From contig NZ_AP012324.1 in NCBI RefSeq assembly GCF_001025175.1, positions 620,001 through 684,000 on the forward strand: 64,000 nt of DNA. The letters are read 5' to 3'. Of this stretch, positions 1-64,000 are shown one piece after another; within the stretch, counting starts at the first letter, position 1, and the number at the start of each line of letters is the position of its first letter. The notes under the pieces were generated by a model. That model saw only the letters and a program-made list of their open reading frames with translations, had not been told where the DNA came from and did not search any database. The DNA comes from Bifidobacterium breve DSM 20213 = JCM 1192. GTDB taxonomy: Bacteria; Actinomycetota; Actinomycetes; Actinomycetales; Bifidobacteriaceae. Both the position numbers and the translations under genes were made by a program.

Positions 1-236
1 AGACCGTCGAATACTTCGGCGGCCAGAAATTCAACGCCGTGTTCGCCGAGGCCGCCAAGAACGTGGTCACCGGATTCGAATTCCTCCCGTACGACGTGTA
101 CGCTCGCAGCATCTTCACCGACACCGTGGGCGCGGCCTACATGGGCCAGGGCACGCTGATGGACGGCGTCAAGGCATGGCAGGCCAAGCTCGTCGAGCAG
201 GGCAGGAGCCAGGGCTTCACCGTCAAGGAAGGATAG
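1..236 (+). CDS. ABC sugar-binding protein, C-terminal end (partial)
   Basis: The open frame enters from the left edge (first full codon at 3) and stops with TAG at 234-236, so only about 77 C-terminal residues are visible. The tail resembles the end of extracellular solute-binding proteins of sugar ABC transporters, with an aromatic and Gly-rich stretch followed by a Leu/Lys helix. It lies 11 bp upstream of a LacI regulator and just before an alpha-glucosidase, so it is probably the binding protein of an alpha-glucoside uptake system. Family assignment from this short tail is tentative. Confidence 0.5.
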
Positions 237-247
237 GAACGCAAGAC

Positions 248-1492
248 ATGGTCGGAATCAAGGACGTGGCGGGCAAGGCCGGCGTGTCGATCAGCACCGT
301 CTCGTACGTGATGTCGGGGAAACGACCCATCTCCCCGGCCACGAGACGCAGGGTCCTCGCCGCGGCGAGGGAGATCGGCTACGTGCCCGAGCCCGGAGAA
401 CACGCCGCCCGCGCGACGAGGACCCACTTCGTGGCCCTGAGCTCGCCCGTCCACGATTCGACCAGCTACACGAACTACTTCGCCTACTTCCTTCACTTCC
501 TCAGACAGGCGCGATTCCACGGCTACGAAACCCTCCTGCTGACCGAGGAAAACGGCGGGGAGCAACTCGCACGGCTCATCGACACCGGACTCGTGGACGG
601 GGTCGTGCTCATGGACGTCAACATGGATGACAGCCGTCTCGCCGTGGCCGCCGCCACGGGAGTGCCGTTCGTGTCGATCGGACTGCCCGGCGCGGACACA
701 GGCATCCCGTGCGTCGACATCGACTTCACCCTTATGGGCGGCGGCATCATCGACCGGCTCGACCGGCTCGGACACTCCCGCATCATGTTCATCGGCGGCA
801 AACACGTCGACTACGAACGCGGCGGGGGAGCGAACTACCTGGTCCGCCTGCGGTCCGCCCTCCTCGACAACGCGCGACGCCGGAACATCCGGGTCGACGA
901 ACAATACACCGACGAGGACGACTTCGACGCCATCGAAACCATCCTCGACATGGCCATGCTCAATGGGGACACCGCGATCGTGTCCCAAGGCGGCCCCATG
1001 TTCCTCAACAGCCTCGTCGCCGTGGCCCGCAAGAACGGAATCCGCTTCCCCGCGGACCTGTCCGTGATCTCCGCGGGAACCTTCACCGACCCGATCGGCA
1101 GGCGGCTGCGCATCGACGAATACCCGCTCCTGCCCGCGGACCTGTGCCGCATGGGCGTCGACATGATCGTCCGTCTCATGGACGGCGAACCATGGCGCGG
1201 CGATCGCGTCACGCTCATCCCGCCCGTCTACCAACGCCGCGGATCGCTCGGCGCGCCCCGCGAGCCTGAAACCCGCTCCGCGACGACGCCCGGACCCGCA
1301 TCACTCGCGGCGACGGCACCACCGTGGAATACACGACGCGCAGGATCGCTGGAGGCATCACCGCCTCCAGCTCCGACGGCAGCGAATTCACGCTCCGCGA
1401 CAACTCCACAGGCGCACCCGTACGATCCCACAACGACCATGCGATCATCGAACGATAACAAAGGAGCCGATGATGACCTCTTTCAACCGTGA
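248..1492 (+). CDS. LacI-family transcriptional regulator, 3' end probably frameshifted
   Basis: The start ATG at 248 gives the classic LacI opening: a helix-turn-helix in residues 4-25 ([20 protein letters not shown]) followed by the hinge region, then a periplasmic-binding-like sensor domain to about residue 338. It probably represses the adjacent alpha-glucosidase gene. The reading frame as given runs on to 1492 and overlaps that gene, but the last 75 or so residues are Pro/Ala/Ser-rich and look unnatural. A protein-like frame ([16 protein letters not shown] and onward) is open from 1270 to a TAA at 1456-1458, just before the next ribosome binding site. One missing A near 1268-1271 would join the two. 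The true product is therefore likely about 403 residues ending at 1458. Confidence 0.85.
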
Positions 1493-3287
1493 ACCCCTGC
1501 CCGACGCCGTCCGCACGAATGGCGCCTCCCCGAACCCGTGGTGGTCGAACGCCGTCGTCTACCAGATTTACCCACGTTCCTTCCAGGACACGAACGGCGA
1601 TGGTTTCGGAGATCTTAAGGGCATTACTTCCCGCCTCGACTATCTTGCCGACCTCGGCGTGGATGTGCTGTGGCTCTCCCCGGTCTACAGGTCCCCGCAA
1701 GACGACAACGGCTACGACATCTCCGACTACCGGGACATCGACCCGCTGTTCGGCACGCTCGACGACATGGACGAGCTGCTCGCCGAAGCGCACAAGCGCG
1801 GCCTCAAGATCGTGATGGACCTGGTCGTCAACCACACCTCCGACGAGCACGCGTGGTTCGAGGCGTCGAAGGACAAGGACGACCCGCACGCCGACTGGTA
1901 CTGGTGGCGTCCCGCCCGCCCCGGCCACGAGCCCGGCACGCCCGGCGCCGAGCCGAACCAGTGGGGCTCCTACTTCGGCGGCTCCGCATGGGAATATTGC
2001 CCCGAGCGTGGTGAGTACTATCTCCACCAGTTCTCGAAGAAGCAGCCGGACCTCAACTGGGAGAACCCGGCCGTACGCCGAGCCGTGTACGACATGATGA
2101 ACTGGTGGCTCGATCGCGGCATCGACGGCTTCCGCATGGACGTCATCACCCTGATCTCCAAGCGCACGGATGCAAACGGCAGGCTGCCCGGCGAGACCGG
2201 TTCCGAGCTGCAGGACCTGCCGGTGGGGGAGGAGGGCTACTCCAACCCGAACCCGTTCTGCGCCGACGGTCCGCGTCAGGACGAGTTCCTCGCCGAGATG
2301 CGCCGCGAGGTGTTCGACGGGCGTGACGGCTTCCTCACCGTCGGCGAGGCCCCCGGCATCACCGCCGAACGCAACGAGCACATCACCGACCCCGCCAACG
2401 GCGAGCTGGATATGCTCTTCCTGTTCGAACACATGGGCGTCGACCAAACCCCCGAATCGAAATGGGACGACAAACCATGGACGCCGGCCGACCTCGAAAC
2501 CAAGCTCGCCGAACAACAGGACGCCATCGCCCGACACGGCTGGGCCAGCCTGTTCCTCGACAACCACGACCAGCCGCGTGTCGTCTCCCGTTGGGGCGAC
2601 GACACCAGCAAGACCGGCCGCATCCGCTCCGCCAAGGCGCTCGCGCTGCTGCTGCACATGCACCGCGGCACTCCGTATGTCTACCAGGGCGAGGAGCTCG
2701 GCATGACCAATGCGCACTTCACCTCGCTCGACCAGTACCGCGACCTCGAATCCATCAACGCCTACCATCAACGCGTCGAGGAAACCGGGATACGGACATC
2801 GGAGACCATGATGCGATCCCTCGCCCGATACGGCAGGGACAACGCGCGCACCCCGATGCAATGGGACGACTCCACCTACGCCGGCTTCACCATGCCCGAC
2901 GCCCCGGTCGAACCCTGGATCGCCGTCAACCCGAACCACACGGAGATCAACGCCGCCGACGAGATCGACGACCCCGACTCCGTGTACTCGTTCCACAAAC
3001 GGCTCATCGCCCTGCGTCACACCGACCCCGTGGTCGCCGCCGGCGACTACCGACGCGTGGAAACCGGAAACGACCGGATCATCGCCTTCACCAGAACCCT
3101 CGACGAGCGAACCATCCTCACCGTCATCAACCTCTCGCCCACACAGGCCGCACCGGCCGGAGAACTGGAAACGATGCCCGACGGCACGATCCTCATCGCC
3201 AACACGGACGATCCCGTAGGAAACCTGAAAACCACGGGAACACTCGGACCATGGGAGGCGTTCGCCATGGAAACCGATCCGGAATAA
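1473..3287 (+). CDS. aglB: GH13 alpha-glucosidase (oligo-1,6-glucosidase type)
   Basis: This 604-residue cytoplasmic enzyme hydrolyses alpha-glucosidic bonds of small oligosaccharides. All GH13 signature regions are visible: DLVVNHTS near residue 116, GFRMDVIT with the nucleophile Asp near 223, TVGEAPG with the acid/base Glu near 292, and LDNHDQPR with the third Asp near 366. Its length fits the family (550-610). Two ATG codons are in tandem at 1470 and 1473; AAGGAG at 1461-1466 is better spaced from 1473. The LacI gene lies directly upstream and is the likely local regulator. It strongly resembles bifidobacterial AglB-type alpha-glucosidases by recollection; exact linkage preference cannot be read from the sequence. 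Confidence 0.93.
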
Positions 3288-3316
3288 ACCGGACCCAACC
3301 GCCGCCGAACCGACAA

Positions 3317-3367
3317 GAGGGCCCCGCGCCACGCATGAACCAACACCATGCGCGGCACGGGGCCCTC
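3317..3367. terminator. Strong hairpin after the alpha-glucosidase gene
   Basis: A 10-bp perfect GC-rich stem (3317-3326 with 3358-3367) continues with an inner stem (3332-3337 with 3347-3352). No T-tract follows, so it is either an RNA 3'-end stabiliser or a terminator without a clear U-run. It lies 30 bp after the alpha-glucosidase stop. Confidence 0.6.
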
Positions 3368-3479
3368 ACGCCGTATCACGGCTGTCGGGTCGATACCCGA
3401 CACCGGTCGTGTGACCACTGGGACAGGGGATAAGAGCCAAGGAGACGAACCACCATGACGATGGATTGGCTGCAATGTA

Positions 3480-3698
3480 TTGGACGGTCTCGTGTGGGAC
3501 AGGGCAACGAAGGAGATGATCATCACGGCCGATCAGAATCATCCGCGTCATTACGAGGAGGAGTCCAAGCGGCAGATCGTGCAGTCGTACGAGAACGGCA
3601 AGCTGTCGTCGCGGATCAGGGAGGAGTACAGCATCCCGCGCTCCACGCTGCAGCGTTGGGTGCAGGGGATACGCAACAGCGGATCAACCAGGGGATAA
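3480..3698 (+). pseudogene. IS3-type transposase OrfA, orphan N-terminal fragment
   Basis: The frame encodes about 60-72 residues with a helix-turn-helix typical of IS3-family OrfA (EEESKRQIVQSYENGKLSSR, then STLQRWVQGIR). A start at ATG 3516 directly follows AAGGAG; the open frame also begins upstream at 3480. It ends with a stop soon after the helix-turn-helix, no OrfB follows on this strand, and no terminal repeats were found. It is a remnant, or an orphan DNA-binding protein derived from one. Another IS3-type remnant lies at 5.97-6.5 kb on the opposite strand. Confidence 0.6.
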
Positions 3699-3800
3699 CG
3701 TCCTATAAGAAATCGATATATCGAATCTGCCTTCCTTGGCTGTTCCATTAGGTAATAATGTTTCTTATCGAAAAGTGAACATTAACAGGAGAGAAGATTC

Positions 3801-5420
3801 ATGGTTCGATGGAAGAAGATAGCCGCGATTCTGGCACCAGTCCTGCTGCTTTCGGCATGCGGCAGCACCCAGTCGGCATCGTCCGCCAACGATTCGTCAG
3901 CGGGTCCAAACGCTGTCATCAGCGTAAACGGCACCGAACCGCAGGTTTCCTTGGTGCCGATGAACACCGGTGAAGTCGGCGGAGACCGCATACTCAGCGC
4001 CATCCTCGCTGGTCTGGTCGCTTATGACCCGTCCGGCAAGCCGGTGAATGAAGTGGCCGAAAGCATCACACCGAATTCGGACGCAACCCAGTTCACAGTG
4101 AAGATCAAGGACGGTTGGAAGTTCACGGATGGCACGCCGGTCACGTCGGAGTCGTTCACCAAGGCCTGGAGCTATGCGGCGAACGTGACCAACGCCCAGC
4201 TGAACTCCTCGTACTTCTCCATCGTCAAGGGATACGACGAACTGCAGAAGGAAGGCACGCCCTCAGACGCTCAGCTGTCAGGACTGGTCGTCAAGGATGA
4301 CCACACGTTCCAGATCAATCTGAACGCGCCGGACTCCGCGCTGCCCAGCCAATTGGGTTCCGTCAGCTTCCTGCCAGTTCCGGAAGCATTCTATAAGGAT
4401 CCTAAAGCGTATGGCGAGAAGCCGATTGGCAACGGTGCCTATAAGCTCGTTTCCTGGAAGCATGGACAGGGCGCGAAGGTCATTCGTAATGACGATTACA
4501 AGGGCAACTTCCCCGCGAAGAACGGTGGCATCGACTTCCGGTTCTATACGACCTTGGACTCGGCATACGCTGATGTTCAGGCCGGTAACCTCGATCTTCT
4601 GGATCAGATTCCCGCCACCTCCTACTCTTCCTATCAGAAGAATAAGAATGTGAAAGTGTTCACCGCGGCCGGTTCCCAGACACAGGGCATCAGCATTCCC
4701 GAACGCCTGAAGCATTTCAGCGGGGAGGAAGGCATACTTCGCCGTCAGGCCATCAGTCTGTCCATCGATCGAGACCTGATCATCAAGAAGCTCTTCTATG
4801 GCACCCGTGTCAAGGCAGTTGATTATTCGGCGCCTTCCATCACCGGATACACCGATAATCTGAAGAACAAGACCATCCTCGAATACAATCCACAGAAGGG
4901 GAAGGAACTCTGGAAGAAGGCGGATGCCATCTCCCCGTGGGATGGAACATTGAGCATCGCCTACAACGCCGATTCCAGTGACAAGCAGTGGATTGAAGCC
5001 GTCTTGCATCAGTTGCAGGACAATCTGGGTGTCGATGCGCAGCCGCAGTCATATCCGACAAAGAAGGAGCTGCGCACCGCCGCCGTCGACAAGACTCTGC
5101 CCACTCCATACCAGTCGGGTTGGGCCCCGGACTATCCGAACATCGAAAACTATCTGACGCTGCGCTTCAGCTCCGATGGCGGATACAACGAATACGACTA
5201 CCACAATGACAATGTCGACAAAATTCTCGCCGAAGGTTCCGCGGCCCCCACGACCGATGATGCCAACGCCAAGTATCAGGAAGCCGAAGAGATTCTGCTG
5301 AACGATTTGCCGCAGATTCCGTTGTGGTATCAGAACATCACGGCAGTTGGTTCCAAGGACATTAAGAAAGCTGCGTTCACCTATAACAACTATCCGATGT
5401 ATGCTGATTTGGAGAAATGA
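3801..5420 (+). CDS. Oligopeptide-binding lipoprotein of an ABC transporter (OppA-like)
   Basis: The 539-residue product begins with a lipoprotein signal peptide: basic start, hydrophobic core, and lipobox LLSAC with Cys near residue 20. The mature part shows features of the SBP family 5 (OppA/DppA): the DGWKFTDGTPVTSESF block near residue 105 and the PYQSGWAPDYPNIENYL block near residue 434. It would bind peptides outside the membrane and deliver them to an Opp/Dpp permease. No permease or ATPase genes are adjacent, so it must pair with components elsewhere. GGAG lies about 8 bp upstream of ATG 3801. The msrA-like gene starts one base after its stop, indicating one transcript. Confidence 0.9.
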   Translation: MVRWKKIAAILAPVLLLSACGSTQSASSANDSSAGPNAVISVNGTEPQVSLVPMNTGEVGGDRILSAILAGLVAYDPSGKPVNEVAESITPNSDATQFTVKIKDGWKFTDGTPVTSESFTKAWSYAANVTNAQLNSSYFSIVKGYDELQKEGTPSDAQLSGLVVKDDHTFQINLNAPDSALPSQLGSVSFLPVPEAFYKDPKAYGEKPIGNGAYKLVSWKHGQGAKVIRNDDYKGNFPAKNGGIDFRFYTTLDSAYADVQAGNLDLLDQIPATSYSSYQKNKNVKVFTAAGSQTQGISIPERLKHFSGEEGILRRQAISLSIDRDLIIKKLFYGTRVKAVDYSAPSITGYTDNLKNKTILEYNPQKGKELWKKADAISPWDGTLSIAYNADSSDKQWIEAVLHQLQDNLGVDAQPQSYPTKKELRTAAVDKTLPTPYQSGWAPDYPNIENYLTLRFSSDGGYNEYDYHNDNVDKILAEGSAAPTTDDANAKYQEAEEILLNDLPQIPLWYQNITAVGSKDIKKAAFTYNNYPMYADLEK

Positions 5421-5421
5421 T

Positions 5422-5913
5422 ATGCCCACCGTCTATCTGGCAGGGGGATGCTATTGGGGCGTCCAGACCTACTATGACCGGGTGCAAGGTGTGACAAGCA
5501 CAGTCGCGGGATTCGCACAATCGAGAATCCCGCGACCCACAGGGGAGCAGATTGCTTCCGGTGAAGCTGGCGCCGTGGAGACTGTGGCCGTCGCCTACGA
5601 TTCGCAGCAGGTCTCACTGCAAACACTGGCTAGATTGCATGCCCTGCTCATTCAGGAGACTCCGACCGATGAAAAAACACCCATTTCAGAGCATGCCGGT
5701 TTCTATTGGACTGATTCAGAACAGAGGGATGCATTCGAAGCCGCCATTCGTGAGCGAAACCTTGCTGATGTGACCATCGAACGGCTCACTCGATTTGAGG
5801 AGTCTTCCGAGGAACAACAGCACTATCTCGCATCCCATCCGGGAGCCGAATGCCATATACCGCTCGCCTTACTGAATGAGGTCGGGAAATACCAGAAGGA
5901 GCTCTCGATTTAG
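5422..5913 (+). CDS. msrA: Divergent peptide methionine sulfoxide reductase A
   Basis: The start ATG at 5422 is one base after the oppA-like stop, with GGAG inside the end of that gene, so translation is coupled. The 163-residue product has the MsrA catalytic motif as GCYWG (Cys near residue 10; usual GCFWG) and a conserved acidic position in GAVETVAVAYDS. The usual QGND.G.QYRS stretch is replaced by a weakly matching SEHAGFYWTD. MsrA reduces methionine-S-sulfoxide in proteins or as free amino acid. No resolving Cys is evident except one near the C-terminus (GAECHIP). It is a clear but divergent family member; substrate range may differ. Confidence 0.78.
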   Translation: MPTVYLAGGCYWGVQTYYDRVQGVTSTVAGFAQSRIPRPTGEQIASGEAGAVETVAVAYDSQQVSLQTLARLHALLIQETPTDEKTPISEHAGFYWTDSEQRDAFEAAIRERNLADVTIERLTRFEESSEEQQHYLASHPGAECHIPLALLNEVGKYQKELSI

Positions 5914-5964
5914 AGCAGTGTCACTGCAGTCAAATCGCTTGTGTCCATCGCGGCCCTACAACTA

Positions 5965-6500
5965 TTAGTTATTGATGAGGGTACAGCCAAGGTGTAGTCG
6001 ACTGCATGGGACATGGAAATGCTGAAAAATGGCTCTTCGGGTGTTTGTGCGGGGGTGGAGTGGAGCCGCTGGTTGTCGGACCGCCACACGTAGTCGTTGA
6101 GGTCGCGCCTCAGCTGCTCGATCGTGGTGCAGTGGTTCCGGTACGCGAGCTCCTTCTTCGGCGGCCTGTTCGTGTTCGCGCATGATGTTGCCGATGCGTC
6201 TGCTGGACGCGGTGACGCCCCTCCTTTCCGGGGCGGCTTTGATCTTCCTGGCGCCGTAGCGTTCGCGGCCGTCGCGCCAGGCCGCGCGCACGTCGCCGGC
6301 GATTGGCTCCGCACGCTCCGTCTCGGGATGCTCGATCATCCAGTAGTAGGTGGAGCGGGGAACGCCCGGTATCCCGCACTGCGCCGATATCGGGCAGTGG
6401 GCGGCGTTGGCCCGTATCACGCCTGCCTTCGCGCGAATACCGGCGCCGCTTGTTCTGAAACGTCCACCTCCATCTCCTTCTCATACCCGGGAACACCCTT
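5965..6500 (-). mobile_element. Degenerate IS3-family transposase OrfB remnant
   Basis: On the minus strand, one frame gives an OrfB N-terminal region (VPRSTYYWMIEHPE, then RYGARKIKAAPERRGV, up to MREH). Another frame gives the extreme C-terminal region (KELAYRNHCTTIEQL and YVWRSDNQRLHS). The catalytic DDE core that should lie between them, about 150 residues, is missing, so this is an internally deleted and frameshifted copy that cannot transpose. It separates the oppA-msrA pair from the exporter module. Boundaries are approximate because no terminal inverted repeats were identified. Confidence 0.75.
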
Positions 6501-6607
6501 AAGGGATGCGGCGGCTGTGCTTTAGCTATACACTGGCAGCAGATGTGCTGAAAAACGGCTGTTGCCGAAAAGTCCGCCAATGGCGACGAACGAGGGAAGA
6601 AGGGCCC

Positions 6608-7420
6608 GTGGCGCGAGCCATTATCGAAGTGAGAAACCTGCGCAAAGAGTATCCGGTCGAGGATGAGACCGTGGTGGCGCTTGACCGCGTTACTTTGGCG
6701 ATTCCGCAAGGACAGATTTGCTGTATCTTCGGCGAGTCCGGTTCCGGCAAGTCCACGCTGCTCAACCAACTCGCCGGTATGGAGAAGCCCACGCGCGGCG
6801 TGGTGCGAATCGGCGGGGTGCCGGTCAGCAAGCTCAATGAGCGTGAACTTGCGGCATTTCGGCAGAAGCACATCGGTTTTGTGTTTCAGTCGTACAACCT
6901 GTTGCCCAATTTGACGGCGCTGGAAAATGTGGCGATGCCGTTGATGTTCCGCGGAGTGCCAAAGGAACGTCGCGACCGCGTGGCTCGCAGTGTGCTCAAA
7001 CGAGTCGGGCTCGGGCATCGACTCGGCCATTATCCGAGGCAGATGTCCGGCGGACAGCAGCAGCGTGTTGGCATCGCCCGCGCATTCGTGACCAAGCCTG
7101 AAGTGGTATTCGCCGATGAACCCACCGGCAATCTCGATTCCAAGACCAAGACCGAAGTCATGACCATGATCTGTTCCTTCGCTCGCGACTTCAACCAGAC
7201 CATCGTGTTGGTCACCCATGACCCGCAGATGGCCGCCTACGCCGATCGCATCGTCACACTGCTTGATGGACGTATCGTCAGCGACCAGATCAACCAAGGC
7301 GTCACTGTTCAATCGATTTCAGCTCAGTCCATTCAGTCGGCTCAATCCGACCAGTTCGTTCAATCCGTTCAACCTACTGCAGTGCCGTCCGCATCCGTGC
7401 CGTCCGTACAAACCGTCTAA
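6608..7420 (+). CDS. MacB/LolD-type ABC transporter ATP-binding protein
   Basis: The GTG at 6608 follows a purine-rich stretch and gives a 270-residue ATPase. Walker A is GESGSGKS near residue 42, the Q-loop follows in FVFQSYNLLPNLTALENV, the signature is SGGQQQR near 147, and Walker B is VVFADEPT near 166. Sequence and length match the MacB/LolD/FtsE class that works with FtsX-like permeases. The last 35 residues are an unusual low-complexity tail of Gln-Ser-Val repeats not needed for ATPase function. It is the first gene of a three-gene operon with the CARDB-type protein (12-bp gap) and the permease. Confidence 0.9.
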   Translation: MARAIIEVRNLRKEYPVEDETVVALDRVTLAIPQGQICCIFGESGSGKSTLLNQLAGMEKPTRGVVRIGGVPVSKLNERELAAFRQKHIGFVFQSYNLLPNLTALENVAMPLMFRGVPKERRDRVARSVLKRVGLGHRLGHYPRQMSGGQQQRVGIARAFVTKPEVVFADEPTGNLDSKTKTEVMTMICSFARDFNQTIVLVTHDPQMAAYADRIVTLLDGRIVSDQINQGVTVQSISAQSIQSAQSDQFVQSVQPTAVPSASVPSVQTV

Positions 7421-7431
7421 GGAGATGCCCG

Positions 7432-8727
7432 ATGAAACACCTCACCACACGTATGCTTGCCATCATCGTTGCCCTGCTTGCCTCGCTATCCATGATGCTC
7501 GCCATCGTTTCCCTGCCTCATCTGGCATACGCCGTAGGCGCGGATGACGGCAGCGCGCAGGGGGCCGATCAGAGCGTGGCTCCCACGCCGGTGGCCGGAC
7601 CGGTGCCAAACATCATCGTCACCAACTTCACCTACGGCGGCGATTCCGTGGCTGCCGGTGCCAAATTCGACTTGAACTTCACCTTCCAGAACATGGGTCA
7701 GGTGGCCGTCGCGAACATGGTGGTCACGGTGGACGGCGGCGAAAGCTTCGCCATTGCGGGCGGCACGAACACCTTCTATTTCGATGCGCTGTGGGCCGGA
7801 TATTCGTTGAGCCAGACTGTGCCGATGCAGGCGCTCGCCTCGGCCAAAAGCGGTGCCCAGCCGGTGACTGTCAGTTTCAGGTATGAATATCTGGACTCCG
7901 GCGCACGCTCCTCGAACCAGTCCGACGTGAAGATAGCCGTGCCAATCAGCCAGCCCGATCGCTTCGAGGTTGGCGATCCGGTGCCGTCAGACCAGATTGT
8001 GGCCGGTCAGGAGACCACGGTCACGCTGGAATATGTGAATAAGGGCAAGGGCGACATCGCCAACGTTGAGACCACGATGGAGGGAGAGGGTTTTGACGCG
8101 ACGATGAAGACCCAGTATGTGGGCAATGTGGCTTCCGGGGCCACCGGCTCTATTGGCTATGCCTTCACTCCCACCGCTTCCGGTGAACTCAACGCCACAC
8201 TCAAAGTGTCCTATGAGGATTCCGATGGACAGAGCAAAACCAAAGAGTTCCCAGTCAAACTCTCGGTGGCTGATGCGGCGCCGATGGATGATCCAAGCAG
8301 GGTCGATTCCGATATGAATCAGAATGCCAGCCAGGGTTTGCCATGGTGGGTATGGGCGGCAGCGGCAGCCGTTGCGGTTGCGGTAATCGTAGGTATCGTT
8401 CTGCTGGTGCGTCGCCATCGCAAGAAGAAAGCCAAGAGCGAGATTGATGAAGAGTGGGATGACTGGGCTGGCGGCAATGCCGACGGCAAATTAGACACTC
8501 AGTCCGGCGGCGATATTGCAAGCGGCAAGACTGTGGGCGATGCTGCGGATAGCACCACCGCGAATAACGCCACTGCAAGCGGCGGCGCAACAAGTACGTT
8601 CGCAATCAGCCCGTCTACCGATGCCACGCCGACCACGGTGATCGAGCCGGTGAACGCCGCCGCCGAGCCGAACCAGATTGTGCCCGATGACTCGGGCCAA
8701 TCTGACGGTTCCGCTCAAACAGTCTGA
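7432..8727 (+). CDS. Secreted, membrane-anchored CARDB-like protein of an ABC exporter module
   Basis: AAGGAG lies just upstream of ATG 7432. The 431-residue product has a signal peptide (residues 1-35), an extracellular portion with two repeated beta-rich domains of the CARDB/COG1361 kind (around 60-150 and 170-280), a single membrane helix near 304-325 (WWVWAAAAAVAVAVIVGIVL) and a positively charged stop-transfer, then an acidic, Ser/Thr-rich cytoplasmic tail. It lies between the ATPase and the permease, so it is likely an accessory subunit that shapes export or senses substrate outside. The substrate is unknown. Confidence 0.8.
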   Translation: MKHLTTRMLAIIVALLASLSMMLAIVSLPHLAYAVGADDGSAQGADQSVAPTPVAGPVPNIIVTNFTYGGDSVAAGAKFDLNFTFQNMGQVAVANMVVTVDGGESFAIAGGTNTFYFDALWAGYSLSQTVPMQALASAKSGAQPVTVSFRYEYLDSGARSSNQSDVKIAVPISQPDRFEVGDPVPSDQIVAGQETTVTLEYVNKGKGDIANVETTMEGEGFDATMKTQYVGNVASGATGSIGYAFTPTASGELNATLKVSYEDSDGQSKTKEFPVKLSVADAAPMDDPSRVDSDMNQNASQGLPWWVWAAAAAVAVAVIVGIVLLVRRHRKKKAKSEIDEEWDDWAGGNADGKLDTQSGGDIASGKTVGDAADSTTANNATASGGATSTFAISPSTDATPTTVIEPVNAAAEPNQIVPDDSGQSDGSAQTV

Positions 8728-8738
8728 AAGTTCCGGCC

Positions 8739-10268
8739 ATGCGATTCAGCGACATTCTGCGACTGTGCAGACAGAACCTATGGCGACGTAAATCCCGCAC
8801 AATACTGACCGTGTTGGGCGTCATCGTCGGATGCTGCTCGATTGTGCTCATGATCTCCCTCGGGCAGGGCATCAACGAGCAGAATGAGAAAATGCTCAAA
8901 TCGATGGGCGACCTATCCATCGTCACCGTCTACACCAGTGGCGGCTATGCCGGGCCGATGGGCGGCGGGAACGGATCATCGTCGGCATCCAGCGATGCCA
9001 AGCTCGATGACAAAGCGCTCGAATCGTTCCGCTCGATGAGCGGCGTATCCGGCGTGACTCCGATAATGAACTTCCCCTACAACGTCACGGCCAAGGCCGG
9101 CGCAGGTGGACGGTACATCTACGATCACGTGCAGATCATGGGCATCGATATGAGCCAGTTCGAACAGATGGGCTACAAAATGGTCGATGGCGGCAAGCCA
9201 ACCACCAAAGACCAGGTTCTTGCCGGTGAATGGTTTGCTTACGGGTTCATGGACACGTTGAAAAACGGTGAGATGCGTACCGGCACCCGTGGCAGCGGCT
9301 ATTCGTCTTGCACATTCAATTCGGCCACCGGCGAATGCGAGCCGGATCAGGATGAGGACCCGTTCTTCGACCCGCTCACCACGCAAATCAGCCTGACCAC
9401 CGGAACCAACTATCAGGGCGACCCATATGTGCAGAACATGTACGGCGGGGGAGGCGGAACGACTGTTGGAAGCGACCAATCCGACAACGTCACCATCGAT
9501 CTGCGTGCGTCCGGCATTATCGGCGGCGATTACAACAAGGGATATGCCACGGCGGACGGTCTGGTCATGGATTTGCAGGCGCTCAAGGATTTGCGCGCCA
9601 AAGTCGATCCGGCCGCCGCCAAAAAAACCGTCACCTACGATCAGGTGTTGGTCAAGGCTGCGGATCTTTCCTCCGTGCCCGAAGTGGAATCGCAGATTAA
9701 GGCGCTTGGCTACGAGACTTCGTCCTATGAGGACATGCGCAAGTCGTTGGAGGAGCAGTCGCGAGCGATTCAGCTGATTCTGGGCGGCATTGGCGCGGTC
9801 TCTCTGTTGGTGGCGGCCATCGGCATCGCCAATACGATGGTCATGTCCGTGACCGAGCGCACGCGCGAGATCGGCATTATGAAGGCGCTCGGCTGCTACG
9901 TGCGTGATATCCGCGTCATGTTTTTGACTGAAGCCGGCGCAATCGGATTCTTTGGCGGATTGATCGGATGCATGCTGAGTGGATTGATATCGTTGGGCAT
10001 CAATGTGGCCGGCAGGATGTATGCGGGTGGCATGGTCGGCAGCTCAAACGGAAGTTCCGGCGATGGTGCTGGTGGCACATCCATATGGATGATTATGTGG
10101 CAGGCATTGGTCGGAGGTGAGGACGTGACCCGCTATTCGGTGATTCCGTGGTGGCTGTTCCTGTTTGCAGTGCTGTTCTCCACGCTAATCGGCCTGCTGT
10201 TCGGCTTCGGTCCAGCCAACAAAGCCGTCAAAATCCCGGCCCTGGATGCCATCAAAAACAACGAGTGA
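8739..10268 (+). CDS. MacB-like ABC transporter permease (FtsX domain)
   Basis: This 509-residue permease has an N-terminal membrane helix around residues 20-45 (TVLGVIVGCCSIVLMISLGQ), a large extracellular MacB-type periplasmic-core-like domain, and three C-terminal FtsX helices (near 340-370, 390-420, 470-495). The block SVTERTREIGIMKALG before the last helices is typical of the family. The extracellular loop has Gly/Ser-rich insertions. Together with the two upstream genes it forms a complete export or membrane-extraction system of the MacB type. Its 3' end overlaps the convergent DXS-family gene by 17 bp. Confidence 0.9.
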   Translation: MRFSDILRLCRQNLWRRKSRTILTVLGVIVGCCSIVLMISLGQGINEQNEKMLKSMGDLSIVTVYTSGGYAGPMGGGNGSSSASSDAKLDDKALESFRSMSGVSGVTPIMNFPYNVTAKAGAGGRYIYDHVQIMGIDMSQFEQMGYKMVDGGKPTTKDQVLAGEWFAYGFMDTLKNGEMRTGTRGSGYSSCTFNSATGECEPDQDEDPFFDPLTTQISLTTGTNYQGDPYVQNMYGGGGGTTVGSDQSDNVTIDLRASGIIGGDYNKGYATADGLVMDLQALKDLRAKVDPAAAKKTVTYDQVLVKAADLSSVPEVESQIKALGYETSSYEDMRKSLEEQSRAIQLILGGIGAVSLLVAAIGIANTMVMSVTERTREIGIMKALGCYVRDIRVMFLTEAGAIGFFGGLIGCMLSGLISLGINVAGRMYAGGMVGSSNGSSGDGAGGTSIWMIMWQALVGGEDVTRYSVIPWWLFLFAVLFSTLIGLLFGFGPANKAVKIPALDAIKNNE

Positions 10269-12357
10269 TCGCCTCTGTCACCTGCTCCACCGTCAGTCCA
10301 TAACGTTCGTTCAGTTCGCCCAGCGGCACGCGGTCGGTAAATTCCTTGGCTGCGCCGAAGTTCAGCACACGAGGATTGCGGCTGCTGTCCGAGACATGAT
10401 GATTCGCATAGTATGCGGTCACCTTCTCACCCCAGCCGCCTTCCAGCTGCCCGTCTTCAAGCGTGACGACCAGCTCGTGGCCGTCGCGCAACGATTCCAG
10501 CGCATCCGCATCCAACGACGTGCACTGGCGCGGGTCGATGACCGTTGCCTTCATGCTATGTTCGGCGGTCAACGCGGCAGCCACCTGCTCCGCAAGCGGA
10601 TATGCGTTGCCCAATCCGGCGATCGCAACCCGCGAACCAGTCTGATTAATACGCCAAGCCAAGGGGTCGCTCCCGTTGGTGGGCTGAGCCGTTACGCCAG
10701 CAACTCGGTGTGCTGCGGATTTGCTCCCGCTGGCGGGAGCTGTCGACACAGTCGACTGAGGGTGGCCAACCTGAACCCGTCCACCCGTCACCGGCAACAA
10801 ACTCGGCTCCCGTTCCGCAGCCAGAATCGCCTCACCCGGCACCCGAATCACCACCGGTCCATCGGGAGCTCCATCGGCTCCAGCCGGCAGCGTCGCCCAT
10901 GCCAAATCGGCCAGACACTCATCTGCCGAAGTGGGCACCAGCATCGTGATGCCAGGAATATTGGCGAACATCGCCACGTCATACGCGCCGGAATGCGTGT
11001 TGTCGGAACCGGATAGGCCGCCTAGGAAATCAAGCACCGTCACCCGAGACCGGTTCAGGCTCATCTCCTGGAAGAACTGGTCATAGGCGCGTTGGAAGAA
11101 TGAGGCCGTAGTGGCCACCACTGGTGTGCCGCCAGCCCGTGCGATGCCAGCTGCGAAAGCCACGGCATGCGATTCGGTGATGCCTGTATCCACATAATGC
11201 GAGCCTGCGCGTTCGCGGAATTCATGGGTGATGCCGTTCGACCCTGGCGTGGCGGGGGAGATGACCACCAATCCCGGTTCGCTGGCAAATCGCGGTTCGA
11301 GCGCGGCCATTGCCATCTTGCCATAATATTTGCGCGGATCATCAGGCTTGCCGATGGCGGAATCCGGGTTCTGCCAATGGGAGGCTTCGCACTGACCCTC
11401 ATGCGGTTCATGGTCGGACAGATTACAATGATCCGAATGCCACGGTTCACGGTGCGATAGATTGCTGGACGGGTGGATTCCGGTGGCGGAGCTGGTGGGC
11501 TCGCCGTCGTAGCCGGCACCCTTCAACGTGTGGATATGCACCACAACAGGGTGGTCGATATTGCGTACTTCCTCAAATGCCGCTACCAGCGCATCCACAT
11601 CATTGCCATGCTCCACATAACGGTAATCCAGTCCGAATGCGTTGAATAGGTTCGGTTGTGCAGTGCCACCCGAGGCGCGCAACCGGGCGAGTGTCCCGTA
11701 CATGCCGCCGAAATCACCGGCGATCGACATCTCATTGTCGTTGAGAATAATAATGAGATTGCCGCCTTGCTCAGCGGCGTTATTCAAGCCTTCAAATGCC
11801 ACGCCCGAGCTTAGCGAACCATCGCCGATAACGGCAACTACATTGCCGATGCCGCTATCGGGCCCCTCCATATTGCGGGTTTTCGCCAATCCGCAGGCCA
11901 ATGAAATTGAGGTACCGGTATGCCCCAGCACGAACTGGTCATGGTCGCTCTCGTCCGGGTTCGTGAATCCGGTCACGTCGCCGAATCGGTTTGTGTCCAG
12001 ATAGGCGGCAGCGCGGCCGGTGAGCATTTTATGCACGTAACTTTGGTGGGAGACATCGAATACAATGCGGTCATGCGGTGAATCAAACACGCGATGCAGT
12101 GCGACGGTGGCTTCCACCATGCCCAGATTGGAGCCTATATGCCCGCCGTGAATATGGCCGTAATGCAGTAGGGTGGTGCGAATTTCGCGGCATAGCTCAT
12201 TCAGTGTATTGGGGGAGAGTGCTTTGACGTCGGCAGGGCTGGTAATGCGACGCAGCAGGGTGACATCAGCGAGATTGCCTGAGTCGGTGGAATGAGTGTT
12301 GTCGATTGCGCCGCTGGCATCGTGTGCACTGATTCCGTTTCCCGGCATGCTATGCAT
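10252..12357 (-). CDS. dxs: 1-deoxy-D-xylulose-5-phosphate synthase family protein
   Basis: The roughly 701-residue product has the transketolase-fold architecture of DXS: FDVSHQSYVHKMLTGR, GHTGTSISLACGLA, a thiamine-diphosphate GDGSLSSGVAFEGLNN motif, NDNEMSIAGDFGG, and the central pyrimidine-domain block with GSDNTHSGAYDVA. DXS joins pyruvate and glyceraldehyde-3-phosphate at the start of the MEP isoprenoid pathway. The frame opens at 12384, but GGAGG overlaps that upstream ATG and fits ATG 12357, nine codons later, better. A palindromic element copy (10723-10765) encodes a linker peptide late in the protein. The GHTGTSIS segment differs from the usual GHSSTSIS, so a related transketolase-like activity cannot be excluded. 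Confidence 0.82.
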   Translation of the reverse strand: MHSMPGNGISAHDASGAIDNTHSTDSGNLADVTLLRRITSPADVKALSPNTLNELCREIRTTLLHYGHIHGGHIGSNLGMVEATVALHRVFDSPHDRIVFDVSHQSYVHKMLTGRAAAYLDTNRFGDVTGFTNPDESDHDQFVLGHTGTSISLACGLAKTRNMEGPDSGIGNVVAVIGDGSLSSGVAFEGLNNAAEQGGNLIIILNDNEMSIAGDFGGMYGTLARLRASGGTAQPNLFNAFGLDYRYVEHGNDVDALVAAFEEVRNIDHPVVVHIHTLKGAGYDGEPTSSATGIHPSSNLSHREPWHSDHCNLSDHEPHEGQCEASHWQNPDSAIGKPDDPRKYYGKMAMAALEPRFASEPGLVVISPATPGSNGITHEFRERAGSHYVDTGITESHAVAFAAGIARAGGTPVVATTASFFQRAYDQFFQEMSLNRSRVTVLDFLGGLSGSDNTHSGAYDVAMFANIPGITMLVPTSADECLADLAWATLPAGADGAPDGPVVIRVPGEAILAAEREPSLLPVTGGRVQVGHPQSTVSTAPASGSKSAAHRVAGVTAQPTNGSDPLAWRINQTGSRVAIAGLGNAYPLAEQVAAALTAEHSMKATVIDPRQCTSLDADALESLRDGHELVVTLEDGQLEGGWGEKVTAYYANHHVSDSSRNPRVLNFGAAKEFTDRVPLGELNERYGLTVEQVTEAITRCF
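10723..10765 (-). repeat. Palindromic element copy inside the dxs-like gene
   Basis: The segment starts with an inverted pair (GCTCCCGC then GCGGGAGC), continues with a second dyad around GTCGACACAGTCGAC and ends in GAGGGTGG. In the minus-strand gene it is read in frame as a peptide beginning HPQSTVSTAPASG. The same element recurs at 20417, 29928, 40966, 45573, 45645, 50905 and 50961. Confidence 0.8.
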
Positions 12358-12566
12358 ATCCTCGAATCTCCCTCCACAATTCATACCGAAATCGACATGC
12401 TAGCGCTGCGCAGGCGGCAACGTGCGCGGATGAGGGCAATACCCTCAACATCTCCGTAAATACTGCAAATACTGCGGCGATGAGGAGGGATAGCGGATTT
12501 GATACAGCATGCAGCATGGATGGGCGGTGTTCACAGAGTGTTGTGTGGGAAAATAAAGGAGGTAAT

Positions 12567-12614
12567 TTGCCGGACCTTGTGGTGACCGGCCGATCTTCAA
12601 GGAGCGTGCAATGA
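12567..12614 (+). other. Possible 15-codon leader peptide coupled to the MDR gene
   Basis: A strong AAAGGAGG stands 5 bp before a TTG at 12567 that opens 15 codons (LPDLVVTGRSSRSVQ) and stops with TGA at 12612-12614. That stop overlaps the ATG of the oxidoreductase at 12611 as ATGA. The layout would couple translation of the gene to the leader. The TTG start and short length make this tentative; the ribosome site could instead be chance. Confidence 0.3.
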
Positions 12615-13603
12615 AGGCCGTATATGCGTCTGCCGTCAATCATGATGACCCGTTATCCGTGCTGGCGGTGGGAGACCAGCCCGAGCCGCAGAGCCGGCCA
12701 TTCTGGTCGACCGTCTCGGTACGTGCCGTAACCGTGAATCATCATGATGTCTGGTCTCTGCAGGGCGTGGGGTTGTCGGCCGAACAGACGCCGATGATCC
12801 TGGGCACCGATGCCGTGGGCATTCTGGACGAGGACATTCCCGGCAAGCATGGGCTGAAGGCCGGTAGAGAGGTAGTGCTGTACACGTTCGTCGGTACTGA
12901 TGGTGCCGGTGTGGCTCCGGGGGAGCGTCGCACGATTCTTTCGGAGAAGTATCCCGGTACCATGGCCGAGAAAACCGCCGTACCTTCCGCCAATGTGTTT
13001 GCCAAGCCGTCCAATCTCACCGAGATTGAGGCTGCGGCATTGGGCACCAGCTGGCTGACCGCATATTCATTGCTGTTCGACGCGGCCGGTGTGAAGCCTG
13101 GCGACTCCGTGCTGATTCAAGGCGCCGGCGGCGGCGTATCCACCGCGGCGATTCAGCTTGCGCAGGCAGCCGGCCTTGAGGTGTTCGTCACCTCACGTGA
13201 AGCGGACAAGCGAGCCAAGGCGTTGAAGCTCGGCGCTCATGCCGCATTTGAGATTGGTGCCCGCCTGCCCAGCAAGGTGGACGCGGTGATTGAATCTGTA
13301 GGAGCGGCCACATGGAGTCATTCGATGAAATCCGTACGACCAGGCGGCACCATTGCCATCTGCGGCGCTACCACTGGAGATCAGCCCGGCGCTGAGCTGA
13401 CCCGTTTGTTCTTCCAGGACATCCGCGTGCAGGGCAGCACCATGGGTTCGCGTGAGGATTTTGCTCGTTTGCTGCGCTTTGTGGAACGTGCCAATCTGCA
13501 TCCGGCGATTGATTCCGTATTCTCCGGTCTGGATGCCGCTCCTGAGGCTTTTGCCAAGATGATAGAAGGCAATGTGTTCGGCAAAATCGCCATTGAGCTG
13601 TAA
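12611..13603 (+). CDS. NADPH:quinone oxidoreductase-like MDR-superfamily protein
   Basis: The 330-residue product begins at ATG 12611 with AAGGAG seven bases upstream. It has the GroES-like N-terminal domain of medium-chain dehydrogenases and a Rossmann nucleotide-binding motif GAGGGVSTAAIQLAQAAG near residue 174. The Cys/His ligands of zinc alcohol dehydrogenases are not seen, which favours the zinc-free quinone-reductase branch. It would reduce a quinone or other carbonyl acceptor with NAD(P)H in the cytoplasm. It is divergent from the dxs-like gene. Exact substrate is unknown. Confidence 0.85.
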   Translation: MKAVYASAVNHDDPLSVLAVGDQPEPQSRPFWSTVSVRAVTVNHHDVWSLQGVGLSAEQTPMILGTDAVGILDEDIPGKHGLKAGREVVLYTFVGTDGAGVAPGERRTILSEKYPGTMAEKTAVPSANVFAKPSNLTEIEAAALGTSWLTAYSLLFDAAGVKPGDSVLIQGAGGGVSTAAIQLAQAAGLEVFVTSREADKRAKALKLGAHAAFEIGARLPSKVDAVIESVGAATWSHSMKSVRPGGTIAICGATTGDQPGAELTRLFFQDIRVQGSTMGSREDFARLLRFVERANLHPAIDSVFSGLDAAPEAFAKMIEGNVFGKIAIEL

Positions 13604-13669
13604 GGCATGTCGAAGTAAGCGCCCGGGCGTACAGTGGACGTATTCTCAATAACTAGGGAGTAAATGATA

Positions 13670-14170
13670 ATGGCAAATGAATCCAAGCCTGAAGTCGCGG
13701 TGGTCATGGGATCTTCCAGCGACTGGGAGACTATGAAGCGCGCCTGCGATATTCTCGATCAGTTTGGCGTCGCCTACCACAAGCAGGTCATCTCCGCACA
13801 CCGCACGCCTGAGCTCATGGCCGAGTTCGCGCATAATGCTCGTGCCAACGGTCTCAAGGTCATCATCGCCGGTGCAGGCGGCGCTGCCCACTTGCCGGGC
13901 ATGATTGCCGCCCAGACCACGCTGCCCGTAATCGGCGTGCCCGTGCGTTCCCATGCGCTCTCCGGCTGGGATTCACTGCTGTCCATCGTGCAGATGCCCG
14001 GCGGCATTCCGGTGGCCACCACCGCCGTCGGCAACTCCGGTGCCACCAACGCCGGCCTGCTCGCCGTGCAGATGCTCTCCGCCTTCGAGCCCGAACTGGC
14101 CGACAAGCTTGAGGATTACCGTAACGAAATGAAAGAAAAGGTGGCTGAATCCAATGCCCAGCTTGTCTGA
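13670..14170 (+). CDS. purE: N5-carboxyaminoimidazole ribonucleotide mutase PurE
   Basis: PurE converts N5-CAIR to CAIR in purine synthesis, acting after PurK. The 166-residue product shows the family motifs [10 protein letters not shown] near residue 13, SAHRTPELM near 42, and [21 protein letters not shown] (in pieces) near 103. AGGGAG at 13655-13660 is 9 bp before ATG 13670, better than the ATG at 13664. The 3' end overlaps purK by 17 bp, so the two are translated from one message. Confidence 0.96.
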
Positions 14171-15332
14171 GGAAACAGGCGGTCGTGTTTCGATGCTGAT
14201 GCCGGGATCGACCATCGGCATCATCGGCGGCGGCCAGCTCGGCCGCATGATGGCTTTGTCCGCCCGCTACATGGGCTTCCGCGTCGGAGTGCTTGACCCG
14301 ACGCCGAACTGCCCGACCGGTCAGGTGGCCGACTTCCAGATCACCGCCGAATACGATGACAAAACCGCCATCCATGATCTGGCCGTGCAGTCCGACGTGC
14401 TCACCTACGAGTTCGAGAACGTGGACGCCGATGCCATCGACGAGGTGCGCGGCATCACCGCCACCCCGCAGGGCACTGACTTGCTGCGCGTGACCCAGCA
14501 CCGCGTGCACGAGAAGCAGTTCATCAACGACCACGGCACCGCCACCGCACCGTGGCGCGCTGTCAACAACTTCGATGAGCTTGACGCCGCATTGGATGAT
14601 ATTCATTATCCGGCCGTGCTGAAGACCGTGTCCGGCGGCTACGACGGCCACGGTCAGCTCGTGCTGCGTTCCGACGCCGACTTGGAGAAGATCCGCTCCC
14701 GTTCCGACCGTGGTGGCGGCTTCCCGCCGAGCATCCTGGAAGGCTTCGTCGACTTCGCATTCGAGGCTTCGATCCTGGTCTCCGGCAACGGCAAGGACTT
14801 CGTCACCTTCCCCATCGTGCGTAACGAGCACCGCAACAACATCCTGCACATGACCATCGCCCCCGCCGAAGTGTCCGAACATGTGGCTCGCGAAGCGCAT
14901 GAACTGGCGATTCGCTTGGCCAAGGGCTTCGAACTGGCTGGCACGCTGGCCATCGAACTGTTCATCACCAAGGACGATCAGGTCATCGTCAACGAGCTCG
15001 CCCCGCGCCCGCACAACTCCGGCCACTACACCATCGAGGCCTGCTCGATGGACCAGTTCGACGCCCACATCCGCGGCATCGCCGGCTGGCCCATGCCCAA
15101 GCCCAAGCTGCTCTCGCCGGCCGTGATGGTCAACGTACTCGGCCAGCATGTGGAGCCGACGCGCGCGCTGATCGCCACCCACCCGGAGTGGAATGTGCAC
15201 GACTACGGCAAGGCCGAAGTGCGCCACGACCGCAAGATGGGCCACATCACCGTGCTCACCGACAACCCTGATGCCACGGTTGCTGACCTTGAGGCCACCG
15301 GCTGCTGGGACGACCTGAAAAAGAAGGCGTGA
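14154..15332 (+). CDS. purK: N5-carboxyaminoimidazole ribonucleotide synthase PurK
   Basis: PurK uses ATP and bicarbonate to carboxylate AIR to N5-CAIR, the substrate of PurE. The 392-residue protein has the N-terminal [12 protein letters not shown] motif near residue 22 and ATP-grasp features including [12 protein letters not shown] near 159 and [17 protein letters not shown] near 280. The start at 14154 overlaps the end of purE. A second Met at 14187 would remove the short polar extension, and the core fold begins just after it, so the start is not certain. Confidence 0.95.
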
Positions 15333-15340
15333 CCTTATCG

Positions 15341-15769
15341 ATGGTTGAACATATCGAACGCCAGACCAAGCAGAAGGACGCGATTCGCGCCGCCTTGGCC
15401 GACTGTGAGGAGTTCATCTCCGCTCAGGACCTGCACCGCAGGCTGGAGGACGAAGGCTCGAAAATCGGCTTGGCCACCGTGTACCGCCAGCTCAACGCCT
15501 TGGCCGATGCCGGTGCCGCCGACACGATCCGCCTGGACGGCCAGCAGCTGTTCCGCCTATGCGGCGACGACGGACATCACCACCACTTGGTGTGCAAGCG
15601 GTGCGGCAAAACCGTGGAAATCGACCCGCCCAGCGAGGCTTGGCTGCGCAAAGTGGCCGACGGCCACGGCTTCACCGTCGAATCCCACACCCTGGAGGTC
15701 TTCGGACTATGCCCTGATTGCCAAAAGGAGCAGAAAGCGCAGAAGGCTCAGAAAGCAGTGAGCGAATAA
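15341..15769 (+). CDS. Fur-family metal-responsive transcriptional regulator (first copy)
   Basis: The product of about 142 residues has a winged helix (SKIGLATVYRQLNALADAG near residue 47) and the Fur metal-site motif GHHHHLVCKRCG near 87, with a second CXXC (LCPDC) near 128, typical of the structural zinc site. A GTG at 15329 overlapping the purK stop is an alternative start; ATG 15341 is preferred because it begins at the family's normal first helix. The Lys/Gln repeat tail is variable. Zur, Fur or PerR identity cannot be settled from sequence; proximity to eroded Zur-type genes makes Zur attractive. It is cotranscribed with purEK and ends in a terminator. Confidence 0.88.
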   Translation: MVEHIERQTKQKDAIRAALADCEEFISAQDLHRRLEDEGSKIGLATVYRQLNALADAGAADTIRLDGQQLFRLCGDDGHHHHLVCKRCGKTVEIDPPSEAWLRKVADGHGFTVESHTLEVFGLCPDCQKEQKAQKAQKAVSE

Positions 15770-15809
15770 CAAATGGGATCGGCTTCAAAGCCGATCCCAT
15801 TTGTTATTC
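15764..15809. terminator. Bidirectional terminator between fur-like gene and dead permease
   Basis: A nearly perfect inverted repeat has arms of 21 bp (15764-15784 and 15789-15809). It is flanked by T-rich sequence on the right and A-rich sequence on the left, so it can end transcription from both directions. It includes the stop codon of the upstream gene. Confidence 0.85.
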
Positions 15810-15814
15810 CGCTG

Positions 15815-16953
15815 CTATTCCACCGACTTCAGGGCGCCGAGCATGTCGACCGTCTTCAACCGCCGGTAGACCAGCACGCCGAGTCCGCCGAGCACCTTGA
15901 TGGTCGGCAGTTCGCGGATACGTTCGGAGACGTTGAGATTCGTCAGATTGTAGAGGATCACCACGGCCAGCAGCTCAGCCGCGAGAATCAGCACTTCCAT
16001 GATCTGATCCGGCAAGTCGACGATTGTGGCCACCTGTTTCTTCGAAGTCGTGTTCTGCACAATGCCCTTCGCGCCGTCCAACTTTATGAGCTTGGCGCTA
16101 CGCGACTCCACATTGGAGGTCTCATGGTTCTTGAGCCTCACCATATAGGCGTTCGACTGGTACTGTTCGCCGAACACGTGCTTATAGCCACCCGAAGTCA
16201 TGAACATGAAATGCCCGATATGCATTTCGGTGATGCCGTCCACGCGCACCTTGCGCTCGGTGCCGCTCGAATCGGTGACGGTAATCGTGTCGCCTACCTT
16301 GGCGTCCATCATCTCCGCCATACGTTCGGAGATGATCGCACCACGGTCGGTGAGCACCTGCGGCTTGTGCCCGGTGCGCGAACGCAGGGTGATGTAGTCG
16401 CCGAAATTGTAGGCGTCATCATTGGCGATCAGGGTAATCGACTGTTTGTCGTTCTCCGTGCCGGCCACTTTCGACATCTCCTCGTAGTAGATCGGCGCGG
16501 ACTCGGAGACGGCCCCGCCCTTCATCGCCTTGGCCACTTCGGCGCGCTGCGAATAATGTTTTCGTCAGCTTTGGTCAGGCCATAATCGCTGATGACGGTT
16601 ATGTCAGCGAGATTGTTCTGATTAAAGAAGTCGGTGCCGGTCATTTGCATGTCCGGGCCGGTGACGAACAGGCCTACGAGCGCAAAGGAGCCAAGCGTCA
16701 TCAGGCTCACGATGGAGGCGAATCGACCCTTGGATTTGGCCATGGTGACGCGGATGTCTTTCCATAGCATGCGCTTATGGAATGACCCGTTGCGTCGGCG
16801 GTTGCGCTTGGCCTTGTGCGCGTGGGGCGTTCTGCCGGGCGCGGTATAGGAGTCGTTTGCTGAATTTGCGGCGGAATCGGCTGCGGAGTCGGTCGCGGGC
16901 GTAAGGTTGGTCGTTTCGGTGAAATCGTTGAGATCGGTCATACTGCTTACCAC
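15815..16953 (-). pseudogene. FtsX-type ABC permease, frameshifted and internally deleted
   Basis: Two minus-strand frames carry one gene. The N-terminal part (start about 16953) has a basic region and a membrane helix (FASIVSLMTLGSFALVGLFV) and ends by frameshift near 16545. The second frame continues from RAEVAKAMKGG with extracellular-domain sequence, one membrane helix, and the family's RIRELPTIKVLG block. It then jumps straight to the C-terminal end (VDMLGALKSVE), so the last membrane helices are deleted. An intact relative of this family has about 1,000 residues, against about 380 here. The gene is dead. It follows the truncated ATPase on the same strand. Confidence 0.82.
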
Positions 16954-17400
16954 TCCAGATCCTTGATATCCATCGGGTGCTCGTTCACTTCGATCGATTT
17001 GACGCGCGCGTTATGCATGTGGATCACGCGGTCGGCAATCGGCGCGATGGCGGAATTGTGCGTCACAATGACCACGGTCGCACCCTTCTTACGGCTCTGA
17101 TCCTGCAGAATCTGCAGCACCTGCTTGCCGGTGTTGTAGTCCAGAGCGCCAGTCGGCTCGTCGCACAGCAGAATCTTCGGGTTCGTGGCCACCGCTCGGG
17201 CGATGGCCACGCGCCGCTGTCCGCCGCCCGAAAGCTGCGCGGGGAAGTTGTTGATACGGTCCTGAAGCCCCACGTCGATAAGCGCTTGGGTCGGTTCCTG
17301 CGCGTCTTTCATGATTTCGGAGGCGAGCTCCACGTTCTCCTTGGCCGTGAGGTTGGCCACCAGATTGTAGAACTGGAACACGAAGCCGAGGCGTTGCGCT
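16947..17400 (-). pseudogene. ABC transporter ATP-binding protein, 5'-truncated
   Basis: The minus-strand frame carries the Q-loop region GFVFQFYNLVANLTAKENV, the signature [14 protein letters not shown], and Walker [13 protein letters not shown], ending normally at 16947. The Walker A half is absent: the homology stops at about 17390-17400, where sequence of a different gene on the plus strand begins. Without Walker A the product cannot bind ATP properly. Its partner permease just downstream is also broken. Confidence 0.85.
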
Positions 17401-17696
17401 ATGTCAAGCGTGAGTATGCGTTCTTCGACGCACTGTCCCGTTCGGGCAACGATATGCAGATGTATGACCGGGTCAAGGATGTGTTGAAGCAGATGCTGCT
17501 TGGGCAGGCGGCCCGTGTGGGTGCCGAGCTGAGCTACAGCGGCATTCCTCACGACTATGCGCTGGAAATTCTGGTCTCCGCCGTCTCATCGATTATCTGG
17601 CTATGGATCCGGCGCGGCTGCAAGGAGGCGCCCGAGCAAATCTGCGCCATCATCGAGAAAAACAAAACCACCGCGCCCGTATACATCATACGGTAA
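17397..17696 (+). pseudogene. TetR-family regulator, C-terminal fragment
   Basis: A plus-strand frame from about 17397 to TAA 17694-17696 encodes about 99 residues (RYVKREYAFFDALSRSG, then YALEILVSAVSSIIWLWI) resembling the ligand-binding domain of TetR/AcrR regulators. The helix-turn-helix is missing: the upstream sequence belongs to the oppositely oriented ABC ATPase. TetR genes are commonly divergent from the exporter they control, which fits one deletion that removed both 5' ends and the shared promoter. Confidence 0.7.
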
Positions 17697-17707
17697 GCGC
17701 GGTGGTT
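17666..17707 (-). terminator. Hairpin at the end of the Cys-rich gene's transcript
   Basis: An 11-bp stem (17666-17676 with 17697-17707) with an inner CGTAT/ATACG pair is followed on the minus strand by a T-rich run. It lies 65 bp beyond the stop of the minus-strand Cys-rich gene and overlaps the end of the TetR fragment. Confidence 0.65.
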
Positions 17708-17772
17708 CGTGTCGGAATTTGGCCCCCTCCCTGAGAGGGGTCAATCCGCAGGAGAAATCGGAAACCTAAAAC

Positions 17773-18120
17773 TCAGACAGCCAGCTCGGCCTTGAGTTCC
17801 TTGAGGTCGGCCAGGATCTCATCGTGGCACTTCTCGTTGGTGTCGAAGGCAAGGTGGCAGAAGGCGCACTCGTGGCCTTCGCGGTTCTCGTGGCAAGCGT
17901 GCAGGCAAGCCTTGCCCCCGTACTCTTCGGTGTGGTTGTGCTCGCAGCCGGTGTCGTCGCAGCAGTCGCCGGTGAAGCAGCAGCCGCAGCGGCCACAGGC
18001 GGCCACGCCGTGCTCGTGCTTGGTGGCGTCGAACTTGGCCAGCGTGTCCTTGCAGACGGCGAAGGTGCCCTCTTCGGTAACGATCTCGTAAGCATGCTCA
18101 TCGATGGTCTTGATAGTCAT
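17773..18120 (-). CDS. Small Cys/His-rich protein, probable metal binder
   Basis: The 115-residue product contains about 13 Cys and several His. A dense cluster CGRCGCCFTGDCCDDTGC lies near residues 43-60, and CLHACHENREGHECAFCH lies near 72-92. The flanks are charged helices. There is no signal peptide or membrane segment, so it is cytoplasmic. Spacing of CXXC and CXXXH pairs suggests zinc or other metal binding, for storage or as a zinc-ribbon-like fold. It lies about 350 bp downstream of a Fur-family gene on the same strand, in an area rich in metal-related genes. A good start follows AAAGGAAC. Function is not recognised. Confidence 0.7.
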   Translation of the reverse strand: MTIKTIDEHAYEIVTEEGTFAVCKDTLAKFDATKHEHGVAACGRCGCCFTGDCCDDTGCEHNHTEEYGGKACLHACHENREGHECAFCHLAFDTNEKCHDEILADLKELKAELAV

Positions 18121-18358
18121 TGTTGTTCCTTTCAGCGTTTGTTCGTCTGTGACTGTAGGGCGGCAGACGGCAGCGGCGAAAGTTGGTGAAAGTGATTATC
18201 AGGCCCATTGCTGCTATTAAGAGCAATGAGACCTCATGCAGTTTTGTGTCGGTAACGGGCCGATTGTTGGCTGAGTGTCGACGCCTGGTATAGGTGGTGG
18301 CGGTACCAATCCAAATACTGGTGGAACGACGACGATGAGCGTGTCTGGCGTCGGTGCT

Positions 18359-18510
18359 GCGCCAAGCGTTGGCAATCTAACGATGCGAGTGGAGCTTATA
18401 TCGTCGCTATTGCGCCAAGGATTGGAAGGGCACCGATGCTGAAGGCCAGTAGCGTCGGGACTGCGCCATTATTTGTTCGAGCGCCGACGGCCAGTATCGT
18501 CTGGCGTCGT
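18359..18510. repeat. Degenerate tandem repeat, about 51-bp period
   Basis: Three diverged units start near 18359, 18411 and 18462, each opening with TGCGCCA; the later units share a GGCCAGTA(T/G)CGTC segment. The array runs into the 3' end of the fur-like gene on the minus strand. One minus-strand frame turns two units into similar peptides (RRYWPSALEQ and RRYWPSASVP), but no convincing gene contains them. The rest of 18190-18468 shows no gene. Confidence 0.5.
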
Positions 18511-18969
18511 CAGTGGTCCATCCTTTGGTGAGGTGCCGACGCTGAGAGGCGGTTCGATGGCATGCTTCGCCGCACACTTGGGGCACAGGTCGAAAATCTC
18601 CAGTTCGTGGGCGATGGTCTGGTACTTCAACTGCTTGGCGGCTTTGTCGATCCACTGCTCAAGTCCGGGAATCTCGATTTCGATGGTCCGCCCGCATTCG
18701 TGGCATACGATGTGATGGTGGTGATGCTGGTCCGAGCACTCGCGGTAGAGGGCCTCGCCGTTGACGTGGATTACGTCGAGCTCGCCTTGGGAGGCCATCA
18801 TCTGCACATTGCGGTAGGCGGTGGCCGTGCCGATGCGCGTGCCGCGCTCGCGCAGGATGTCGGTGATTTCCTGGGCCGTGGCGAATCGGGATAGTTCCGC
18901 CAGGACCTGGGTGATGAGGAGTCGGGGTCGCGTCACGCGCCGAGTGGTCGCGGTTTGCTCGATGCTCAT
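18469..18969 (-). CDS. Fur-family metal-responsive regulator (second copy)
   Basis: The 166-residue product has the Fur winged helix (GTRIGTATAYRNVQMMASQG near residue 43) and the metal motif HHHHHIVCHECG near 82, with a second Cys pair LCPKC near 129. The C-terminal 35 residues are a Pro/Thr/Arg-rich extension overlapping the tandem repeat and are unlikely to be structured. An imperfect Fur/Zur-like palindrome stands 26 bp upstream of the start, so it probably controls itself. The gene neighbours (YcgQ/R-like proteins, ZnuA-like protein, ribosomal protein fragments) make it the best Zur candidate. Confidence 0.88.
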   Translation of the reverse strand: MSIEQTATTRRVTRPRLLITQVLAELSRFATAQEITDILRERGTRIGTATAYRNVQMMASQGELDVIHVNGEALYRECSDQHHHHHIVCHECGRTIEIEIPGLEQWIDKAAKQLKYQTIAHELEIFDLCPKCAAKHAIEPPLSVGTSPKDGPLTTPDDTGRRRSNK

Positions 18970-18994
18970 GACGTTATGCCCCTTTCCGTTAACA

Positions 18995-19013
18995 AATGAT
19001 ATTCATTATCGTT
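18995..19013. promoter_or_regulatory. Fur/Zur-like operator upstream of the second fur gene
   Basis: The 19-bp imperfect palindrome AATGATATTCATTATCGTT has the alternating TGATA/TATC halves of Fur and Zur boxes and lies just upstream of the minus-strand regulator. It resembles the box at 22112 before the ZnuA-like gene. Actual binding is inferred. Confidence 0.65.
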
Positions 19014-19059
19014 ATTAAAGCAAATCAGATGCCCGGCATGTTGTCACATGATTTGAATC

Positions 19060-19112
19060 AACTGGCAGAAATCCCGCGTTTCAACGAGGCCTGCGCGGGA
19101 TTTCTGCCAGTT
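19060..19112. repeat. Perfect 19-bp-stem hairpin with extra half copy at 19157-19171
   Basis: Arms 19060-19078 and 19094-19112 are perfectly complementary and contain GCAGAAATCCCGCG. TTTT follows on the plus strand and the outer AACTG is on the other side. A third copy of the right-arm core (CGCGGGATTTCTGCC) stands at 19157-19171, and a related pair is near 22024-22075. The hairpin may terminate transcription, but its recurrence suggests a dispersed element. Nothing else is visible in 19020-19227. Confidence 0.65.
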
Positions 19113-19227
19113 TTGAGCCCTATAAAGGCAGAGCCCCCGCGTACCTTTCGTTGTAACGCGGGATTTCTGCCGATATGGGGCGAGTCATGGCGCAGCGCAG
19201 TGCTTTCCATTTCGGGAGACGCGTCAT

Positions 19228-19983
19228 TTACTGCCAGTAGAAGTAGCCGGTCGGGGCGGCTGCGGCTTTGCTGGCCGACCGGACCTGCAGTATCAGGCCT
19301 TGGCGCTCGTGGCCGGCGGAGCCGTAGGCGCCCTGCTTGATGACGGCGTCGACGGTGACCCAGTCGTGATTGTGCGGGGTGCCGGCCTTGCCGGAGCTGG
19401 CTATGAACCCGAATGGGGTCATGTCGAGAATGCAGCAGGACATGAACTGGCGGGACAGCTCGAACTCGTCCGCGTCGAACGTACGCGACTTGCTCACAAA
19501 CCCGGTGACCTGCACATGGTAACCGACGTAACGCTGCGGATTATGGTCGATCTGCTCGAACCATGAGCCGAATTCGTCGTCGCTGATGGTCAGGGTCTTG
19601 TTCGCCGTGTCGAGTCCGTGCAGCTGCGAGGAGCCATCAGGCTTGTGCGAGCTGCGGGGAATGACGATAGCGCGGCCACCGGCGTACTCGTCGAAGCCGC
19701 CGCTGCCGCTGCTGGGCTGGAACGGCACGGCGATCAGCAGCGCCGGAATAATCAAGGCGATCAGGAACCGTAAAACCGAACGCTCCGTGGCATGGAACAG
19801 TCCGAGCCATGCTGCGGTCGCCAGCACGAACAGCAGTACCGCACCGATGATGAGATACGGCAGCGAACGCGGCGTGGTCAGCGTGGTGTATGATCCGCCC
19901 ACCGCTGCATAGGCGATGGCCGCGCCCAGCGCCGCGAAACACAGCGCCTCCACGCGGTCGGGGAGTGTGACTTTGCGTTTCAT
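19228..19983 (-). CDS. YcgQ-like (TIGR03943/DUF1980) membrane protein
   Basis: The start ATG at 19983 gives about 251 residues; the longer open frame upstream overlaps the permease gene and is not protein-like. Two N-terminal membrane helices (near 12-30 and 38-60) and a third (near 70-88) are followed by an extracytoplasmic domain with a VTGFVSKSRTFDADEFELSR block and CC pair, typical of the YcgQ family. These proteins are always found with a YcgR/DUF318-type permease, as here, 2 bp downstream of it. Both are often in metal-related, Zur-controlled settings; their transport activity is not established. Confidence 0.82.
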   Translation of the reverse strand: MKRKVTLPDRVEALCFAALGAAIAYAAVGGSYTTLTTPRSLPYLIIGAVLLFVLATAAWLGLFHATERSVLRFLIALIIPALLIAVPFQPSSGSGGFDEYAGGRAIVIPRSSHKPDGSSQLHGLDTANKTLTISDDEFGSWFEQIDHNPQRYVGYHVQVTGFVSKSRTFDADEFELSRQFMSCCILDMTPFGFIASSGKAGTPHNHDWVTVDAVIKQGAYGSAGHERQGLILQVRSASKAAAAPTGYFYWQ

Positions 19984-19985
19984 GG

Positions 19986-21113
19986 CTACGCTCCCATCAC
20001 CAGATGGGCGGCAATCGCGGCGAGGAAGCAGGCCGCCGCCACGGTCGCGATGAACCGGATGATGAACCGTGGCCGGCATTCCGTGGCCAGCATCAGCGTG
20101 TTCTTGAGGTCGAGCATCGGGCCGAAGACCAGGAAGGCAAGCATGGCGGAGACCGGCAGCGCGCCAATCATGCTGGCGGCGATCACCGCATCGGACGTAG
20201 AGCACAGCGAACACAGGAACGCCAGTCCCATCGCCGCCAGAATCAGTACGATGGCACCAGCGTCATCGAGCGTACTTGAACCGTTGGTCAACGACGACAA
20301 TGCGGTGCGCATGATGGAGGCAATGATCGTGCCGAACAGCAGAATCGGCATCATCCGCATAAAGTCGTCATGCGTATGCCGAATGAAATGCGTGAACCGC
20401 TCCAATCCACGCCCCGTGCCCCGCCGGCGGGGCTGTCGACAAAGCCCGACTGGGGGGTGGCTCTCAGGCGAATCACCCGTCGCCCCTGCACAATCCTCGC
20501 AAACCAACGACCGCCCAATCGTCAGCGGCCTCTCACGTACCGCAGGGGAGCGGGGCGGCCACACCGCGAACGACACCCCCGCGACTATCGCCACTACCAT
20601 GCCCAACCCCGCGCGGGCCGCCACCATTCCTGGTTTGTCGGTGAATGCGAACCATGTGGACCATATCGCCATCGGATTCATCACCGGCACTGCGCACAGA
20701 AACGTCACCGCACACGGCAGCGGCAGGCGTTTGCGCATCAGATTCGCGAACGTAGGCACCACCATGCAATCGCACACCGGTAGGCACAGACCGGCCACCA
20801 ATGCCGCGGCCAGTCCGCCGGCCAACGATTTCGGTATGTGGCGGGCCAGAAAATCGGCGCTGACGAACGTGCTGACCGCGGCCGACGTCATCGCGCCCAG
20901 CAGCATGAACGGAATCGCCTGCAGGATAAGCCCCGCGGCACCGGTGCCGATACGCACCAGCGGAACCGGAAACCCACGCGACTCGAGCATCGCGGAAGCC
21001 GCAATCAGGAACGCCACCAGCGGCGTGCCGATAATCAGAAACAAATAGTTCGCCGAATGGTCCTGTTGCGCGGTGTTCACCTGTTCCGTGCGCTGCGTGC
21101 GAGGTTCTTTCAT
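19986..21113 (-). CDS. YcgR-like (DUF318/UPF0718) permease
   Basis: The product of about 375 residues has eight or so membrane helices and the family's Cys-containing GLCLPVCDCMVVP motif near residue 110, plus FLCSLCSTSDAVIAAS near 305. AGGTGA precedes ATG 21113, which is favoured over ATG 21131. The central cytoplasmic loop holds a palindromic element copy (20417-20460) that adds about 15 residues without breaking the frame. The gene forms a two-gene operon with the YcgQ-like partner. The substrate is unknown. Confidence 0.85.
   Translation of the reverse strand: MKEPRTQRTEQVNTAQQDHSANYLFLIIGTPLVAFLIAASAMLESRGFPVPLVRIGTGAAGLILQAIPFMLLGAMTSAAVSTFVSADFLARHIPKSLAGGLAAALVAGLCLPVCDCMVVPTFANLMRKRLPLPCAVTFLCAVPVMNPMAIWSTWFAFTDKPGMVAARAGLGMVVAIVAGVSFAVWPPRSPAVRERPLTIGRSLVCEDCAGATGDSPESHPPVGLCRQPRRRGTGRGLERFTHFIRHTHDDFMRMMPILLFGTIIASIMRTALSSLTNGSSTLDDAGAIVLILAAMGLAFLCSLCSTSDAVIAASMIGALPVSAMLAFLVFGPMLDLKNTLMLATECRPRFIIRFIATVAAACFLAAIAAHLVMGA
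20417..20460 (-). repeat. Palindromic element copy inside the ycgR-like gene
   Basis: The segment has the paired CCCCGCC/GGCGGGG dyad, the GTCGACAAAGCCCGAC second dyad and a terminal GGGGGGTGG, matching the element at 10723 and 40966. It is read in the minus-strand gene as SHPPVGLCRQPRRRGT. This is a different frame from the other two coding copies because of extra C/G bases, yet the gene stays open. Confidence 0.78.
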
Positions 21114-21204
21114 GCGAATATCACCTGCCATATCGCCGTCATATTAGCACCGTACGCATGATAGTGGTCGAGATAATATGCGAGTTCCCCGCATGCCGAT
21201 GGTA

Positions 21205-21560
21205 CACATCGATATGCGGGGAACTTTGCACATGGTTGCCTGGGCCGATGGCGAATCAGTGGGCCAGCATCTCGGTGGCCACTTCCTCCTTGCTCATGGA
21301 CACCGGGTAATACGTGGGCCAGTTGTCCATTTCCTTGAGGGTTTCTTCCTGTCGTTGAAGTGACGTTGCACGGTGGCGGCGGTGGCAGAACCGGCCCCGG
21401 CCTTGTCCGCGTAGGCGGCGTTGACGCCCATGAGGCCGCCCGCGTTCCCGATGGTCTGGCGTTTCTTGTCAAGCTGCGCCTTTCCGCCCAACCGTCATAG
21501 CCGGCGCCGTTGAGCCACGATGTCTGCCTTGGCGAGCTTGGCCAGATCGGATGCGGTGGA
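21205..21560 (-). pseudogene. Scrambled fragment resembling a metal-binding lipoprotein
   Basis: Minus-strand pieces in three frames read FMESTASDLAKLAKADIVA, then NGAGYDGW, then KAQLDKKRQTIGNAGGLMG and ADKAGAGSATAATVQRHF, and finally MDNWPTYYPVSMSKEEVATE before a stop. The first pieces resemble ZnuA-like metal-binding proteins (compare NGADYDPW in the intact gene nearby). At least two frameshifts are needed to join them. It is a decayed gene, directly fused to the L31 fragment upstream. Confidence 0.5.
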
Positions 21561-21609
21561 CTCCATAAAACGGCGGTTCGCCCCGGCAGGTGGCGGCGTA
21601 CGGAAGGAA

Positions 21610-21693
21610 AGTGGACTTGGTGAGGAAGTACTTGTCGGCGGATCGGTCATAGAAGACCGCGGGGCCGTATTCGGGGTGGATGCCCTCTTGCAT
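21610..21693 (-). pseudogene. rpmE2: Ribosomal protein L31 (type B), N-terminal fragment
   Basis: The ATG at 21693, with AAAGG upstream, opens with MQEGIHPEYGPAVFYDRSAD and continues to YFLTKST, the characteristic start of zinc-independent L31. After about 28 residues the sequence changes to the lipoprotein-like debris. The rest of the protein (about 55 residues) is absent. Type B L31 genes are commonly Zur-controlled paralogues expressed under zinc shortage. Confidence 0.75.
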
Positions 21694-21819
21694 GGTTATG
21701 AACCTTTGGTTGTGTGATGTTGTGTGGTGATATGGATGAGAATGGCGTTGGACGCGCGGGTGGAATCCGGTGAATTGAGATGGCCTGAGACGGCTCGACG
21801 GCCGGTTGTGCCGGCCCGA

Positions 21820-22020
21820 TCACCAGCTGGATTTCACCACGCCGGGCAGCTCGCCCTTGTGTGCCTTCTCACGCAGATTGATACGTGACAGGCCGAACTT
21901 GCGGTTGTAGGCGCGCGGACGGCCGTCGATGGAATCGCGGTTGCGCAGACGGGTGGGCTGGCGTCGTGGGGGAGGGCCTGCAGCTTGCGCATCGCCTCGG
22001 CGTGTTCTTCGTCTGCCGAA
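21820..22020 (-). pseudogene. rpsN: Ribosomal protein S14, truncated and frameshifted
   Basis: The minus strand reads [19 protein letters not shown], then after a single-base deletion near 21960 [20 protein letters not shown] and [17 protein letters not shown] to TGA at 21820-21822. This is the C-terminal two thirds of bifidobacterial-like S14 without zinc-binding Cys. The N-terminal third is missing; the upstream sequence is a hairpin repeat. It forms a pair with the L31 remnant. Confidence 0.8.
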
Positions 22021-22023
22021 AAC

Positions 22024-22075
22024 GGCGGGATCCCGCGTTGCCGTCGTCGGGGCGCGGGATTTCCGCCGGCAGCGC
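22024..22075. repeat. Inverted pair related to the 19060 hairpin
   Basis: Two opposing copies of a GCGGGAT(T/C)CC-type core face each other around GTTGCCGTCGTC. The right copy (GCGCGGGATTTCCGCC) is close to the right arm at 19094-19112. It abuts the point where the S14 homology ends. Confidence 0.45.
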
Positions 22076-22111
22076 GGGTGTGCGCGTGCAACACGCCGAT
22101 ATAAATGCAAA

Positions 22112-22126
22112 TGATAATAATTCTCA
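22112..22126. promoter_or_regulatory. Zur/Fur-like box upstream of the ZnuA-like gene
   Basis: TGATAATAATTCTCA is a 7-1-7 palindrome with one mismatched pair, matching the pattern of actinobacterial Zur boxes. It lies 95 bp before the ATG of the metal-binding lipoprotein, next to a TTATTCT hexamer region that could be the -10. Repression under zinc sufficiency is inferred. Confidence 0.7.
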
Positions 22127-22221
22127 ATACATGTTATTCTGTCGTGTGGGTGGCCGAGCGATGATGCAGCAACAGCAACATCGCCCAGCCAAACAGCTGA
22201 ATTAGAGAGGAAAATCCAATC

Positions 22222-23145
22222 ATGTCCATCATGTCCAACGCCAAGCGCGCGCTCGCCATCGCGGCCGCCTCGGCGACCCTGTTCTCGATGGCCGCCTGCG
22301 GTTCCAGCAATGCCGCCGGCAGCAAGTCCGATTCCAGCAGCGCCGCGTCTTCCGGCAAGATCGAGGTCGTCGCCTCCATCAACCAGTGGGGTTCCGTGGC
22401 CAAGGACCTCGGCGGTAGCAACGTCGAAGTCACCAACATCATGACCAAGACCAACGTCGAAGCACATGATTACGAACCCACCAGCCAGGATGTCGCCAAG
22501 TTCGGCACCGCCAAGGTTGCCGTGGTCAACGGAGCCGACTACGACCCGTGGGCCACCAAGGCCGCGCAGTCCACCAAGGCCACGCTGGTCACCGCCGCCG
22601 AAACCGCCGGCATCAAGGAAGGCGACAACCCGCACGTCTGGTTCTCCGCCAAGGTGCGCTCCAACACCGCGGACGCCATCACCGCCGCCTACCAGAAGGC
22701 CGATCCGAGCCACAAGGACGACTACGCCAAGTTCAACAAGGACTGGCATGCCAAGGAAGACCAGCTCGAATCCAAGATCAAGGACACTTCCTCCACGACC
22801 GAGAACCTGCCCTACGCCGCCACTGAATCCGTGGCTTGGTACTTGGCCGACGACCTCAAGATGACCGACGCCACTCCGAAGGGCTACGCCCAGGCCTCCG
22901 CCAACGAGAGCGAGCCGACCCCGGCTGACATCAAGGACTTCCGGGACACGCTGAAGGTCGGCTCCATCAAGATGCTGGTCTTCAACAGCCAGGAAGCCAA
23001 CTCCACCACCGACCAGATCACCGGCGCCGCCAAGGATGCCAACGTGCCGATCGTGGAGCTCACCGAGCAGATGCCAAAGCAGTACACCAACCTGCTTGAC
23101 TGGATGAGCGCACTGGTCGACCAGTTCGCCGCCGCTGTGAAGTAG
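22222..23145 (+). CDS. ZnuA-like metal-binding lipoprotein
   Basis: The 307-residue product has a lipoprotein signal (SMAAC, Cys near residue 25), a Ser/Ala-rich linker, then a cluster A-I metal-binding fold: [30 protein letters not shown] with the His ligand near residue 79, NPHVWFS with a second His near 137, and a later [12 protein letters not shown] block. A long His-rich zinc loop is absent. It would capture Zn or Mn outside the cell. No permease or ATPase gene is adjacent, so it is an orphan here. AGAGAGG precedes the ATG and a Zur-like box stands upstream. Confidence 0.9.
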
Positions 23146-23297
23146 CCCGAACCGCATATGTTGCCGCATATGCATGCAGGCCAACTCGATAATGGGGCGT
23201 CTGAAAGGATCGTGTGGGGACACGCCTTAAGGCAATTCGAATGGCCTGATATCACGCGGCAATAGATGCGATATCAGGGAAGGCTCCTTATCAATCA

Positions 23298-23330
23298 GGG
23301 TGCTTCGGGGATACCCCCGAGGCACCCTTT
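23298..23330 (+). terminator. Terminator after the metal-binding lipoprotein gene
   Basis: A GC-rich stem (AGGGTGCTTCGGGG paired with CCCCGAGGCACCCT, one mismatch) with a 4-base loop is followed by TT and mixed T/G sequence, 150 bp after the lipoprotein gene. The preceding stretch 23146-23297 has smaller dyads (for example around CTGATATC at 23251 and 23270) but no gene. Confidence 0.7.
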
Positions 23331-23440
23331 GCGTTAGGGTAAATAGTTAGGAAACAGTAAGAAAAACAGTGGAACTATGGATTTTCCAAGGTTCGGCGGC
23401 AACAATATGCCCTTGAACAGTCACATACGGAAACAGGCGA

Positions 23441-25516
23441 ATGAGCGAAAACACTAGCAGTATCACCACAGTGAAACCCCGTTTCAAGCTTTGGTCCAAG
23501 CGGGCCGAAGCCGACGAAGTCACGCCCAAGCGCACGTATAAGCCTTTCCCTAGCTGGGTATACGGCGTGCTGTTCGTTATTTTTGACATCATTGTCGTGG
23601 CCGCGCTCGAAGTGGGCGTCTCTTCCAGCTCCACCCGCGTGCAGTTATCCAGCCCCACGGTCGGATTTGGCTTTGTGAGCAAGATGTGGACCGATGGCAA
23701 CTTCGTATTCGTGCTCAACGTACTGCTTGTGGCGCTGCTGTATCTCATGCTGCTTATGCTGTTCAATCGATTCTGGACAGCCAGCATCGTGATTCTTGGC
23801 GTGGGCATTATCGTGGCTGCCATCGAGCACTTCAAAGTCGAGATCCGCTACGAGGCGATTCTGCCCGCCGACCTTGGCTTCCTCGGTTCAAACACCGGCA
23901 ATATGTTGACATTCATCCCTGCCGGCGCGCATGTAACGATTCTTGTGGCACTCGGCGCGTTCGCCGTACTGCTTGCCGCGATTCTGGTGATGCGGCACTT
24001 TGACGGGCGCAAAGGCCGCATGATTCGTACGGACAATTTGAGCTTGAATCTCACCTCCCGACTGATTTTGCTGCTGCTGCCGGTTCTGGTATTCGCACTG
24101 TATTGCATTCAGGTGAGCACCACCGACTCCGTGGCCAACAAGTTTTCTCGTACCATGGGTGACATTCCGTCCATGTGGGATTCCGTATATGACGCGCAGC
24201 GCAACGGTCCGCTGGTGGCGTTCACCCGCCAGCTCAACCCGAAAATCATGGACAAGCCAAGTGACTATTCCGAGGAAACCATGAAGAAGGTTGCGGCCCG
24301 GTATCAGCAGGAAGCCGAAACCATCAACGCTTCCCGTACCAACAACCTCAATGATTCCACCGTGGTGTACGTGCTTTCCGAATCCTTCTCCGACCCGTCG
24401 CGTGTGCCAGGGCTGAAAGTCAACAAGGATTCAATGCCCAACATCCGCAAAATCAAGGCAAGCACCACTTCCGGTCTGATGCTCTCCTCCGGCTACGGCG
24501 GTGGTACGGCCAACCTGGAATACATGGGATTGTCCGGCCTGAGCATGGCCAACTTCGATTCCTCGCTATCCAGCCCATACCAGCAGCTGGTGCCCAGCCA
24601 GCATTGGACCCCCACCATCAATCAGCTGTGGGGTGCGCCCGCCAACTCGCTTGGTTACCATCCGTATGAGTCCAGCATGTACTCGCGAGCCACGAACTAC
24701 AAGAAGTTCGGCTTCTCGCACTTCTACACATTGACCGGACCGGACGTGATCAAGTATCAGGACAAGATCGATGAGTCGCCGTACGTGTCTGATAAGTCAT
24801 CTTATGATTCCGCTTTGGAAGGCATCAAGGACGGTTCTGCGAGCAAGTTCATCCAGATCATCACCATGCAGAACCACATGCCCTACCACGAATGGTATGA
24901 GAACAACGACTACACCGCCGAATCCACCACTGGTACGCCGCTGGGCGACGACGAGCAGCAGTCAATCGAGACCTACCAGAAGGGCGTAGAGATTACCGAT
25001 CAGGCCACGCAGGAGTTCCTGGACGAGCTGGATGCACTCGATAAGCCCGTCACCGTGGTGTTCTACGGTGACCACTTGCCCGGCATCTATTCTTCCGCCA
25101 GCGAGGATGGAAACAACTCCCTGGCGCTGCATTTGACCGACTACTTCATCTGGTCGAACAAGGCCTCAAGCACCCAAGGTAACAAGGCCAGCGATGCGGC
25201 CTACTCGTCGCCGAACTTCTTCGTGGCGCAGGCTGCCGAACATATGGACGCCGAGGTGAGCCCGTATCTGGCATTCCTTACCGAAATGCATGCCAAGATT
25301 GCCGCCATGGAACCGCCCGTGGTCAACAAGATTCAGGGCTGGGATCGTATTCCCGAAGGCCAGAACATCTATCTCGACCAAAACGGCAACCCGATGTCCG
25401 AGGATGATTTTGACGCCGAAACCAAGCAGCTGCTTGCCGACTACAAACTCATCCAATACGACATCACCGCCGGCAAAAACTATCTGAAAGATACTGATTT
25501 TATGACGCTGCCGTAA
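23441..25516 (+). CDS. LTA synthase-like phosphoglycerol transferase
   Basis: The 691-residue membrane protein has about five N-terminal helices (near 40-60, 85-105, 110-125, 160-180, 205-225) and a large extracellular sulfatase-fold domain. LtaS-like features are YVLSESFSDP near residue 305 (metal site), GYGGGTANLEYMGLSG with the candidate nucleophile Thr near 350, TMQNHMPYHEWY near 475 and VFYGDHLPG near 540. Such enzymes transfer glycerol phosphate from phosphatidylglycerol to a glycolipid or polysaccharide at the cell surface. Bifidobacteria have unusual glycerophosphate-bearing polymers, so the acceptor may differ from classic LTA. Confidence 0.9.
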   Translation: MSENTSSITTVKPRFKLWSKRAEADEVTPKRTYKPFPSWVYGVLFVIFDIIVVAALEVGVSSSSTRVQLSSPTVGFGFVSKMWTDGNFVFVLNVLLVALLYLMLLMLFNRFWTASIVILGVGIIVAAIEHFKVEIRYEAILPADLGFLGSNTGNMLTFIPAGAHVTILVALGAFAVLLAAILVMRHFDGRKGRMIRTDNLSLNLTSRLILLLLPVLVFALYCIQVSTTDSVANKFSRTMGDIPSMWDSVYDAQRNGPLVAFTRQLNPKIMDKPSDYSEETMKKVAARYQQEAETINASRTNNLNDSTVVYVLSESFSDPSRVPGLKVNKDSMPNIRKIKASTTSGLMLSSGYGGGTANLEYMGLSGLSMANFDSSLSSPYQQLVPSQHWTPTINQLWGAPANSLGYHPYESSMYSRATNYKKFGFSHFYTLTGPDVIKYQDKIDESPYVSDKSSYDSALEGIKDGSASKFIQIITMQNHMPYHEWYENNDYTAESTTGTPLGDDEQQSIETYQKGVEITDQATQEFLDELDALDKPVTVVFYGDHLPGIYSSASEDGNNSLALHLTDYFIWSNKASSTQGNKASDAAYSSPNFFVAQAAEHMDAEVSPYLAFLTEMHAKIAAMEPPVVNKIQGWDRIPEGQNIYLDQNGNPMSEDDFDAETKQLLADYKLIQYDITAGKNYLKDTDFMTLP

Positions 25517-25634
25517 AGCAGACGGCCTAGTAGGCTGTCTGTAGGCAGCGTGCGAGCCGACAGGCGAGCCAGCAAGGCGCGGGTGCAGCCCGTCTGAAAT
25601 TGCAGTAGCACTGCCGTAAAGTAAGGGGGCTTCC

Positions 25635-27194
25635 ATGACGAACGAGACTTTCGAACAACTTAAAGTTGCCTACGAATCCGGTCTCACGCGGCCGCTGGCA
25701 TGGCGACGTGCACAGTTGAACGCATTGCGCCGTCTGGTTATGGAGAACCGTGATGCTTTCATCTCCTCGGCCATGGCCGACTTGGGCAAGCCCGCGGCTG
25801 AAACAGTGCTTATGGAACTGAACCTGGTGGCTGGCGAGGCGCAGTTTGTACGCAATCGTCTGGGCCTGTGGACTGCCCGGCATCCTAAGGCGATGCATTG
25901 GATGCTGCAGCCTGCCGCCGGATGGACGATCGCCGAGCCCAAAGGCGTGGTGCTTATCATTTCACCGTGGAATTATCCGGTATTGCTGGCTTTGGAGCCG
26001 ATGGCCGACGCGCTCGCCGCAGGCAATGCCGTCTGTCTGAAGCCGTCCGAGCTCTCACCGAATACATCCAAACTGCTTGCTGAACTCGTGCCGCAATACC
26101 TCGATGCCGAGGCGGTGCGTGTGGTTGAAGGCGGACCTAAGGAAACCGGTGATCTGCTGAAGAATCCGTTCAACCATATCTTCTATACCGGTGGCGGGCG
26201 CGTCGGCAAAATCGTGATGAGGGCGGCGGCCGAGAACCTGACGCCGGTCACATTGGAACTTGGCGGCAAGTCGCCATGTTTTGTGGATCGTACTGCGGAC
26301 ATCAACGTGGCTGCACGCCGCATTGTGTGGGGCAAATTCACCAATGCCGGGCAGACCTGTGTGGCGCCTGACTATGTGCTTGCCACGCCGGATGTGGCTG
26401 AAGCGTTGGCCAAACGTATTGCCGTGGCAGTTACCGAGTTCTATGGCAAGAACCCACAGGATTCGCCGAACTTTGGCCGTATCATCAACGAACGGCACTT
26501 TGACAGACTCTGCAAGCTGCTGCCGGTCGGTACCGTGCCCTCTGATGAGCCGAGCTCTCCGCTGATTCAGGTGGCGTCTGCGGTTGGTGCTGCGGTGGAC
26601 ATGGTCGGGAAACGCATTAATGCTGCTGCGTCTGGAAATACGGCAACTGAGGCCCGTCCTGATACCACTGAGACCGGTATTGTTGCGGTGCCTGGCGTGG
26701 TGGATCCGGCCGGCCGTGTGATGTGCGGTGGTAAGGTCGACCGGGCTGCTCGCTACGTTGCTCCTACCGTGCTGTACGGCACGCAGCCGGATGCGCCGGT
26801 GATGGGGGAGGAGATTTTCGGCCCGATTCTACCGATCGTAGTGGTCGAAGATGCCGAGGCTGCAATTCGTTTCATCAATCGGCGATCTCGCCCGTTGGCA
26901 GCATATGTGTTTTCGCGCGACCATGAAGTGCGGCTTGCCTTCGAGCGTCAGACCAGTTCCGGTGCTCTTGGATACTCATTGCCGCTGGGCCATCTGCTTT
27001 CCAGCCGACTGCCGTTCGGTGGTGTGGGCGGTTCCGGTATCGGTGCGTATCACGGCAAAGAGGGCTTCCGCACGTTCAGTCACATCAAAACCGTGGTCAG
27101 CAAGCCGCAGTTCCCCGACACCCTACGGTTGGTATATCCGCCATTCAACGAGGCCAAAGCCAAGCTGATGGATCTCATCTCAAAGCTGAGTTGA
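25635..27194 (+). CDS. NAD(P)-dependent aldehyde dehydrogenase (class 3 type) with insertion
   Basis: The 519-residue protein oxidises aldehydes. The class 3 ALDH framework is clear: ISPWNYPVLLALEPMADALAAGN in pieces near residue 113, FYTGGGRVGKIVMRAAAENL near 178, catalytic Glu in LELGGKSP near 212 and Cys in TNAGQTCVAPDYVL near 242, and the EEIFGPILPI motif near 395. The N-terminus lacks a mitochondrial-like or secretory signal and there is no C-terminal membrane anchor. About 60 extra residues sit near 300-355, between NERHFDRLCKLL and VMCGGKVDRAARYVAPTV. The length exceeds the usual 450-460. AAGGGGG precedes the ATG. Confidence 0.9.
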   Translation: MTNETFEQLKVAYESGLTRPLAWRRAQLNALRRLVMENRDAFISSAMADLGKPAAETVLMELNLVAGEAQFVRNRLGLWTARHPKAMHWMLQPAAGWTIAEPKGVVLIISPWNYPVLLALEPMADALAAGNAVCLKPSELSPNTSKLLAELVPQYLDAEAVRVVEGGPKETGDLLKNPFNHIFYTGGGRVGKIVMRAAAENLTPVTLELGGKSPCFVDRTADINVAARRIVWGKFTNAGQTCVAPDYVLATPDVAEALAKRIAVAVTEFYGKNPQDSPNFGRIINERHFDRLCKLLPVGTVPSDEPSSPLIQVASAVGAAVDMVGKRINAAASGNTATEARPDTTETGIVAVPGVVDPAGRVMCGGKVDRAARYVAPTVLYGTQPDAPVMGEEIFGPILPIVVVEDAEAAIRFINRRSRPLAAYVFSRDHEVRLAFERQTSSGALGYSLPLGHLLSSRLPFGGVGGSGIGAYHGKEGFRTFSHIKTVVSKPQFPDTLRLVYPPFNEAKAKLMDLISKLS

Positions 27195-27310
27195 ATGATG
27201 ATGTTTTCGGTGAAATTTTCTGCTATTCACCGGTGGTTACTCTGATACGGCGAATGTTTGCTGTCCCGGTTCGTAAAAAAGAGTCAAAATCGACTACTGG
27301 GACAGAAAAA

Positions 27311-27359
27311 TTTGGCCCGGTAGTCACGTCAATCGTGTGATCTGACTACCGGGCCAAAA
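27311..27359. terminator. Long bidirectional terminator-like hairpin
   Basis: Arms TTTGGCCCGGTAGTCA (27311-27326) and its complement (27344-27359) form a 16-bp perfect stem. A-rich sequence lies on the left and AAAAT on the right, so it can stop transcription in either direction. A second weaker hairpin (CTGTCCC with GGGACAG, 27261-27306) lies just before. Confidence 0.75.
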
Positions 27360-27396
27360 TACGCGGCTAACGCTCCATCATCACGCGTTCAGGTTT

Positions 27397-27579
27397 CCTG
27401 AAGTAGCAGAAGTGGTGCAGCTGCAAGGCGCGTCGAGGAAGGTGCCGAACCATATAGAGGACAGCCCAGTGGGCTGTCCTCAGGTGAGGGGAGCGGCTGT
27501 ACCGCAACGGTTGCGTGTAGCGCAACAGGTACGTCGACGAGACAGCAACGCGGCAGATGCGCCGTTCTGCTACTTCAGG
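27397..27579. repeat. Large inverted repeat downstream of purD with inner hairpin
   Basis: A perfect 15-bp inverted repeat (27397-27411 and 27565-27579) encloses 153 bp. The right arm contains the purD stop codon. Inside, GAGGACAGCCC and GGGCTGTCCTC (27457-27481) form a strong hairpin on a 3-base loop. The arms remain partly complementary inward for about 30 bp. No open frame in this stretch looks protein-coding. Confidence 0.6.
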
Positions 27580-28838
27580 GCTTTGAAGCCGATGTCGTGG
27601 CGATAGAACATTCCCCGCAGTTCGAATTTATCGATGATTGCGTAGACCTTGTCCTGCGCGGATTTGATATCCGGAGCGGAGGTCTCAACGAGCAGCACGC
27701 GGCCAGAGTTGGCCACAAGGTTACCGTGCTCGTCAGAGGCGACACCGGCGTAGTAGACGTGAGAATCCTCGTCAACGTCGATTTCGGGCACGTGAGCACC
27801 CTTGATAACGTTCTCCGGGTAGCCGTTGGAGGCAATCACCACACCAAGGGTGGCGTTGGACTCGTTCCACGTGAACTCAGGGGTTTCGCCGTCGAGAATG
27901 GCGGAGATGCCAGCGCCAAGGTCGGAAGTGAGCTTGGGGAGCACGACTTCGGTTTCCGGATCGCCAAAACGAGCGTTGAATTCAATGACCTTCGGGCCGT
28001 CGGCAGTGGCAATCAGGCCGGCGTACAGAATGCCGGTGAACGGCGTGCCTTCTTCAGCCATGCCCTCAACGGTGGGGCGCACGATAGTTTCGATGGCTTC
28101 GTCAACCACGGACTGCGGAATCTGCGGAACCGGGCTGTAGGCACCCATGCCGCCGGTGTTCGGGCCTTCGTCGCCGTCATGGGCGCGCTTGTGATCCTGG
28201 GAGATTGGCATCGGCCAGAAATCGGTGCCGTTGACGAAGCTCATCAGGGAGAATTCCTGACCGTCCAGGAAGTCCTCGATAACGACCTTGGCGCCGGCAG
28301 AGCCAAAGCGGTGGTCGATAAAGATGTCTTCGAGAGCACGCTGAGCGGTGAGCTCGTCCATGGCCACGGTCACGCCCTTGCCGGCGGCCAGGCCATCAGC
28401 CTTGATAACGATCGGAGCACCATGCTCGTGTACGTAGTCCTGAGCCAGCTCAAGATCGCTGAAGGTCTTGTACTGGGCGGTCGGAATGTTGTGACGGTCC
28501 ATGAGCTGCTTGGCGAAATCCTTGGAGCCTTCAATCTGGGCGGCGGCCTTGGATGGGCCGAACGCCTTGATGCCGGCGGCGGCGAAATCGTTCACAATGC
28601 CTTCGATCAGCGGGACTTCCGGGCCGACGAACACCCAGTCGTAGTCGTTGTCCTTCACGAAGTCGATGAGTGCGGCGTGGTTCGACTGGCTGAGCTGCGT
28701 GGTGTGGATGCCGTCCTTGAGCATGCCCGGGTTGCCGGGGGCCACGGTGACTTCGTCAACGCTCGGTGCCTTGAGCAGCGTGTAGGCGATGGTGTGCTCA
28801 CGCGCTCCGGAGCCGATGACCAATACTTTCTGACCCAT
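27570..28838 (-). CDS. purD: Phosphoribosylamine-glycine ligase PurD
   Basis: PurD joins glycine to phosphoribosylamine with ATP, giving GAR. The 422-residue product shows LVIGSGAREHTIAY at the N-terminus, an ATP-grasp domain with VIKADGLAAGKGV near residue 138, NTGGMGAYSPVP near 221 and EFNARFGDPETEV near 282. The AGGAAAGGAA ribosome site precedes ATG 28838. It is the third gene in the minus-strand order purF-purM-purD, 26 bp after purM. Confidence 0.97.
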   Translation of the reverse strand: MGQKVLVIGSGAREHTIAYTLLKAPSVDEVTVAPGNPGMLKDGIHTTQLSQSNHAALIDFVKDNDYDWVFVGPEVPLIEGIVNDFAAAGIKAFGPSKAAAQIEGSKDFAKQLMDRHNIPTAQYKTFSDLELAQDYVHEHGAPIVIKADGLAAGKGVTVAMDELTAQRALEDIFIDHRFGSAGAKVVIEDFLDGQEFSLMSFVNGTDFWPMPISQDHKRAHDGDEGPNTGGMGAYSPVPQIPQSVVDEAIETIVRPTVEGMAEEGTPFTGILYAGLIATADGPKVIEFNARFGDPETEVVLPKLTSDLGAGISAILDGETPEFTWNESNATLGVVIASNGYPENVIKGAHVPEIDVDEDSHVYYAGVASDEHGNLVANSGRVLLVETSAPDIKSAQDKVYAIIDKFELRGMFYRHDIGFKALK

Positions 28839-28864
28839 GTTGTTCCTTTCCTGCGGAAAGCGAG

Positions 28865-29902
28865 TTACTTCAGTACGATTTGCGTGCCGGTGGTGTCGGC
28901 GGTGATGGAGCCGAGCACGTAAGCGGGCTCGTTGTTGTCGGTGAGCAGCTTCAGCGCCTCGTCCTTGCGGGCGGGGTCGATGGCGAGTACCATGCCGATG
29001 CCCATGTTGAAGATGTTGTACATCTCCTTGTGATCGATGTTGCCGGCCTTCTCCAGCACATCGAAAATCGGGAGCACAGGCCAGGTGCCGAGCTCGATCT
29101 CAGCGGCCAGGCCGTCCGGAATCATGCGCGGGATGTTCTCGATGAAGCCGCCACCGGTGATGTGGGCCACGCCCTTGACCACGCCTGCCTTGAACAGCGG
29201 GGAGAGAGCCTTGACGTAGATCTTGGTGGGGGTGAGCAGCACGTCGCCGAGCTTTTCGCCGTCCAGCTCGTCAAGTTCGGTGTCCACGGTGTAGCCAGCC
29301 TGCTCGAACAGGGCCTTGCGCACCAGAGAGAAGCCGTTGGAGTGTACGCCGGTGGAGGGCAAGCCGATGAGCACATCGCCCTCGGCAATGGTGGAGCCGT
29401 CCACGATGGCGGACTTTTCGGCGACGCCGACCGAGAAACCAGCGAGATCGTATTCGTCCTCGTCGTACATGCCCGGCATTTCAGCGGTTTCACCGCCGAC
29501 CAGTGCAGAACCGGCCTGCACGCAGCCGTCGGCCACGCCGGCTACGACCTGCTCGAGCAGAGCCGGATCGTTCTTGCCGCAGGCGATGTAGTCAAGGAAG
29601 AACAGCGGTTCGGCACCCTGAGCGGCGATGTCGTTGACGCACATGGCCACGCAATCGATGCCGATGGTGTTGTGCTTATTTGCCATCTTGGCGACCATGA
29701 GCTTGGTGCCCACGCCGTCGGTACCGGAGATGAGAACCGGCTCTTTGTATCCAAGGGAAGCCAGGTCAAAAAGGCCGCCGAAGCCGCCGATACCGCCGAC
29801 CACACCGGGGCGGTTCGTGCGAGCCACGTGCGACTTGATGCGCTTGACGACTTCGTACCCGGCTTCGACGCTCACGCCGGCGTTCTCATATGCTTGTGGC
29901 AT
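28865..29902 (-). CDS. purM: Phosphoribosylformylglycinamidine cyclo-ligase PurM
   Basis: PurM closes the imidazole ring, making AIR from FGAM with ATP. The 345-residue product has the characteristic [16 protein letters not shown] near residue 37, [11 protein letters not shown] near 58 and [20 protein letters not shown] (near 137). Length matches the family. Its product AIR is the substrate of PurK, encoded at 14 kb. It lies between purF and purD with a palindromic element in the purF-purM gap. Confidence 0.97.
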
Positions 29903-29927
29903 TTGGTTGGGCCTTTCTACTTATTCC

Positions 29928-29974
29928 GGCTCCCCTCTGAAGGGGAGCTGTCGGCAAAGCCGACTGAGGGGAGG
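29928..29974. repeat. Palindromic element copy between purF and purM
   Basis: The copy reads as a CTCCCCT/AGGGGAG dyad, then CTGTCGGCAAAGCCGACTG, then AGGGGAGG. It matches the coding-region copies at 10723 and 40966. In the purF-to-purM transcript it forms a hairpin, so it could affect coupling or RNA stability. The remaining bases of 29903-30018 show nothing else. Confidence 0.8.
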
Positions 29975-30018
29975 CAAGCGCCTCTGATCAAGGAGTTGTT
30001 GGATGGGTTGATGATAAG

Positions 30019-31530
30019 TTACTGGGCATCCGGCTGCACGGTGTTGTACTCGTTGCCGATGTACTTGCTCTTGTACAGCGCGAATTCAGGCAGACGCACA
30101 CGGTCCTCGGGCGTGAGGGACTTCAGGAAGTCGGCCTCGTAGTCGTCGAGCGCGGTGGGGTAGTCGCCGTTGAAGTAGGCGACGCACAGGCCACCGTATG
30201 GGGCGTCGGCGTTCAGTCCGATGGATTCGACCAGACCGTCCAGAGATAGGTAGGCCAGCGAATCGGCACCAATGTAGTCGCGAATCTCTTCCACGCTCAT
30301 CTTGGCTGCGATGAGTTCTTTGGTGGTGGAGATGTCGATGCCGTAGAAGCACGGGTACTTGAGCGGCGGCGAGCTGATGCGCATGTGCACTTCGGCGGCG
30401 CCGGCCTCCTTCAGAAGCTGGACGATGCGGCGGGAAGTGGTGCCACGCACGATGGAGTCATCGATGACGATGACGCGCTTGCCCTTGACCACGCCGCGCA
30501 CGGCGGACAGCTTCATGCGCACGCCCTGCTCGCGCAGCTCCTGCGTGGGCTGGATGAACGTGCGTGCCACATACTGGTTCTTGATCAGGCCCATTTCGTT
30601 AGGCAGGCCGGCGGCTTCCGCGTAGCCGGAGGCTGCGGACAGGGAGGAGTTCGGCACGCCGATGACCATGTCGGCGTCCACCGGTGACTCCTGTGCCAGG
30701 CGTGCGCCCATGCGCTTGCGGGCGGAGTGCACGTTGATGCCGTAGATGTTGGAATCCGGGCGGGCGAAGTAGATGTATTCCATCGAGCAGATGGCCAGCT
30801 GCGTGTTGTTGGTGTACTGCACGATCTTGTAGCCGTGGTCATCTACCACCACGATTTCACCGGGGCGGATGTTGCGCACCAGCTCGGCGCCGACCACATC
30901 GAGGGCACAGGTTTCGGAAGCGAGCACGTAAGCGCCGTTCTTCATCTTGCCGAGGGAAAGCGGGCGGAAGCCGTTCGGGTCGAGCGCGCCGATCATGGCG
31001 TTCTCGGTCATGAGCAGATAGGCGAAGCCGCCGTGCACGGTGTTGAGCGCTTCCTTGAGCTTGTCCATAAAGGTGCGTTGCAGGGAGCGGCGGATGAGGT
31101 GCATGAGCACCTCGGTGTCGGAGTTCGAGTGGAAGATCGCGCCTTCGTCTTCCAGCTTGCGGCGCAGTGACGGGCAGTTCGTCAGGTTGCCGTTGTGGCA
31201 CAGAGCCACGTCGCCATCATGGAAGCGGAAGATGAACGGCTGGATGTTGTCCGTGGTGCCGGAGCCGGCCGTGGCGTAACGCACGTGGCCGATGGCTCGG
31301 TCGCCTTTGAGCCGTTCGATTTCGCGCTCATCGCTGAACACCTGGGTGAGCAGTCCGAGTCCGCGGTGGCCGGTCAGATGGCCGTGATCGTTGGAGACGA
31401 TGCCGGCACCTTCCTGACCGCGATGCTGCAGCGCGTGCAGGCCGAAATAGGTAAGTCGGGCGGCGTCGGGGTGGCCCCACACGCCGAAGATGCCACATTC
31501 CTCGTGAATGTCTTCGAGTTCAGCCGACAA
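30019..31530 (-). CDS. purF: Amidophosphoribosyltransferase PurF
   Basis: PurF catalyses the first committed step, transferring glutamine amide nitrogen to PRPP. The 503-residue product has a short propeptide and the nucleophile Cys at residue 12 ([16 protein letters not shown]), [11 protein letters not shown] near 34, and the PRPP-binding [18 protein letters not shown] near 354. It is first of the purF-purM-purD group. An unknown 28-bp inverted-repeat element lies upstream. Confidence 0.97.
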
Positions 31531-31609
31531 GCCAAAGCTCCTTTTTCCAAACAGGGGATTAACTATCTGTCAACCCTACCAATCGGCGGCTACATCGCGT
31601 GTTGTCTCA

Positions 31610-31766
31610 CAGCGAATCATTCTCAATAAGAAAAGTGTGCGGGTGGAAGGCGGCGAAATGAACATTGGTCACCGAGAAGCCCTGATATTCCGTCAATTGT
31701 GGAAATGTTCGATTGTGCCGAGATGTTTGGATTGCTCGCACTTTTCTTATTGAGAATGATTCGCTG
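31610..31766. repeat. MITE-like inverted-repeat element
   Basis: Two perfect 28-bp arms (31610-31637 and 31739-31766, containing GAATCATTCTCAATAAG) face each other around 101 bp without a convincing gene. The structure of long terminal inverted repeats and a short non-coding interior is like a miniature transposable element. It fills most of the space between divergent purF and the polymerase gene. No clear target duplication was found. Confidence 0.7.
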
Positions 31767-31774
31767 CGCACTGT

Positions 31775-31788
31775 CGAACAAATGTTCG
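31775..31788. promoter_or_regulatory. Gram-positive SOS (LexA) box
   Basis: CGAACAAATGTTCG matches the Gram-positive/actinobacterial LexA operator CGAAC-N4-GTTCG with perfect halves. It lies 67 bp before the start of the Y-family polymerase gene, so DNA-damage induction is likely. Confidence 0.85.
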
Positions 31789-31841
31789 ATTGCTTTGCTA
31801 TGCTGGTCAAGCTGCTGGCAGTGGATAAGGAGGTGATGGCG

Positions 31842-33422
31842 ATGGCCCGAGACATGCAACGCGAGCATGTCTATATCGCCATAGACCTCAAGTCCTTCTA
31901 TGCCTCAGTGGAATGCGCGGCGCGTGGACTCGATCCGTTGACCACGCATCTGGTGGTGGCCGATGAAGCCCGCACTGACAAGACAATATGTTTGGCGGTC
32001 TCGCCTTCGCTGAAGGCCTATGGCATTCCTGGTCGTGCGCGGCTGTTCGAGGTAAAACAACGCTTGAGTGGAGTCAACATCGAGCGCGCGGTCCATGCTC
32101 CTGGAGGCCGATTGATCGGGGAGTCCTGTGATGCACGCGATCTGGAACGCTCGCCAAGACTCAAGGCCTCGATGGTCATCGCCAAGCCGCGCATGGCACA
32201 TTATTTGGAAGTCAGCGGGCAGATCTACGGTATCTATCTCAGGTACGCCGCTCCCGAACACATCCATGTGTATTCGATTGATGAGGTGTTTATCGACGCC
32301 ACGCCATATCTGCGCTCGCTGGGCATGGGGCCACATGCGATGGCGCGAACCATTGTGCGCGAGATTCTTGCCGAAACCGGCATCACCGCCACTGCCGGTA
32401 TCGGCACCAATATGTATCTGGCAAAAGTCGCTATGGACATCGTCGCCAAACATATGCCGGCCGACGCGGACGGCGTGCGCGTGGCCGAACTGAATGAGAT
32501 GTCATACCGGCGGCTGCTCTGGGATCATCGTCCGCTCACCGATTTCTGGCGGGTTGGGCGTGGTTATGCCAAGAAGCTCGAGCATGCCGGCTTGATGACC
32601 ATGGGCGATATCGCCCGATGCTCGGTTGGGCGTGCCTCGGATTACTACAACGAGGACCTGCTGTACCGCATGTTCGGCGTGAATGCCGAATTGCTGATCG
32701 ATCATGCATGGGGCTGGGAACCGTGCGAGATTGAAGACATTCAATCCTATGAGCCGGATGCGCACAGCATCAGCAGTGGGCAGGTGCTTACCGGTCCCGC
32801 CGACTATGCCACGGCCCGACTGATTACCAAGGAGATGGCCGATGCGCTCGCCCTCGATTTGGTTGATAAAGGCGTGCTGACGAATCGACTCACGCTTGCC
32901 GTTGGCTATGACATCGGCAGTTTGGACGCGTCGAAGCTCGATTCATGCGCTGATTATGCGATGAAACGTGCCGCTGAGCGTGCGGCGAAAAGTTATCAGG
33001 GGCCGGTGACCGTCGACCGGTTTGGGCGTAAAGTGCCCAAGAGCGCGGTCGGGTCGATTGGTTTGGGTGATTTCACGTCATCTTCGGCGCGTATCCGTGA
33101 GGCCATGACGATGCTGTACGAGCGCATTGTGGATTCACGCCTGCTCGTGAGACGCCTGACCGTCATCGCCGATGATGTGGCCACGCCGGAGGAGCTTGCC
33201 GCCGGCAAACGCTATGAGCAGCTCGACCTGTTCGGTGATGACGAGGCTCAATCGTATGGGTCCGAGCCCGCTGATGCCAGAGATGGTGAGCATGATATCC
33301 AGCGTGCGCTGCTGGATGTGAAACGTAAATTCGGCCGCAACGCCGTCATCAAAGCCATGGATATGGAAGACGGTGCCACCGGTCAGGCTCGCAACCGTCA
33401 GATTGGAGGTCATCGCGCATGA
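31842..33422 (+). CDS. Y-family DNA polymerase (UmuC/UvrX/DinB-like)
   Basis: The 526-residue product is an error-prone translesion polymerase. Motifs are VYIAIDLKSFYASVEC near residue 10 (first catalytic Asp, steric gate region) and VYSIDEVFIDAT near 144 (second catalytic acids), followed by the TAGIGTNMYLAKVAMD thumb motif near 184. AAGGAGG at 31827-31833 fits ATG 31842 better than ATG 31836; the longer open frame from 31713 is not used. The upstream LexA box indicates SOS control. The start of the next small gene overlaps its stop (ATGA). It resembles the UvrX/UmuC class more than housekeeping DinB by its partner gene and length. Confidence 0.9.
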   Translation: MARDMQREHVYIAIDLKSFYASVECAARGLDPLTTHLVVADEARTDKTICLAVSPSLKAYGIPGRARLFEVKQRLSGVNIERAVHAPGGRLIGESCDARDLERSPRLKASMVIAKPRMAHYLEVSGQIYGIYLRYAAPEHIHVYSIDEVFIDATPYLRSLGMGPHAMARTIVREILAETGITATAGIGTNMYLAKVAMDIVAKHMPADADGVRVAELNEMSYRRLLWDHRPLTDFWRVGRGYAKKLEHAGLMTMGDIARCSVGRASDYYNEDLLYRMFGVNAELLIDHAWGWEPCEIEDIQSYEPDAHSISSGQVLTGPADYATARLITKEMADALALDLVDKGVLTNRLTLAVGYDIGSLDASKLDSCADYAMKRAAERAAKSYQGPVTVDRFGRKVPKSAVGSIGLGDFTSSSARIREAMTMLYERIVDSRLLVRRLTVIADDVATPEELAAGKRYEQLDLFGDDEAQSYGSEPADARDGEHDIQRALLDVKRKFGRNAVIKAMDMEDGATGQARNRQIGGHRA

Positions 33423-33637
33423 CCTTGCAAGAAACTCGCGCATACGACGACATCATCAACCTGCCCCATCACCAGTCGCGCAAGCATCCACACATGTCTC
33501 GCCGCCAGCGGGCTGCCCAATTCATGCCGTTCGCGGCTCTGACCGGTTACGGCCAAGTCATCGAGCAGGCAGCAAAAAACGCCGAAACCGCCATCGTTCA
33601 GGCCGAGGCCCAAGGCGATACCGATTTCGGCGCTTAA
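33419..33637 (+). CDS. Small polymerase-associated protein, YolD-like
   Basis: The 72-residue product overlaps the polymerase stop by ATGA, which couples their translation. The core SRRQRAAQFMPFAALTGYGQ resembles a motif (R..A.QF.PF.AL.GY) found in small proteins encoded after SOS-regulated Y-family polymerases. The function is unknown; the position suggests a partner or regulator of the polymerase. Confidence 0.75.
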   Translation: MTLQETRAYDDIINLPHHQSRKHPHMSRRQRAAQFMPFAALTGYGQVIEQAAKNAETAIVQAEAQGDTDFGA

Positions 33638-33670
33638 CAATCGCTCCCGTTGGAGGAAGTCTCAGATTCG

Positions 33671-33807
33671 TCAGCCCACGTGACGCTCAAAGCGGTGGAA
33701 GCCAGTGATCTTGTCGATCTCGGCCATCGCATCGGCTGGAATCTTGGAGCCGGCGGCCTTCATGTTGTTCTCCAGCTGGCTGGGCTTGGAAGCGACTTCG
33801 GTGAACG
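33671..33807 (-). pseudogene. Aldo/keto reductase, C-terminal remnant
   Basis: The last 45 or so residues of a minus-strand frame (SKPSQLENNMKAAGSKIPAD, then EIDKITGF) look like the C-terminal cofactor-binding helix and tail of aldo/keto reductases. The similarity stops near 33807 and the rest of the gene is absent. Confidence 0.5.
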
Positions 33808-33814
33808 GAAGGGG

Positions 33815-33943
33815 GAAGAGCGTCACTGTTGCGGATTTGACTGGTGTTGATGTGAAGGCTGATATTCCGCGGACGCGCTGTATTGCTATTGCCAATGAGA
33901 TGCAAGATAGGATTCGTGATGCTGGGTTTGCCATCCGAGATTG
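33815..33943 (+). pseudogene. C-terminal fragment of an unrecognised protein
   Basis: A plus-strand frame (SVTVADLTGVDVKADIPRTR, then AIANEMQDRIRDAGFAIRD and a TGA) has natural composition but no start, and begins where the aldo/keto reductase remnant ends. It may be a second truncated gene at a rearrangement junction. The family was not recognised. Confidence 0.3.
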
Positions 33944-33974
33944 ATGGTTTCGCCATACTTTTAGGTATCTACTT

Positions 33975-34529
33975 TTAGTTTTTCCAATACGCATTCTCTA
34001 GTACGTTTGCCTTTTGAAACGCTTCGCGATAGGCGGTGATAAGGTCCGGCAAACGCATTGAGGCGTTGGCCGGGCTGGTGGAGGGCAGTTGGGTCATACC
34101 GATGGCGATGCCGGCTTCGGTCAGGCGCGGCTCGATAAGTTTGCGGTAAAGTTGCGCTGATTTCGCGCCGGTTGCGAAGATGTGGGCGATTGGAGCGCCG
34201 CGCAAGATTGGTGTCAAGTCGTTGGGCACGGCATTGCGGATGCTGGCATCGCTGGCTCCGGTGATATCGCAAGAAGCAATGACATCCCATAACGCAATGT
34301 GGTGGCGCAGAGCAAACGCACGACGGGACTCAGGTAAATCGCCGACAGCGTCAGTAGGATCAGCGGAGTTGGCAAACAGCGCCTGCATCACCGGCCAAAA
34401 CCGGTTCTGTGGATGCATATAGTAAAACGCCGCCGCTCGGGATTTCGGACTCGGCATCGATCCCAAAATCAAAGCCCGGGACTCACCATCCCACACCGGC
34501 CCAAACCCATGCTCCACATGTTCGCTCAT
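33975..34529 (-). CDS. Mug/UDG-superfamily DNA glycosylase (hypoxanthine/uracil type)
   Basis: The product of about 184 residues has the UDG-fold N-terminal motif ILGSMPSPKSRAAAFYYMHP near residue 19 and the C-terminal LPSTSPANASM motif near 149, as in DNA-deoxyinosine/uracil glycosylases of the Mug-related group. It would remove deaminated bases for base-excision repair. Possible starts are 34538 and 34529; the frame further upstream lacks a ribosome site. It lies close to the SOS polymerase, though on the opposite strand. Confidence 0.82.
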   Translation of the reverse strand: MSEHVEHGFGPVWDGESRALILGSMPSPKSRAAAFYYMHPQNRFWPVMQALFANSADPTDAVGDLPESRRAFALRHHIALWDVIASCDITGASDASIRNAVPNDLTPILRGAPIAHIFATGAKSAQLYRKLIEPRLTEAGIAIGMTQLPSTSPANASMRLPDLITAYREAFQKANVLENAYWKN

Positions 34530-34617
34530 AAGCCCCATATTATGCCGTTTGGTCTTGAAAATAGTTCGGGGGCGGACAGTTAATGTCATATTCCCTCAAA
34601 GAGAAGAAGGATTTACA

Positions 34618-34856
34618 ATGAAAAAAGGTGGAAGAAATTGCCAGTGAAGGCACAAGCCATTCTTATTGGTGTTTTAGTCGTCGTTTGCGCAATTGCTGCG
34701 GTATTTGGATATAGGTCAGTTGACAATATGCTGCATCCTCAGGCGACTCTGACCAATTCGGTTGTGGCCAGGCAGTTGGAAAAGATTCAGGATCTTACTA
34801 CGGCCAAGGAAACCGATTTTGGTTTTGAAGAGTATAAGGAAGGCAACATTGCTCCA
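34618..34856 (+). pseudogene. DUF4230 protein, 5' part, frameshifted and interrupted
   Basis: After AGAAGAAGG, ATG 34618 opens a frame that fails after 10 codons. Adding one A to the six-A run at 34621-34626 would connect it to a good frame: a basic N-terminus, a membrane helix (AILIGVLVVVCAIAAVFGY), then LEKIQDLTTAKETDFGFEEY. This is the N-terminal part of a DUF4230 membrane-anchored protein. The match ends at EGNI (about 34856), where minus-strand genes begin. The matching 3' part restarts at 36906. Confidence 0.75.
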
Positions 34857-34976
34857 CGCCAGATCGTCCTCGAAGCCATCCGGCAACGGAACCAGCGGAT
34901 TCTTCCACATCCGGAAATCCGCAACCAGCCGCTTCAACTCCTCGACATACCGTCGCTCATCCAACCGAATGGACAT
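34850..34976 (-). pseudogene. N-terminal fragment of an unrecognised protein at the left end of the inserted block
   Basis: The minus strand has AAAGGAGG before ATG 34976 and encodes about 42 residues (MSIRLDERRYVEELKRLVAD, then FRMWKNPLVPLP and GFEDDLAWSN). The frame then runs into the opposite strand of the DUF4230 gene, so the gene is cut. It is third in the minus-strand order with the membrane protein and the broken gene to the right. The family is not recognised. Confidence 0.5.
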
Positions 34977-35023
34977 CCCCACTCACCCTCCTTTGCACTA
35001 CCATCCCAGCACACAACCAGACG

Positions 35024-36076
35024 TCACGTCATGGGCAGCGCCGTACACACGCCAATGACGAACAACGCCTCGGCGGTGAGCCAGAACGCGGCCGGCCACT
35101 CGCCACACGACTCACGACGATTATCCACACAAAAACAGGCAGCCGCCAAATCCAACGGGAACCACAGGAACCCAACGAACAACGCAACCAGCGGGGCCGC
35201 CACCAACGCGAAACCGCTCACATGACGGGTCAACGCGATGCCGATGGCCGCGACCAGACCAACCACGCCGCCACCATACGATATATAGCGAGGAAGAATG
35301 TTCGACCCACGATGCCGATCCTCCCGGTACAGGAACAGGGAACCCGACACCAGCAGTACACCGGCCACCAAGCCGGTCGCCCACCAACCACCCGACGCGG
35401 GTTGTGCCAAAGGCGCAGGCAGACGATCAGACGACCAGTCCACGAAATCCCCCGGCTTCAACAAGCCAGTCGCCACATACCGGTCCCACAACCACCTACG
35501 ACCAACCTCCTGGCCCACAAACGAACCAGCCGCAAGCATCGCCAAGGAGGCGAACATCACGAAAGGCACGGTCAGACGAGGCCACAAACTGCCAATCGCG
35601 TAAACGATGAACGGAGACAACGCTATCGACGCAAACACAATGACGAACACCCCAACATTGGGGACGGCCGCCAACGGCCACCAATCACCCGCCCCATTCG
35701 CCTTTGCCGCATCCATGAACACTACCTGCACCACCACGGACACCACAAAAACAGACAGGAACCACAAAGACTTCAACACCACGCCACGCATTCCGAACGC
35801 ACGATGCCCCGGACGCGGACCATGCAGATGAGGAACCGTCAACGCCAACAAGCCATGACTCTCATACTCCAGAGTCGGACCACCATTCGCCGCAGACCGT
35901 TCATACCTGTCTCTATCAATGGTCTTTAACATATCCCTGACCGCAGGATCGTTCTGGTCTCCCTTAGCAAGCAGAAACTGACGGAACTCCTCATCAGACT
36001 CATCCTCCGAAGGAGACTCCGATAAACGTGCATATTGCTCCGGTTGCCGACCATCATTTCTAGAATGCTTACTCAT
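35024..36076 (-). CDS. Multi-pass membrane protein of unknown function
   Basis: The product of about 350 residues has an acidic, charged cytoplasmic N-terminus (about 95 residues) and seven or so membrane helices: near 102-122, 135-157, 165-185, 225-245, 262-282, 286-303 and 325-345. Its last part has a CFCVDNRRESCGEW loop. ATG 36076 follows AAAGGATGG; TTG 36082 is an alternative. It stands between a decayed gene and a truncated gene on the same strand, inside the block that splits the DUF4230 gene. No family recognised. Confidence 0.65.
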   Translation of the reverse strand: MSKHSRNDGRQPEQYARLSESPSEDESDEEFRQFLLAKGDQNDPAVRDMLKTIDRDRYERSAANGGPTLEYESHGLLALTVPHLHGPRPGHRAFGMRGVVLKSLWFLSVFVVSVVVQVVFMDAAKANGAGDWWPLAAVPNVGVFVIVFASIALSPFIVYAIGSLWPRLTVPFVMFASLAMLAAGSFVGQEVGRRWLWDRYVATGLLKPGDFVDWSSDRLPAPLAQPASGGWWATGLVAGVLLVSGSLFLYREDRHRGSNILPRYISYGGGVVGLVAAIGIALTRHVSGFALVAAPLVALFVGFLWFPLDLAAACFCVDNRRESCGEWPAAFWLTAEALFVIGVCTALPMT

Positions 36077-36093
36077 CGTCAATCATCCATCCT

Positions 36094-36892
36094 TTATAGA
36101 TCACTGATACCAACTCGAATGGCATTAGATGCCTCAGCCACCCCATCGGACAACTTTCCCGGTGCCTGATATATGGTCTTGAAATTCCATAACTGATCTG
36201 GATCCGGAACGAGCGTCTTGAAATAATCCTGTGGCGAATGCTTCCACTGCAGACCACCATCCGCAGTCGGATTCACGAAAGGCTTCACCACTTTCGCCGT
36301 ATGCCAACGTGTCATACGTCGCGTTGGCATACGACACAACATGCTGACCAAAATTCATGGTGTCCCACACCGTCCGACGGGCGTCGACAGCCGCGATATT
36401 CTTCATGTCGTGGATACCCCGAAAATCGGTATACCCGGTTCGGGCATTCATAATTGTGTCGCCGATGGACCACCCATGGCCTTTGCTCCAATCTCCGAAT
36501 CTCTTGAACTGACCATCCCAGAAATCCCTCATCACCGTGTTGTTTGGGTTAGAATGAGCGGCATTCGCGGCCTGTTTCGCATCCTGCCATCCGGAGACGA
36601 AACGATTCCATGCCCTGCCACTGTTCTTCAACGAATGCTGGATACCGACTACGGTGTTATGCATTCCCTCACCTAGAGCATTCCATCCCTGCCTTATCAT
36701 CCCCTTGGCAAAGACTTTCGCGCCGTCATGATTCAAATATCCAACACATGCTCCCGCGTTTGCATTGTCCACTCGCTTCCGTCACTTAGTAGCTTATGGA
36801 ATCCGCGATTTTCAGAAGCTTCTTACCCCACTTAGTCGGCTGCCACAGTCTTGCGCGTAAAGCTTTTTGTAAATTGCGTTAATCACCACCAT
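36094..36892 (-). pseudogene. Unrecognised gene, broken by several frameshifts
   Basis: TTGAGGAGAG precedes a minus-strand ATG at 36892 (MVVINAIYKKLYAQ). The frame then breaks; LWQPTKWGKKLLKIADSISY continues in another frame with a TAA. The long piece from VDNANAGACVGYLNHDGAKV to YANATYDTLAY is in a third, and KVVKPFVNPTADGG to VGISDL in a fourth. It would be a soluble protein of about 265 residues rich in Trp, Asn and Gly (GMIRQGWNALGEGMHNTV; WSKGHGWSIGDTI). The composition recalls secreted or polymorphic-toxin-like proteins, but no family is recognised. Confidence 0.6.
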
Positions 36893-36905
36893 GTCTCTCC
36901 TCAAT

Positions 36906-37327
36906 AAAAAAATCATTTGTGATGTTCTATACGTTTGAGGCCCGTGCCGGCGTCGATCTGAGTAAGGCTGAGATTGATGTCAATAAGCATAATCGAACCA
37001 TCGACATCACGCTGCCAGCACCTACTATCTAGTCAGTTTCGGTGGACCCGGATTCATTGAGATTCTTTGATGAAGAATCTTCACTATTTAACGGCAATGA
37101 AGTTTCAGATACAGCAGATGCCTTGAAAGACGCCAAAACGCAGTCGGAAAAGAAACTGAATAAGGGGGATTTGTTGAAGAATGCTAATGAGCAGGCAAAA
37201 ACGGTGATTGAAAAGATGTATTCATCTATTGCAGAAATGGACTCGTATACGGTGAATATCCACACAACAGAGCCGAAAAAAATAGTCTACATTGTTGCCA
37301 AGCGCTGTTACTCATGCTATGAGGCAT
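36906..37327 (+). pseudogene. DUF4230 protein, 3' part, with in-frame stop
   Basis: From about 36906 the frame reads KSFVMFYTFEARAGVDLSKA, then NRTIDITLPAPTI, the usual DUF4230 centre, then hits TAG at 37030-37032. It continues in the same frame with SVSVDPDSLRFFDEESSLFN and a helical C-terminus to 37327. Together with 34618-34856 it makes one nearly complete DUF4230 protein lacking only a few codons at the break. Three lesions (A-run deletion, insertion, stop) make it inactive. Confidence 0.78.
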
Positions 37328-37346
37328 GAGTAACAGCGCTTTTTTA
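37300..37346 (+). terminator. Intrinsic terminator after the DUF4230 3' part
   Basis: An 18-bp perfect stem (37300-37317 with 37324-37341) on a 6-base loop is followed by a run of T residues. It overlaps the end of the open frame. Confidence 0.92.
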
Positions 37347-37455
37347 TGGTATAGCAAGGTCAATTATTTATCGTCAAAAATCAGTTGGGAACTGATTTAT
37401 TCTTGGAGGTTATGCAGTCGCGTCATAGGAAAAACGAGGAATTGAGAGGACTCTT

Positions 37456-38268
37456 ATGATTTCCTATGTACGAAACGTGGGTAAGACGGTACTTGCAGCG
37501 GTCGTTAGTTTGGTGTTCATCGTTGGCGCTGCAGGCTGCGGTAACACTCAAAAGGATGACGGTCCAGACTATGCGGATGATGAGGCGATGTCCATAATCG
37601 CAAAAGCGTATCAGAAGCGTTCGGATGTTCTCGACCAGTACGAGCAGAAGAAAGATACCGATTCCGTCAAGCATGTCAAAGATGCTGTTCAGGCTGAAAT
37701 CGATAACGATGAGCCTTTGAAAGAGCGGCAGTTCAAGGATTCGAAGTTGCAGGAGAAAGTCATTACTTATATCAACCTGCTTGAGGATTCACAAAAAGTG
37801 AACGAGGATTATTCCTATCTCAGCTCGGATTACAGCACCGAATGGACTAAGGTATACGATAAGCGTTCGGCATTGCTCAAGGATTTTGTCGATAATTACA
37901 AGCTCACGGTAGACAGTAAATATCAAGATCCATTGAATGATATTGTTGCCAACGGTTCGTCCGTCAAGAAAAAGACGGAAACGGAAGACGCGCTGAATAA
38001 TCTGATTGCCTCTGCGACTTTTGAGAAAACTGATGACGGATATGGCTACTACGCATACTCAGCCGTCATCGAAAACATCAGCGGAATCGATTTCGGTACC
38101 GTCAACTTGATATTGGCTCTATACGATGCCGATGGCGTGAAGGCTGCCGAAGTATACGCCAGTACTAATGCTTGGCCTGCAGGAGAAAAGGTAAAATTCG
38201 AAACCGGTAGCGATGCCGATGCGGCGCAGGTGAAGGCATCTGTCGACCACTATGAAGTAGACGATTAA
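37456..38268 (+). CDS. Lipoprotein with C-terminal FxLYD-like domain
   Basis: The 270-residue product has a lipoprotein signal with Cys near residue 28 (VGAAGC), a long charged, helical middle (residues 45-165), and a C-terminal beta-rich domain (YGYYAYSAVIENISGIDFGT then LILALYDADG) of the kind annotated FxLYD in cell-surface proteins. GAGAGG precedes ATG 37456. It is preceded by the terminator of the DUF4230 remnant and ends in its own terminator, so it is a single-gene unit. The codon use is more AT-rich than neighbours, suggesting acquisition. Function unknown. Confidence 0.75.
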   Translation: MISYVRNVGKTVLAAVVSLVFIVGAAGCGNTQKDDGPDYADDEAMSIIAKAYQKRSDVLDQYEQKKDTDSVKHVKDAVQAEIDNDEPLKERQFKDSKLQEKVITYINLLEDSQKVNEDYSYLSSDYSTEWTKVYDKRSALLKDFVDNYKLTVDSKYQDPLNDIVANGSSVKKKTETEDALNNLIASATFEKTDDGYGYYAYSAVIENISGIDFGTVNLILALYDADGVKAAEVYASTNAWPAGEKVKFETGSDADAAQVKASVDHYEVDD

Positions 38269-38288
38269 GCGTATCCATACACAACAGA

Positions 38289-38329
38289 TAGTGATGGCCC
38301 ACAGGGAATCTTCCTGTGGGCCATCACTA
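38289..38329. terminator. Hairpin between the lipoprotein and DUF6320-like genes
   Basis: A 17-bp perfect stem (38289-38305 with 38313-38329) with a 7-base loop stands between convergent genes. T-runs are weak, so it may serve both strands as a 3'-end structure. Confidence 0.8.
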
Positions 38330-38351
38330 TTAAACGTCAATATCAGTCAAC

Positions 38352-39011
38352 TTACGCCGAGAACTGTTTGCCGAATTCCGAGAAGAGCTGACGGCGGGCG
38401 AAGACGAGCAGGCCGAGCAGCACCAGCAGGGAGACCAGCCCGCTGACCATCACCAGCACATCCCACGGAGCCCAGCCGAGCGGAATGAACGTCAGAGGCA
38501 GCAGACCAGCGACGATGTCGAACGCCAGATACTTGGCGTACTCGTCAATGGCCTTGGCTCGCAGCACGATAAGCAGCACCACGTCAAAGACCAGCGAAAC
38601 CAGACACGTGATCGGTATGACGAACATGGTGACGACATGATTCATCGTCGCCACAAACCAGACCAGCGCAATCGCCAGCATGATATAGAAATATCGAAAC
38701 ATGAGGCGAAGCGGCCGCGGCACGTGCAGAATCGCACTATTGATGAACAGCACGCTGATGATCAGCGCGGCCGCCGATGCACTGGCAATCGGTATCGGCC
38801 ACGAAAACAGATAGCTGAAGAAGCCATGCAGCAGCAAAATCGCGCCGGTTACAAACGTGATGATTTCCACCGCCAAACGCCTCGGACGCAGATAGATCTG
38901 CTGCGCGGGGAATGCGGCGGGGGAGGCCTCGCCGCGCAATTCGTTCTGGCAGAGCGGGCAACGGGCCATATCACCGGTGAAATCGACGGTGCAGGCATCG
39001 CAATGCTTCAT
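38352..39011 (-). CDS. DUF6320-like membrane protein with N-terminal zinc ribbon
   Basis: The ATG at 39011 overlaps the acyltransferase stop (ATGA), so the open frame extending further upstream is not used. The 219-residue product begins with a short zinc-ribbon motif, CDACTVDFTGDMARCPLCQ, then has six hydrophobic helices through to about residue 210. This order fits DUF6320 proteins, which occur with an alcohol acetyltransferase-like enzyme and an alpha/beta hydrolase in gut bacteria, as here. It may act as a membrane partner of an acyl-transfer system; no activity is known. Confidence 0.75.
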   Translation of the reverse strand: MKHCDACTVDFTGDMARCPLCQNELRGEASPAAFPAQQIYLRPRRLAVEIITFVTGAILLLHGFFSYLFSWPIPIASASAAALIISVLFINSAILHVPRPLRLMFRYFYIMLAIALVWFVATMNHVVTMFVIPITCLVSLVFDVVLLIVLRAKAIDEYAKYLAFDIVAGLLPLTFIPLGWAPWDVLVMVSGLVSLLVLLGLLVFARRQLFSEFGKQFSA

Positions 39012-40378
39012 GCCGACGCTCCTTTCTCCACATGCACGCCAGCGATGTTCATACGGCCGCTGATGCCCTGCGTGGCGAGGATCCGGCACAGATTCTTGAT
39101 GACGTTCAGATCATGGTAGATGGTGGAGATGCCGATACTCAGGTCGTCGCCGAACGAGCAGACCGTGAAATTCAGGCTGGCCGGTGTGGTGAGGAAGCTC
39201 ACCGAACGCACATGGCGCGCGAGTCGTTCGTCCAAGGTGACTCGGCCAAGGTTCGAGACGGTGGTCGTGGTCTCGCGGTCGGCGATGAACCGGGCCAGCT
39301 CCAGCACCCAGTCCTTGGCAGGGGAGGGCGCGAGACGCAGCGCCGGATTCTTTTCCAGCGCAATCATGCGGTTCATATGCGATTCGACGCGCTCGCGACT
39401 GGTGGCATGGCCGAGCTGCTCCTGCACATGGCGGGCGATGTCGGCCAACGGCTCATCGGTCAGCAATCCACCCATACCGTTGCCGTGCGCGGTGCGGGTG
39501 GCGGACTGCCGATCGTCGCCGGTCGCGTCTGGGCTCGTTGCGGAAGTTTTCGCGGAGTCCTCATCGGCTTCGATATCGGCCGGCGTGTACGCCACGTAAG
39601 TCATGCCGTAGAAGTTGCGCACGGTCTCCGACTTGAAGAAGGCGCGCAAGTCGACCGGAATATCCACGCGAATCGCGCGATTGCGGGCGCGCGAGGGCAT
39701 GACGTCGCGAATCGCGCACAGTATCGCGGCGATGAGGTAGGAGGTGAGGCTCACTCCGCACTGATGTGCTGCACCAAGCACCTTGCTGGCGCTGACGTGA
39801 TATTCCATGAACGTGGGCGCGGCCCGGTCGATGGGGCCGGCCAGCCGGTAGATCTTCGTGCCTGGCGCGGCGCCGGTTTTGTCCCGTTCGTAATATTTGT
39901 CGAAGCTGTTTTCGGCTTTGTCGCTATCCGAACCGTCGTAATCCGAAGGCACGCCCGGCACGTCGTACCGCTCGGCGATGTAGGCGTGCAGCAGTGACTT
40001 GAACAGGTTGATGGCGCCGCGACCGTCCGAAATGATGTGCGAGACCTCGAGATTGACACGATTGCGGAAATAGCTTACGCGGAACAGCATGCTTTTGGGT
40101 CCGTAATGCAGTCGCGAGCATATCGGCAGATGTTCCGGCTCCACCAGCGGCCGGCCGTCTGACTGTTCGAGGTAATGCCAAAACATGCCGTTGAGCAGGT
40201 GCACGTTGAAGCTCGGGAACTGGGCGATGGCATGGTCGAGCGCGTGCTGCAGGATGTCCGGATCGATGTCGTCCGCCAGCTCGGCCGAATAGCGGAACAC
40301 GGTCTGCGAGGAGCGGCCAGCCTGGGAGGAGTAGAACTTGCCGATGTTGTCTAGTCGGTACCAAGTACGTCTTGCCAC
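39008..40378 (-). CDS. Alcohol acetyltransferase/condensation-domain-like acyltransferase
   Basis: The 456-residue product has the chloramphenicol-acetyltransferase-like fold of the condensation/WES superfamily. Its active site appears as HIISDGRG near residue 112 (compare HHxxxDG), followed by a DFRW-like C-terminal half with a TTTVSNLGRVTLDERL segment near 372. It has no membrane helix or carrier-protein domain. It would move an acyl group from CoA to an alcohol or amine. Its start overlaps the hydrolase stop by 28 bp and its stop overlaps the DUF6320-like start, so all three genes are translated together. The product is not known. Confidence 0.75.
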   Translation of the reverse strand: MARRTWYRLDNIGKFYSSQAGRSSQTVFRYSAELADDIDPDILQHALDHAIAQFPSFNVHLLNGMFWHYLEQSDGRPLVEPEHLPICSRLHYGPKSMLFRVSYFRNRVNLEVSHIISDGRGAINLFKSLLHAYIAERYDVPGVPSDYDGSDSDKAENSFDKYYERDKTGAAPGTKIYRLAGPIDRAAPTFMEYHVSASKVLGAAHQCGVSLTSYLIAAILCAIRDVMPSRARNRAIRVDIPVDLRAFFKSETVRNFYGMTYVAYTPADIEADEDSAKTSATSPDATGDDRQSATRTAHGNGMGGLLTDEPLADIARHVQEQLGHATSRERVESHMNRMIALEKNPALRLAPSPAKDWVLELARFIADRETTTTVSNLGRVTLDERLARHVRSVSFLTTPASLNFTVCSFGDDLSIGISTIYHDLNVIKNLCRILATQGISGRMNIAGVHVEKGASA

Positions 40379-41649
40379 GCGTCGCCTCCCTCCGGTGCGT
40401 TGGCGGTGGTGCCGGTGCCGGGAGCTGGTTCCAGCGGTGCGCCGTCGAGGAAATGCTTGATGATTCGGTAGGTGGTGGCCACCAGTCCCACGGCCGACGT
40501 ATTGAGCAGGTAGCCGTGGATGCCATCGTGAATTCGGTAACAGGAGACGTTGTCGTTCACCAATTGCAGGCGACGGGCGTACGCTTCATCCTCGTCTCTG
40601 AGCGGGCAGTATTCGGCGGACAACACCAGCGTGCGCGGCTGATTGCTTAGGTCGTGCGCGGTCAGCGGCGCGAAATACGGATTGGTCAGGTCGGCCACGG
40701 ACGAACGGTACATGTCGATGTAGTCGGCCATGTCCTGTGCGGTGAGGATGTAGTCGGTGCCGTTGGTCCGCACCGATTCGAACGGGCTGGTCTCGGGATT
40801 GTAGTCGTTGCCGACTACCGGGTAAAGCAGCATCTGCGTGCGCGGCATGAACTCGCCGCGGTCGCGGGCCATGAGCGAGACGGCGGTCGCAAGATTGCCT
40901 CCCGCGCTGTCGCCAAACAGCACGATGCTGTCGGGATCCGGTGCTGGGATTGTCGCAGATATATCGCCCCCGCCGGCGGGGGCTGTCGGCGCAGCCGACT
41001 GGGGGTGGTCAACATCAACAGAACCACCCACCCCAGAAATCGGCAATTCCCCAGCAAACAGCTGCCGGGCTACCTCATAGCAATCCTCAACAGCAGTAGG
41101 AAAGCGGTATTCAGGAGCCAGCCGGTACTCGACTGAGATCACACGGCGTTGCAGACGTACGGCCATATGCGCGCAAGCCTGCGTGTACAGGTTGATGCCG
41201 CCTGTGGTCCAACCGCCACCGTGGAAAAACAGGATCGTGCCACGCGGCGTGACTGAGGGAAGTTCCGTGTTGGCATTGCCGGAAATACCGTCGGCGTTGC
41301 CGCTCGACGTGCTTTCCTTGATGGGTATTTTGGGTAGGACTTTGGGTAATACGGCGGGCAGAATCGCGGATATTGCCGAGGCCACTGGCGTGCCACTGGC
41401 GGAAGATTCCTCCAGGGCTTCGGGCAGGGGCGCTCCATAGGCGACCAGCGGCGTGAACACTCGCAATGGTACGGCATATCCATCCGCCATAGGCGCGAAG
41501 GCGTCCTCGACACGGCATTTCGGATTGGCGGGTGCCTGCTTGGCGATAAGCTCTTCCGCCACGCGCTGCAATTTGTACGACTTGCCCGCGTTGGGCTTGA
41601 TGTAGCTGGCGGCCTTCATCGCGGCGAACAATGCCTCGTTGATCGGCAT
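40351..41649 (-). CDS. HSL-family alpha/beta hydrolase (esterase/lipase)
   Basis: The start ATG at 41649 has AAAGGAC about 10 bp upstream. The 432-residue product carries the HGGGW oxyanion-hole motif near residue 132, the nucleophile motif GDSAGG near 233, an Asp in the CPLRDEDE region and a His in HDGIHGY near 393, a full hormone-sensitive-lipase-type triad. It would cleave esters in the cytoplasm. A palindromic element (40966-41008) inserts a peptide before the nucleophile block. It is the first gene of a three-gene operon. Confidence 0.85.
   Translation of the reverse strand: MPINEALFAAMKAASYIKPNAGKSYKLQRVAEELIAKQAPANPKCRVEDAFAPMADGYAVPLRVFTPLVAYGAPLPEALEESSASGTPVASAISAILPAVLPKVLPKIPIKESTSSGNADGISGNANTELPSVTPRGTILFFHGGGWTTGGINLYTQACAHMAVRLQRRVISVEYRLAPEYRFPTAVEDCYEVARQLFAGELPISGVGGSVDVDHPQSAAPTAPAGGGDISATIPAPDPDSIVLFGDSAGGNLATAVSLMARDRGEFMPRTQMLLYPVVGNDYNPETSPFESVRTNGTDYILTAQDMADYIDMYRSSVADLTNPYFAPLTAHDLSNQPRTLVLSAEYCPLRDEDEAYARRLQLVNDNVSCYRIHDGIHGYLLNTSAVGLVATTYRIIKHFLDGAPLEPAPGTGTTANAPEGGDAWQDVLGTD
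40966..41008 (-). repeat. Palindromic element copy inside the hydrolase gene
   Basis: The segment has the CCCCCGCC/GGCGGGGG dyad, GTCGGCGCAGCCGAC and a GGGGGTGG end. Read on the minus strand in frame it encodes a peptide starting DHPQSAAPTAPAGGG, close to HPQSTVSTAPASG in the dxs-like gene. It falls in a loop between two conserved blocks of the hydrolase. Confidence 0.82.
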
Positions 41650-41725
41650 GACGACAAGTCCTTTCAGCGGCGGATTCGGTAGTGCGAACACCCCAACCTT
41701 AGCCTATGACCGGCGTGAACAAAAA

Positions 41726-41751
41726 GGGAAGGAACCCGAGAGTTCCTTCCC
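41726..41751 (-). terminator. purL intrinsic terminator
   Basis: A 10-bp perfect stem (41726-41735 with 41742-41751) is followed on the minus strand by TTTTT. It lies 35 bp after the purL stop. Confidence 0.88.
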
Positions 41752-41785
41752 TGTGTGCCGTATCAGACGAGATACGCGCCGATTA

Positions 41786-44700
41786 TCAGGCGGCGAAGTA
41801 CTCCACGCCGGCCTCGAAGATCGGCTGGTACTTGTTGCCGGGCACGTTGACGTACAGGCCGTTGCCGGAACGCTCCGAGTGGCCCATCTTGCCGAACACG
41901 CGGCCGTCCGGGCTGGTGATGCCCTCGATGGCCAGCAGCGAGCCGTTCGGGTTCACGTCCAGATCCATGCCGGGGGTGCCGGCCTCATCCACGTACTGCG
42001 TGGCAATCTGGCCGTTGGCCTTGAGCTGGGCGAGCACCTCGTCGGAGGCCACAAAGCGTCCCTCGCCGTGGGAGATGGCCACGGTGTGGATGTCTCCGAC
42101 CGAAGTCTTGGCCAGCCACGGGGAGAGATCGGAGGCCACGCGCGTGCGGACCAGTCGGCTCTGGTGACGGCCGATGGTGTTGAAGGTCAGCGTCGGGCAG
42201 GCGTCGGTCATCGGCACGATGTCGCCGTACGGCACCAGACCCAGCTTGACGAGCGCCTGGAAACCATTGCAGATGCCGAGCATCAGGCCATCGCGGTTCT
42301 TCAGTAGGTCACGTACGGCCTCGGTGACGGCCGGCGCACGGAAGAACGCGGTGATGAACTTGGCGGAACCGTCCGGCTCATCGCCGCCGGAGAAGCCGCC
42401 CGGAATCATCACGATCTGGCTCTTGTTGATTTCCTTGACCAGTGCCTGCGTGGATTCGGCGACGGCGGCCGGCGTCAGGTTGTTGACGATCAGTGTGGTC
42501 ACGTCGGCACCGGCGCGCTCGAAGGCGGCGGCGGAATCGTACTCGCAGTTGTTGCCCGGGAACACCGGGATCACCACGTGCGGCTTGGCAACGGAAGAAC
42601 CCGTGTACACGGTCTTCTTCGGTGCGTGGAAGTCGATGGTCTCGACGGTCGCGCCCTTATCCTCGCCCTTGGAGCGGTACGGGAACACGGATTCGATGCC
42701 GGACTCCCAAGCTTCCTGCACGGCGTCCAGGTCCAGCGTCTCACCGGCGGCCTTGAACGCGTACTCGGAGGTAGTGGTGCCGATTTCGCCGATTTCCACC
42801 AGGTTGGAAACGGCCGGAAGCTTGGCGTTGTCCGCAAGCTCGATGATGAACGAGCCGTATGCCGGGGTGAACAGGTCGTCCACGGCGATGCTGTCGTTCA
42901 GGGTCACGCCGATACGGTTGCCGAGCGTCATCTTGAACAGGGCTTCGGCGGTGGCGCCATAGCCCGGCGTAGAGACGGCCAGGGCATCGTGGAAGTCGGT
43001 GAGCTCCTCGATCACGGAGAACACCTCAAGCAGCGCGTCCTTGTCCGGAGTCAGGCCGTCGGCCAGGTAACGCGGTGCGATACGCACGATACGGTGGTCG
43101 GCACCCTTGAACTCGGGGGAGGTGGCGCGCTTCATGTTGCCCACGGCCACGGCGAAGGAAATCAGCGTTGGCGGCACGTCGAGATCCTCGAACGAGCCGG
43201 ACATGGAGTCCTTACCGCCGATAGCACCGGCGCCCAGATCAACTTGGGCCATCAGCGCACCGAGCACGGCGGCCGTCGGCTTGCCCCAGCGTTCCGGCTC
43301 GTCGCGCAGCTTCTCGAAGTACTCCTGGAAGCTCAGGTAGGCCTTCTCATGCTCGAAGCCTGCCGCGACCAGCTTGGCCAGCGACTCGACCACAGACAGG
43401 TATGCACCGGTGAACTGGTTCTTGGACATAATGTATGGGTTGAAGCCCCACGCCATAGCCGAAACGGTGGTGGTCTCGCCGAACACCGGCAGCTTGGCGA
43501 CCATGGCCATGTTCGGGGTGAGCTGACGCTTGCCGCCGAACGGCATAAGCACGGTGCCCGCGCCGATGGTGGAGTCGAAGCGCTCCGACAGACCCTTGTT
43601 GGAGGCCACGTTGAGATCGGTGACCATCTTGTTCATGCGCTCGGCCAACGTGCCCTCGCCCCACGGGGTCTCGTAGCCCTGCTGGGCTTCGACGTGCACG
43701 GTCTGGTGCTTGGAGGCACCGTTGGAGGCCAGGAATTCACGGGACAGGTTCACGATTTCGTCGCCGTTCCAGGTCATCACCATGCGCGGATCCTCGGTCA
43801 CAGTGGCAATCACCGTGGCTTCGAGGTTCTCTTCGCGAGCGTAGGTGAGGAACTCGTCCACGTCCTCGGCGGCCACGTCCACGGCCATACGCTCCTGAGA
43901 TTCGGAGATGGCCAGTTCGGTGCCGTCCAGGCCCTCGTACTTCTTGGGCACGGTGTTGAGGTCCACGAACAGGCCGTCAGCCAGCTCGCCGACCGCCACG
44001 GACACTCCGCCCGCGCCAAAGTCGTTGCAGCGCTTGATCAGACGGCAGGCATCGCCACGGCGGAACAGACGCTGCAGCTTGCGCTCCACAGGAGCGTTGC
44101 CCTTCTGTACCTCAGCGCCGTCGAGTTCCAGGGACTCTACATTGTGAGCCTTGGAAGCACCGGTAGCACCGCCGATACCGTCACGACCGGTACGACCGCC
44201 CAGCAGGATGATCTTGTCGCCGGGGGCCGGGGTCTCGCGGCGCACGTGGTCGGCCGGGGTGGCGGCTACGACCGCACCCACCTCCATGCGCTTGGCCACG
44301 TAACCGGGGTGGTAGATCTCATCGACCTGGCCGGTGGCCAGACCGATCTGGTTGCCATAGGAGCTGTAGCCGGCGGCAGCGGTGGTCACGAGCTTGCGCT
44401 GGGGTAGCTTGCCCTCGAGTGTCTCGGACACCGGCACGGTCGGGTCTGCGGCGCCGGTGACGCGCATCGCCTGATACACGTAGGAACGGCCAGACAGAGG
44501 ATCGCGGATGCAGCCGCCGATGCAGGTGGCCGCGCCGCCGAACGGCTCGATTTCGGTGGGGTGGTTGTGGGTCTCGTTCTTGAACAGGAACAGCCAGTCC
44601 TGATTCTCGCCGTTCACATCAACCTTGACCTTGACGGTGCAGGCGTTGATCTCCTCGGACTCATCGAGACCGGTAAGGATGCCGTTCTTCTTGAGCCATT

Positions 44701-45520
44701 TGGCGCCGATAGTGCCCATGTCCATGAGGCAGACGGGCTTGGCATCGCGGCCGAGCTCGTGGCGCATCTCAAGGTAGCGCTCGAATGCGGCCTTGACGGT
44801 GGCGTCGTCAATATCCACTTCGTCCAGCTCAGTGCCGAACGTGGTGTGGCGGCAGTGGTCGGACCAGTAGGTGTCGATCACCTTGATCTCAGTGATGGTG
44901 GGCTCGCGGCCCTCCTCGCTGAAGTACTTCTGGCAGAATTCGAGGTCGGCCAGATCCATGGCCAGACCGCGCTCGTCAATGAACTTCTGGCCGGCTTCGG
45001 CGTCCATCTCGTTGAAACCGGCGATGGTCTCGACCTTGCCGGGCACCGGCACCTGGGTCTTCAGGGTTTCCTTGGTCTCCAGGCTGGCCTCGCGGGCCTC
45101 GACCGGGTTGATCACGTAATGCTTGATGGTGTCCACGTCGGCGTCGGTCAGTTCGCCTTCCAGCGCGTACAGCTTGGCGGAGCGGACCGTCGGGCGCTCG
45201 CCCTGGGAGATGAGCTGGATGCATTCGGCGGCGGAGTCGGCGCGCTGGTCGAACTGGCCGGGCAGGAACTCGGTGGCGAAGACCTTGGCGCCGGCGAAGT
45301 CGGGCAGGTCGTAGGCCACATTGTCCACCTGAGGCTCGCTGAACACGGTGGGCACGGTCTGGTCGAACAGCTCCTGGGAGATGCCTTCGACGTCGTAGCG
45401 GTTCACGATGCGCAGGGCCTTGAGGCCGGTCAGTCCGAGGATCGTGCGCAGTTCGCCCGCAAGCTGCTGGGCTTCGACATCAAAGCCGGGCTTCTTTTCC
45501 ACGTACACGCGAAAAACCAT
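41786..45520 (-). CDS. purL: Phosphoribosylformylglycinamidine synthase, fused PurL-PurQ
   Basis: This 1,244-residue enzyme converts FGAR to FGAM using glutamine and ATP. It is the large fused form: an N-terminal PurS-like and linker part (residues 1-200, with YWSDHCRHTTFGTELD near 222), two AIRS-type halves, and a C-terminal glutaminase domain. That domain has GNNCEYDSAAA (nucleophile Cys near 1015), PGGFSGGDEPDGS, LGICNGFQALVKLG and ISHGEGRF. No separate purQ or purS is needed. The purC gene lies upstream on the same strand after the paired palindromic elements. Start ATG 45520 follows AAAGGA. Confidence 0.97.
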   Translation of the reverse strand: MVFRVYVEKKPGFDVEAQQLAGELRTILGLTGLKALRIVNRYDVEGISQELFDQTVPTVFSEPQVDNVAYDLPDFAGAKVFATEFLPGQFDQRADSAAECIQLISQGERPTVRSAKLYALEGELTDADVDTIKHYVINPVEAREASLETKETLKTQVPVPGKVETIAGFNEMDAEAGQKFIDERGLAMDLADLEFCQKYFSEEGREPTITEIKVIDTYWSDHCRHTTFGTELDEVDIDDATVKAAFERYLEMRHELGRDAKPVCLMDMGTIGAKWLKKNGILTGLDESEEINACTVKVKVDVNGENQDWLFLFKNETHNHPTEIEPFGGAATCIGGCIRDPLSGRSYVYQAMRVTGAADPTVPVSETLEGKLPQRKLVTTAAAGYSSYGNQIGLATGQVDEIYHPGYVAKRMEVGAVVAATPADHVRRETPAPGDKIILLGGRTGRDGIGGATGASKAHNVESLELDGAEVQKGNAPVERKLQRLFRRGDACRLIKRCNDFGAGGVSVAVGELADGLFVDLNTVPKKYEGLDGTELAISESQERMAVDVAAEDVDEFLTYAREENLEATVIATVTEDPRMVMTWNGDEIVNLSREFLASNGASKHQTVHVEAQQGYETPWGEGTLAERMNKMVTDLNVASNKGLSERFDSTIGAGTVLMPFGGKRQLTPNMAMVAKLPVFGETTTVSAMAWGFNPYIMSKNQFTGAYLSVVESLAKLVAAGFEHEKAYLSFQEYFEKLRDEPERWGKPTAAVLGALMAQVDLGAGAIGGKDSMSGSFEDLDVPPTLISFAVAVGNMKRATSPEFKGADHRIVRIAPRYLADGLTPDKDALLEVFSVIEELTDFHDALAVSTPGYGATAEALFKMTLGNRIGVTLNDSIAVDDLFTPAYGSFIIELADNAKLPAVSNLVEIGEIGTTTSEYAFKAAGETLDLDAVQEAWESGIESVFPYRSKGEDKGATVETIDFHAPKKTVYTGSSVAKPHVVIPVFPGNNCEYDSAAAFERAGADVTTLIVNNLTPAAVAESTQALVKEINKSQIVMIPGGFSGGDEPDGSAKFITAFFRAPAVTEAVRDLLKNRDGLMLGICNGFQALVKLGLVPYGDIVPMTDACPTLTFNTIGRHQSRLVRTRVASDLSPWLAKTSVGDIHTVAISHGEGRFVASDEVLAQLKANGQIATQYVDEAGTPGMDLDVNPNGSLLAIEGITSPDGRVFGKMGHSERSGNGLYVNVPGNKYQPIFEAGVEYFAA

Positions 45521-45572
45521 GGAAATCCTTTCTTGAAATTATTGAAAAATTGAAGAAGTGCGGTAAAAGAAC

Positions 45573-45691
45573 TTGGCTCCCCTCTCTGAGGGGAGCTGTC
45601 AGCGAAGCTGACTGAGGGGAGTTGTCATGGCGGTGAACGTCTTGACCTCCCCTCAGTCGCCTATCGGCGACAGCTCCCCTCAGAGAGGGGA
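45573..45691. repeat. Inverted pair of palindromic elements between purC and purL
   Basis: One copy (45573-45620; CTCCCCTCTCTGAGGGGAG, GTCAGCGAAGCTGAC, GAGGGGAG) faces an inverted copy (45645-45691; CTCCCCTCAGTCG, CGACAG, CTCTGAGAGGGGAG) across 24 bp. In a transcript the two would pair as one long stem of about 45 bp. The whole purC-purL gap (45521-45727) consists of this and short flanks. Confidence 0.8.
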
Positions 45692-45727
45692 GCCAGCTAT
45701 ATGTTCTGCTACCTGCACCTAAACGAC

Positions 45728-46480
45728 TTACTCGGCGACTTCGATGCCTTCGGACTTGGCGAGCTCGGCCAGACGTTCCTCAATCTCCTCGTAGGCCGGG
45801 ATGATGCTGCCCAGACCACGGCGGAACAGGTCCTTGTCGAGGTGCTCGACCTTGCCGGAGTGGTCCTTCTGATCCCACAGACGGCAGGAATCCGGGGTGA
45901 TTTCGTCGGCCAGCAGCAGCGTGCCGTCGGTGGCGCGACCCATCTCAATCTTGAAGTCAACCAGCTTGACGTCGATCTTGGCGAAGATCTCGATCAGGGC
46001 CTCGTTGATCTTACGAGCCAGCGGGGCAATCTCAGCCAGATCCTCACGGGTGCACACGTCAAGGGCCACGAGGTCATCATCGTTGACGAACGGATCATGC
46101 AGATCGTCGTTCTTCAGGAAGTACTCGAGCACCGGCTCCTTGAGCGGCAGGCCTTCCTCCACGCCCAAGCGGGAGCAGAAGTGACCGGCGGCCACGTTAC
46201 GCAGCACGATCTCCAACGGGAACATGTTCACCTTGCGTACCAGCTGGCCGGTGTCATTCACGCGCTTGACGAGGTGGCTGTCGATGCCGCGCTTCTTGAG
46301 CAGGTCGAAGATGATGGTGGTGATGAGGTTGTTCAGACGGCCCTTGCCGGTGAAGTCCTCCTTCTTCTCACCATCGCCAGCAGTGGCGGTGTTCTTGTAT
46401 TCGACCCACAGAACCTCGGGATCATCGGTTGCGTACAGTTGCTTGGCCTTGCCCTCGTAGAGCTTTTCCAGCTTCTCCAT
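45728..46480 (-). CDS. purC: SAICAR synthase PurC
   Basis: PurC attaches aspartate to CAIR with ATP. The 250-residue product opens with [20 protein letters not shown] and shows [20 protein letters not shown] (near 96), [11 protein letters not shown] near 174 and [13 protein letters not shown] near 190, all standard PurC motifs. It follows purT on the same strand and precedes purL. ATG 46480 has AGGTGA upstream. Confidence 0.97.
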
Positions 46481-46561
46481 GACTCACCTTTCAGGAGTGA
46501 AATTTCTAGGTGAACTAACGGTAAAAGGGTACCAATCGAGGGCTACAACAACACTCACGGA

Positions 46562-47863
46562 TTACTTCACGGTAATAGTCAGCGCATCGGCCACGAGGCC
46601 GGCTTTGGCGCGGGCGTCGGCTTCGGATTCGCCGACGGCCAGTGCCACGGCCATGCGGCGGTGGCCATGCACTTCGGGCTTGGCGAAAATACGCAGATCA
46701 GTGCTGGGCTCGGCCAGTGCGGCGGCCACGTCGGTGAATTCAGCTTCGCCATCGCCGGCCACCACGATGGCGTGGCTGGCAGCCACCGAGCCGCTCGGAA
46801 TTGTAAGTGCCACATGCTCGGCAGTAATCGGCAGACCTAGAATCGCGCGAGCGTGCAGCGCGAACTCGCTCAGGCGCTGGGAAGCCATCGTCACCATGCC
46901 AGTATCGTGCGGGCGGGGAGAAACCTCGTTGAACAGAATCGAACCATCGGTGAGCACGAACAGTTCCACGCCGAACACGCCCCAACCGGTTTCACCGGCT
47001 GCCTGTGCCTTGGCCACCAAGCCTTCAACGACGGTGCGTGCAATGTCTTGAGCCCGCTCAGATTCGCCGCCTGGCTCAGCGGCCGGCTGCCAAGACTCGC
47101 GATAATCGCCGGACTCCTGACGCTGACCAATCGGCGCGCATGTCACAATACCGGCGGACGAAGAAACAGTCAGTACCGTCAACTCACGTTCCAATGGGGC
47201 CAACGCTTCCACGATTACTCGCGACACATCACCTTCATCGGCGGCACGGCGGCCTTTCTGAGCCTCGGTCCAAGCGGCATCGATGGCATCGGCGGAACGT
47301 ACCACCGACTGACCGTGACCAGACGAGCTCATCAACGGCTTGACCACGCATGGATAGCCAACTTCCAAAGCCCCGGCGCGCAGCTCTTCCAACGAACCAG
47401 CGAAACGATACGGCGTGGTCGGCAAGCCCAGCTCCTCGTGAGCCAGCACGCGTAGGCGTTCGCGATCCATGCAGATCGCAGCAATCTCGGCACTTGGCAC
47501 TACTTGGGCACCGGCAGCTGCAGCTCCGGCCAACATGTCGGTGGCGATGGCCTCCACTTCGGGCACGATAATGTCCGGCTTGACTTCATCGAACAACACC
47601 TGCAACTCGGCGGCATTCGCCATATCCAGCACGCGATATTCATGCGCCACTTGCTGGGCTGGAGCACCGGCATAGGAGTCGGCTGCGCACACCCATGCGC
47701 CCAGCCGCATCAGCTCAATGGCCACTTCCTTGCCTAGCTCGCCTGCACCCAGAAACAGCACGCGGGTGGGATGTTTGCCCAGCGGTGTGCCGAGCGGGCG
47801 GTTCACGGCAGGAATTGCGGGGGAGGGGGAAGTCACGGCAGTATTCACGGCGTTCTCAGTCAT
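46562..47863 (-). CDS. purT: Formate-dependent GAR formyltransferase PurT
   Basis: PurT makes FGAR from GAR using formate and ATP, replacing the folate-dependent PurN. The product from ATG 47863 is 433 residues; the 32 extra codons upstream are not protein-like. It has VLFLGAGELGKEVAIELMRL near residue 36, GYPCVVKPLMSSSGHGQS near 166 and an ATP-grasp end with NEVSPRPHDTGMVTM near 307. Its upstream region contains the 19-bp repeat array. With purF, D, M, L, K, E and C it covers most of the route to SAICAR. Confidence 0.94.
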   Translation of the reverse strand: MTENAVNTAVTSPSPAIPAVNRPLGTPLGKHPTRVLFLGAGELGKEVAIELMRLGAWVCAADSYAGAPAQQVAHEYRVLDMANAAELQVLFDEVKPDIIVPEVEAIATDMLAGAAAAGAQVVPSAEIAAICMDRERLRVLAHEELGLPTTPYRFAGSLEELRAGALEVGYPCVVKPLMSSSGHGQSVVRSADAIDAAWTEAQKGRRAADEGDVSRVIVEALAPLERELTVLTVSSSAGIVTCAPIGQRQESGDYRESWQPAAEPGGESERAQDIARTVVEGLVAKAQAAGETGWGVFGVELFVLTDGSILFNEVSPRPHDTGMVTMASQRLSEFALHARAILGLPITAEHVALTIPSGSVAASHAIVVAGDGEAEFTDVAAALAEPSTDLRIFAKPEVHGHRRMAVALAVGESEADARAKAGLVADALTITVK

Positions 47864-47901
47864 ACCCACATTCTGCCATGCTGCATGGAATAGGCGAGCG
47901 C

Positions 47902-48052
47902 TCCACGGTGCGGTGAATGACCCACGGTGCAGTGAAATCCGCACGGTGCAGTAATGCAAAATGGCTTAATTCCGCAGTTTGCTAAAATCGTGTTACCGCA
48001 CGGTGCGTTTTTTACCGCATGGTGTGACGTTTACCACATGATGGGGTTGCGA
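47902..48052. repeat. 19-bp-phased repeat array between purT and the aminotransferase gene
   Basis: Copies of CACGGTGC or close variants begin at 47904, 47923, 47942, 47999, 48018 and 48037. Successive distances are 19, 19, 57, 19 and 19 bp, so all six fall on one 19-bp grid with two positions blank. The first three units read like CACGGTGCAGTGAA; the last three begin ACCGCACGG or variants. The core GCACGGTGC is a near-palindrome. The space 47864-48358 holds no convincing gene; a minus-strand frame at 47993-48286 crosses the repeats and is rejected. Confidence 0.85.
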
Positions 48053-48358
48053 TTCAGGACAGAAAGCACATTCCCATGGAGGTTTCACCGTCCCAAGGAA
48101 TAATGGGAACTTTGGCCGCCTGAGGGAAGCCTGAGAGTGGTCGATACAGCACCGCATGCCATTGAAAAGTTGTCCTGCCCGTAACCTGCCATAAATACTG
48201 CGTATAGACACGCCATTGCGCGCGTAACAGAGCTGCCGTACCTTAGCAATCACCGGCCGATGAGGTTTGTAGTACGGTCGGGCCAACGTTTTGGGGATGA
48301 CGGCGGTGTTCCAAAACCAGTACGCCGCTGGCTGGATACAGGGGAGGCCGGCATACCG

Positions 48359-49609
48359 ATGTCGAACGCGGCTTTGATTTCTCAGCGGGCGGCAGGGCTG
48401 CCGGGCAATCCTTTTGCCGAGGCGGATGCCCGAGCTGCAGCAGCCATCGCCGCCGGCGAAGATGTCATCGACTTAAGCAAAGGCAATCCGGATGGTCAGC
48501 CACCTGCATTTGTGCAGGATGCGCTCGCTCATGCCGCCCATGATCCTTCCCTGTTTCGCTATCCGTCATTTGATGGTTTGCCGGAATACCTGAATGCTAT
48601 TGCCGGTTGGTACGAGAGCAAGCACGGTGTCTCCGTGGACCCGGCCACTCAACTGCTGGCGACTTCCGGCTCGTCAGTAGGCATTGCCACTGTTATTCAG
48701 GCGCTTATTGATCCAGGTGAGACGGTTGTTGCTGTCAATCCTTATTACCCGCAATATGAAGGTTCCACGGCGGTTGCCGGAGGTCGATTCGAGACGATTC
48801 CCGCCGATCCGGCGCGTGGTTTCCTGCCTGATTTGGATGCTGTTGATCCGGCTGTGTGGGAACGTGCGAAGCTGCTGATTCTCAACTATCCCAACAATCC
48901 GACCGGCGCTGTGGCCGCGCCGGAACTGTATGAAACCGCTGTACGCCTAGCTCAGCAGTATGGGTTCATCGTGCTTAATGATTTTGCCTATGCTGGGCTT
49001 GAATTCGGAAGTACGCGCTCGCTGAGCCTATTGGAGACACCCGGTGCGCTTGATGTGGCTCTGGAACTTGGGTCACTCTCCAAAATGTATATGGTGGCCG
49101 GCTGGCGCGGTGGATTTGTGGCTGGGAATGCAGAAGTGTTGGCTGAGGTCAAGGCCGTGCACAGGCAGACCGCGGTACTGGCGTCCAGCGTCATCCAGCA
49201 GGCCGGTGCAGTGGCACTGGAATCCGATCAGAGCACTGTGGCGGCGCTCGCCGTGCAATACCAGCATCGCTTCGAAGTGGTGCGAGACGGTTTTACCCAA
49301 GCCGGCCTGCCGGTATCTGAAGCGCAAGGTGGACTGTTCGCATGGGCCAAAGTACCTGAGCGGTGGGGCAGCGCGGGCGTGCACGATGGCACAGTGAGTG
49401 AGGTTAGGGTTGCGGATGGCTCGGCAGACTCGGCAAATAATTCCGCGGCATTCGTGGATTGGTTGCTGAAGACCGCGGGTGTCGCATTGATGCCGGGCTC
49501 GTGCTTCGGCAAAGCAGGCGAAGGCTGGGTGCGTATCAGTTTGCTCAAACACACCGCTGAGCTGTTTCAGGCTGCAGCGCGGGTTTCGAGGGCTCTGCAA
49601 GACAAGTGA
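48359..49609 (+). CDS. Class I/II PLP-dependent aminotransferase
   Basis: The 416-residue product from ATG 48359 (GGGGAGG upstream) has the fold-type I layout: LSKGNPDGQPP near residue 39, NYPNNPTGA near 179, and the PLP-lysine block SLSKMYMVAGWRGGFVAG near 239, then an Arg-containing C-terminal end. It resembles aminotransferases of the DapC/LL-DAP or alanine/aspartate group. Substrate cannot be assigned from motifs. The 19-bp repeat array stands 300 bp upstream. Confidence 0.88.
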   Translation: MSNAALISQRAAGLPGNPFAEADARAAAAIAAGEDVIDLSKGNPDGQPPAFVQDALAHAAHDPSLFRYPSFDGLPEYLNAIAGWYESKHGVSVDPATQLLATSGSSVGIATVIQALIDPGETVVAVNPYYPQYEGSTAVAGGRFETIPADPARGFLPDLDAVDPAVWERAKLLILNYPNNPTGAVAAPELYETAVRLAQQYGFIVLNDFAYAGLEFGSTRSLSLLETPGALDVALELGSLSKMYMVAGWRGGFVAGNAEVLAEVKAVHRQTAVLASSVIQQAGAVALESDQSTVAALAVQYQHRFEVVRDGFTQAGLPVSEAQGGLFAWAKVPERWGSAGVHDGTVSEVRVADGSADSANNSAAFVDWLLKTAGVALMPGSCFGKAGEGWVRISLLKHTAELFQAAARVSRALQDK

Positions 49610-49725
49610 TTGCTATTCCTGTAGTGCGGCAACGATAGGTCACCTTATTGGGCAAACGTCGCTGAACCATACCATTTCCTATTGGTCCGGACTCGGCCGC
49701 CAGATGTGACGGCTACGATGAAGCA

Positions 49726-50886
49726 ATGCGCGAAAACGGGATTGAAAAGAGCATTGACCGCCCGCTGACCATCGCTCTGGTGGTGGATACCGTGGGCAAC
49801 CAGGGCAATGGCACGTCCAATTCGGCCTTGCAGTGGGCTGCTGAATTGGAGAGACAAGGGCATCATGTGCGGCTCGTAGGTGTTGGCGCCCCTGAATATC
49901 CCGCACGAGTGAACAAGGTTCCGCTCGTTTCCTGGGTGGCGGCTAAACAGCTCATGCAGTTCGCCGAGCCCAGTGACACGTTGTTCCGCACCGCGTTCCA
50001 AGGTGTGGATGTGGTGCATGTCTATATGCCGTTCAAGTTCGGCCGTCGTGCCGCAAAGGTCGCCCACCAAATGGGTATTCCGGTCACTGCCGGATTCCAT
50101 CTGCAGCCTGAAAACGTGCTGTATTCCGCTGGTCCGTTACGCCATATTCCCGGCATCTCCAGCTTCCTGTACTGGTTATTCAAACATTGGCTGTACAAGC
50201 GCATCGATCATATTCATGTGCCCACCGAGATGACCGCCAGCTTGCTACGCGCGCACGGATACAAGGCGAAACTGCATGTGATTTCCAACGGTTATTCGCC
50301 TGTCTACTCACCCAAGAAGCCGGTTGATCCTGAGGCGTCCGCTCCGGTACCGTTCCGCGTTATTGCGTCCGGCAGGCTCGCCAGCGAGAAAGATCAGATT
50401 ACGCTGATTAAGGCAGTTTCGATGTCGAAGCATGCTGGGGGCATTCAGCTCATCATCGCCGGTACCGGGCCGCTCAAACAGTATCTCAGGTTCCGTGCCG
50501 GTCGTTTGCTGGCACGCAAGGCCGACATCGGCTTTCACAAGCATGCCGATATGCCGGATCTGCTGCGTTCGGGCGATCTGTTCGTGCACTGTTCGATTGC
50601 CGACATCGAATCGGTGAGTGTAATTGAGGCGATGGCTTGCGGCTTGGTACCGGTGATTGCCGCGTCCGAATTATCGGCGGCCAGCCAGTTTGCGCTGCTG
50701 GGCGAATCGTTGTTCCCGGTGCAGAATGCGGCGATGCTGGCACGGCGTATCGATTGGTGGATCGAACATCAGGTTGAGCGTGCAGAATGGGGTGAGAAGT
50801 ACGCCGAATACACCAAGGCGCACTATTCCGTGGAAGCCTCGGTCCACAAGTTCGTGGACATGGAACGCGAAGCCATAGGGGAGTAG
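49726..50886 (+). CDS. GT4-family glycosyltransferase
   Basis: The 386-residue product has the GT-B fold: an N-terminal acceptor domain starting TIALVVDTVGNQGNGTSNSA and a C-terminal nucleotide-sugar domain with ASGRLASEKDQITLIKAV near residue 212. The retaining GT4 Glu motif is SVSVIEAMACGLVPVIA near 296. It could build glycolipid or cell-wall glycan; the layout resembles bacterial 1,2-diacylglycerol glucosyl- or galactosyltransferases in having HLQPENVLYS. The gene stands alone on the plus strand. A palindromic pair follows. Confidence 0.85.
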   Translation: MRENGIEKSIDRPLTIALVVDTVGNQGNGTSNSALQWAAELERQGHHVRLVGVGAPEYPARVNKVPLVSWVAAKQLMQFAEPSDTLFRTAFQGVDVVHVYMPFKFGRRAAKVAHQMGIPVTAGFHLQPENVLYSAGPLRHIPGISSFLYWLFKHWLYKRIDHIHVPTEMTASLLRAHGYKAKLHVISNGYSPVYSPKKPVDPEASAPVPFRVIASGRLASEKDQITLIKAVSMSKHAGGIQLIIAGTGPLKQYLRFRAGRLLARKADIGFHKHADMPDLLRSGDLFVHCSIADIESVSVIEAMACGLVPVIAASELSAASQFALLGESLFPVQNAAMLARRIDWWIEHQVERAEWGEKYAEYTKAHYSVEASVHKFVDMEREAIGE

Positions 50887-50902
50887 GTTCGTTTTGACCG
50901 GG

Positions 50903-51014
50903 GTCTCTCCCTCAGTCCGCCTTCGGCGGCCAGCTCCCTCGTCAGAGGGAGCTTAAAAAACCTCCCTCTGACGAGGGAGCTGGCATCGCGAAGCGATGGC
51001 GGAGGGAGAGACCT
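50903..51014. repeat. Inverted pair of palindromic elements between glycosyltransferase and ltaE
   Basis: Two copies face each other: CTCCCTCAGTCCGCC, GCCAGCTCCCTCGTCAGAGGGAG (50905-50952) and CCTCCCTCTGACGAGGGAGC, TGGCATCGCGAAGCGATGGC, GAGGGAGA (50956-51014). They sit between convergent genes and form a long hairpin, so they can act as a two-way terminator. The second dyad differs from the purine-gene copies. Confidence 0.78.
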
Positions 51015-51026
51015 GGAGCTCAACGG

Positions 51027-52052
51027 TCACAGCAACTCAATAAGCTGGTCGACCTCTTCGGGCGTGGTGGCCCAGCTCGTGCAGATGCGCATCACGGTAT
51101 GCGTATCATCAGCCTTTTCAGTGAATCCAAGTTTCACGTCACGTTCGAGCCGGTCGATGGTCGGCTGGTCCATCGTCACGAAGATCTGATTGGTCGGTGC
51201 TTCGAAGGTGAGCGTGTATCCCTTGGCGTGCAGTGCCTCACGAATGCGGTCGGCCGCCTCATTGGCATTGCGGGCGATCTTGAAGTACAAGTCGTCAGTG
51301 AATAGTGCATCGAACTGCGCACCCAGCACGAAGCCCTTGGCCAGCAGCGCGCCATGCTGCTTGATACGGGTCAGGAAATGCTTCGGCGTGTTGTGCTTGG
51401 TGAACACAATAGCCTCGCCAAACAGGGCACCTACCTTGGTGCCGCCGATATAGAACACATCGGCGATGTTTGCCATATCTTCCAGCGTCATATCGCTGCC
51501 GGTGACGGTCAGTGCATAGCCAAGACGTGCGCCGTCCACGAACAGCGGCATGTCGTACGTATGCGCCACGTCGGCAATGGCCTGCAATTCGGCCTTGGAG
51601 TAGATGGTGCCGTATTCGGTGCTTTGCGAGACGTATACGGAACCGGGGAACACCATGTGCTCGTAGTTGCCGTCCGCATAGAAGGTCTTGCAGAATTCGT
51701 CCAATTCGGCCGGATCCATCTTGCCGTTGTGGTGGGGAATCGTGAGTACCTTATGGCCGGAGAACTCGATGGCGCCGGCCTCATGCACGTTCGGATGGCC
51801 GGACGCGACCGTGATCATGCCTGCATACGCCGGTGTGATGGTATCGATGACGACCTGGTTGGTCTGTGTGCCACCTACCAGGAACCACACGTCCGCATCC
51901 GGCTGGCCGCAAGCCTCGCGAATCTTCGCCTTGGCCTGTTCGGTAAGCTCGTCGGAGCCATAACCCGAATACAGATGATTGTTGGCTTCGGCCACGGCCT
52001 CCAGTACGGCAGGGTGGGCAGCGCGGGAGTAATCGTTCTCAAAAGACAGCAT
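51027..52052 (-). CDS. ltaE: Low-specificity L-threonine aldolase
   Basis: The 341-residue PLP enzyme splits L-threonine or allo-threonine into glycine and acetaldehyde. Visible are SFENDYSRAAHPAVLEAVAE at the start, a GGTQTNQVVIDTITPAYAGM block near residue 60, DGARLGYAL near 176 and the PLP-lysine motif YIGGTKVGALFGEA near 206. Length matches the family. It ends before the palindromic pair and begins just downstream of the tRNA-His terminator on the same strand. Confidence 0.93.
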   Translation of the reverse strand: MLSFENDYSRAAHPAVLEAVAEANNHLYSGYGSDELTEQAKAKIREACGQPDADVWFLVGGTQTNQVVIDTITPAYAGMITVASGHPNVHEAGAIEFSGHKVLTIPHHNGKMDPAELDEFCKTFYADGNYEHMVFPGSVYVSQSTEYGTIYSKAELQAIADVAHTYDMPLFVDGARLGYALTVTGSDMTLEDMANIADVFYIGGTKVGALFGEAIVFTKHNTPKHFLTRIKQHGALLAKGFVLGAQFDALFTDDLYFKIARNANEAADRIREALHAKGYTLTFEAPTNQIFVTMDQPTIDRLERDVKLGFTEKADDTHTVMRICTSWATTPEEVDQLIELL

Positions 52053-52129
52053 GATGGACCTTTATGTCCTTGGGTTTGGTGAAGTGGACAGCCCCGAGTG
52101 TACAACGTGGGGGTGCGCAGAAAAAACAA

Positions 52130-52157
52130 AAGACCCTTCCATGAACGGAAGGGTCTT
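52130..52157 (-). terminator. tRNA-His terminator
   Basis: An 11-bp stem (AAGACCCTTCC with GGAAGGGTCTT) is followed on the minus strand by TTTGTTTTTT. It lies 5 bp downstream of the mature tRNA 3' end. Confidence 0.92.
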
Positions 52158-52162
52158 GCTGG

Positions 52163-52235
52163 GGTGGCCAACGCGGCTCGAACGCGCGACCTTCTGAACC
52201 ACAATCAGATGCTCTACCAACTGAGCTATGGCCAC
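52163..52235 (-). tRNA. tRNA-His (GTG anticodon)
   Basis: The minus strand folds into a cloverleaf: acceptor GTGGCCA with TGGCCAC, D-arm GCTC-AGTTGGTA-GAGC, anticodon arm TCTGA-TTGTGGT-TCAGA with anticodon GTG, and T-arm GCGCG-TTCGAGC-CGCGT. The base before position 1 is G, opposite C73, the special G-1 of tRNA-His. CCA is not encoded in full (CC follows the discriminator). Confidence 0.96.
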
Positions 52236-52463
52236 CATGGTGTTTGACTCGGCGCGCAAAGCGCTGAATTAGCACAACAGGTGAATACTATACACAATCC
52301 TGTGGAAAATGTGCGTGCCGGTGTGTTGCGATTGTGGTTCATCGCGTTCTCGCCCGTCGAAGTCATTGTTCTTTTGCATCTCATGCCTTGGGCGTGGACA
52401 TGCGAGCGTTCACGATGCGAACAGAATTGTCCATTCTTGGTCAATTCCGTTTAGTTTCTTGCG

Positions 52464-53117
52464 ATGTTACTTCCGCTGCTGATGCAGCTGCTGGCCTCCC
52501 AGTACGTGTCCGTGCCGGTCGAGTCCCTGTTCCTCAACGCCGTCAAGGTGGTGCTCTTCCCGATCGCCCTCGGTGTGATCTGCCACATGATCTTCGGCAA
52601 GAAGATCGAAAAGATTACCGTGGCCCTGCCGATCGTCTCCCAGGTGGCCATCCTGCTGATCATCGGCGTGGTCGTCGCCGCCAACGGCCCGAAGTTGTTC
52701 GTGGCCAGCTCCCTGATGGCCATCCCGGTGGTCATCCTGCACAATCTGTGCGGCTACTCGCTGGGCTTCGGCTTCTCCAAGCTGATGTACAAGATCTACC
52801 CGAAGGGCTTCCGCTACGCACAGCAGAAGGCCATCACCTTCGAAGTCGGCATGCAGGATTCCGCTCTGGGTGCAACCCTGGCTCTGACCTCCTTTGCCTC
52901 CAACCCGATTGCCGCCGTGCCGTCCACCTTCTTCTCCGTGTGGCACAACATCTCTGGTTCCATCCTGTCCAGCTGGTGGCGCAACCACGATGACAAGCAC
53001 GAGATCCACTGGGATTCCGACAATGGCGAGAAGGGCTCTGCCAAGAACGTCGCGACCGGTGATCACCCGTTCGATGCTGACAAGAAGGCAACCGCTGATG
53101 CCAAGGTCGAAGGCTGA
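52464..53117 (+). pseudogene. BASS-family sodium/bile acid symporter, 5'-truncated
   Basis: From about 52470 the frame matches the C-terminal two thirds of a bile acid:sodium symporter-like protein: PLLMQLLASQYVSVPVESLF, then helices FPIALGVICHMIFG, VAILLIIGVVVAANG, and the FEVGMQDSALGATLALTSFA motif. The first 100 or so residues with the N-terminal helices are missing, and the sequence before 52460 shows no continuation in any frame. The start codons present have no ribosome site. A polar C-terminal tail follows the last helix. Between it and the tRNA, 52240-52460 holds no gene. Confidence 0.78.
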
Positions 53118-53701
53118 TTTTCTCAGCTGAAAACCGACTGCGCAATAACCGCTCCCACTTACTCCCGATTACTGTTTTGGGCGTTTCGCAGGGGCGGTTT
53201 TGCTATACTATAAGTGAGGAAACGGCAAGGTGGTACGGCAAAGAGGCCGGGCCGCAAATGGATGTTCCCATTGGATATGGAAGAGCACATGGACGTGCTA
53301 GATAACACAGTTGGTATGTGGTGAATGATGGATAGCTGAACCTCCTTGGCGGTGCCCCCCGTGCGACATAGTCTCCGCGGGGGCACCTGCTGTGTGAGGC
53401 AGAGTGTGGGGCAAATACTCTCCGGCGCGTCGTTGTCCGGCGAAATCGTAGTATTGATATTTGTGTGTGCCAACGGCATGCCTTATGTAATAGGTGTGCG
53501 CGCTGGGATATCCTTCAAACCGCTGATCGCACGCAGCAATGCGCCGACGGGAGGGGAGAAGGCCATCGGGCCGGTGGACTGGGCTATCTTTTCCGATTCG
53601 TCGGATGCCGTCAGCAGACGAGCGTCCGGAGAGCTGAGAAGTGTGGCGCAGTGCGGCGGTCACACGAAAGCAAGAGAAACCACTGAATCGGAGAATTCAA
53701 G
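53118..53701 (+). promoter_or_regulatory. Long leader and promoter region of the rpsL operon
   Basis: This 584-bp gap has no convincing gene. A TATACT -10-like hexamer at 53204-53209 is the best promoter candidate, putting transcription start near 53216 and a leader of almost 490 nt before rpsL. Within it, a GC-rich hairpin at 53351-53387 (GGTGCCCCC with GGGGGCACC) lacks a T-run. Leader-based regulation of the ribosomal operon is possible but unproven. Confidence 0.5.
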
Positions 53702-54073
53702 TTGCCTACTATTGAACAGCTCGTCCGTAAGGGACGTCAGGCAAAGCCGAAGAAGTCCAAGACTTTGGCCCTGAAGGGAAGCCCGCTGCGTCGTGGCGTG
53801 TGCACCCGTGTTTACACCACCACCCCGAAGAAGCCGAACTCGGCTCTGCGTAAGGTCGCCCGTGTGCGCCTGTCCTCGGGCATCGAAGTCACCGCCTACA
53901 TTCCGGGCGAGGGCCACAACCTGCAGGAGCACTCCATCGTGCTCGTGCGCGGCGGCCGTGTGAAGGATCTGCCGGGTGTGCGTTACCACATCGTGCGTGG
54001 TGCGCTCGATACCCAGGGTGTCAAGGACCGTAAGCAGGGTCGTTCCCTGTATGGAGCAAAGAAGGCGAAGTAA
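53702..54073 (+). CDS. rpsL: 30S ribosomal protein S12
   Basis: The 123-residue product begins with a TTG start at 53702, with GGAG about 8 bp upstream. It shows the complete S12 sequence including [16 protein letters not shown] near residue 40 and [21 protein letters not shown]12 takes part in decoding at the ribosomal A site. The Lys residues linked to streptomycin resistance when mutated (in TPKKPNS and GGRVKDLPG) are the wild-type ones. It is first in rpsL-rpsG-fusA. Confidence 0.98.
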
Positions 54074-54078
54074 GAGAT

Positions 54079-54549
54079 ATGTCACGTAAGGGACCTTCCA
54101 AGAAGCACGTCGTGCTGCCCGATCCGATCTACGGTTCCACCGTGGTGGCGCAGCTCATTAACAAGATTCTGCTTGACGGCAAGAAGTCGATCGCCGAGGA
54201 CATCGTGTACTCCGCGCTCGATATGGTCAAGGAGAAGTCCGACCAGGAGCCGGTGGCTGTGCTCAAGCGCGCCCTGGACAACATCCGTCCGTCCCTCGAG
54301 GTTCGCTCCCGCCGTGTCGGTGGCGCTACCTACCAGGTGCCGGTCGAGGTCAAGCCGAACCGCGCCAACACCCTGTCGCTGCGCTGGCTGACCGATTTCT
54401 CCCGCGCCCGTCGTGAGAAGACCATGGCCGAGCGTCTCGCCAACGAGATCCTCGATGCCTCCAACGGTCTCGGCGCTTCCGTCAAGCGTCGCGAGGACAC
54501 CCACAAGATGGCTGAGGCCAACAAGGCCTTCGCTCACTACCGCTGGTAG
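54079..54549 (+). CDS. rpsG: 30S ribosomal protein S7
   Basis: The 156-residue S7 starts 5 bp after rpsL and begins [20 protein letters not shown], followed by [18 protein letters not shown] near residue 74 and the C-terminal [20 protein letters not shown]. It binds the 3' major domain of 16S rRNA and starts head assembly. In E. coli it represses its operon; no such site is evident here. Confidence 0.98.
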
Positions 54550-54582
54550 TCTTAAGCCCCCTAAGAAAGCTAAGGAAAAACG

Positions 54583-56706
54583 ATGGCTGAAGAGATTTCG
54601 GACCTCCACGACGTCCGCAATATCGGCATCATGGCCCACATCGATGCCGGCAAGACCACCACTACCGAGCGTATTCTGTTCTACACCGGTAAGAACTACA
54701 AGATCGGCGAGACCCACGACGGCGCCTCCACCATGGACTTCATGGCGCAGGAGCAGGAACGTGGTATCACCATCCAGTCCGCTGCTACCACCTGCTTCTG
54801 GAGCCGTCAGTCCCACGACACCAAGGGCAAGTTCCAGATCAACATCATCGATACCCCTGGCCACGTGGACTTCACGGCCGAGGTGGAGCGCTCCCTGCGT
54901 GTGCTCGATGGCGCCGTTGCCGTGTTCGACGGCAAGGAAGGCGTGGAGCCGCAGTCCGAGACCGTGTGGCGTCAGGCTGACAAGTACGGCGTTCCGCGTA
55001 TCTGCTTCATCAACAAGATGGACAAGCTCGGCGCGAACTTCTACTACTCCGTCGACACCATCAAGGAGAAGCTGGGCGCTACTCCGATCGTGATGCAGCT
55101 GCCGATCGGTTCCGAGAACGACTTCACTGGCGTTGTCGACCTGGTTGAGATGCAGGCCTACGTGTGGAACGGCACCGAGGAGCTCGGCGCCAAGTACGAC
55201 ACCACCGAGATCCCGGACGACCTCAAGGACAAGGCCCAGGAATACCACGAGAAGCTCGTGGAAGCCGCTGCCGAAGCCGACGACGAGCTCATGAACAAGT
55301 TCTTCGAGGACGGCGACCTGTCCAAGGAAGACATCCGCGCTGGCGTGCGCAAGCTCACCATCGCCAAGGAAGCCTTCCCGATCTTCTGCGGTTCCGCCTT
55401 CAAGGACAAGGGCGTTCAGCCGATGCTGGACGGCGTCGTCGATTACCTGCCGTCCCCGGAGGACGTGCCGGCCATCAAGGGCTACAAGCCTGGCGATGAG
55501 TCCGTCGAGATCGACCGCAAGCCGGTCAAGACCGATCCGTTCTCGGCTCTGGTCTTCAAGATCTCCACCCACCCGTTCTACGGCAAGCTCGTGTTCGTGC
55601 GTGTGTACTCCGGTTCCGTCAAGCCCGGCGATTCCGTGCTCGACTCCACCCGCGAGAAGAAGGAACGTATCGGCAAGATCTTCCAGATGCACGCCGATAA
55701 GGAAAACCCGATGGAGCAGGCTGACGCCGGCAACATCTACACCTTCGTGGGCCTCAAGAACGTCACCACCGGTGACACCCTGTGCGCCATCGACGATCCG
55801 ATCACCCTCGACTCCATGACCTTCCCGGATCCTGTGATCCAGGTGGCCGTCGAGCCGAAGACCAAGGCCGACCAGGAGAAGATGGGCATCGCCCTGTCCA
55901 AGCTGGCCGAAGAGGATCCGACCTTCCAGGTCACGACCGACGAAGAGTCCGGCCAGACCCTGATCGCCGGCATGGGCGAGCTCCAGCTCGACATCATCGT
56001 CGACCGTATGCGCCGCGAGTTCAAGGTGGAGTGCAACCAGGGCAAGCCGCAGGTTGCTTACCGCGAGACCATCCGCAAGGCCGTCATGGACCAGGGCTAC
56101 ACCCACAAGAAGCAGACCGGTGGTTCCGGCCAGTTCGCAAAGGTCCTGATGAACTTCGAGCCGCTCGACACCACCGAGGGCAAGACCTTCGAGTTCGAGA
56201 ACAAGGTCACCGGTGGCCACATCTCCGGCGAATTCATCGGCCCCATCGAGGCTGGTGTCAAGGAGGCCATGGAGTCCGGTATCCTCGCCGGCTTCCCGGT
56301 CGTGGGCGTCAAGGCCACCGTCACCGATGGTCAGATGCACCCGGTCGATTCCTCCGAAATGGCCTTCAAGCTCGCAGGTTCCATGTGCTTCAAGGAAGCT
56401 GCCCCGAAGGCTAAGCCGGTCATCCTCGAACCGATCATGAAGGTCGAAGTTCGTACGCCGGAAGAGTACATGGGCGATGTCATCGGCGATCTGAACCAGC
56501 GTCGTGGCAACATCCAGTCCATGACCGACGGTGTCGGCGTCAAGGTCATCGACGCCAAGGTCCCGCTGTCCGAGATGTTCGGCTACATCGGCGACCTGCG
56601 TTCCAAGACCCAGGGCCGCGCCATGTTCACCATGGAGATGGACTCCTACGACGAGGTGCCGAAGAGCGTCTCCGAGGAGATCATCAAGGCTCAGCGCGGC
56701 GAGTGA
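54583..56706 (+). CDS. fusA: Elongation factor G
   Basis: The 707-residue GTPase drives ribosomal translocation. G1 [19 protein letters not shown] (near residue 19), G2 [12 protein letters not shown]3 DTPGHVDF and G4 NKMDKLG are present, and later EF-G domains follow to the end with [20 protein letters not shown] in domain V. It follows rpsG by 33 bp with AAGGAAA upstream. The order rpsL-rpsG-fusA-tuf is the standard str operon. Confidence 0.98.
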
Positions 56707-56737
56707 CACGCGCCTCACGATGAAGTAGCCAGTGTCG

Positions 56738-56771
56738 CCAGTCAGCGGTAACATTCTGTACCGCTGACTGG
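56738..56771 (+). terminator. Hairpin between fusA and tuf
   Basis: A 13-bp perfect stem CCAGTCAGCGGTA/TACCGCTGACTGG (56738-56750 with 56759-56771) on an 8-base loop stands 30 bp after fusA. No T-run follows. A second promoter for tuf lies directly after it, so tuf may be transcribed both with and apart from fusA. Confidence 0.65.
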
Positions 56772-56788
56772 GTTCTGGCTCTTCAAAG

Positions 56789-56817
56789 TGGCACATAACC
56801 CAGAAACCCAGTAGAAT
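56789..56817 (+). promoter_or_regulatory. Probable tuf promoter
   Basis: TGGCAC (56789-56794) and TAGAAT (56812-56817) are 17 bp apart and stand 63 bp before the tuf start. The -35 is weak. An own promoter for tuf is common in actinobacteria. Confidence 0.5.
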
Positions 56818-56879
56818 AGAGCGAGTGCCTGCGCGAAAGGGTGCAGGAAACTCACGAGACGTCCAGGAGGACAAAAGTA

Positions 56880-58079
<1,200 letters not shown>

Positions 58080-58114
58080 TTTTCATCAGACAAGAATCTT
58101 CGCTTGAACTAGCG

Positions 58115-58160
58115 TTATAGAAAATCCCCTTCGAGGAAACTCGGAGGGGATTTCCTATAA
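58115..58160 (+). terminator. tuf terminator
   Basis: A long stem pairs 58115-58130 with 58145-58160 (AAATCCCCT against AGGGGATTT, with an A/C mismatch) around a 14-base loop, 36 bp after the tuf stop. No strong T-run follows on the plus strand. Confidence 0.75.
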
Positions 58161-58286
58161 CCGCAGCAGGATATGGATATGTACCACGACTTCCGGCCTG
58201 GATGCGCTAGTGTTGCTTTCCAATAGATAAACGGACTGCTGCACTGCGAGGGTATGACACTGATGGCAGGCCGGGAAAGAAGGTCG

Positions 58287-59017
58287 ATGATGACTGGTGC
58301 ACAGGCTTCTCACTGTGGTTCCGTATCCGCAATTTCACTGGGACTGCCTGTTTCCACGGCGATTCCGGAGGCCAAGGGCATATTGCCGAAGGCTCTGTTC
58401 GTGGGCAAAGCGCCGATTTCCGGCAAGCTTAAGCAGCGGTTTGTGAATGAGATTGAATCCATCACCATGCTGGCCCTGGCTCGTTCTGCCAACACTGGAC
58501 TTGCGGATGGCAAACTGATTCCAGAAGTGTTGATTATCGGTCTTAAACTTACGGCTAAAGCCACTGAAATACCTTCTGAAGTCATCGAACTTATTGCCGG
58601 ACAACGCAAGTCGGGCATTGTGTTTGCATGTGTGCGCGAGGTGCCGTTCGAAGGCAGAACGCGCGAGGAATGCGCGTTCGCGGTGCGTCGTGCACAGCCG
58701 GGGCGTGCTGGACACACGCTTATTTATCACGTGTATGCAGGCGACTGGCAGCCGGCAGGGAGTGCCAGCTTGAGTTGACCGGCTCCACCATTGATGAACT
58801 GTGGGCTTCCTTGTGCTCGCAAGCGATTTTGGGAACCACGGACTTCGAGAATCTGGATGCATGCATCGTGCAGCATGGCGAGATCGCGCGACTCGAAGCC
58901 GATGTTGACAAACTTACGCGAGATCATCAGCGTGCTAAGAATCCGGCACAGCGTAACGAAATTTACGCCAAACTCCACAAGGCAAAGACGCAATTAGCGC
59001 AGATGCGCGAAGTATAA
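58287..59017 (+). pseudogene. DUF4391 protein with one frameshift
   Basis: AAGAAGG precedes the tandem ATGs at 58287 and 58290. The first frame (TAIPEAKGILPKALFVGKAP to YHVYAGDWQPAG) stops early at 58776-58778. A second frame continues from CQLELTGSTIDELWASLCSQ to the helical end EADVDKLTRDHQRAKNPAQR and TAA at 59017. One extra G in the GGG run near 58759-58761 restores a single protein of about 243 residues with the layout of DUF4391. The break may be a real lesion, a sequencing error or a slippage site. It sits 17 bp before the LysR gene. Confidence 0.72.
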
Positions 59018-59034
59018 GGCGTTACAGTTGAACC

Positions 59035-59850
59035 ATGTTCCCATTGCTTGAGACCCTGGTCGCCGTATATGAGGTGGGCCAGTTCACGTTGGCTGCTGAC
59101 GAGCTGAAAGTGTCGCAGTCGACGGTGTCGTCGCGCATCGCCCAATTGGAACAGATGGTCGGGGCTCCGCTGTTCGTGCGCAATGCGAAAAGCGATGTGA
59201 CGCCTACGCAGGCCGGGCGGATGCTGTATCAGACTGCCATTGGTATTGATGGATTATGGCGTGATACGCGCGAGCAGATTGCCCGCGTGCAGGAGGATCG
59301 CGAGCCATTGGCGGTCTCGTTCTCGCATACGACCGCCGCAATATTGCTTCCCAAGGCATTGCCGGTCATGGCCCGGAACATGGATGGGTTCGATTTTGCC
59401 GTGCAGATGATGAACTCGGACGCCATTCTTGACCAGGCAAGCATGAAAGCCGTGCATTTGGGCGTGGTGGAAAAGCCGATCGTCAATGATTCGGTGGATC
59501 GTGTCACCCTGTGCGAGGACCGGCTGGTCTTGGCGGGAGAACCAGACGGCGTATGGATGGTGCGCGAGCACGGTTCCGGTGTGCGGTATTACACGGATTT
59601 GTATTTCAAGACTATGCAGGGTTTGCCGCCTCGCACCATGGAGGTGTCCAGCAATGCCGCGATTGCGGCGGCGTTGTCTTCCGGCTTTGGGCAGTCGCTG
59701 ATTTCGGAAGCCGCAGTGCCTTCTGGAGTGCCGGCGCGAAAGCTCGGAGACGAATTCGTGCGCCGTTTCTATGCCTTGGTGCCGAGATCCGGCCTGACGC
59801 ACGATCAGCGAGAGCTGGTGGAAGCGATTATCGCTGTGTTGCGCGGATAG
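59035..59850 (+). CDS. LysR-family transcriptional regulator (YeiE/CysB-like)
   Basis: The 271-residue product has the LysR helix-turn-helix (QFTLAADELKVSQSTVSSRI near residue 16) and a short effector-binding domain with residues in two Rossmann-like lobes. ATG 59035 overlaps no gene. It stands before a YeiH-type transporter in the same direction, matching the YeiE/YeiH arrangement. It likely controls that gene. The ligand is unknown. Confidence 0.85.
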   Translation: MFPLLETLVAVYEVGQFTLAADELKVSQSTVSSRIAQLEQMVGAPLFVRNAKSDVTPTQAGRMLYQTAIGIDGLWRDTREQIARVQEDREPLAVSFSHTTAAILLPKALPVMARNMDGFDFAVQMMNSDAILDQASMKAVHLGVVEKPIVNDSVDRVTLCEDRLVLAGEPDGVWMVREHGSGVRYYTDLYFKTMQGLPPRTMEVSSNAAIAAALSSGFGQSLISEAAVPSGVPARKLGDEFVRRFYALVPRSGLTHDQRELVEAIIAVLRG

Positions 59851-59867
59851 TCAGTGCCTTGTCTCCC

Positions 59868-59890
59868 GTCAGAGGGGAGCCAGAATGTGG
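59868..59890. repeat. Partial copy of the palindromic element
   Basis: GTCTCCCGTCAGAGGGGAGCCAG contains only the first dyad of the element (CTCCC with GGGAG). It lies just after the LysR gene. It supports the idea that the element decays in place. Confidence 0.5.
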
Positions 59891-59964
59891 CATCGGCAAA
59901 ATCGATGATATGTATTGGTAGCAATGATTTGACCGATGTAAACACTTGAGATTCAATAGACACC

Positions 59965-61029
59965 ATGAGAGAGTTCTGTACAAAATGGTGGAAGCGCATT
60001 GCCGCCGTTGACATGTTGTTCATTGGCGTTCTGACTCTGCTGGCTTCGCTGTTCGCCTCCTGGCTCAAGCAGTTCCCCGGATTCAGCCTGTTCGGCGCGC
60101 TTATCATCGCGCTGCTCATCGGTATGATCATCCAGTTCCCGATCCGCAGTGCCTACGTCGGTTCCAATGATGGCCGCAAGGCAGGCGTCAAGGACGCCGC
60201 TGGCCTGATTTCCAACAAGCTGCTGCGCCTCGGCATCATCCTGCTCGGTTTCAAGCTCAACCTCGCCGTGCTGTTCACGCAGGGCATCAAGTGTCTGCCG
60301 ATCGCCGCTGTGGTCGTCACGCTGACCATCATCGTGTGCTATGCCATCGCCCGCAAGCTCGGTGTCGACCCGATGCTCGCCATCCTGACCGCCGGTGGCA
60401 CCGGCATCTGCGGTGCGGCCGCCGTCATGGGTCTGGCCGGTTCCATCAAGGTGTCTGAGGACAAGCAGGACGAGAAGGACAACGACGTGACCATGGCCGT
60501 GGCCATCGTAGCCATTATGGGTACTGTGTTCGCGTTGCTGGAGATCGCGCTCGGCCCGCTGACCGGCATGACCAAGGACCAGCTGGGCATCACCGCCGGT
60601 GCTTCCCTGCACGAAATCGCCCACGCGGTCGCCGCCGGCGACGCTTTCGGCGCGGTGGACATCGCCACCATCATGAAGCTCTCCCGCGTGCTCATGCTCG
60701 TGTTTGCCGCCATCATTATCGCTATCTGGTGGGAGAAGAAGCACTCTGAGGTGGAGAACACCGGCAAGAAGACCGTGGCCTTCCCGTGGTTCATGCTCGG
60801 CTTTATCGGCGCTTCGATCATCGGCACTTTCGTGCCGTTCATCGCCTTCATCACCCCGCAGCTCGTGGACTTTGCGTACATCGTGCTCGGCATGGCCATG
60901 GCCGCGCTCGGCATCAACGTGAACTTCAAGGCCATTGCTTCCAAGGGTAAGAAGCCGATGCTCGCCAGCTTCCTGACCTCGATTCTGCTCATGTGCTTTG
61001 CGGCAGGCGTCGCGGTGCTGTTCTTCTGA
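59965..61029 (+). CDS. YeiH/UPF0324-family membrane protein
   Basis: The 354-residue product has about ten hydrophobic helices through the protein, with the family's LGFKLNLAVLFTQGIK near residue 92, ILTAGGTGICGAAAVMGLAG near 133 and HEIAHAVAAGDAFG near 215. Members have been proposed as sulfate or related anion exporters, but this is not settled. Its start has no strong ribosome site; ATG 59965 is the first Met of a conserved start. It pairs with the LysR gene upstream. Confidence 0.88.
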   Translation: MREFCTKWWKRIAAVDMLFIGVLTLLASLFASWLKQFPGFSLFGALIIALLIGMIIQFPIRSAYVGSNDGRKAGVKDAAGLISNKLLRLGIILLGFKLNLAVLFTQGIKCLPIAAVVVTLTIIVCYAIARKLGVDPMLAILTAGGTGICGAAAVMGLAGSIKVSEDKQDEKDNDVTMAVAIVAIMGTVFALLEIALGPLTGMTKDQLGITAGASLHEIAHAVAAGDAFGAVDIATIMKLSRVLMLVFAAIIIAIWWEKKHSEVENTGKKTVAFPWFMLGFIGASIIGTFVPFIAFITPQLVDFAYIVLGMAMAALGINVNFKAIASKGKKPMLASFLTSILLMCFAAGVAVLFF

Positions 61030-61048
61030 TCTGATAAGTGCTCTGAAA

Positions 61049-61091
61049 TACGAATAAGCGGCATATGAATGAGTCATATGCCTCCTATTCG
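61049..61091 (+). terminator. Hairpin after the YeiH-like gene
   Basis: CGAATA and GGCATATGA on the left (61051-61068) pair with TCATATGCC and TATTCG on the right (61074-61091), with small internal bulges. It is 20 bp after the stop and lacks a strong T-run. Confidence 0.6.
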
Positions 61092-61183
61092 TTGTCGTGA
61101 TATGTCGGTGCAATCAGTCGATGCGATGGTATCCGCGTTGACTGAGGATGTTGTCGTGATGATTGCCATGAGTGTTCTGCCTA

Positions 61184-61601
61184 GTCGTTGAGGACATCGC
61201 ACGTTGCATGCCGATGATGGCGAAGGCGATTACCACCATGATTACGAACGCCACAGCGAACCAGCCTCATAGCAGCACGAACAGCGCCACGGAACGGGTG
61301 AAGTTGCTGGACGATTTGAATGTCACGTTGCGGTTCATCACGAAGTTGTAGGTCGCCGAACACACCACGGCGATGCCGTTGGCGATCTGTGAGGGTACGC
61401 CGATCAAGTGCAGAACGGCGAACGTCGCATACTCCACAATGGTCTGCGTGGCGGAAACACCACATACTTGCTCAACACGGCGAGTCCATTTTGCTTCGGG
61501 GTTGCCGTGCCCACGGTATTTTCCGCAGTATTCGTTGTGGTCGAGGTATTTGTGGCGCCCACACCTTGATTCGGCTTCACATCCGCTCCATTGTTCGCCA
61601 T
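61184..61601 (-). pseudogene. gtrA: GtrA-like membrane protein, frameshifted with internal stop
   Basis: GGGAGG precedes ATG 61601 on the minus strand. An Asn/Thr-rich N-terminus (ADVKPNQGVGATNTSTTTNT) leads to NGLAVLSKYV, where the frame shifts near 61465. The other frame carries GtrA-type sequence (ATFAVLHLIGVPSQIANGIA; YNFVMNRNVTFKSS) and then meets an in-frame TGA near 61270, where TGG would give W. Further helix-forming residues continue after it. GtrA proteins flip lipid-linked sugars. With two lesions it is inactive. Confidence 0.72.
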
Positions 61602-61681
61602 GCCCATATACCTCCCGGATGTACCTGTGACGTTCGACCTCGCAATGATACCGCTGACCGCGTCGGGAATCGGCGTGGCGA

Positions 61682-62047
61682 TCAGACGAGAAAACCGCAG
61701 GCCGCAGCAACGACCGGCACACTCAGCGACAGCACCAGATAGGCCGCTGCGGTGGGGTAGCGGTGTTTGCAGAAGAGCGTCACCATTTCGTTGATTGCGG
61801 TCGAGAACGTGGAGAAGCCGCCGAGGAAACCGGTGGCCAGCACTAGCCGCCATGGTTCATCAAGTGTCCCGCCGAGGGCCAGCGCCGCGACCAAACCGGC
61901 TAGGAATCCGGCGATGAGATTGATGGTGAACGTGGAAAGTGGGAATGCGCGCCGCCAGTACGTTTTGATGGTCACGTCAAGCAGATAGCGGCAGGAGGCG
62001 CCTACGCCGCCGCACAGGCAGACCAAGATTGGTAGGAATACGGTCAT
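61682..62047 (-). CDS. crcB: Fluoride channel CrcB/Fluc, second subunit
   Basis: The 121-residue product has four hydrophobic helices and the Fluc motifs GGVGASCRYLLD near residue 13 and TGFLGGFSTFST near 72. It exports fluoride as a dual-topology dimer. The start ATG at 62047 shares one base with the stop of the upstream crcB (TGATG), so the two are translationally coupled. Two non-identical crcB genes usually make a heterodimer. Confidence 0.92.
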   Translation of the reverse strand: MTVFLPILVCLCGGVGASCRYLLDVTIKTYWRRAFPLSTFTINLIAGFLAGLVAALALGGTLDEPWRLVLATGFLGGFSTFSTAINEMVTLFCKHRYPTAAAYLVLSLSVPVVAAACGFLV

Positions 62048-62583
62048 CACGCCTTACCTCCCTTGCTGGTTGTAGCGGCATTCGTATCAGCGGACGCTTC
62101 GGCGGATACGTTCGAGGAGCCGGCCAGATGCGTTCCTGCCCACGCGCCGGCAGACGCACAAACCAGACCCAGCGCGAACGTCACCAGTAGATAGGCAATG
62201 CCGACCGCCACCTGACCGTCGCGGATTGCGGCAAAACCTTCCAGCGCGAGTGTCGACATCGTAGACAAACCACCGCATACGCCCATGCCGAGTCCGCGAC
62301 TGGCAAGTTCTTTGGAACGTGCACCGAACCGGGAAGCGCCGGCCAAGTAAGCGGTCAGCCCTGCATAGCAGAAGCAAGCCAGCATGTTGGCCACAAACGT
62401 GCCGGTGTGGAAGCTGCCAGCCGCGGGAATCTGCGCGAACGCATAGCGAATCGCGGTGCCAATAGTGCCGCCGCAGAAGACGACCAACACAATATCAAGA
62501 TGAATATCGGGGAGCTTGCGCGCCGGGGGAGTGGCCGTGTGCGTAATCGGCCGGGCGCCTGCGAATGGGGATTGCGAACCCAT
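62047..62583 (-). CDS. crcB: Fluoride channel CrcB/Fluc, first subunit, extended
   Basis: AAAGG precedes ATG 62583. The 178-residue product is longer than usual (about 125): a polar N-terminal extension of about 25 residues leads to FCGGTIGTAIRYAFAQIP near residue 37, then GVCGGLSTMSTLALE near 102, the four-helix Fluc core, and an Ala/Ser/Thr-rich C-terminal tail. It is the first gene after the riboswitch and overlaps the second crcB. Confidence 0.9.
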   Translation of the reverse strand: MGSQSPFAGARPITHTATPPARKLPDIHLDIVLVVFCGGTIGTAIRYAFAQIPAAGSFHTGTFVANMLACFCYAGLTAYLAGASRFGARSKELASRGLGMGVCGGLSTMSTLALEGFAAIRDGQVAVGIAYLLVTFALGLVCASAGAWAGTHLAGSSNVSAEASADTNAATTSKGGKA

Positions 62584-62649
62584 AGTAGCCTTTCCTGAAA
62601 CCGCTGAATCCTGCTGAAGACACAACGATTTCATGCAATGTCAAATCGT

Positions 62650-62712
62650 GTGTAGGAACTATCAGCAGTGTGCGGTTCGAAACAAGTTCAGGCGGGTCCC
62701 ATCGCCGAATCC
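62650..62712 (-). ncRNA. Fluoride riboswitch (crcB motif)
   Basis: On the minus strand the segment has GGCGATGGGACCCGCC, a short loop with AAC, then CTGCTGATAGTTCCTAC. These match the conserved blocks of the fluoride aptamer: GGCGAUGG, CCGCC and CUGAUGxxUCCUAC. GGGAC and GTTCC can form the pseudoknot. Downstream, TCAGCAG (62611-62617 region) is complementary to CTGCTGA in the aptamer's 3' side, giving a plausible expression switch, and the crcB start is about 70 nt further on. The crcB pair is the expected target. Confidence 0.85.
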
Positions 62713-62756
62713 CAGCCTACTCGTGCAGAAGACATCCATGGGTGTGTCGCCGTTTT

Positions 62757-62774
62757 ACTTCAAGTACTTGAGGT
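62757..62774. promoter_or_regulatory. MerR-type operator
   Basis: ACTTCAAGTACTTGAGGT is an 18-bp palindrome with one mismatch pair, the CTTCAAGT/ACTTGAAG type bound by MerR proteins. It lies 17 bp before the MerR start, between a TTTACT-like -35 and TTAGAG-like -10 with a long spacer, as MerR promoters have. Confidence 0.65.
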
Positions 62775-62790
62775 TTTTAGAGTTGTCGAT

Positions 62791-63255
62791 ATGAGCACAA
62801 CGACCGCATGGCATACGATTCGCGAGGCGTCGATGATTTCCAGGCTTCCGGAGTCCACGCTGCGCTACTACGAGCAGATCGGCATTATCGCCCCCATCAC
62901 TCGCGACCCGAGTTCGGGGCATCGCGCCTATTCGGACGCCGATCTCGAACGGCTGACCACAGTATCCTGTCTCGCAGCCACGGGCATGCCGCTCGAATCG
63001 ATGCGCACATACCTCGCCAACTCGCAGGGCGGGCGAGAAGGTGCACGCCGCCAGATGGAACTGCTCGACGCGCAGGCCCTGCGTCTCGCTGCCAAAGCCG
63101 AATCCATTCGAATGCAGCAGGCGTACGTATCGTTCAAGACACTGTACTGGCGGGCTAAGGCTGAGGGGCGCGACGAGGAGGCGCAGCAGCTCATCGAAGA
63201 AAACCGGAACATCATCGAACAGGTGAAGCGCCTGCAAACCGACGTCAAACAATAA
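62791..63255 (+). CDS. MerR-family transcriptional regulator
   Basis: The 154-residue product starts at ATG 62791; the open frame further upstream overlaps non-coding sequence and the operator. It has the MerR winged helix (SRLPESTLRYYEQIGIIAPI near residue 18; the Arg-Tyr-Tyr motif is present), a dimerisation helix, and one Cys in VSCLAATGMP near 60, a position used for redox or aldehyde sensing in NmlR/AdhR-type relatives. It likely controls itself and the alcohol dehydrogenase 40 bp downstream. Confidence 0.87.
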   Translation: MSTTTAWHTIREASMISRLPESTLRYYEQIGIIAPITRDPSSGHRAYSDADLERLTTVSCLAATGMPLESMRTYLANSQGGREGARRQMELLDAQALRLAAKAESIRMQQAYVSFKTLYWRAKAEGRDEEAQQLIEENRNIIEQVKRLQTDVKQ

Positions 63256-63295
63256 ACGACAATAGACAGATATTCCCAACAAAGGAGTGATTGAC

Positions 63296-64000
63296 ATGAC
63301 CGAAATGATGAAAGCCGCGATTTTCGTGGAGCCTGGCAAGATGGCCGTGGAAGAAGTGCCGAAGGCGACGCTTGAACAGGATGATGACATCGTGATTCGC
63401 GTGGTGCGCACGTGCGTGTGTGGCTCTGATTTGTGGTTCTTTCGTGGGCTGAGCGGACAGGCCGCGCACAGCCAGGTGGGTCACGAGTCCATCGGTGTGG
63501 TCGAAGAGGTTGGCGCGGCGGTCGAATCCGTTAAGCCAGGTGATTTCGTGGTCGTGCCATTCCCATACAGCTGCGGCAAGTGCCCGGTATGCAAGGCCGG
63601 CTTCGAATCCGTGTGCCCGCACGGCGGCTACTTCTCCGCTTGTCAGGCCGAATACCTGCGTGTGCCCGAGGCGGATGGCACCGTGGTCAAGGTGCTCGGT
63701 TCACCGGAAGATTATTCCGATGAACAGCTCGCATCGCTGCTGACCATTTCCGATGTGATGTCCACCGGTTATCACGCGGCGGCTTCTGCCGAGGTCAAGC
63801 CCGGTGACACCGCCGTGGTCATGGGCGATGGTGCAGTCGGCCTGTGCGGTGTGATTGCCGCCAAGATGCGCGGTGCCACGCGCATTATTGCCATGAGCCG
63901 TCACGAGGATCGCGCGGCGCTCGCCCGCGAATTTGGTGCGACTGATATCGTGCCGGAGCGTGATCAGGCTGCCATTGACAAGGTGCTGGGGATGACCGAT
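63296..64000 (+). CDS. Zinc-dependent alcohol dehydrogenase (partial at window end)
   Basis: AAAGGAG lies 8 bp before ATG 63296 and the frame is open to the window edge (235 codons). Zinc-enzyme features are VCGSDLWFFRGLSG with a catalytic Cys near residue 42, GHESIGVVEEVG near 63, and the structural zinc Cys set CGKCPVCKAGFESVC near 93. The Rossmann motif VMGDGAVGLCGVIAAKMRGA is near 174. It is a GroES-type ADH or glutathione-independent aldehyde-handling enzyme. The MerR regulator upstream suggests induction by an aldehyde or related electrophile. Confidence 0.9.
   Translation, partial: MTEMMKAAIFVEPGKMAVEEVPKATLEQDDDIVIRVVRTCVCGSDLWFFRGLSGQAAHSQVGHESIGVVEEVGAAVESVKPGDFVVVPFPYSCGKCPVCKAGFESVCPHGGYFSACQAEYLRVPEADGTVVKVLGSPEDYSDEQLASLLTISDVMSTGYHAAASAEVKPGDTAVVMGDGAVGLCGVIAAKMRGATRIIAMSRHEDRAALAREFGATDIVPERDQAAIDKVLGMTD

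What the first reader, a model, noticed from the sequence alone, without database searches (positions are those of the whole stretch)
40966..41008. The element enters genes in frame and encodes a shared peptide
In the hydrolase it reads DHPQSAAPTAPAGGG and in the dxs-like gene HPQSTVSTAPASG: the same frame and almost the same peptide in two unrelated proteins. A third copy in the ycgR-like permease (20417) is read in another frame but also keeps the gene open. This parallels the Rickettsia palindromic elements and could be a source of new protein segments.
Basis: partly seen in the sequence, partly recalled or inferred. Interest (0 to 1): 0.75.

Follow-up and report, generated by a model that had tools for sequence, protein, structure and literature searches.

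The report
Palindromic repeat translated inside Bifidobacterium proteins
A short repeated DNA palindrome scattered through some Bifidobacterium genomes also sits inside genes for core enzymes, nearly always in the same reading frame, so that it would add the same small floppy peptide to unrelated proteins, much as a known repeat does in Rickettsia.

Summary
The window is Bifidobacterium. The repeat is a ~45-bp REP-like double hairpin with tail, in two subtypes: 119 pattern hits in this genome against 8 for the reversed pattern; hits in 34 of 101 same-genus genomes. Of 271 copies tested, 23 were called intragenic. One was dropped and one moved to the true gene on the other strand. The resulting 22 all use one frame per orientation: 12 antisense (DHPQSAxPTAPASG), 10 sense (SRWRELSAxPTEGG). 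Hosts include LysA, UvrC, TruB, HemW, CydDC, Lhr, a Dxs-like protein and the window's hydrolase. Two departures are known: ArsP permease (two 1-base indels) and a DHO_dh gene (frame 0). Open frames alone predict about 40%; with the departures counted, P is about 2e-4. Sites are mostly interdomain linkers or variable loops; the hydrolase insert is low-confidence coil in AlphaFold2. In the five host genes aligned, most relatives lack it. Most likely: an RPE/REP-like repeat whose genic insertions survive where they add a tolerated disordered loop. No Y1/RAYT transposase is in this genome. Translation and mobility are inferred. New member of a known kind.

The parts
40966..41010 (+). Type-B repeat copy in the hydrolase gene: hairpin 1 40966-40983, hairpin 2 40985-40999, tail 41000-41010; antisense to the gene, read DHPQSAAPTAPAGGG
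40351..41691 (-). Host gene: alpha/beta hydrolase (PF07859 Abhydrolase_3), 446 aa
40951..41031 (-). Extra loop of the hydrolase (residues 221-247): pLDDT under 50, coil, between helix 199-212 and strand 256-261; absent from the aligned homologues other than G045
10723..10767 (+). Type-B copy in the Dxs-like gene, antisense to the gene, read HPQSTVSTAPASG; in the linker between Transket_pyr (match ends 498) and Transketolase_C (match starts 577)
10252..12384 (-). Host gene: Dxs-like protein (PF13292, PF02779, PF02780), 710 aa
20418..20460 (+). Decayed type-B copy in the permease gene; two one-base differences shift its frame
19986..21131 (-). Host gene: ArsP_1 permease (PF03773), 381 aa
29928..29973 (+). 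Type-A copy between two minus-strand ORFs (28865-29902 and 30019-31530)
45574..45695 (.). Type-A inverted pair between genes (32-nt outer arms, 94% complementary); at the same place G045 keeps only the outer arms

Best explanation
It is a family of REP-like palindromic repeats that has spread, often as inverted pairs, through a subset of Bifidobacterium species. Shown here: the copies, conserved pairing with compensatory changes, copies inside conserved genes in one preferred frame per orientation, host sites that are mostly interdomain linkers or length-variable loops, and relatives without the insert. Inferred: copies land in genes at any phase, most insertions break the gene and are lost, and those kept are in frame, free of stops, and read as a small-residue-rich peptide (DHPQSAxPTAPASG or SRWRELSAxPTEGG) in a loop that tolerates it. 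The peptide is then a roughly neutral, disordered extension that slowly decays. How the repeat moves is unknown; no Y1/RAYT transposase was found in the genome.
For: Frame: of 271 copies tested, 23 were called intragenic, 22 in frame 2 of their orientation and 1 in frame 1. The frame-1 case (L193) is a wrong-strand call; the gene on the other strand is LysA and reads HPQSASRTAPASG, antisense frame 2. L209 had no Pfam match on either strand and was dropped. That leaves 22 of 22 in frame 2: 21 in genes with Pfam matches and the G045 orthologue of the hydrolase, shared by descent. In 248 non-genic copies the open frames 0/1/2 number 205/112/227 antisense and 48/134/107 sense (sums over subtypes), so frame 2 is expected at 42% and 37%. 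With the two known departures counted, 8 of 10 distinct antisense host genes and 7 of 7 sense ones give a combined P of 1.9e-4 (Lhr and LysA enter once in each orientation; GH42, ArsP and DHO_dh come from outside the caller). Sites: between Pfam or NCBIfam matches in the Dxs-like protein, CydDC, HemW, UvrC, Lhr (twice), one S9 peptidase, GH42 and a radical SAM protein. Orthologues without it: hydrolase, Dxs-like, LysA and ArsP, TruB. Structure: hydrolase insert 221-247 under pLDDT 50, core blocks mostly above 90. Covariation: inner-stem pairs 236 and 240 of 248, shuffle maxima 158 and 178. Subtype B is genic in 17 of 90 copies, A in 5 of 117, untyped in 0 of 63.
Against: Two departures: a DHO_dh gene with an antisense copy in frame 0 near its start, missed by the caller and found by eye, and the frame-shifted ArsP copy. 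Near-terminal copies were not surveyed fully; a lenient caller lost four earlier positives, among them the Dxs-like copy. By GRAVY the preferred frames are not the most hydrophilic ones (type B antisense frame 0 is -1.25, frame 2 -0.71). Not every site is between domains: the second S9 copy in L206 (735) lies inside a Peptidase_S15 match. All 23 called copies keep both tested stem pairs, so the nucleic-acid structure itself may be maintained. The LysA model is poor (mean pLDDT 65). No proteomics. No clean target-site duplication was seen, and the one well-aligned intergenic site in G045 keeps the outer arms, so excision or erosion is as good a reading there as insertion.
Confidence: 0.8

Rival explanations
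1. The frame preference comes only from stop codons: other frames carry TGA, so nothing about the peptide is selected.
For: In non-genic copies sense frame 0 is open in only 48 of 248 and antisense frame 1 in 112 of 248. Restricted to antisense frames 0 and 2 and with the DHO_dh exception counted, 8 of 9 has P of only 0.028.
Against: Antisense frame 0 is open almost as often (205 of 248) as frame 2 (227 of 248), and sense frame 1 more often (134) than frame 2 (107), yet 8 of 10 distinct antisense and 7 of 7 sense hosts use frame 2.
Confidence: 0.25
2. The insertions are ancestral protein segments or old single events inherited by descent, so the shared frame counts few events.
For: The hydrolase insert is shared with G045; TruB of G000, G045, B. 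stellenboschense and B. leontopitheci carry it in the same loop, and G041, G101 and G110 have eroded-looking RWxxL stretches there.
Against: Host genes are unrelated; LysA carries it in opposite orientations in different species (antisense in G000, L204, L193; sense in L188/L326), and G045 at 92% identity lacks it. Distinct genes, not copies, were used for the conservative test.
Confidence: 0.2
3. The genic copies are kept for their nucleic-acid structure (mRNA stability, pausing or DNA binding), and the peptide is a by-product.
For: 23 of 23 called genic copies keep both tested stem pairs.
Against: Pairing is about as good outside genes (236 and 240 of 248), as expected for young copies; presence is patchy between congeners.
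Confidence: 0.15

Closest known systems
Rickettsia palindromic elements (RPE)
   Same: Palindromic repeat found in frame inside unrelated conserved genes with a recurring peptide (passages of PMC2229807 and PMC10969869); truB is a host in R. conorii (PMC3733652, section 15).
   Different: RPEs are 105-146 bp (PMC2229807 passage) and live in AT-rich alphaproteobacteria (recalled); this unit is ~45 bp, GC-rich, in Actinomycetes. Sequence relation was not tested.
REP / BIME repeats (GTAG and CGTC superfamilies)
   Same: Short high-copy hairpins, often in inverted pairs; some lie inside genes such as uvrA, uvrB and truB (PMC3733652, abstract and section 15).
   Different: The consensus shows no GTAG or CGTC tag at the stem foot, and no RAYT was found in this genome.
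Enterobacterial RU-1/ERIC, RU-2, RU-3 and Neisseria Correia MITEs
   Same: Small non-autonomous repeats with open frames fused in frame to genes (PMC2229807 passages, PMC2759123 abstract).
   Different: Those are 103-168 bp, most with terminal inverted repeats and several with target-site duplications (PMC2229807 passage); no duplication was evident here.

Membership tests
REP repeats | 20-40 bp palindrome in high copy number | tested here: met
   119 hits up to 3 mismatches, control 8; paired stems; unit slightly longer, ~45 bp
REP repeats | Units often in inverted pairs | tested here: met
   122 of 248 non-genic copies have an inverted tail within 110 nt, 35 of 248 in the reversed control
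REP repeats | GTAG or CGTC tag at one end of the stem | tested here: not met
   not seen in the consensus of 112 type-A and 73 type-B copies
REP repeats | Association with a RAYT (Y1_Tnp) gene (GTAG class) | tested here: not met
   0 in own genome; 4 of 101 congeners, of which only G017 also has the repeat; no copy up to 2 mismatches in the 7 Y1_Tnp loci of ~3.4 kb
Rickettsia palindromic elements | Palindrome inserted in frame in unrelated conserved genes with a recurring peptide | tested here: met
Rickettsia palindromic elements | Sequence homology to an RPE family | not tested
   no RPE sequence was fetched or compared
Rickettsia palindromic elements | Insert is translated and the enzyme stays active | not testable with these tools
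   needs proteomics and assays
MITE | Terminal inverted repeats | tested here: inconclusive
   present in the pair at 45574-45695, but about half of the non-genic copies show no inverted tail nearby
MITE | Target-site duplication and cognate transposase | tested here: inconclusive
   no duplication evident in five aligned sites; only Y1_Tnp transposases were searched

The most novel reading that the evidence does not exclude
A few loops of core enzymes (TruB, LysA, the Dxs-like protein, Uvr proteins) are general landing pads for unrelated palindromic repeats across phyla: in G001 the Dxs-like linker and the TruB loop carry a different repeat-like sequence (HFERSEA / HLERSTAESRD) where other congeners carry this one, and TruB is also a reported REP or RPE host in Rickettsia, Stenotrophomonas and other Proteobacteria. 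The one main surviving frame per orientation would then show selection for a peptide fit for such loops.
Probability: 0.3. Interest if true: 0.7.

Novelty: new member of a known kind. Interest (0 to 1): 0.52.

Why it matters
In-frame coding palindromes are best known from Rickettsia and some other Proteobacteria. A GC-rich counterpart in a gut genus, with empty orthologues in the same genus, would let the neutral-insertion idea be tested directly: does the peptide change activity, why one frame, and why do unrelated repeats choose the same loops, such as TruB's? It also warns annotators that near-identical peptides in unrelated proteins can be repeat-derived.

Tried and rejected
RAYT mobilisation: no Y1_Tnp in the genome, 4 of 101 congeners; rejected as the mover here. 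Other transposase families were not searched.

Known RNA family: at gathering thresholds Rfam gave only a tRNA and a fluoride riboswitch in the window.

Wide distribution: the exact type-B pattern found 23 stretches in the genome-contig collection, all titled Bifidobacterium (records very near the window's genome may be left out). In 394 genomes of the class (from this genus only the window's own) this genome plus two genomes with one 1-mismatch hit each matched; the reversed control had five single hits. Type A was not sought outside the class.

One search listed 24 candidate ORFs picked by eye, with mixed frames. Those that did not pass the flank coding test were left out of the count; one of them, 2053907, proved to be a DHO_dh gene in frame 0 and is reported as an exception. 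The lenient caller's hits at 912398 (no Pfam match, between two plus-strand ORFs) and L184 (a 2-mismatch match without hairpin 1) were rejected. L209 was dropped.

A tie between the base before the core and the tail base (A-A 181, G-G 52 of 248) was seen; subfamily or structural, not resolved.

Literature: seven searches, of which I saw the listed rows only (at most 15 each, of up to 1,411 papers). No listed title or abstract start was about coding palindromes in Bifidobacterium. PMC3733652 does not mention Bifidobacterium in its main text, nor does PMC10969869. Only openly licensed PMC papers are held, so this is not proof of absence. Ogata 2002 was not held. PMC6649704 and PMC2635572 were seen as passages and added nothing used here.

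First alignment scripts did not orient the loci and were redone; one search found no coordinates in the file headers and was redone.

Full report
Observation. The window is bases 620001-684000 of a complete 2,269,415-base genome. Copies of one repeat lie at 10723-10767, 29928-29973, 40966-41010 and in a pair at 45574-45695; a decayed copy is at 20418-20460. The permease is ArsP_1, the hydrolase Abhydrolase_3, and the third host is Dxs-like.

The repeat. Two subtypes appear in the consensus of non-genic copies (112 and 73; 63 more are untyped): A, tgGctCCCCTCt.tGaGGGGAGCTGTC.gCGaAGc.GACTGAGGGGAG, and B, GCtCCCGCTGGCGGGaGCTGTCgGCGaAGCcGACTGaGGGTGGTc. The inner stem varies with compensation: 236 and 240 of 248 non-genic copies pair at the two variable positions, shuffle means 139 and 160. 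In 122 of 248 there is an inverted tail within 110 nt, against 35 in a reversed control. The pattern with at most one mismatch is in 34 of 101 congeneric genomes sampled, with 1 to 265 hits in those, reversed control 0.

Copies inside genes. Copies were fetched without regard to gene context: this genome, loci of pattern scans, and 20-kb stretches of relatives rich in copies. A three-periodic coding score on both flanks, outside the repeat, called genes. An earlier run gave 20 of 250, all in frame 2; the final one gave 23 of 271, 22 in frame 2 and one in frame 1. Pfam showed the frame-1 case to be a wrong-strand call whose true gene, LysA, reads HPQS in frame 2, and L209 to be without support on either strand. 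So 22 remain, 12 antisense and 10 sense, all in frame 2; 21 are in genes with Pfam matches and one is the G045 hydrolase. Outside the caller, GH42 at 461648 and TruB in G000 and G045 agree. The exceptions are DHO_dh at 2053907 (frame 0) and ArsP. A more lenient caller gave 23 of 279: sense frame 2, 11; antisense frame 2, 10; antisense frame 0, 1; sense frame 1, 1. The last two and one of the sense frame-2 calls were judged false. It found the diverged Dxs-like copy of G045 and the GH42 copy, but lost four earlier positives, including the window's Dxs-like copy.

Is the frame more than stop avoidance? Of 248 non-genic copies, frames 0/1/2 are open in 205/112/227 antisense and 48/134/107 sense. 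Counting distinct host genes, 8 of 10 antisense (P 0.016) and 7 of 7 sense (P 0.00095) combine to 1.9e-4. Restricted to antisense frames 0 and 2, 8 of 9 gives only P 0.028. In both subtypes the preferred antisense peptide has the highest share of small or polar residues of the six frames, and the preferred sense peptide the highest of the three sense frames; by GRAVY they are not the most hydrophilic. So peptide tolerance probably adds to stop avoidance, though the sample is modest and I assigned hosts to distinct genes by hand.

Sites. Copies lie between the domain matches shown for the Dxs-like protein, the CydD-CydC fusion, HemW, UvrC, Lhr (two sites), one S9 peptidase, GH42 and a radical SAM protein; in L206 one S9 copy lies inside a Peptidase_S15 match. 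Orthologue alignments show length-variable loops: hydrolase (17 of 19 rows lack it) and Dxs-like (28 of 30), LysA (29 of 32) and ArsP (11 of 12), TruB (27 of 31 without a clear copy, some perhaps eroded). LysA of G045, 92% identical, lacks it. AlphaFold2 puts the hydrolase insert (221-247) in a coil under pLDDT 50 between a helix and a strand, with core blocks mostly above 90; the LysA model is weak (mean 65) but its low stretch 222-271 contains the insert. In B. stellenboschense TruB the two inserts fall between positions matching 91-105 and 160-164 of the chain 1sgv.

Recurrence. LysA carries the repeat in four lineages and in two orientations. TruB carries it in G000, G045, B. stellenboschense (twice) and B. 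leontopitheci. In G001 the Dxs-like linker and the TruB loop instead carry a different repeat-like sequence, HFERSEA / HLERSTAESRD. Di Nocera and colleagues (PMC3733652; abstract, section 15 and passages seen) list REPs in truB of S. maltophilia, E. lithoralis and S. alaskensis, recall RPE-1 in R. conorii truB, and list REPs in excinuclease genes (genus names such as Sphingopyxis are expanded from memory). This parallel was noticed after the fact and carries no P value.

Mechanism and status. Best reading: a non-autonomous REP-like repeat; genic insertions are filtered by frame, stops and site; survivors are disordered loops. Shown: sequence, pairing, frame, sites, relatives without it. Inferred: movement, translation, neutrality. 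It works like an RPE, but membership in RPE or tagged REP families is not claimed: the GTAG/CGTC tag and RAYT link are not met, and RPE homology was not tested.

Noticed in passing
window 40351-41691(-), residues 88-143 of the hydrolase: A second long low-confidence stretch (pLDDT under 50) rich in small residues and Pro; origin not followed.
   Followed up: no
L088 and L379 (G001): A different repeat-like sequence (TCATTTCGAGCGAAGC..., read HFERSEA) sits in the Dxs-like linker, three units, and a related one in the TruB loop.
   Followed up: partly
genome-wide repeat copies: The base before the core and the tail base are tied (A-A 181, G-G 52 of 248), though they do not face each other in a hairpin.
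   Followed up: partly
G000:C1:2053907 (L109): Antisense copy near the start of a DHO_dh gene, read in frame 0 (PSVTSGDSS): the one clear frame exception.
   Followed up: yes
window 62646-62715(-): Fluoride riboswitch (RF01734).
   Followed up: no
window 31610-31637 and 31739-31766; 15764-15809; 19064-19171: Other perfect or long inverted repeats not matching this family's pattern.
   Followed up: no
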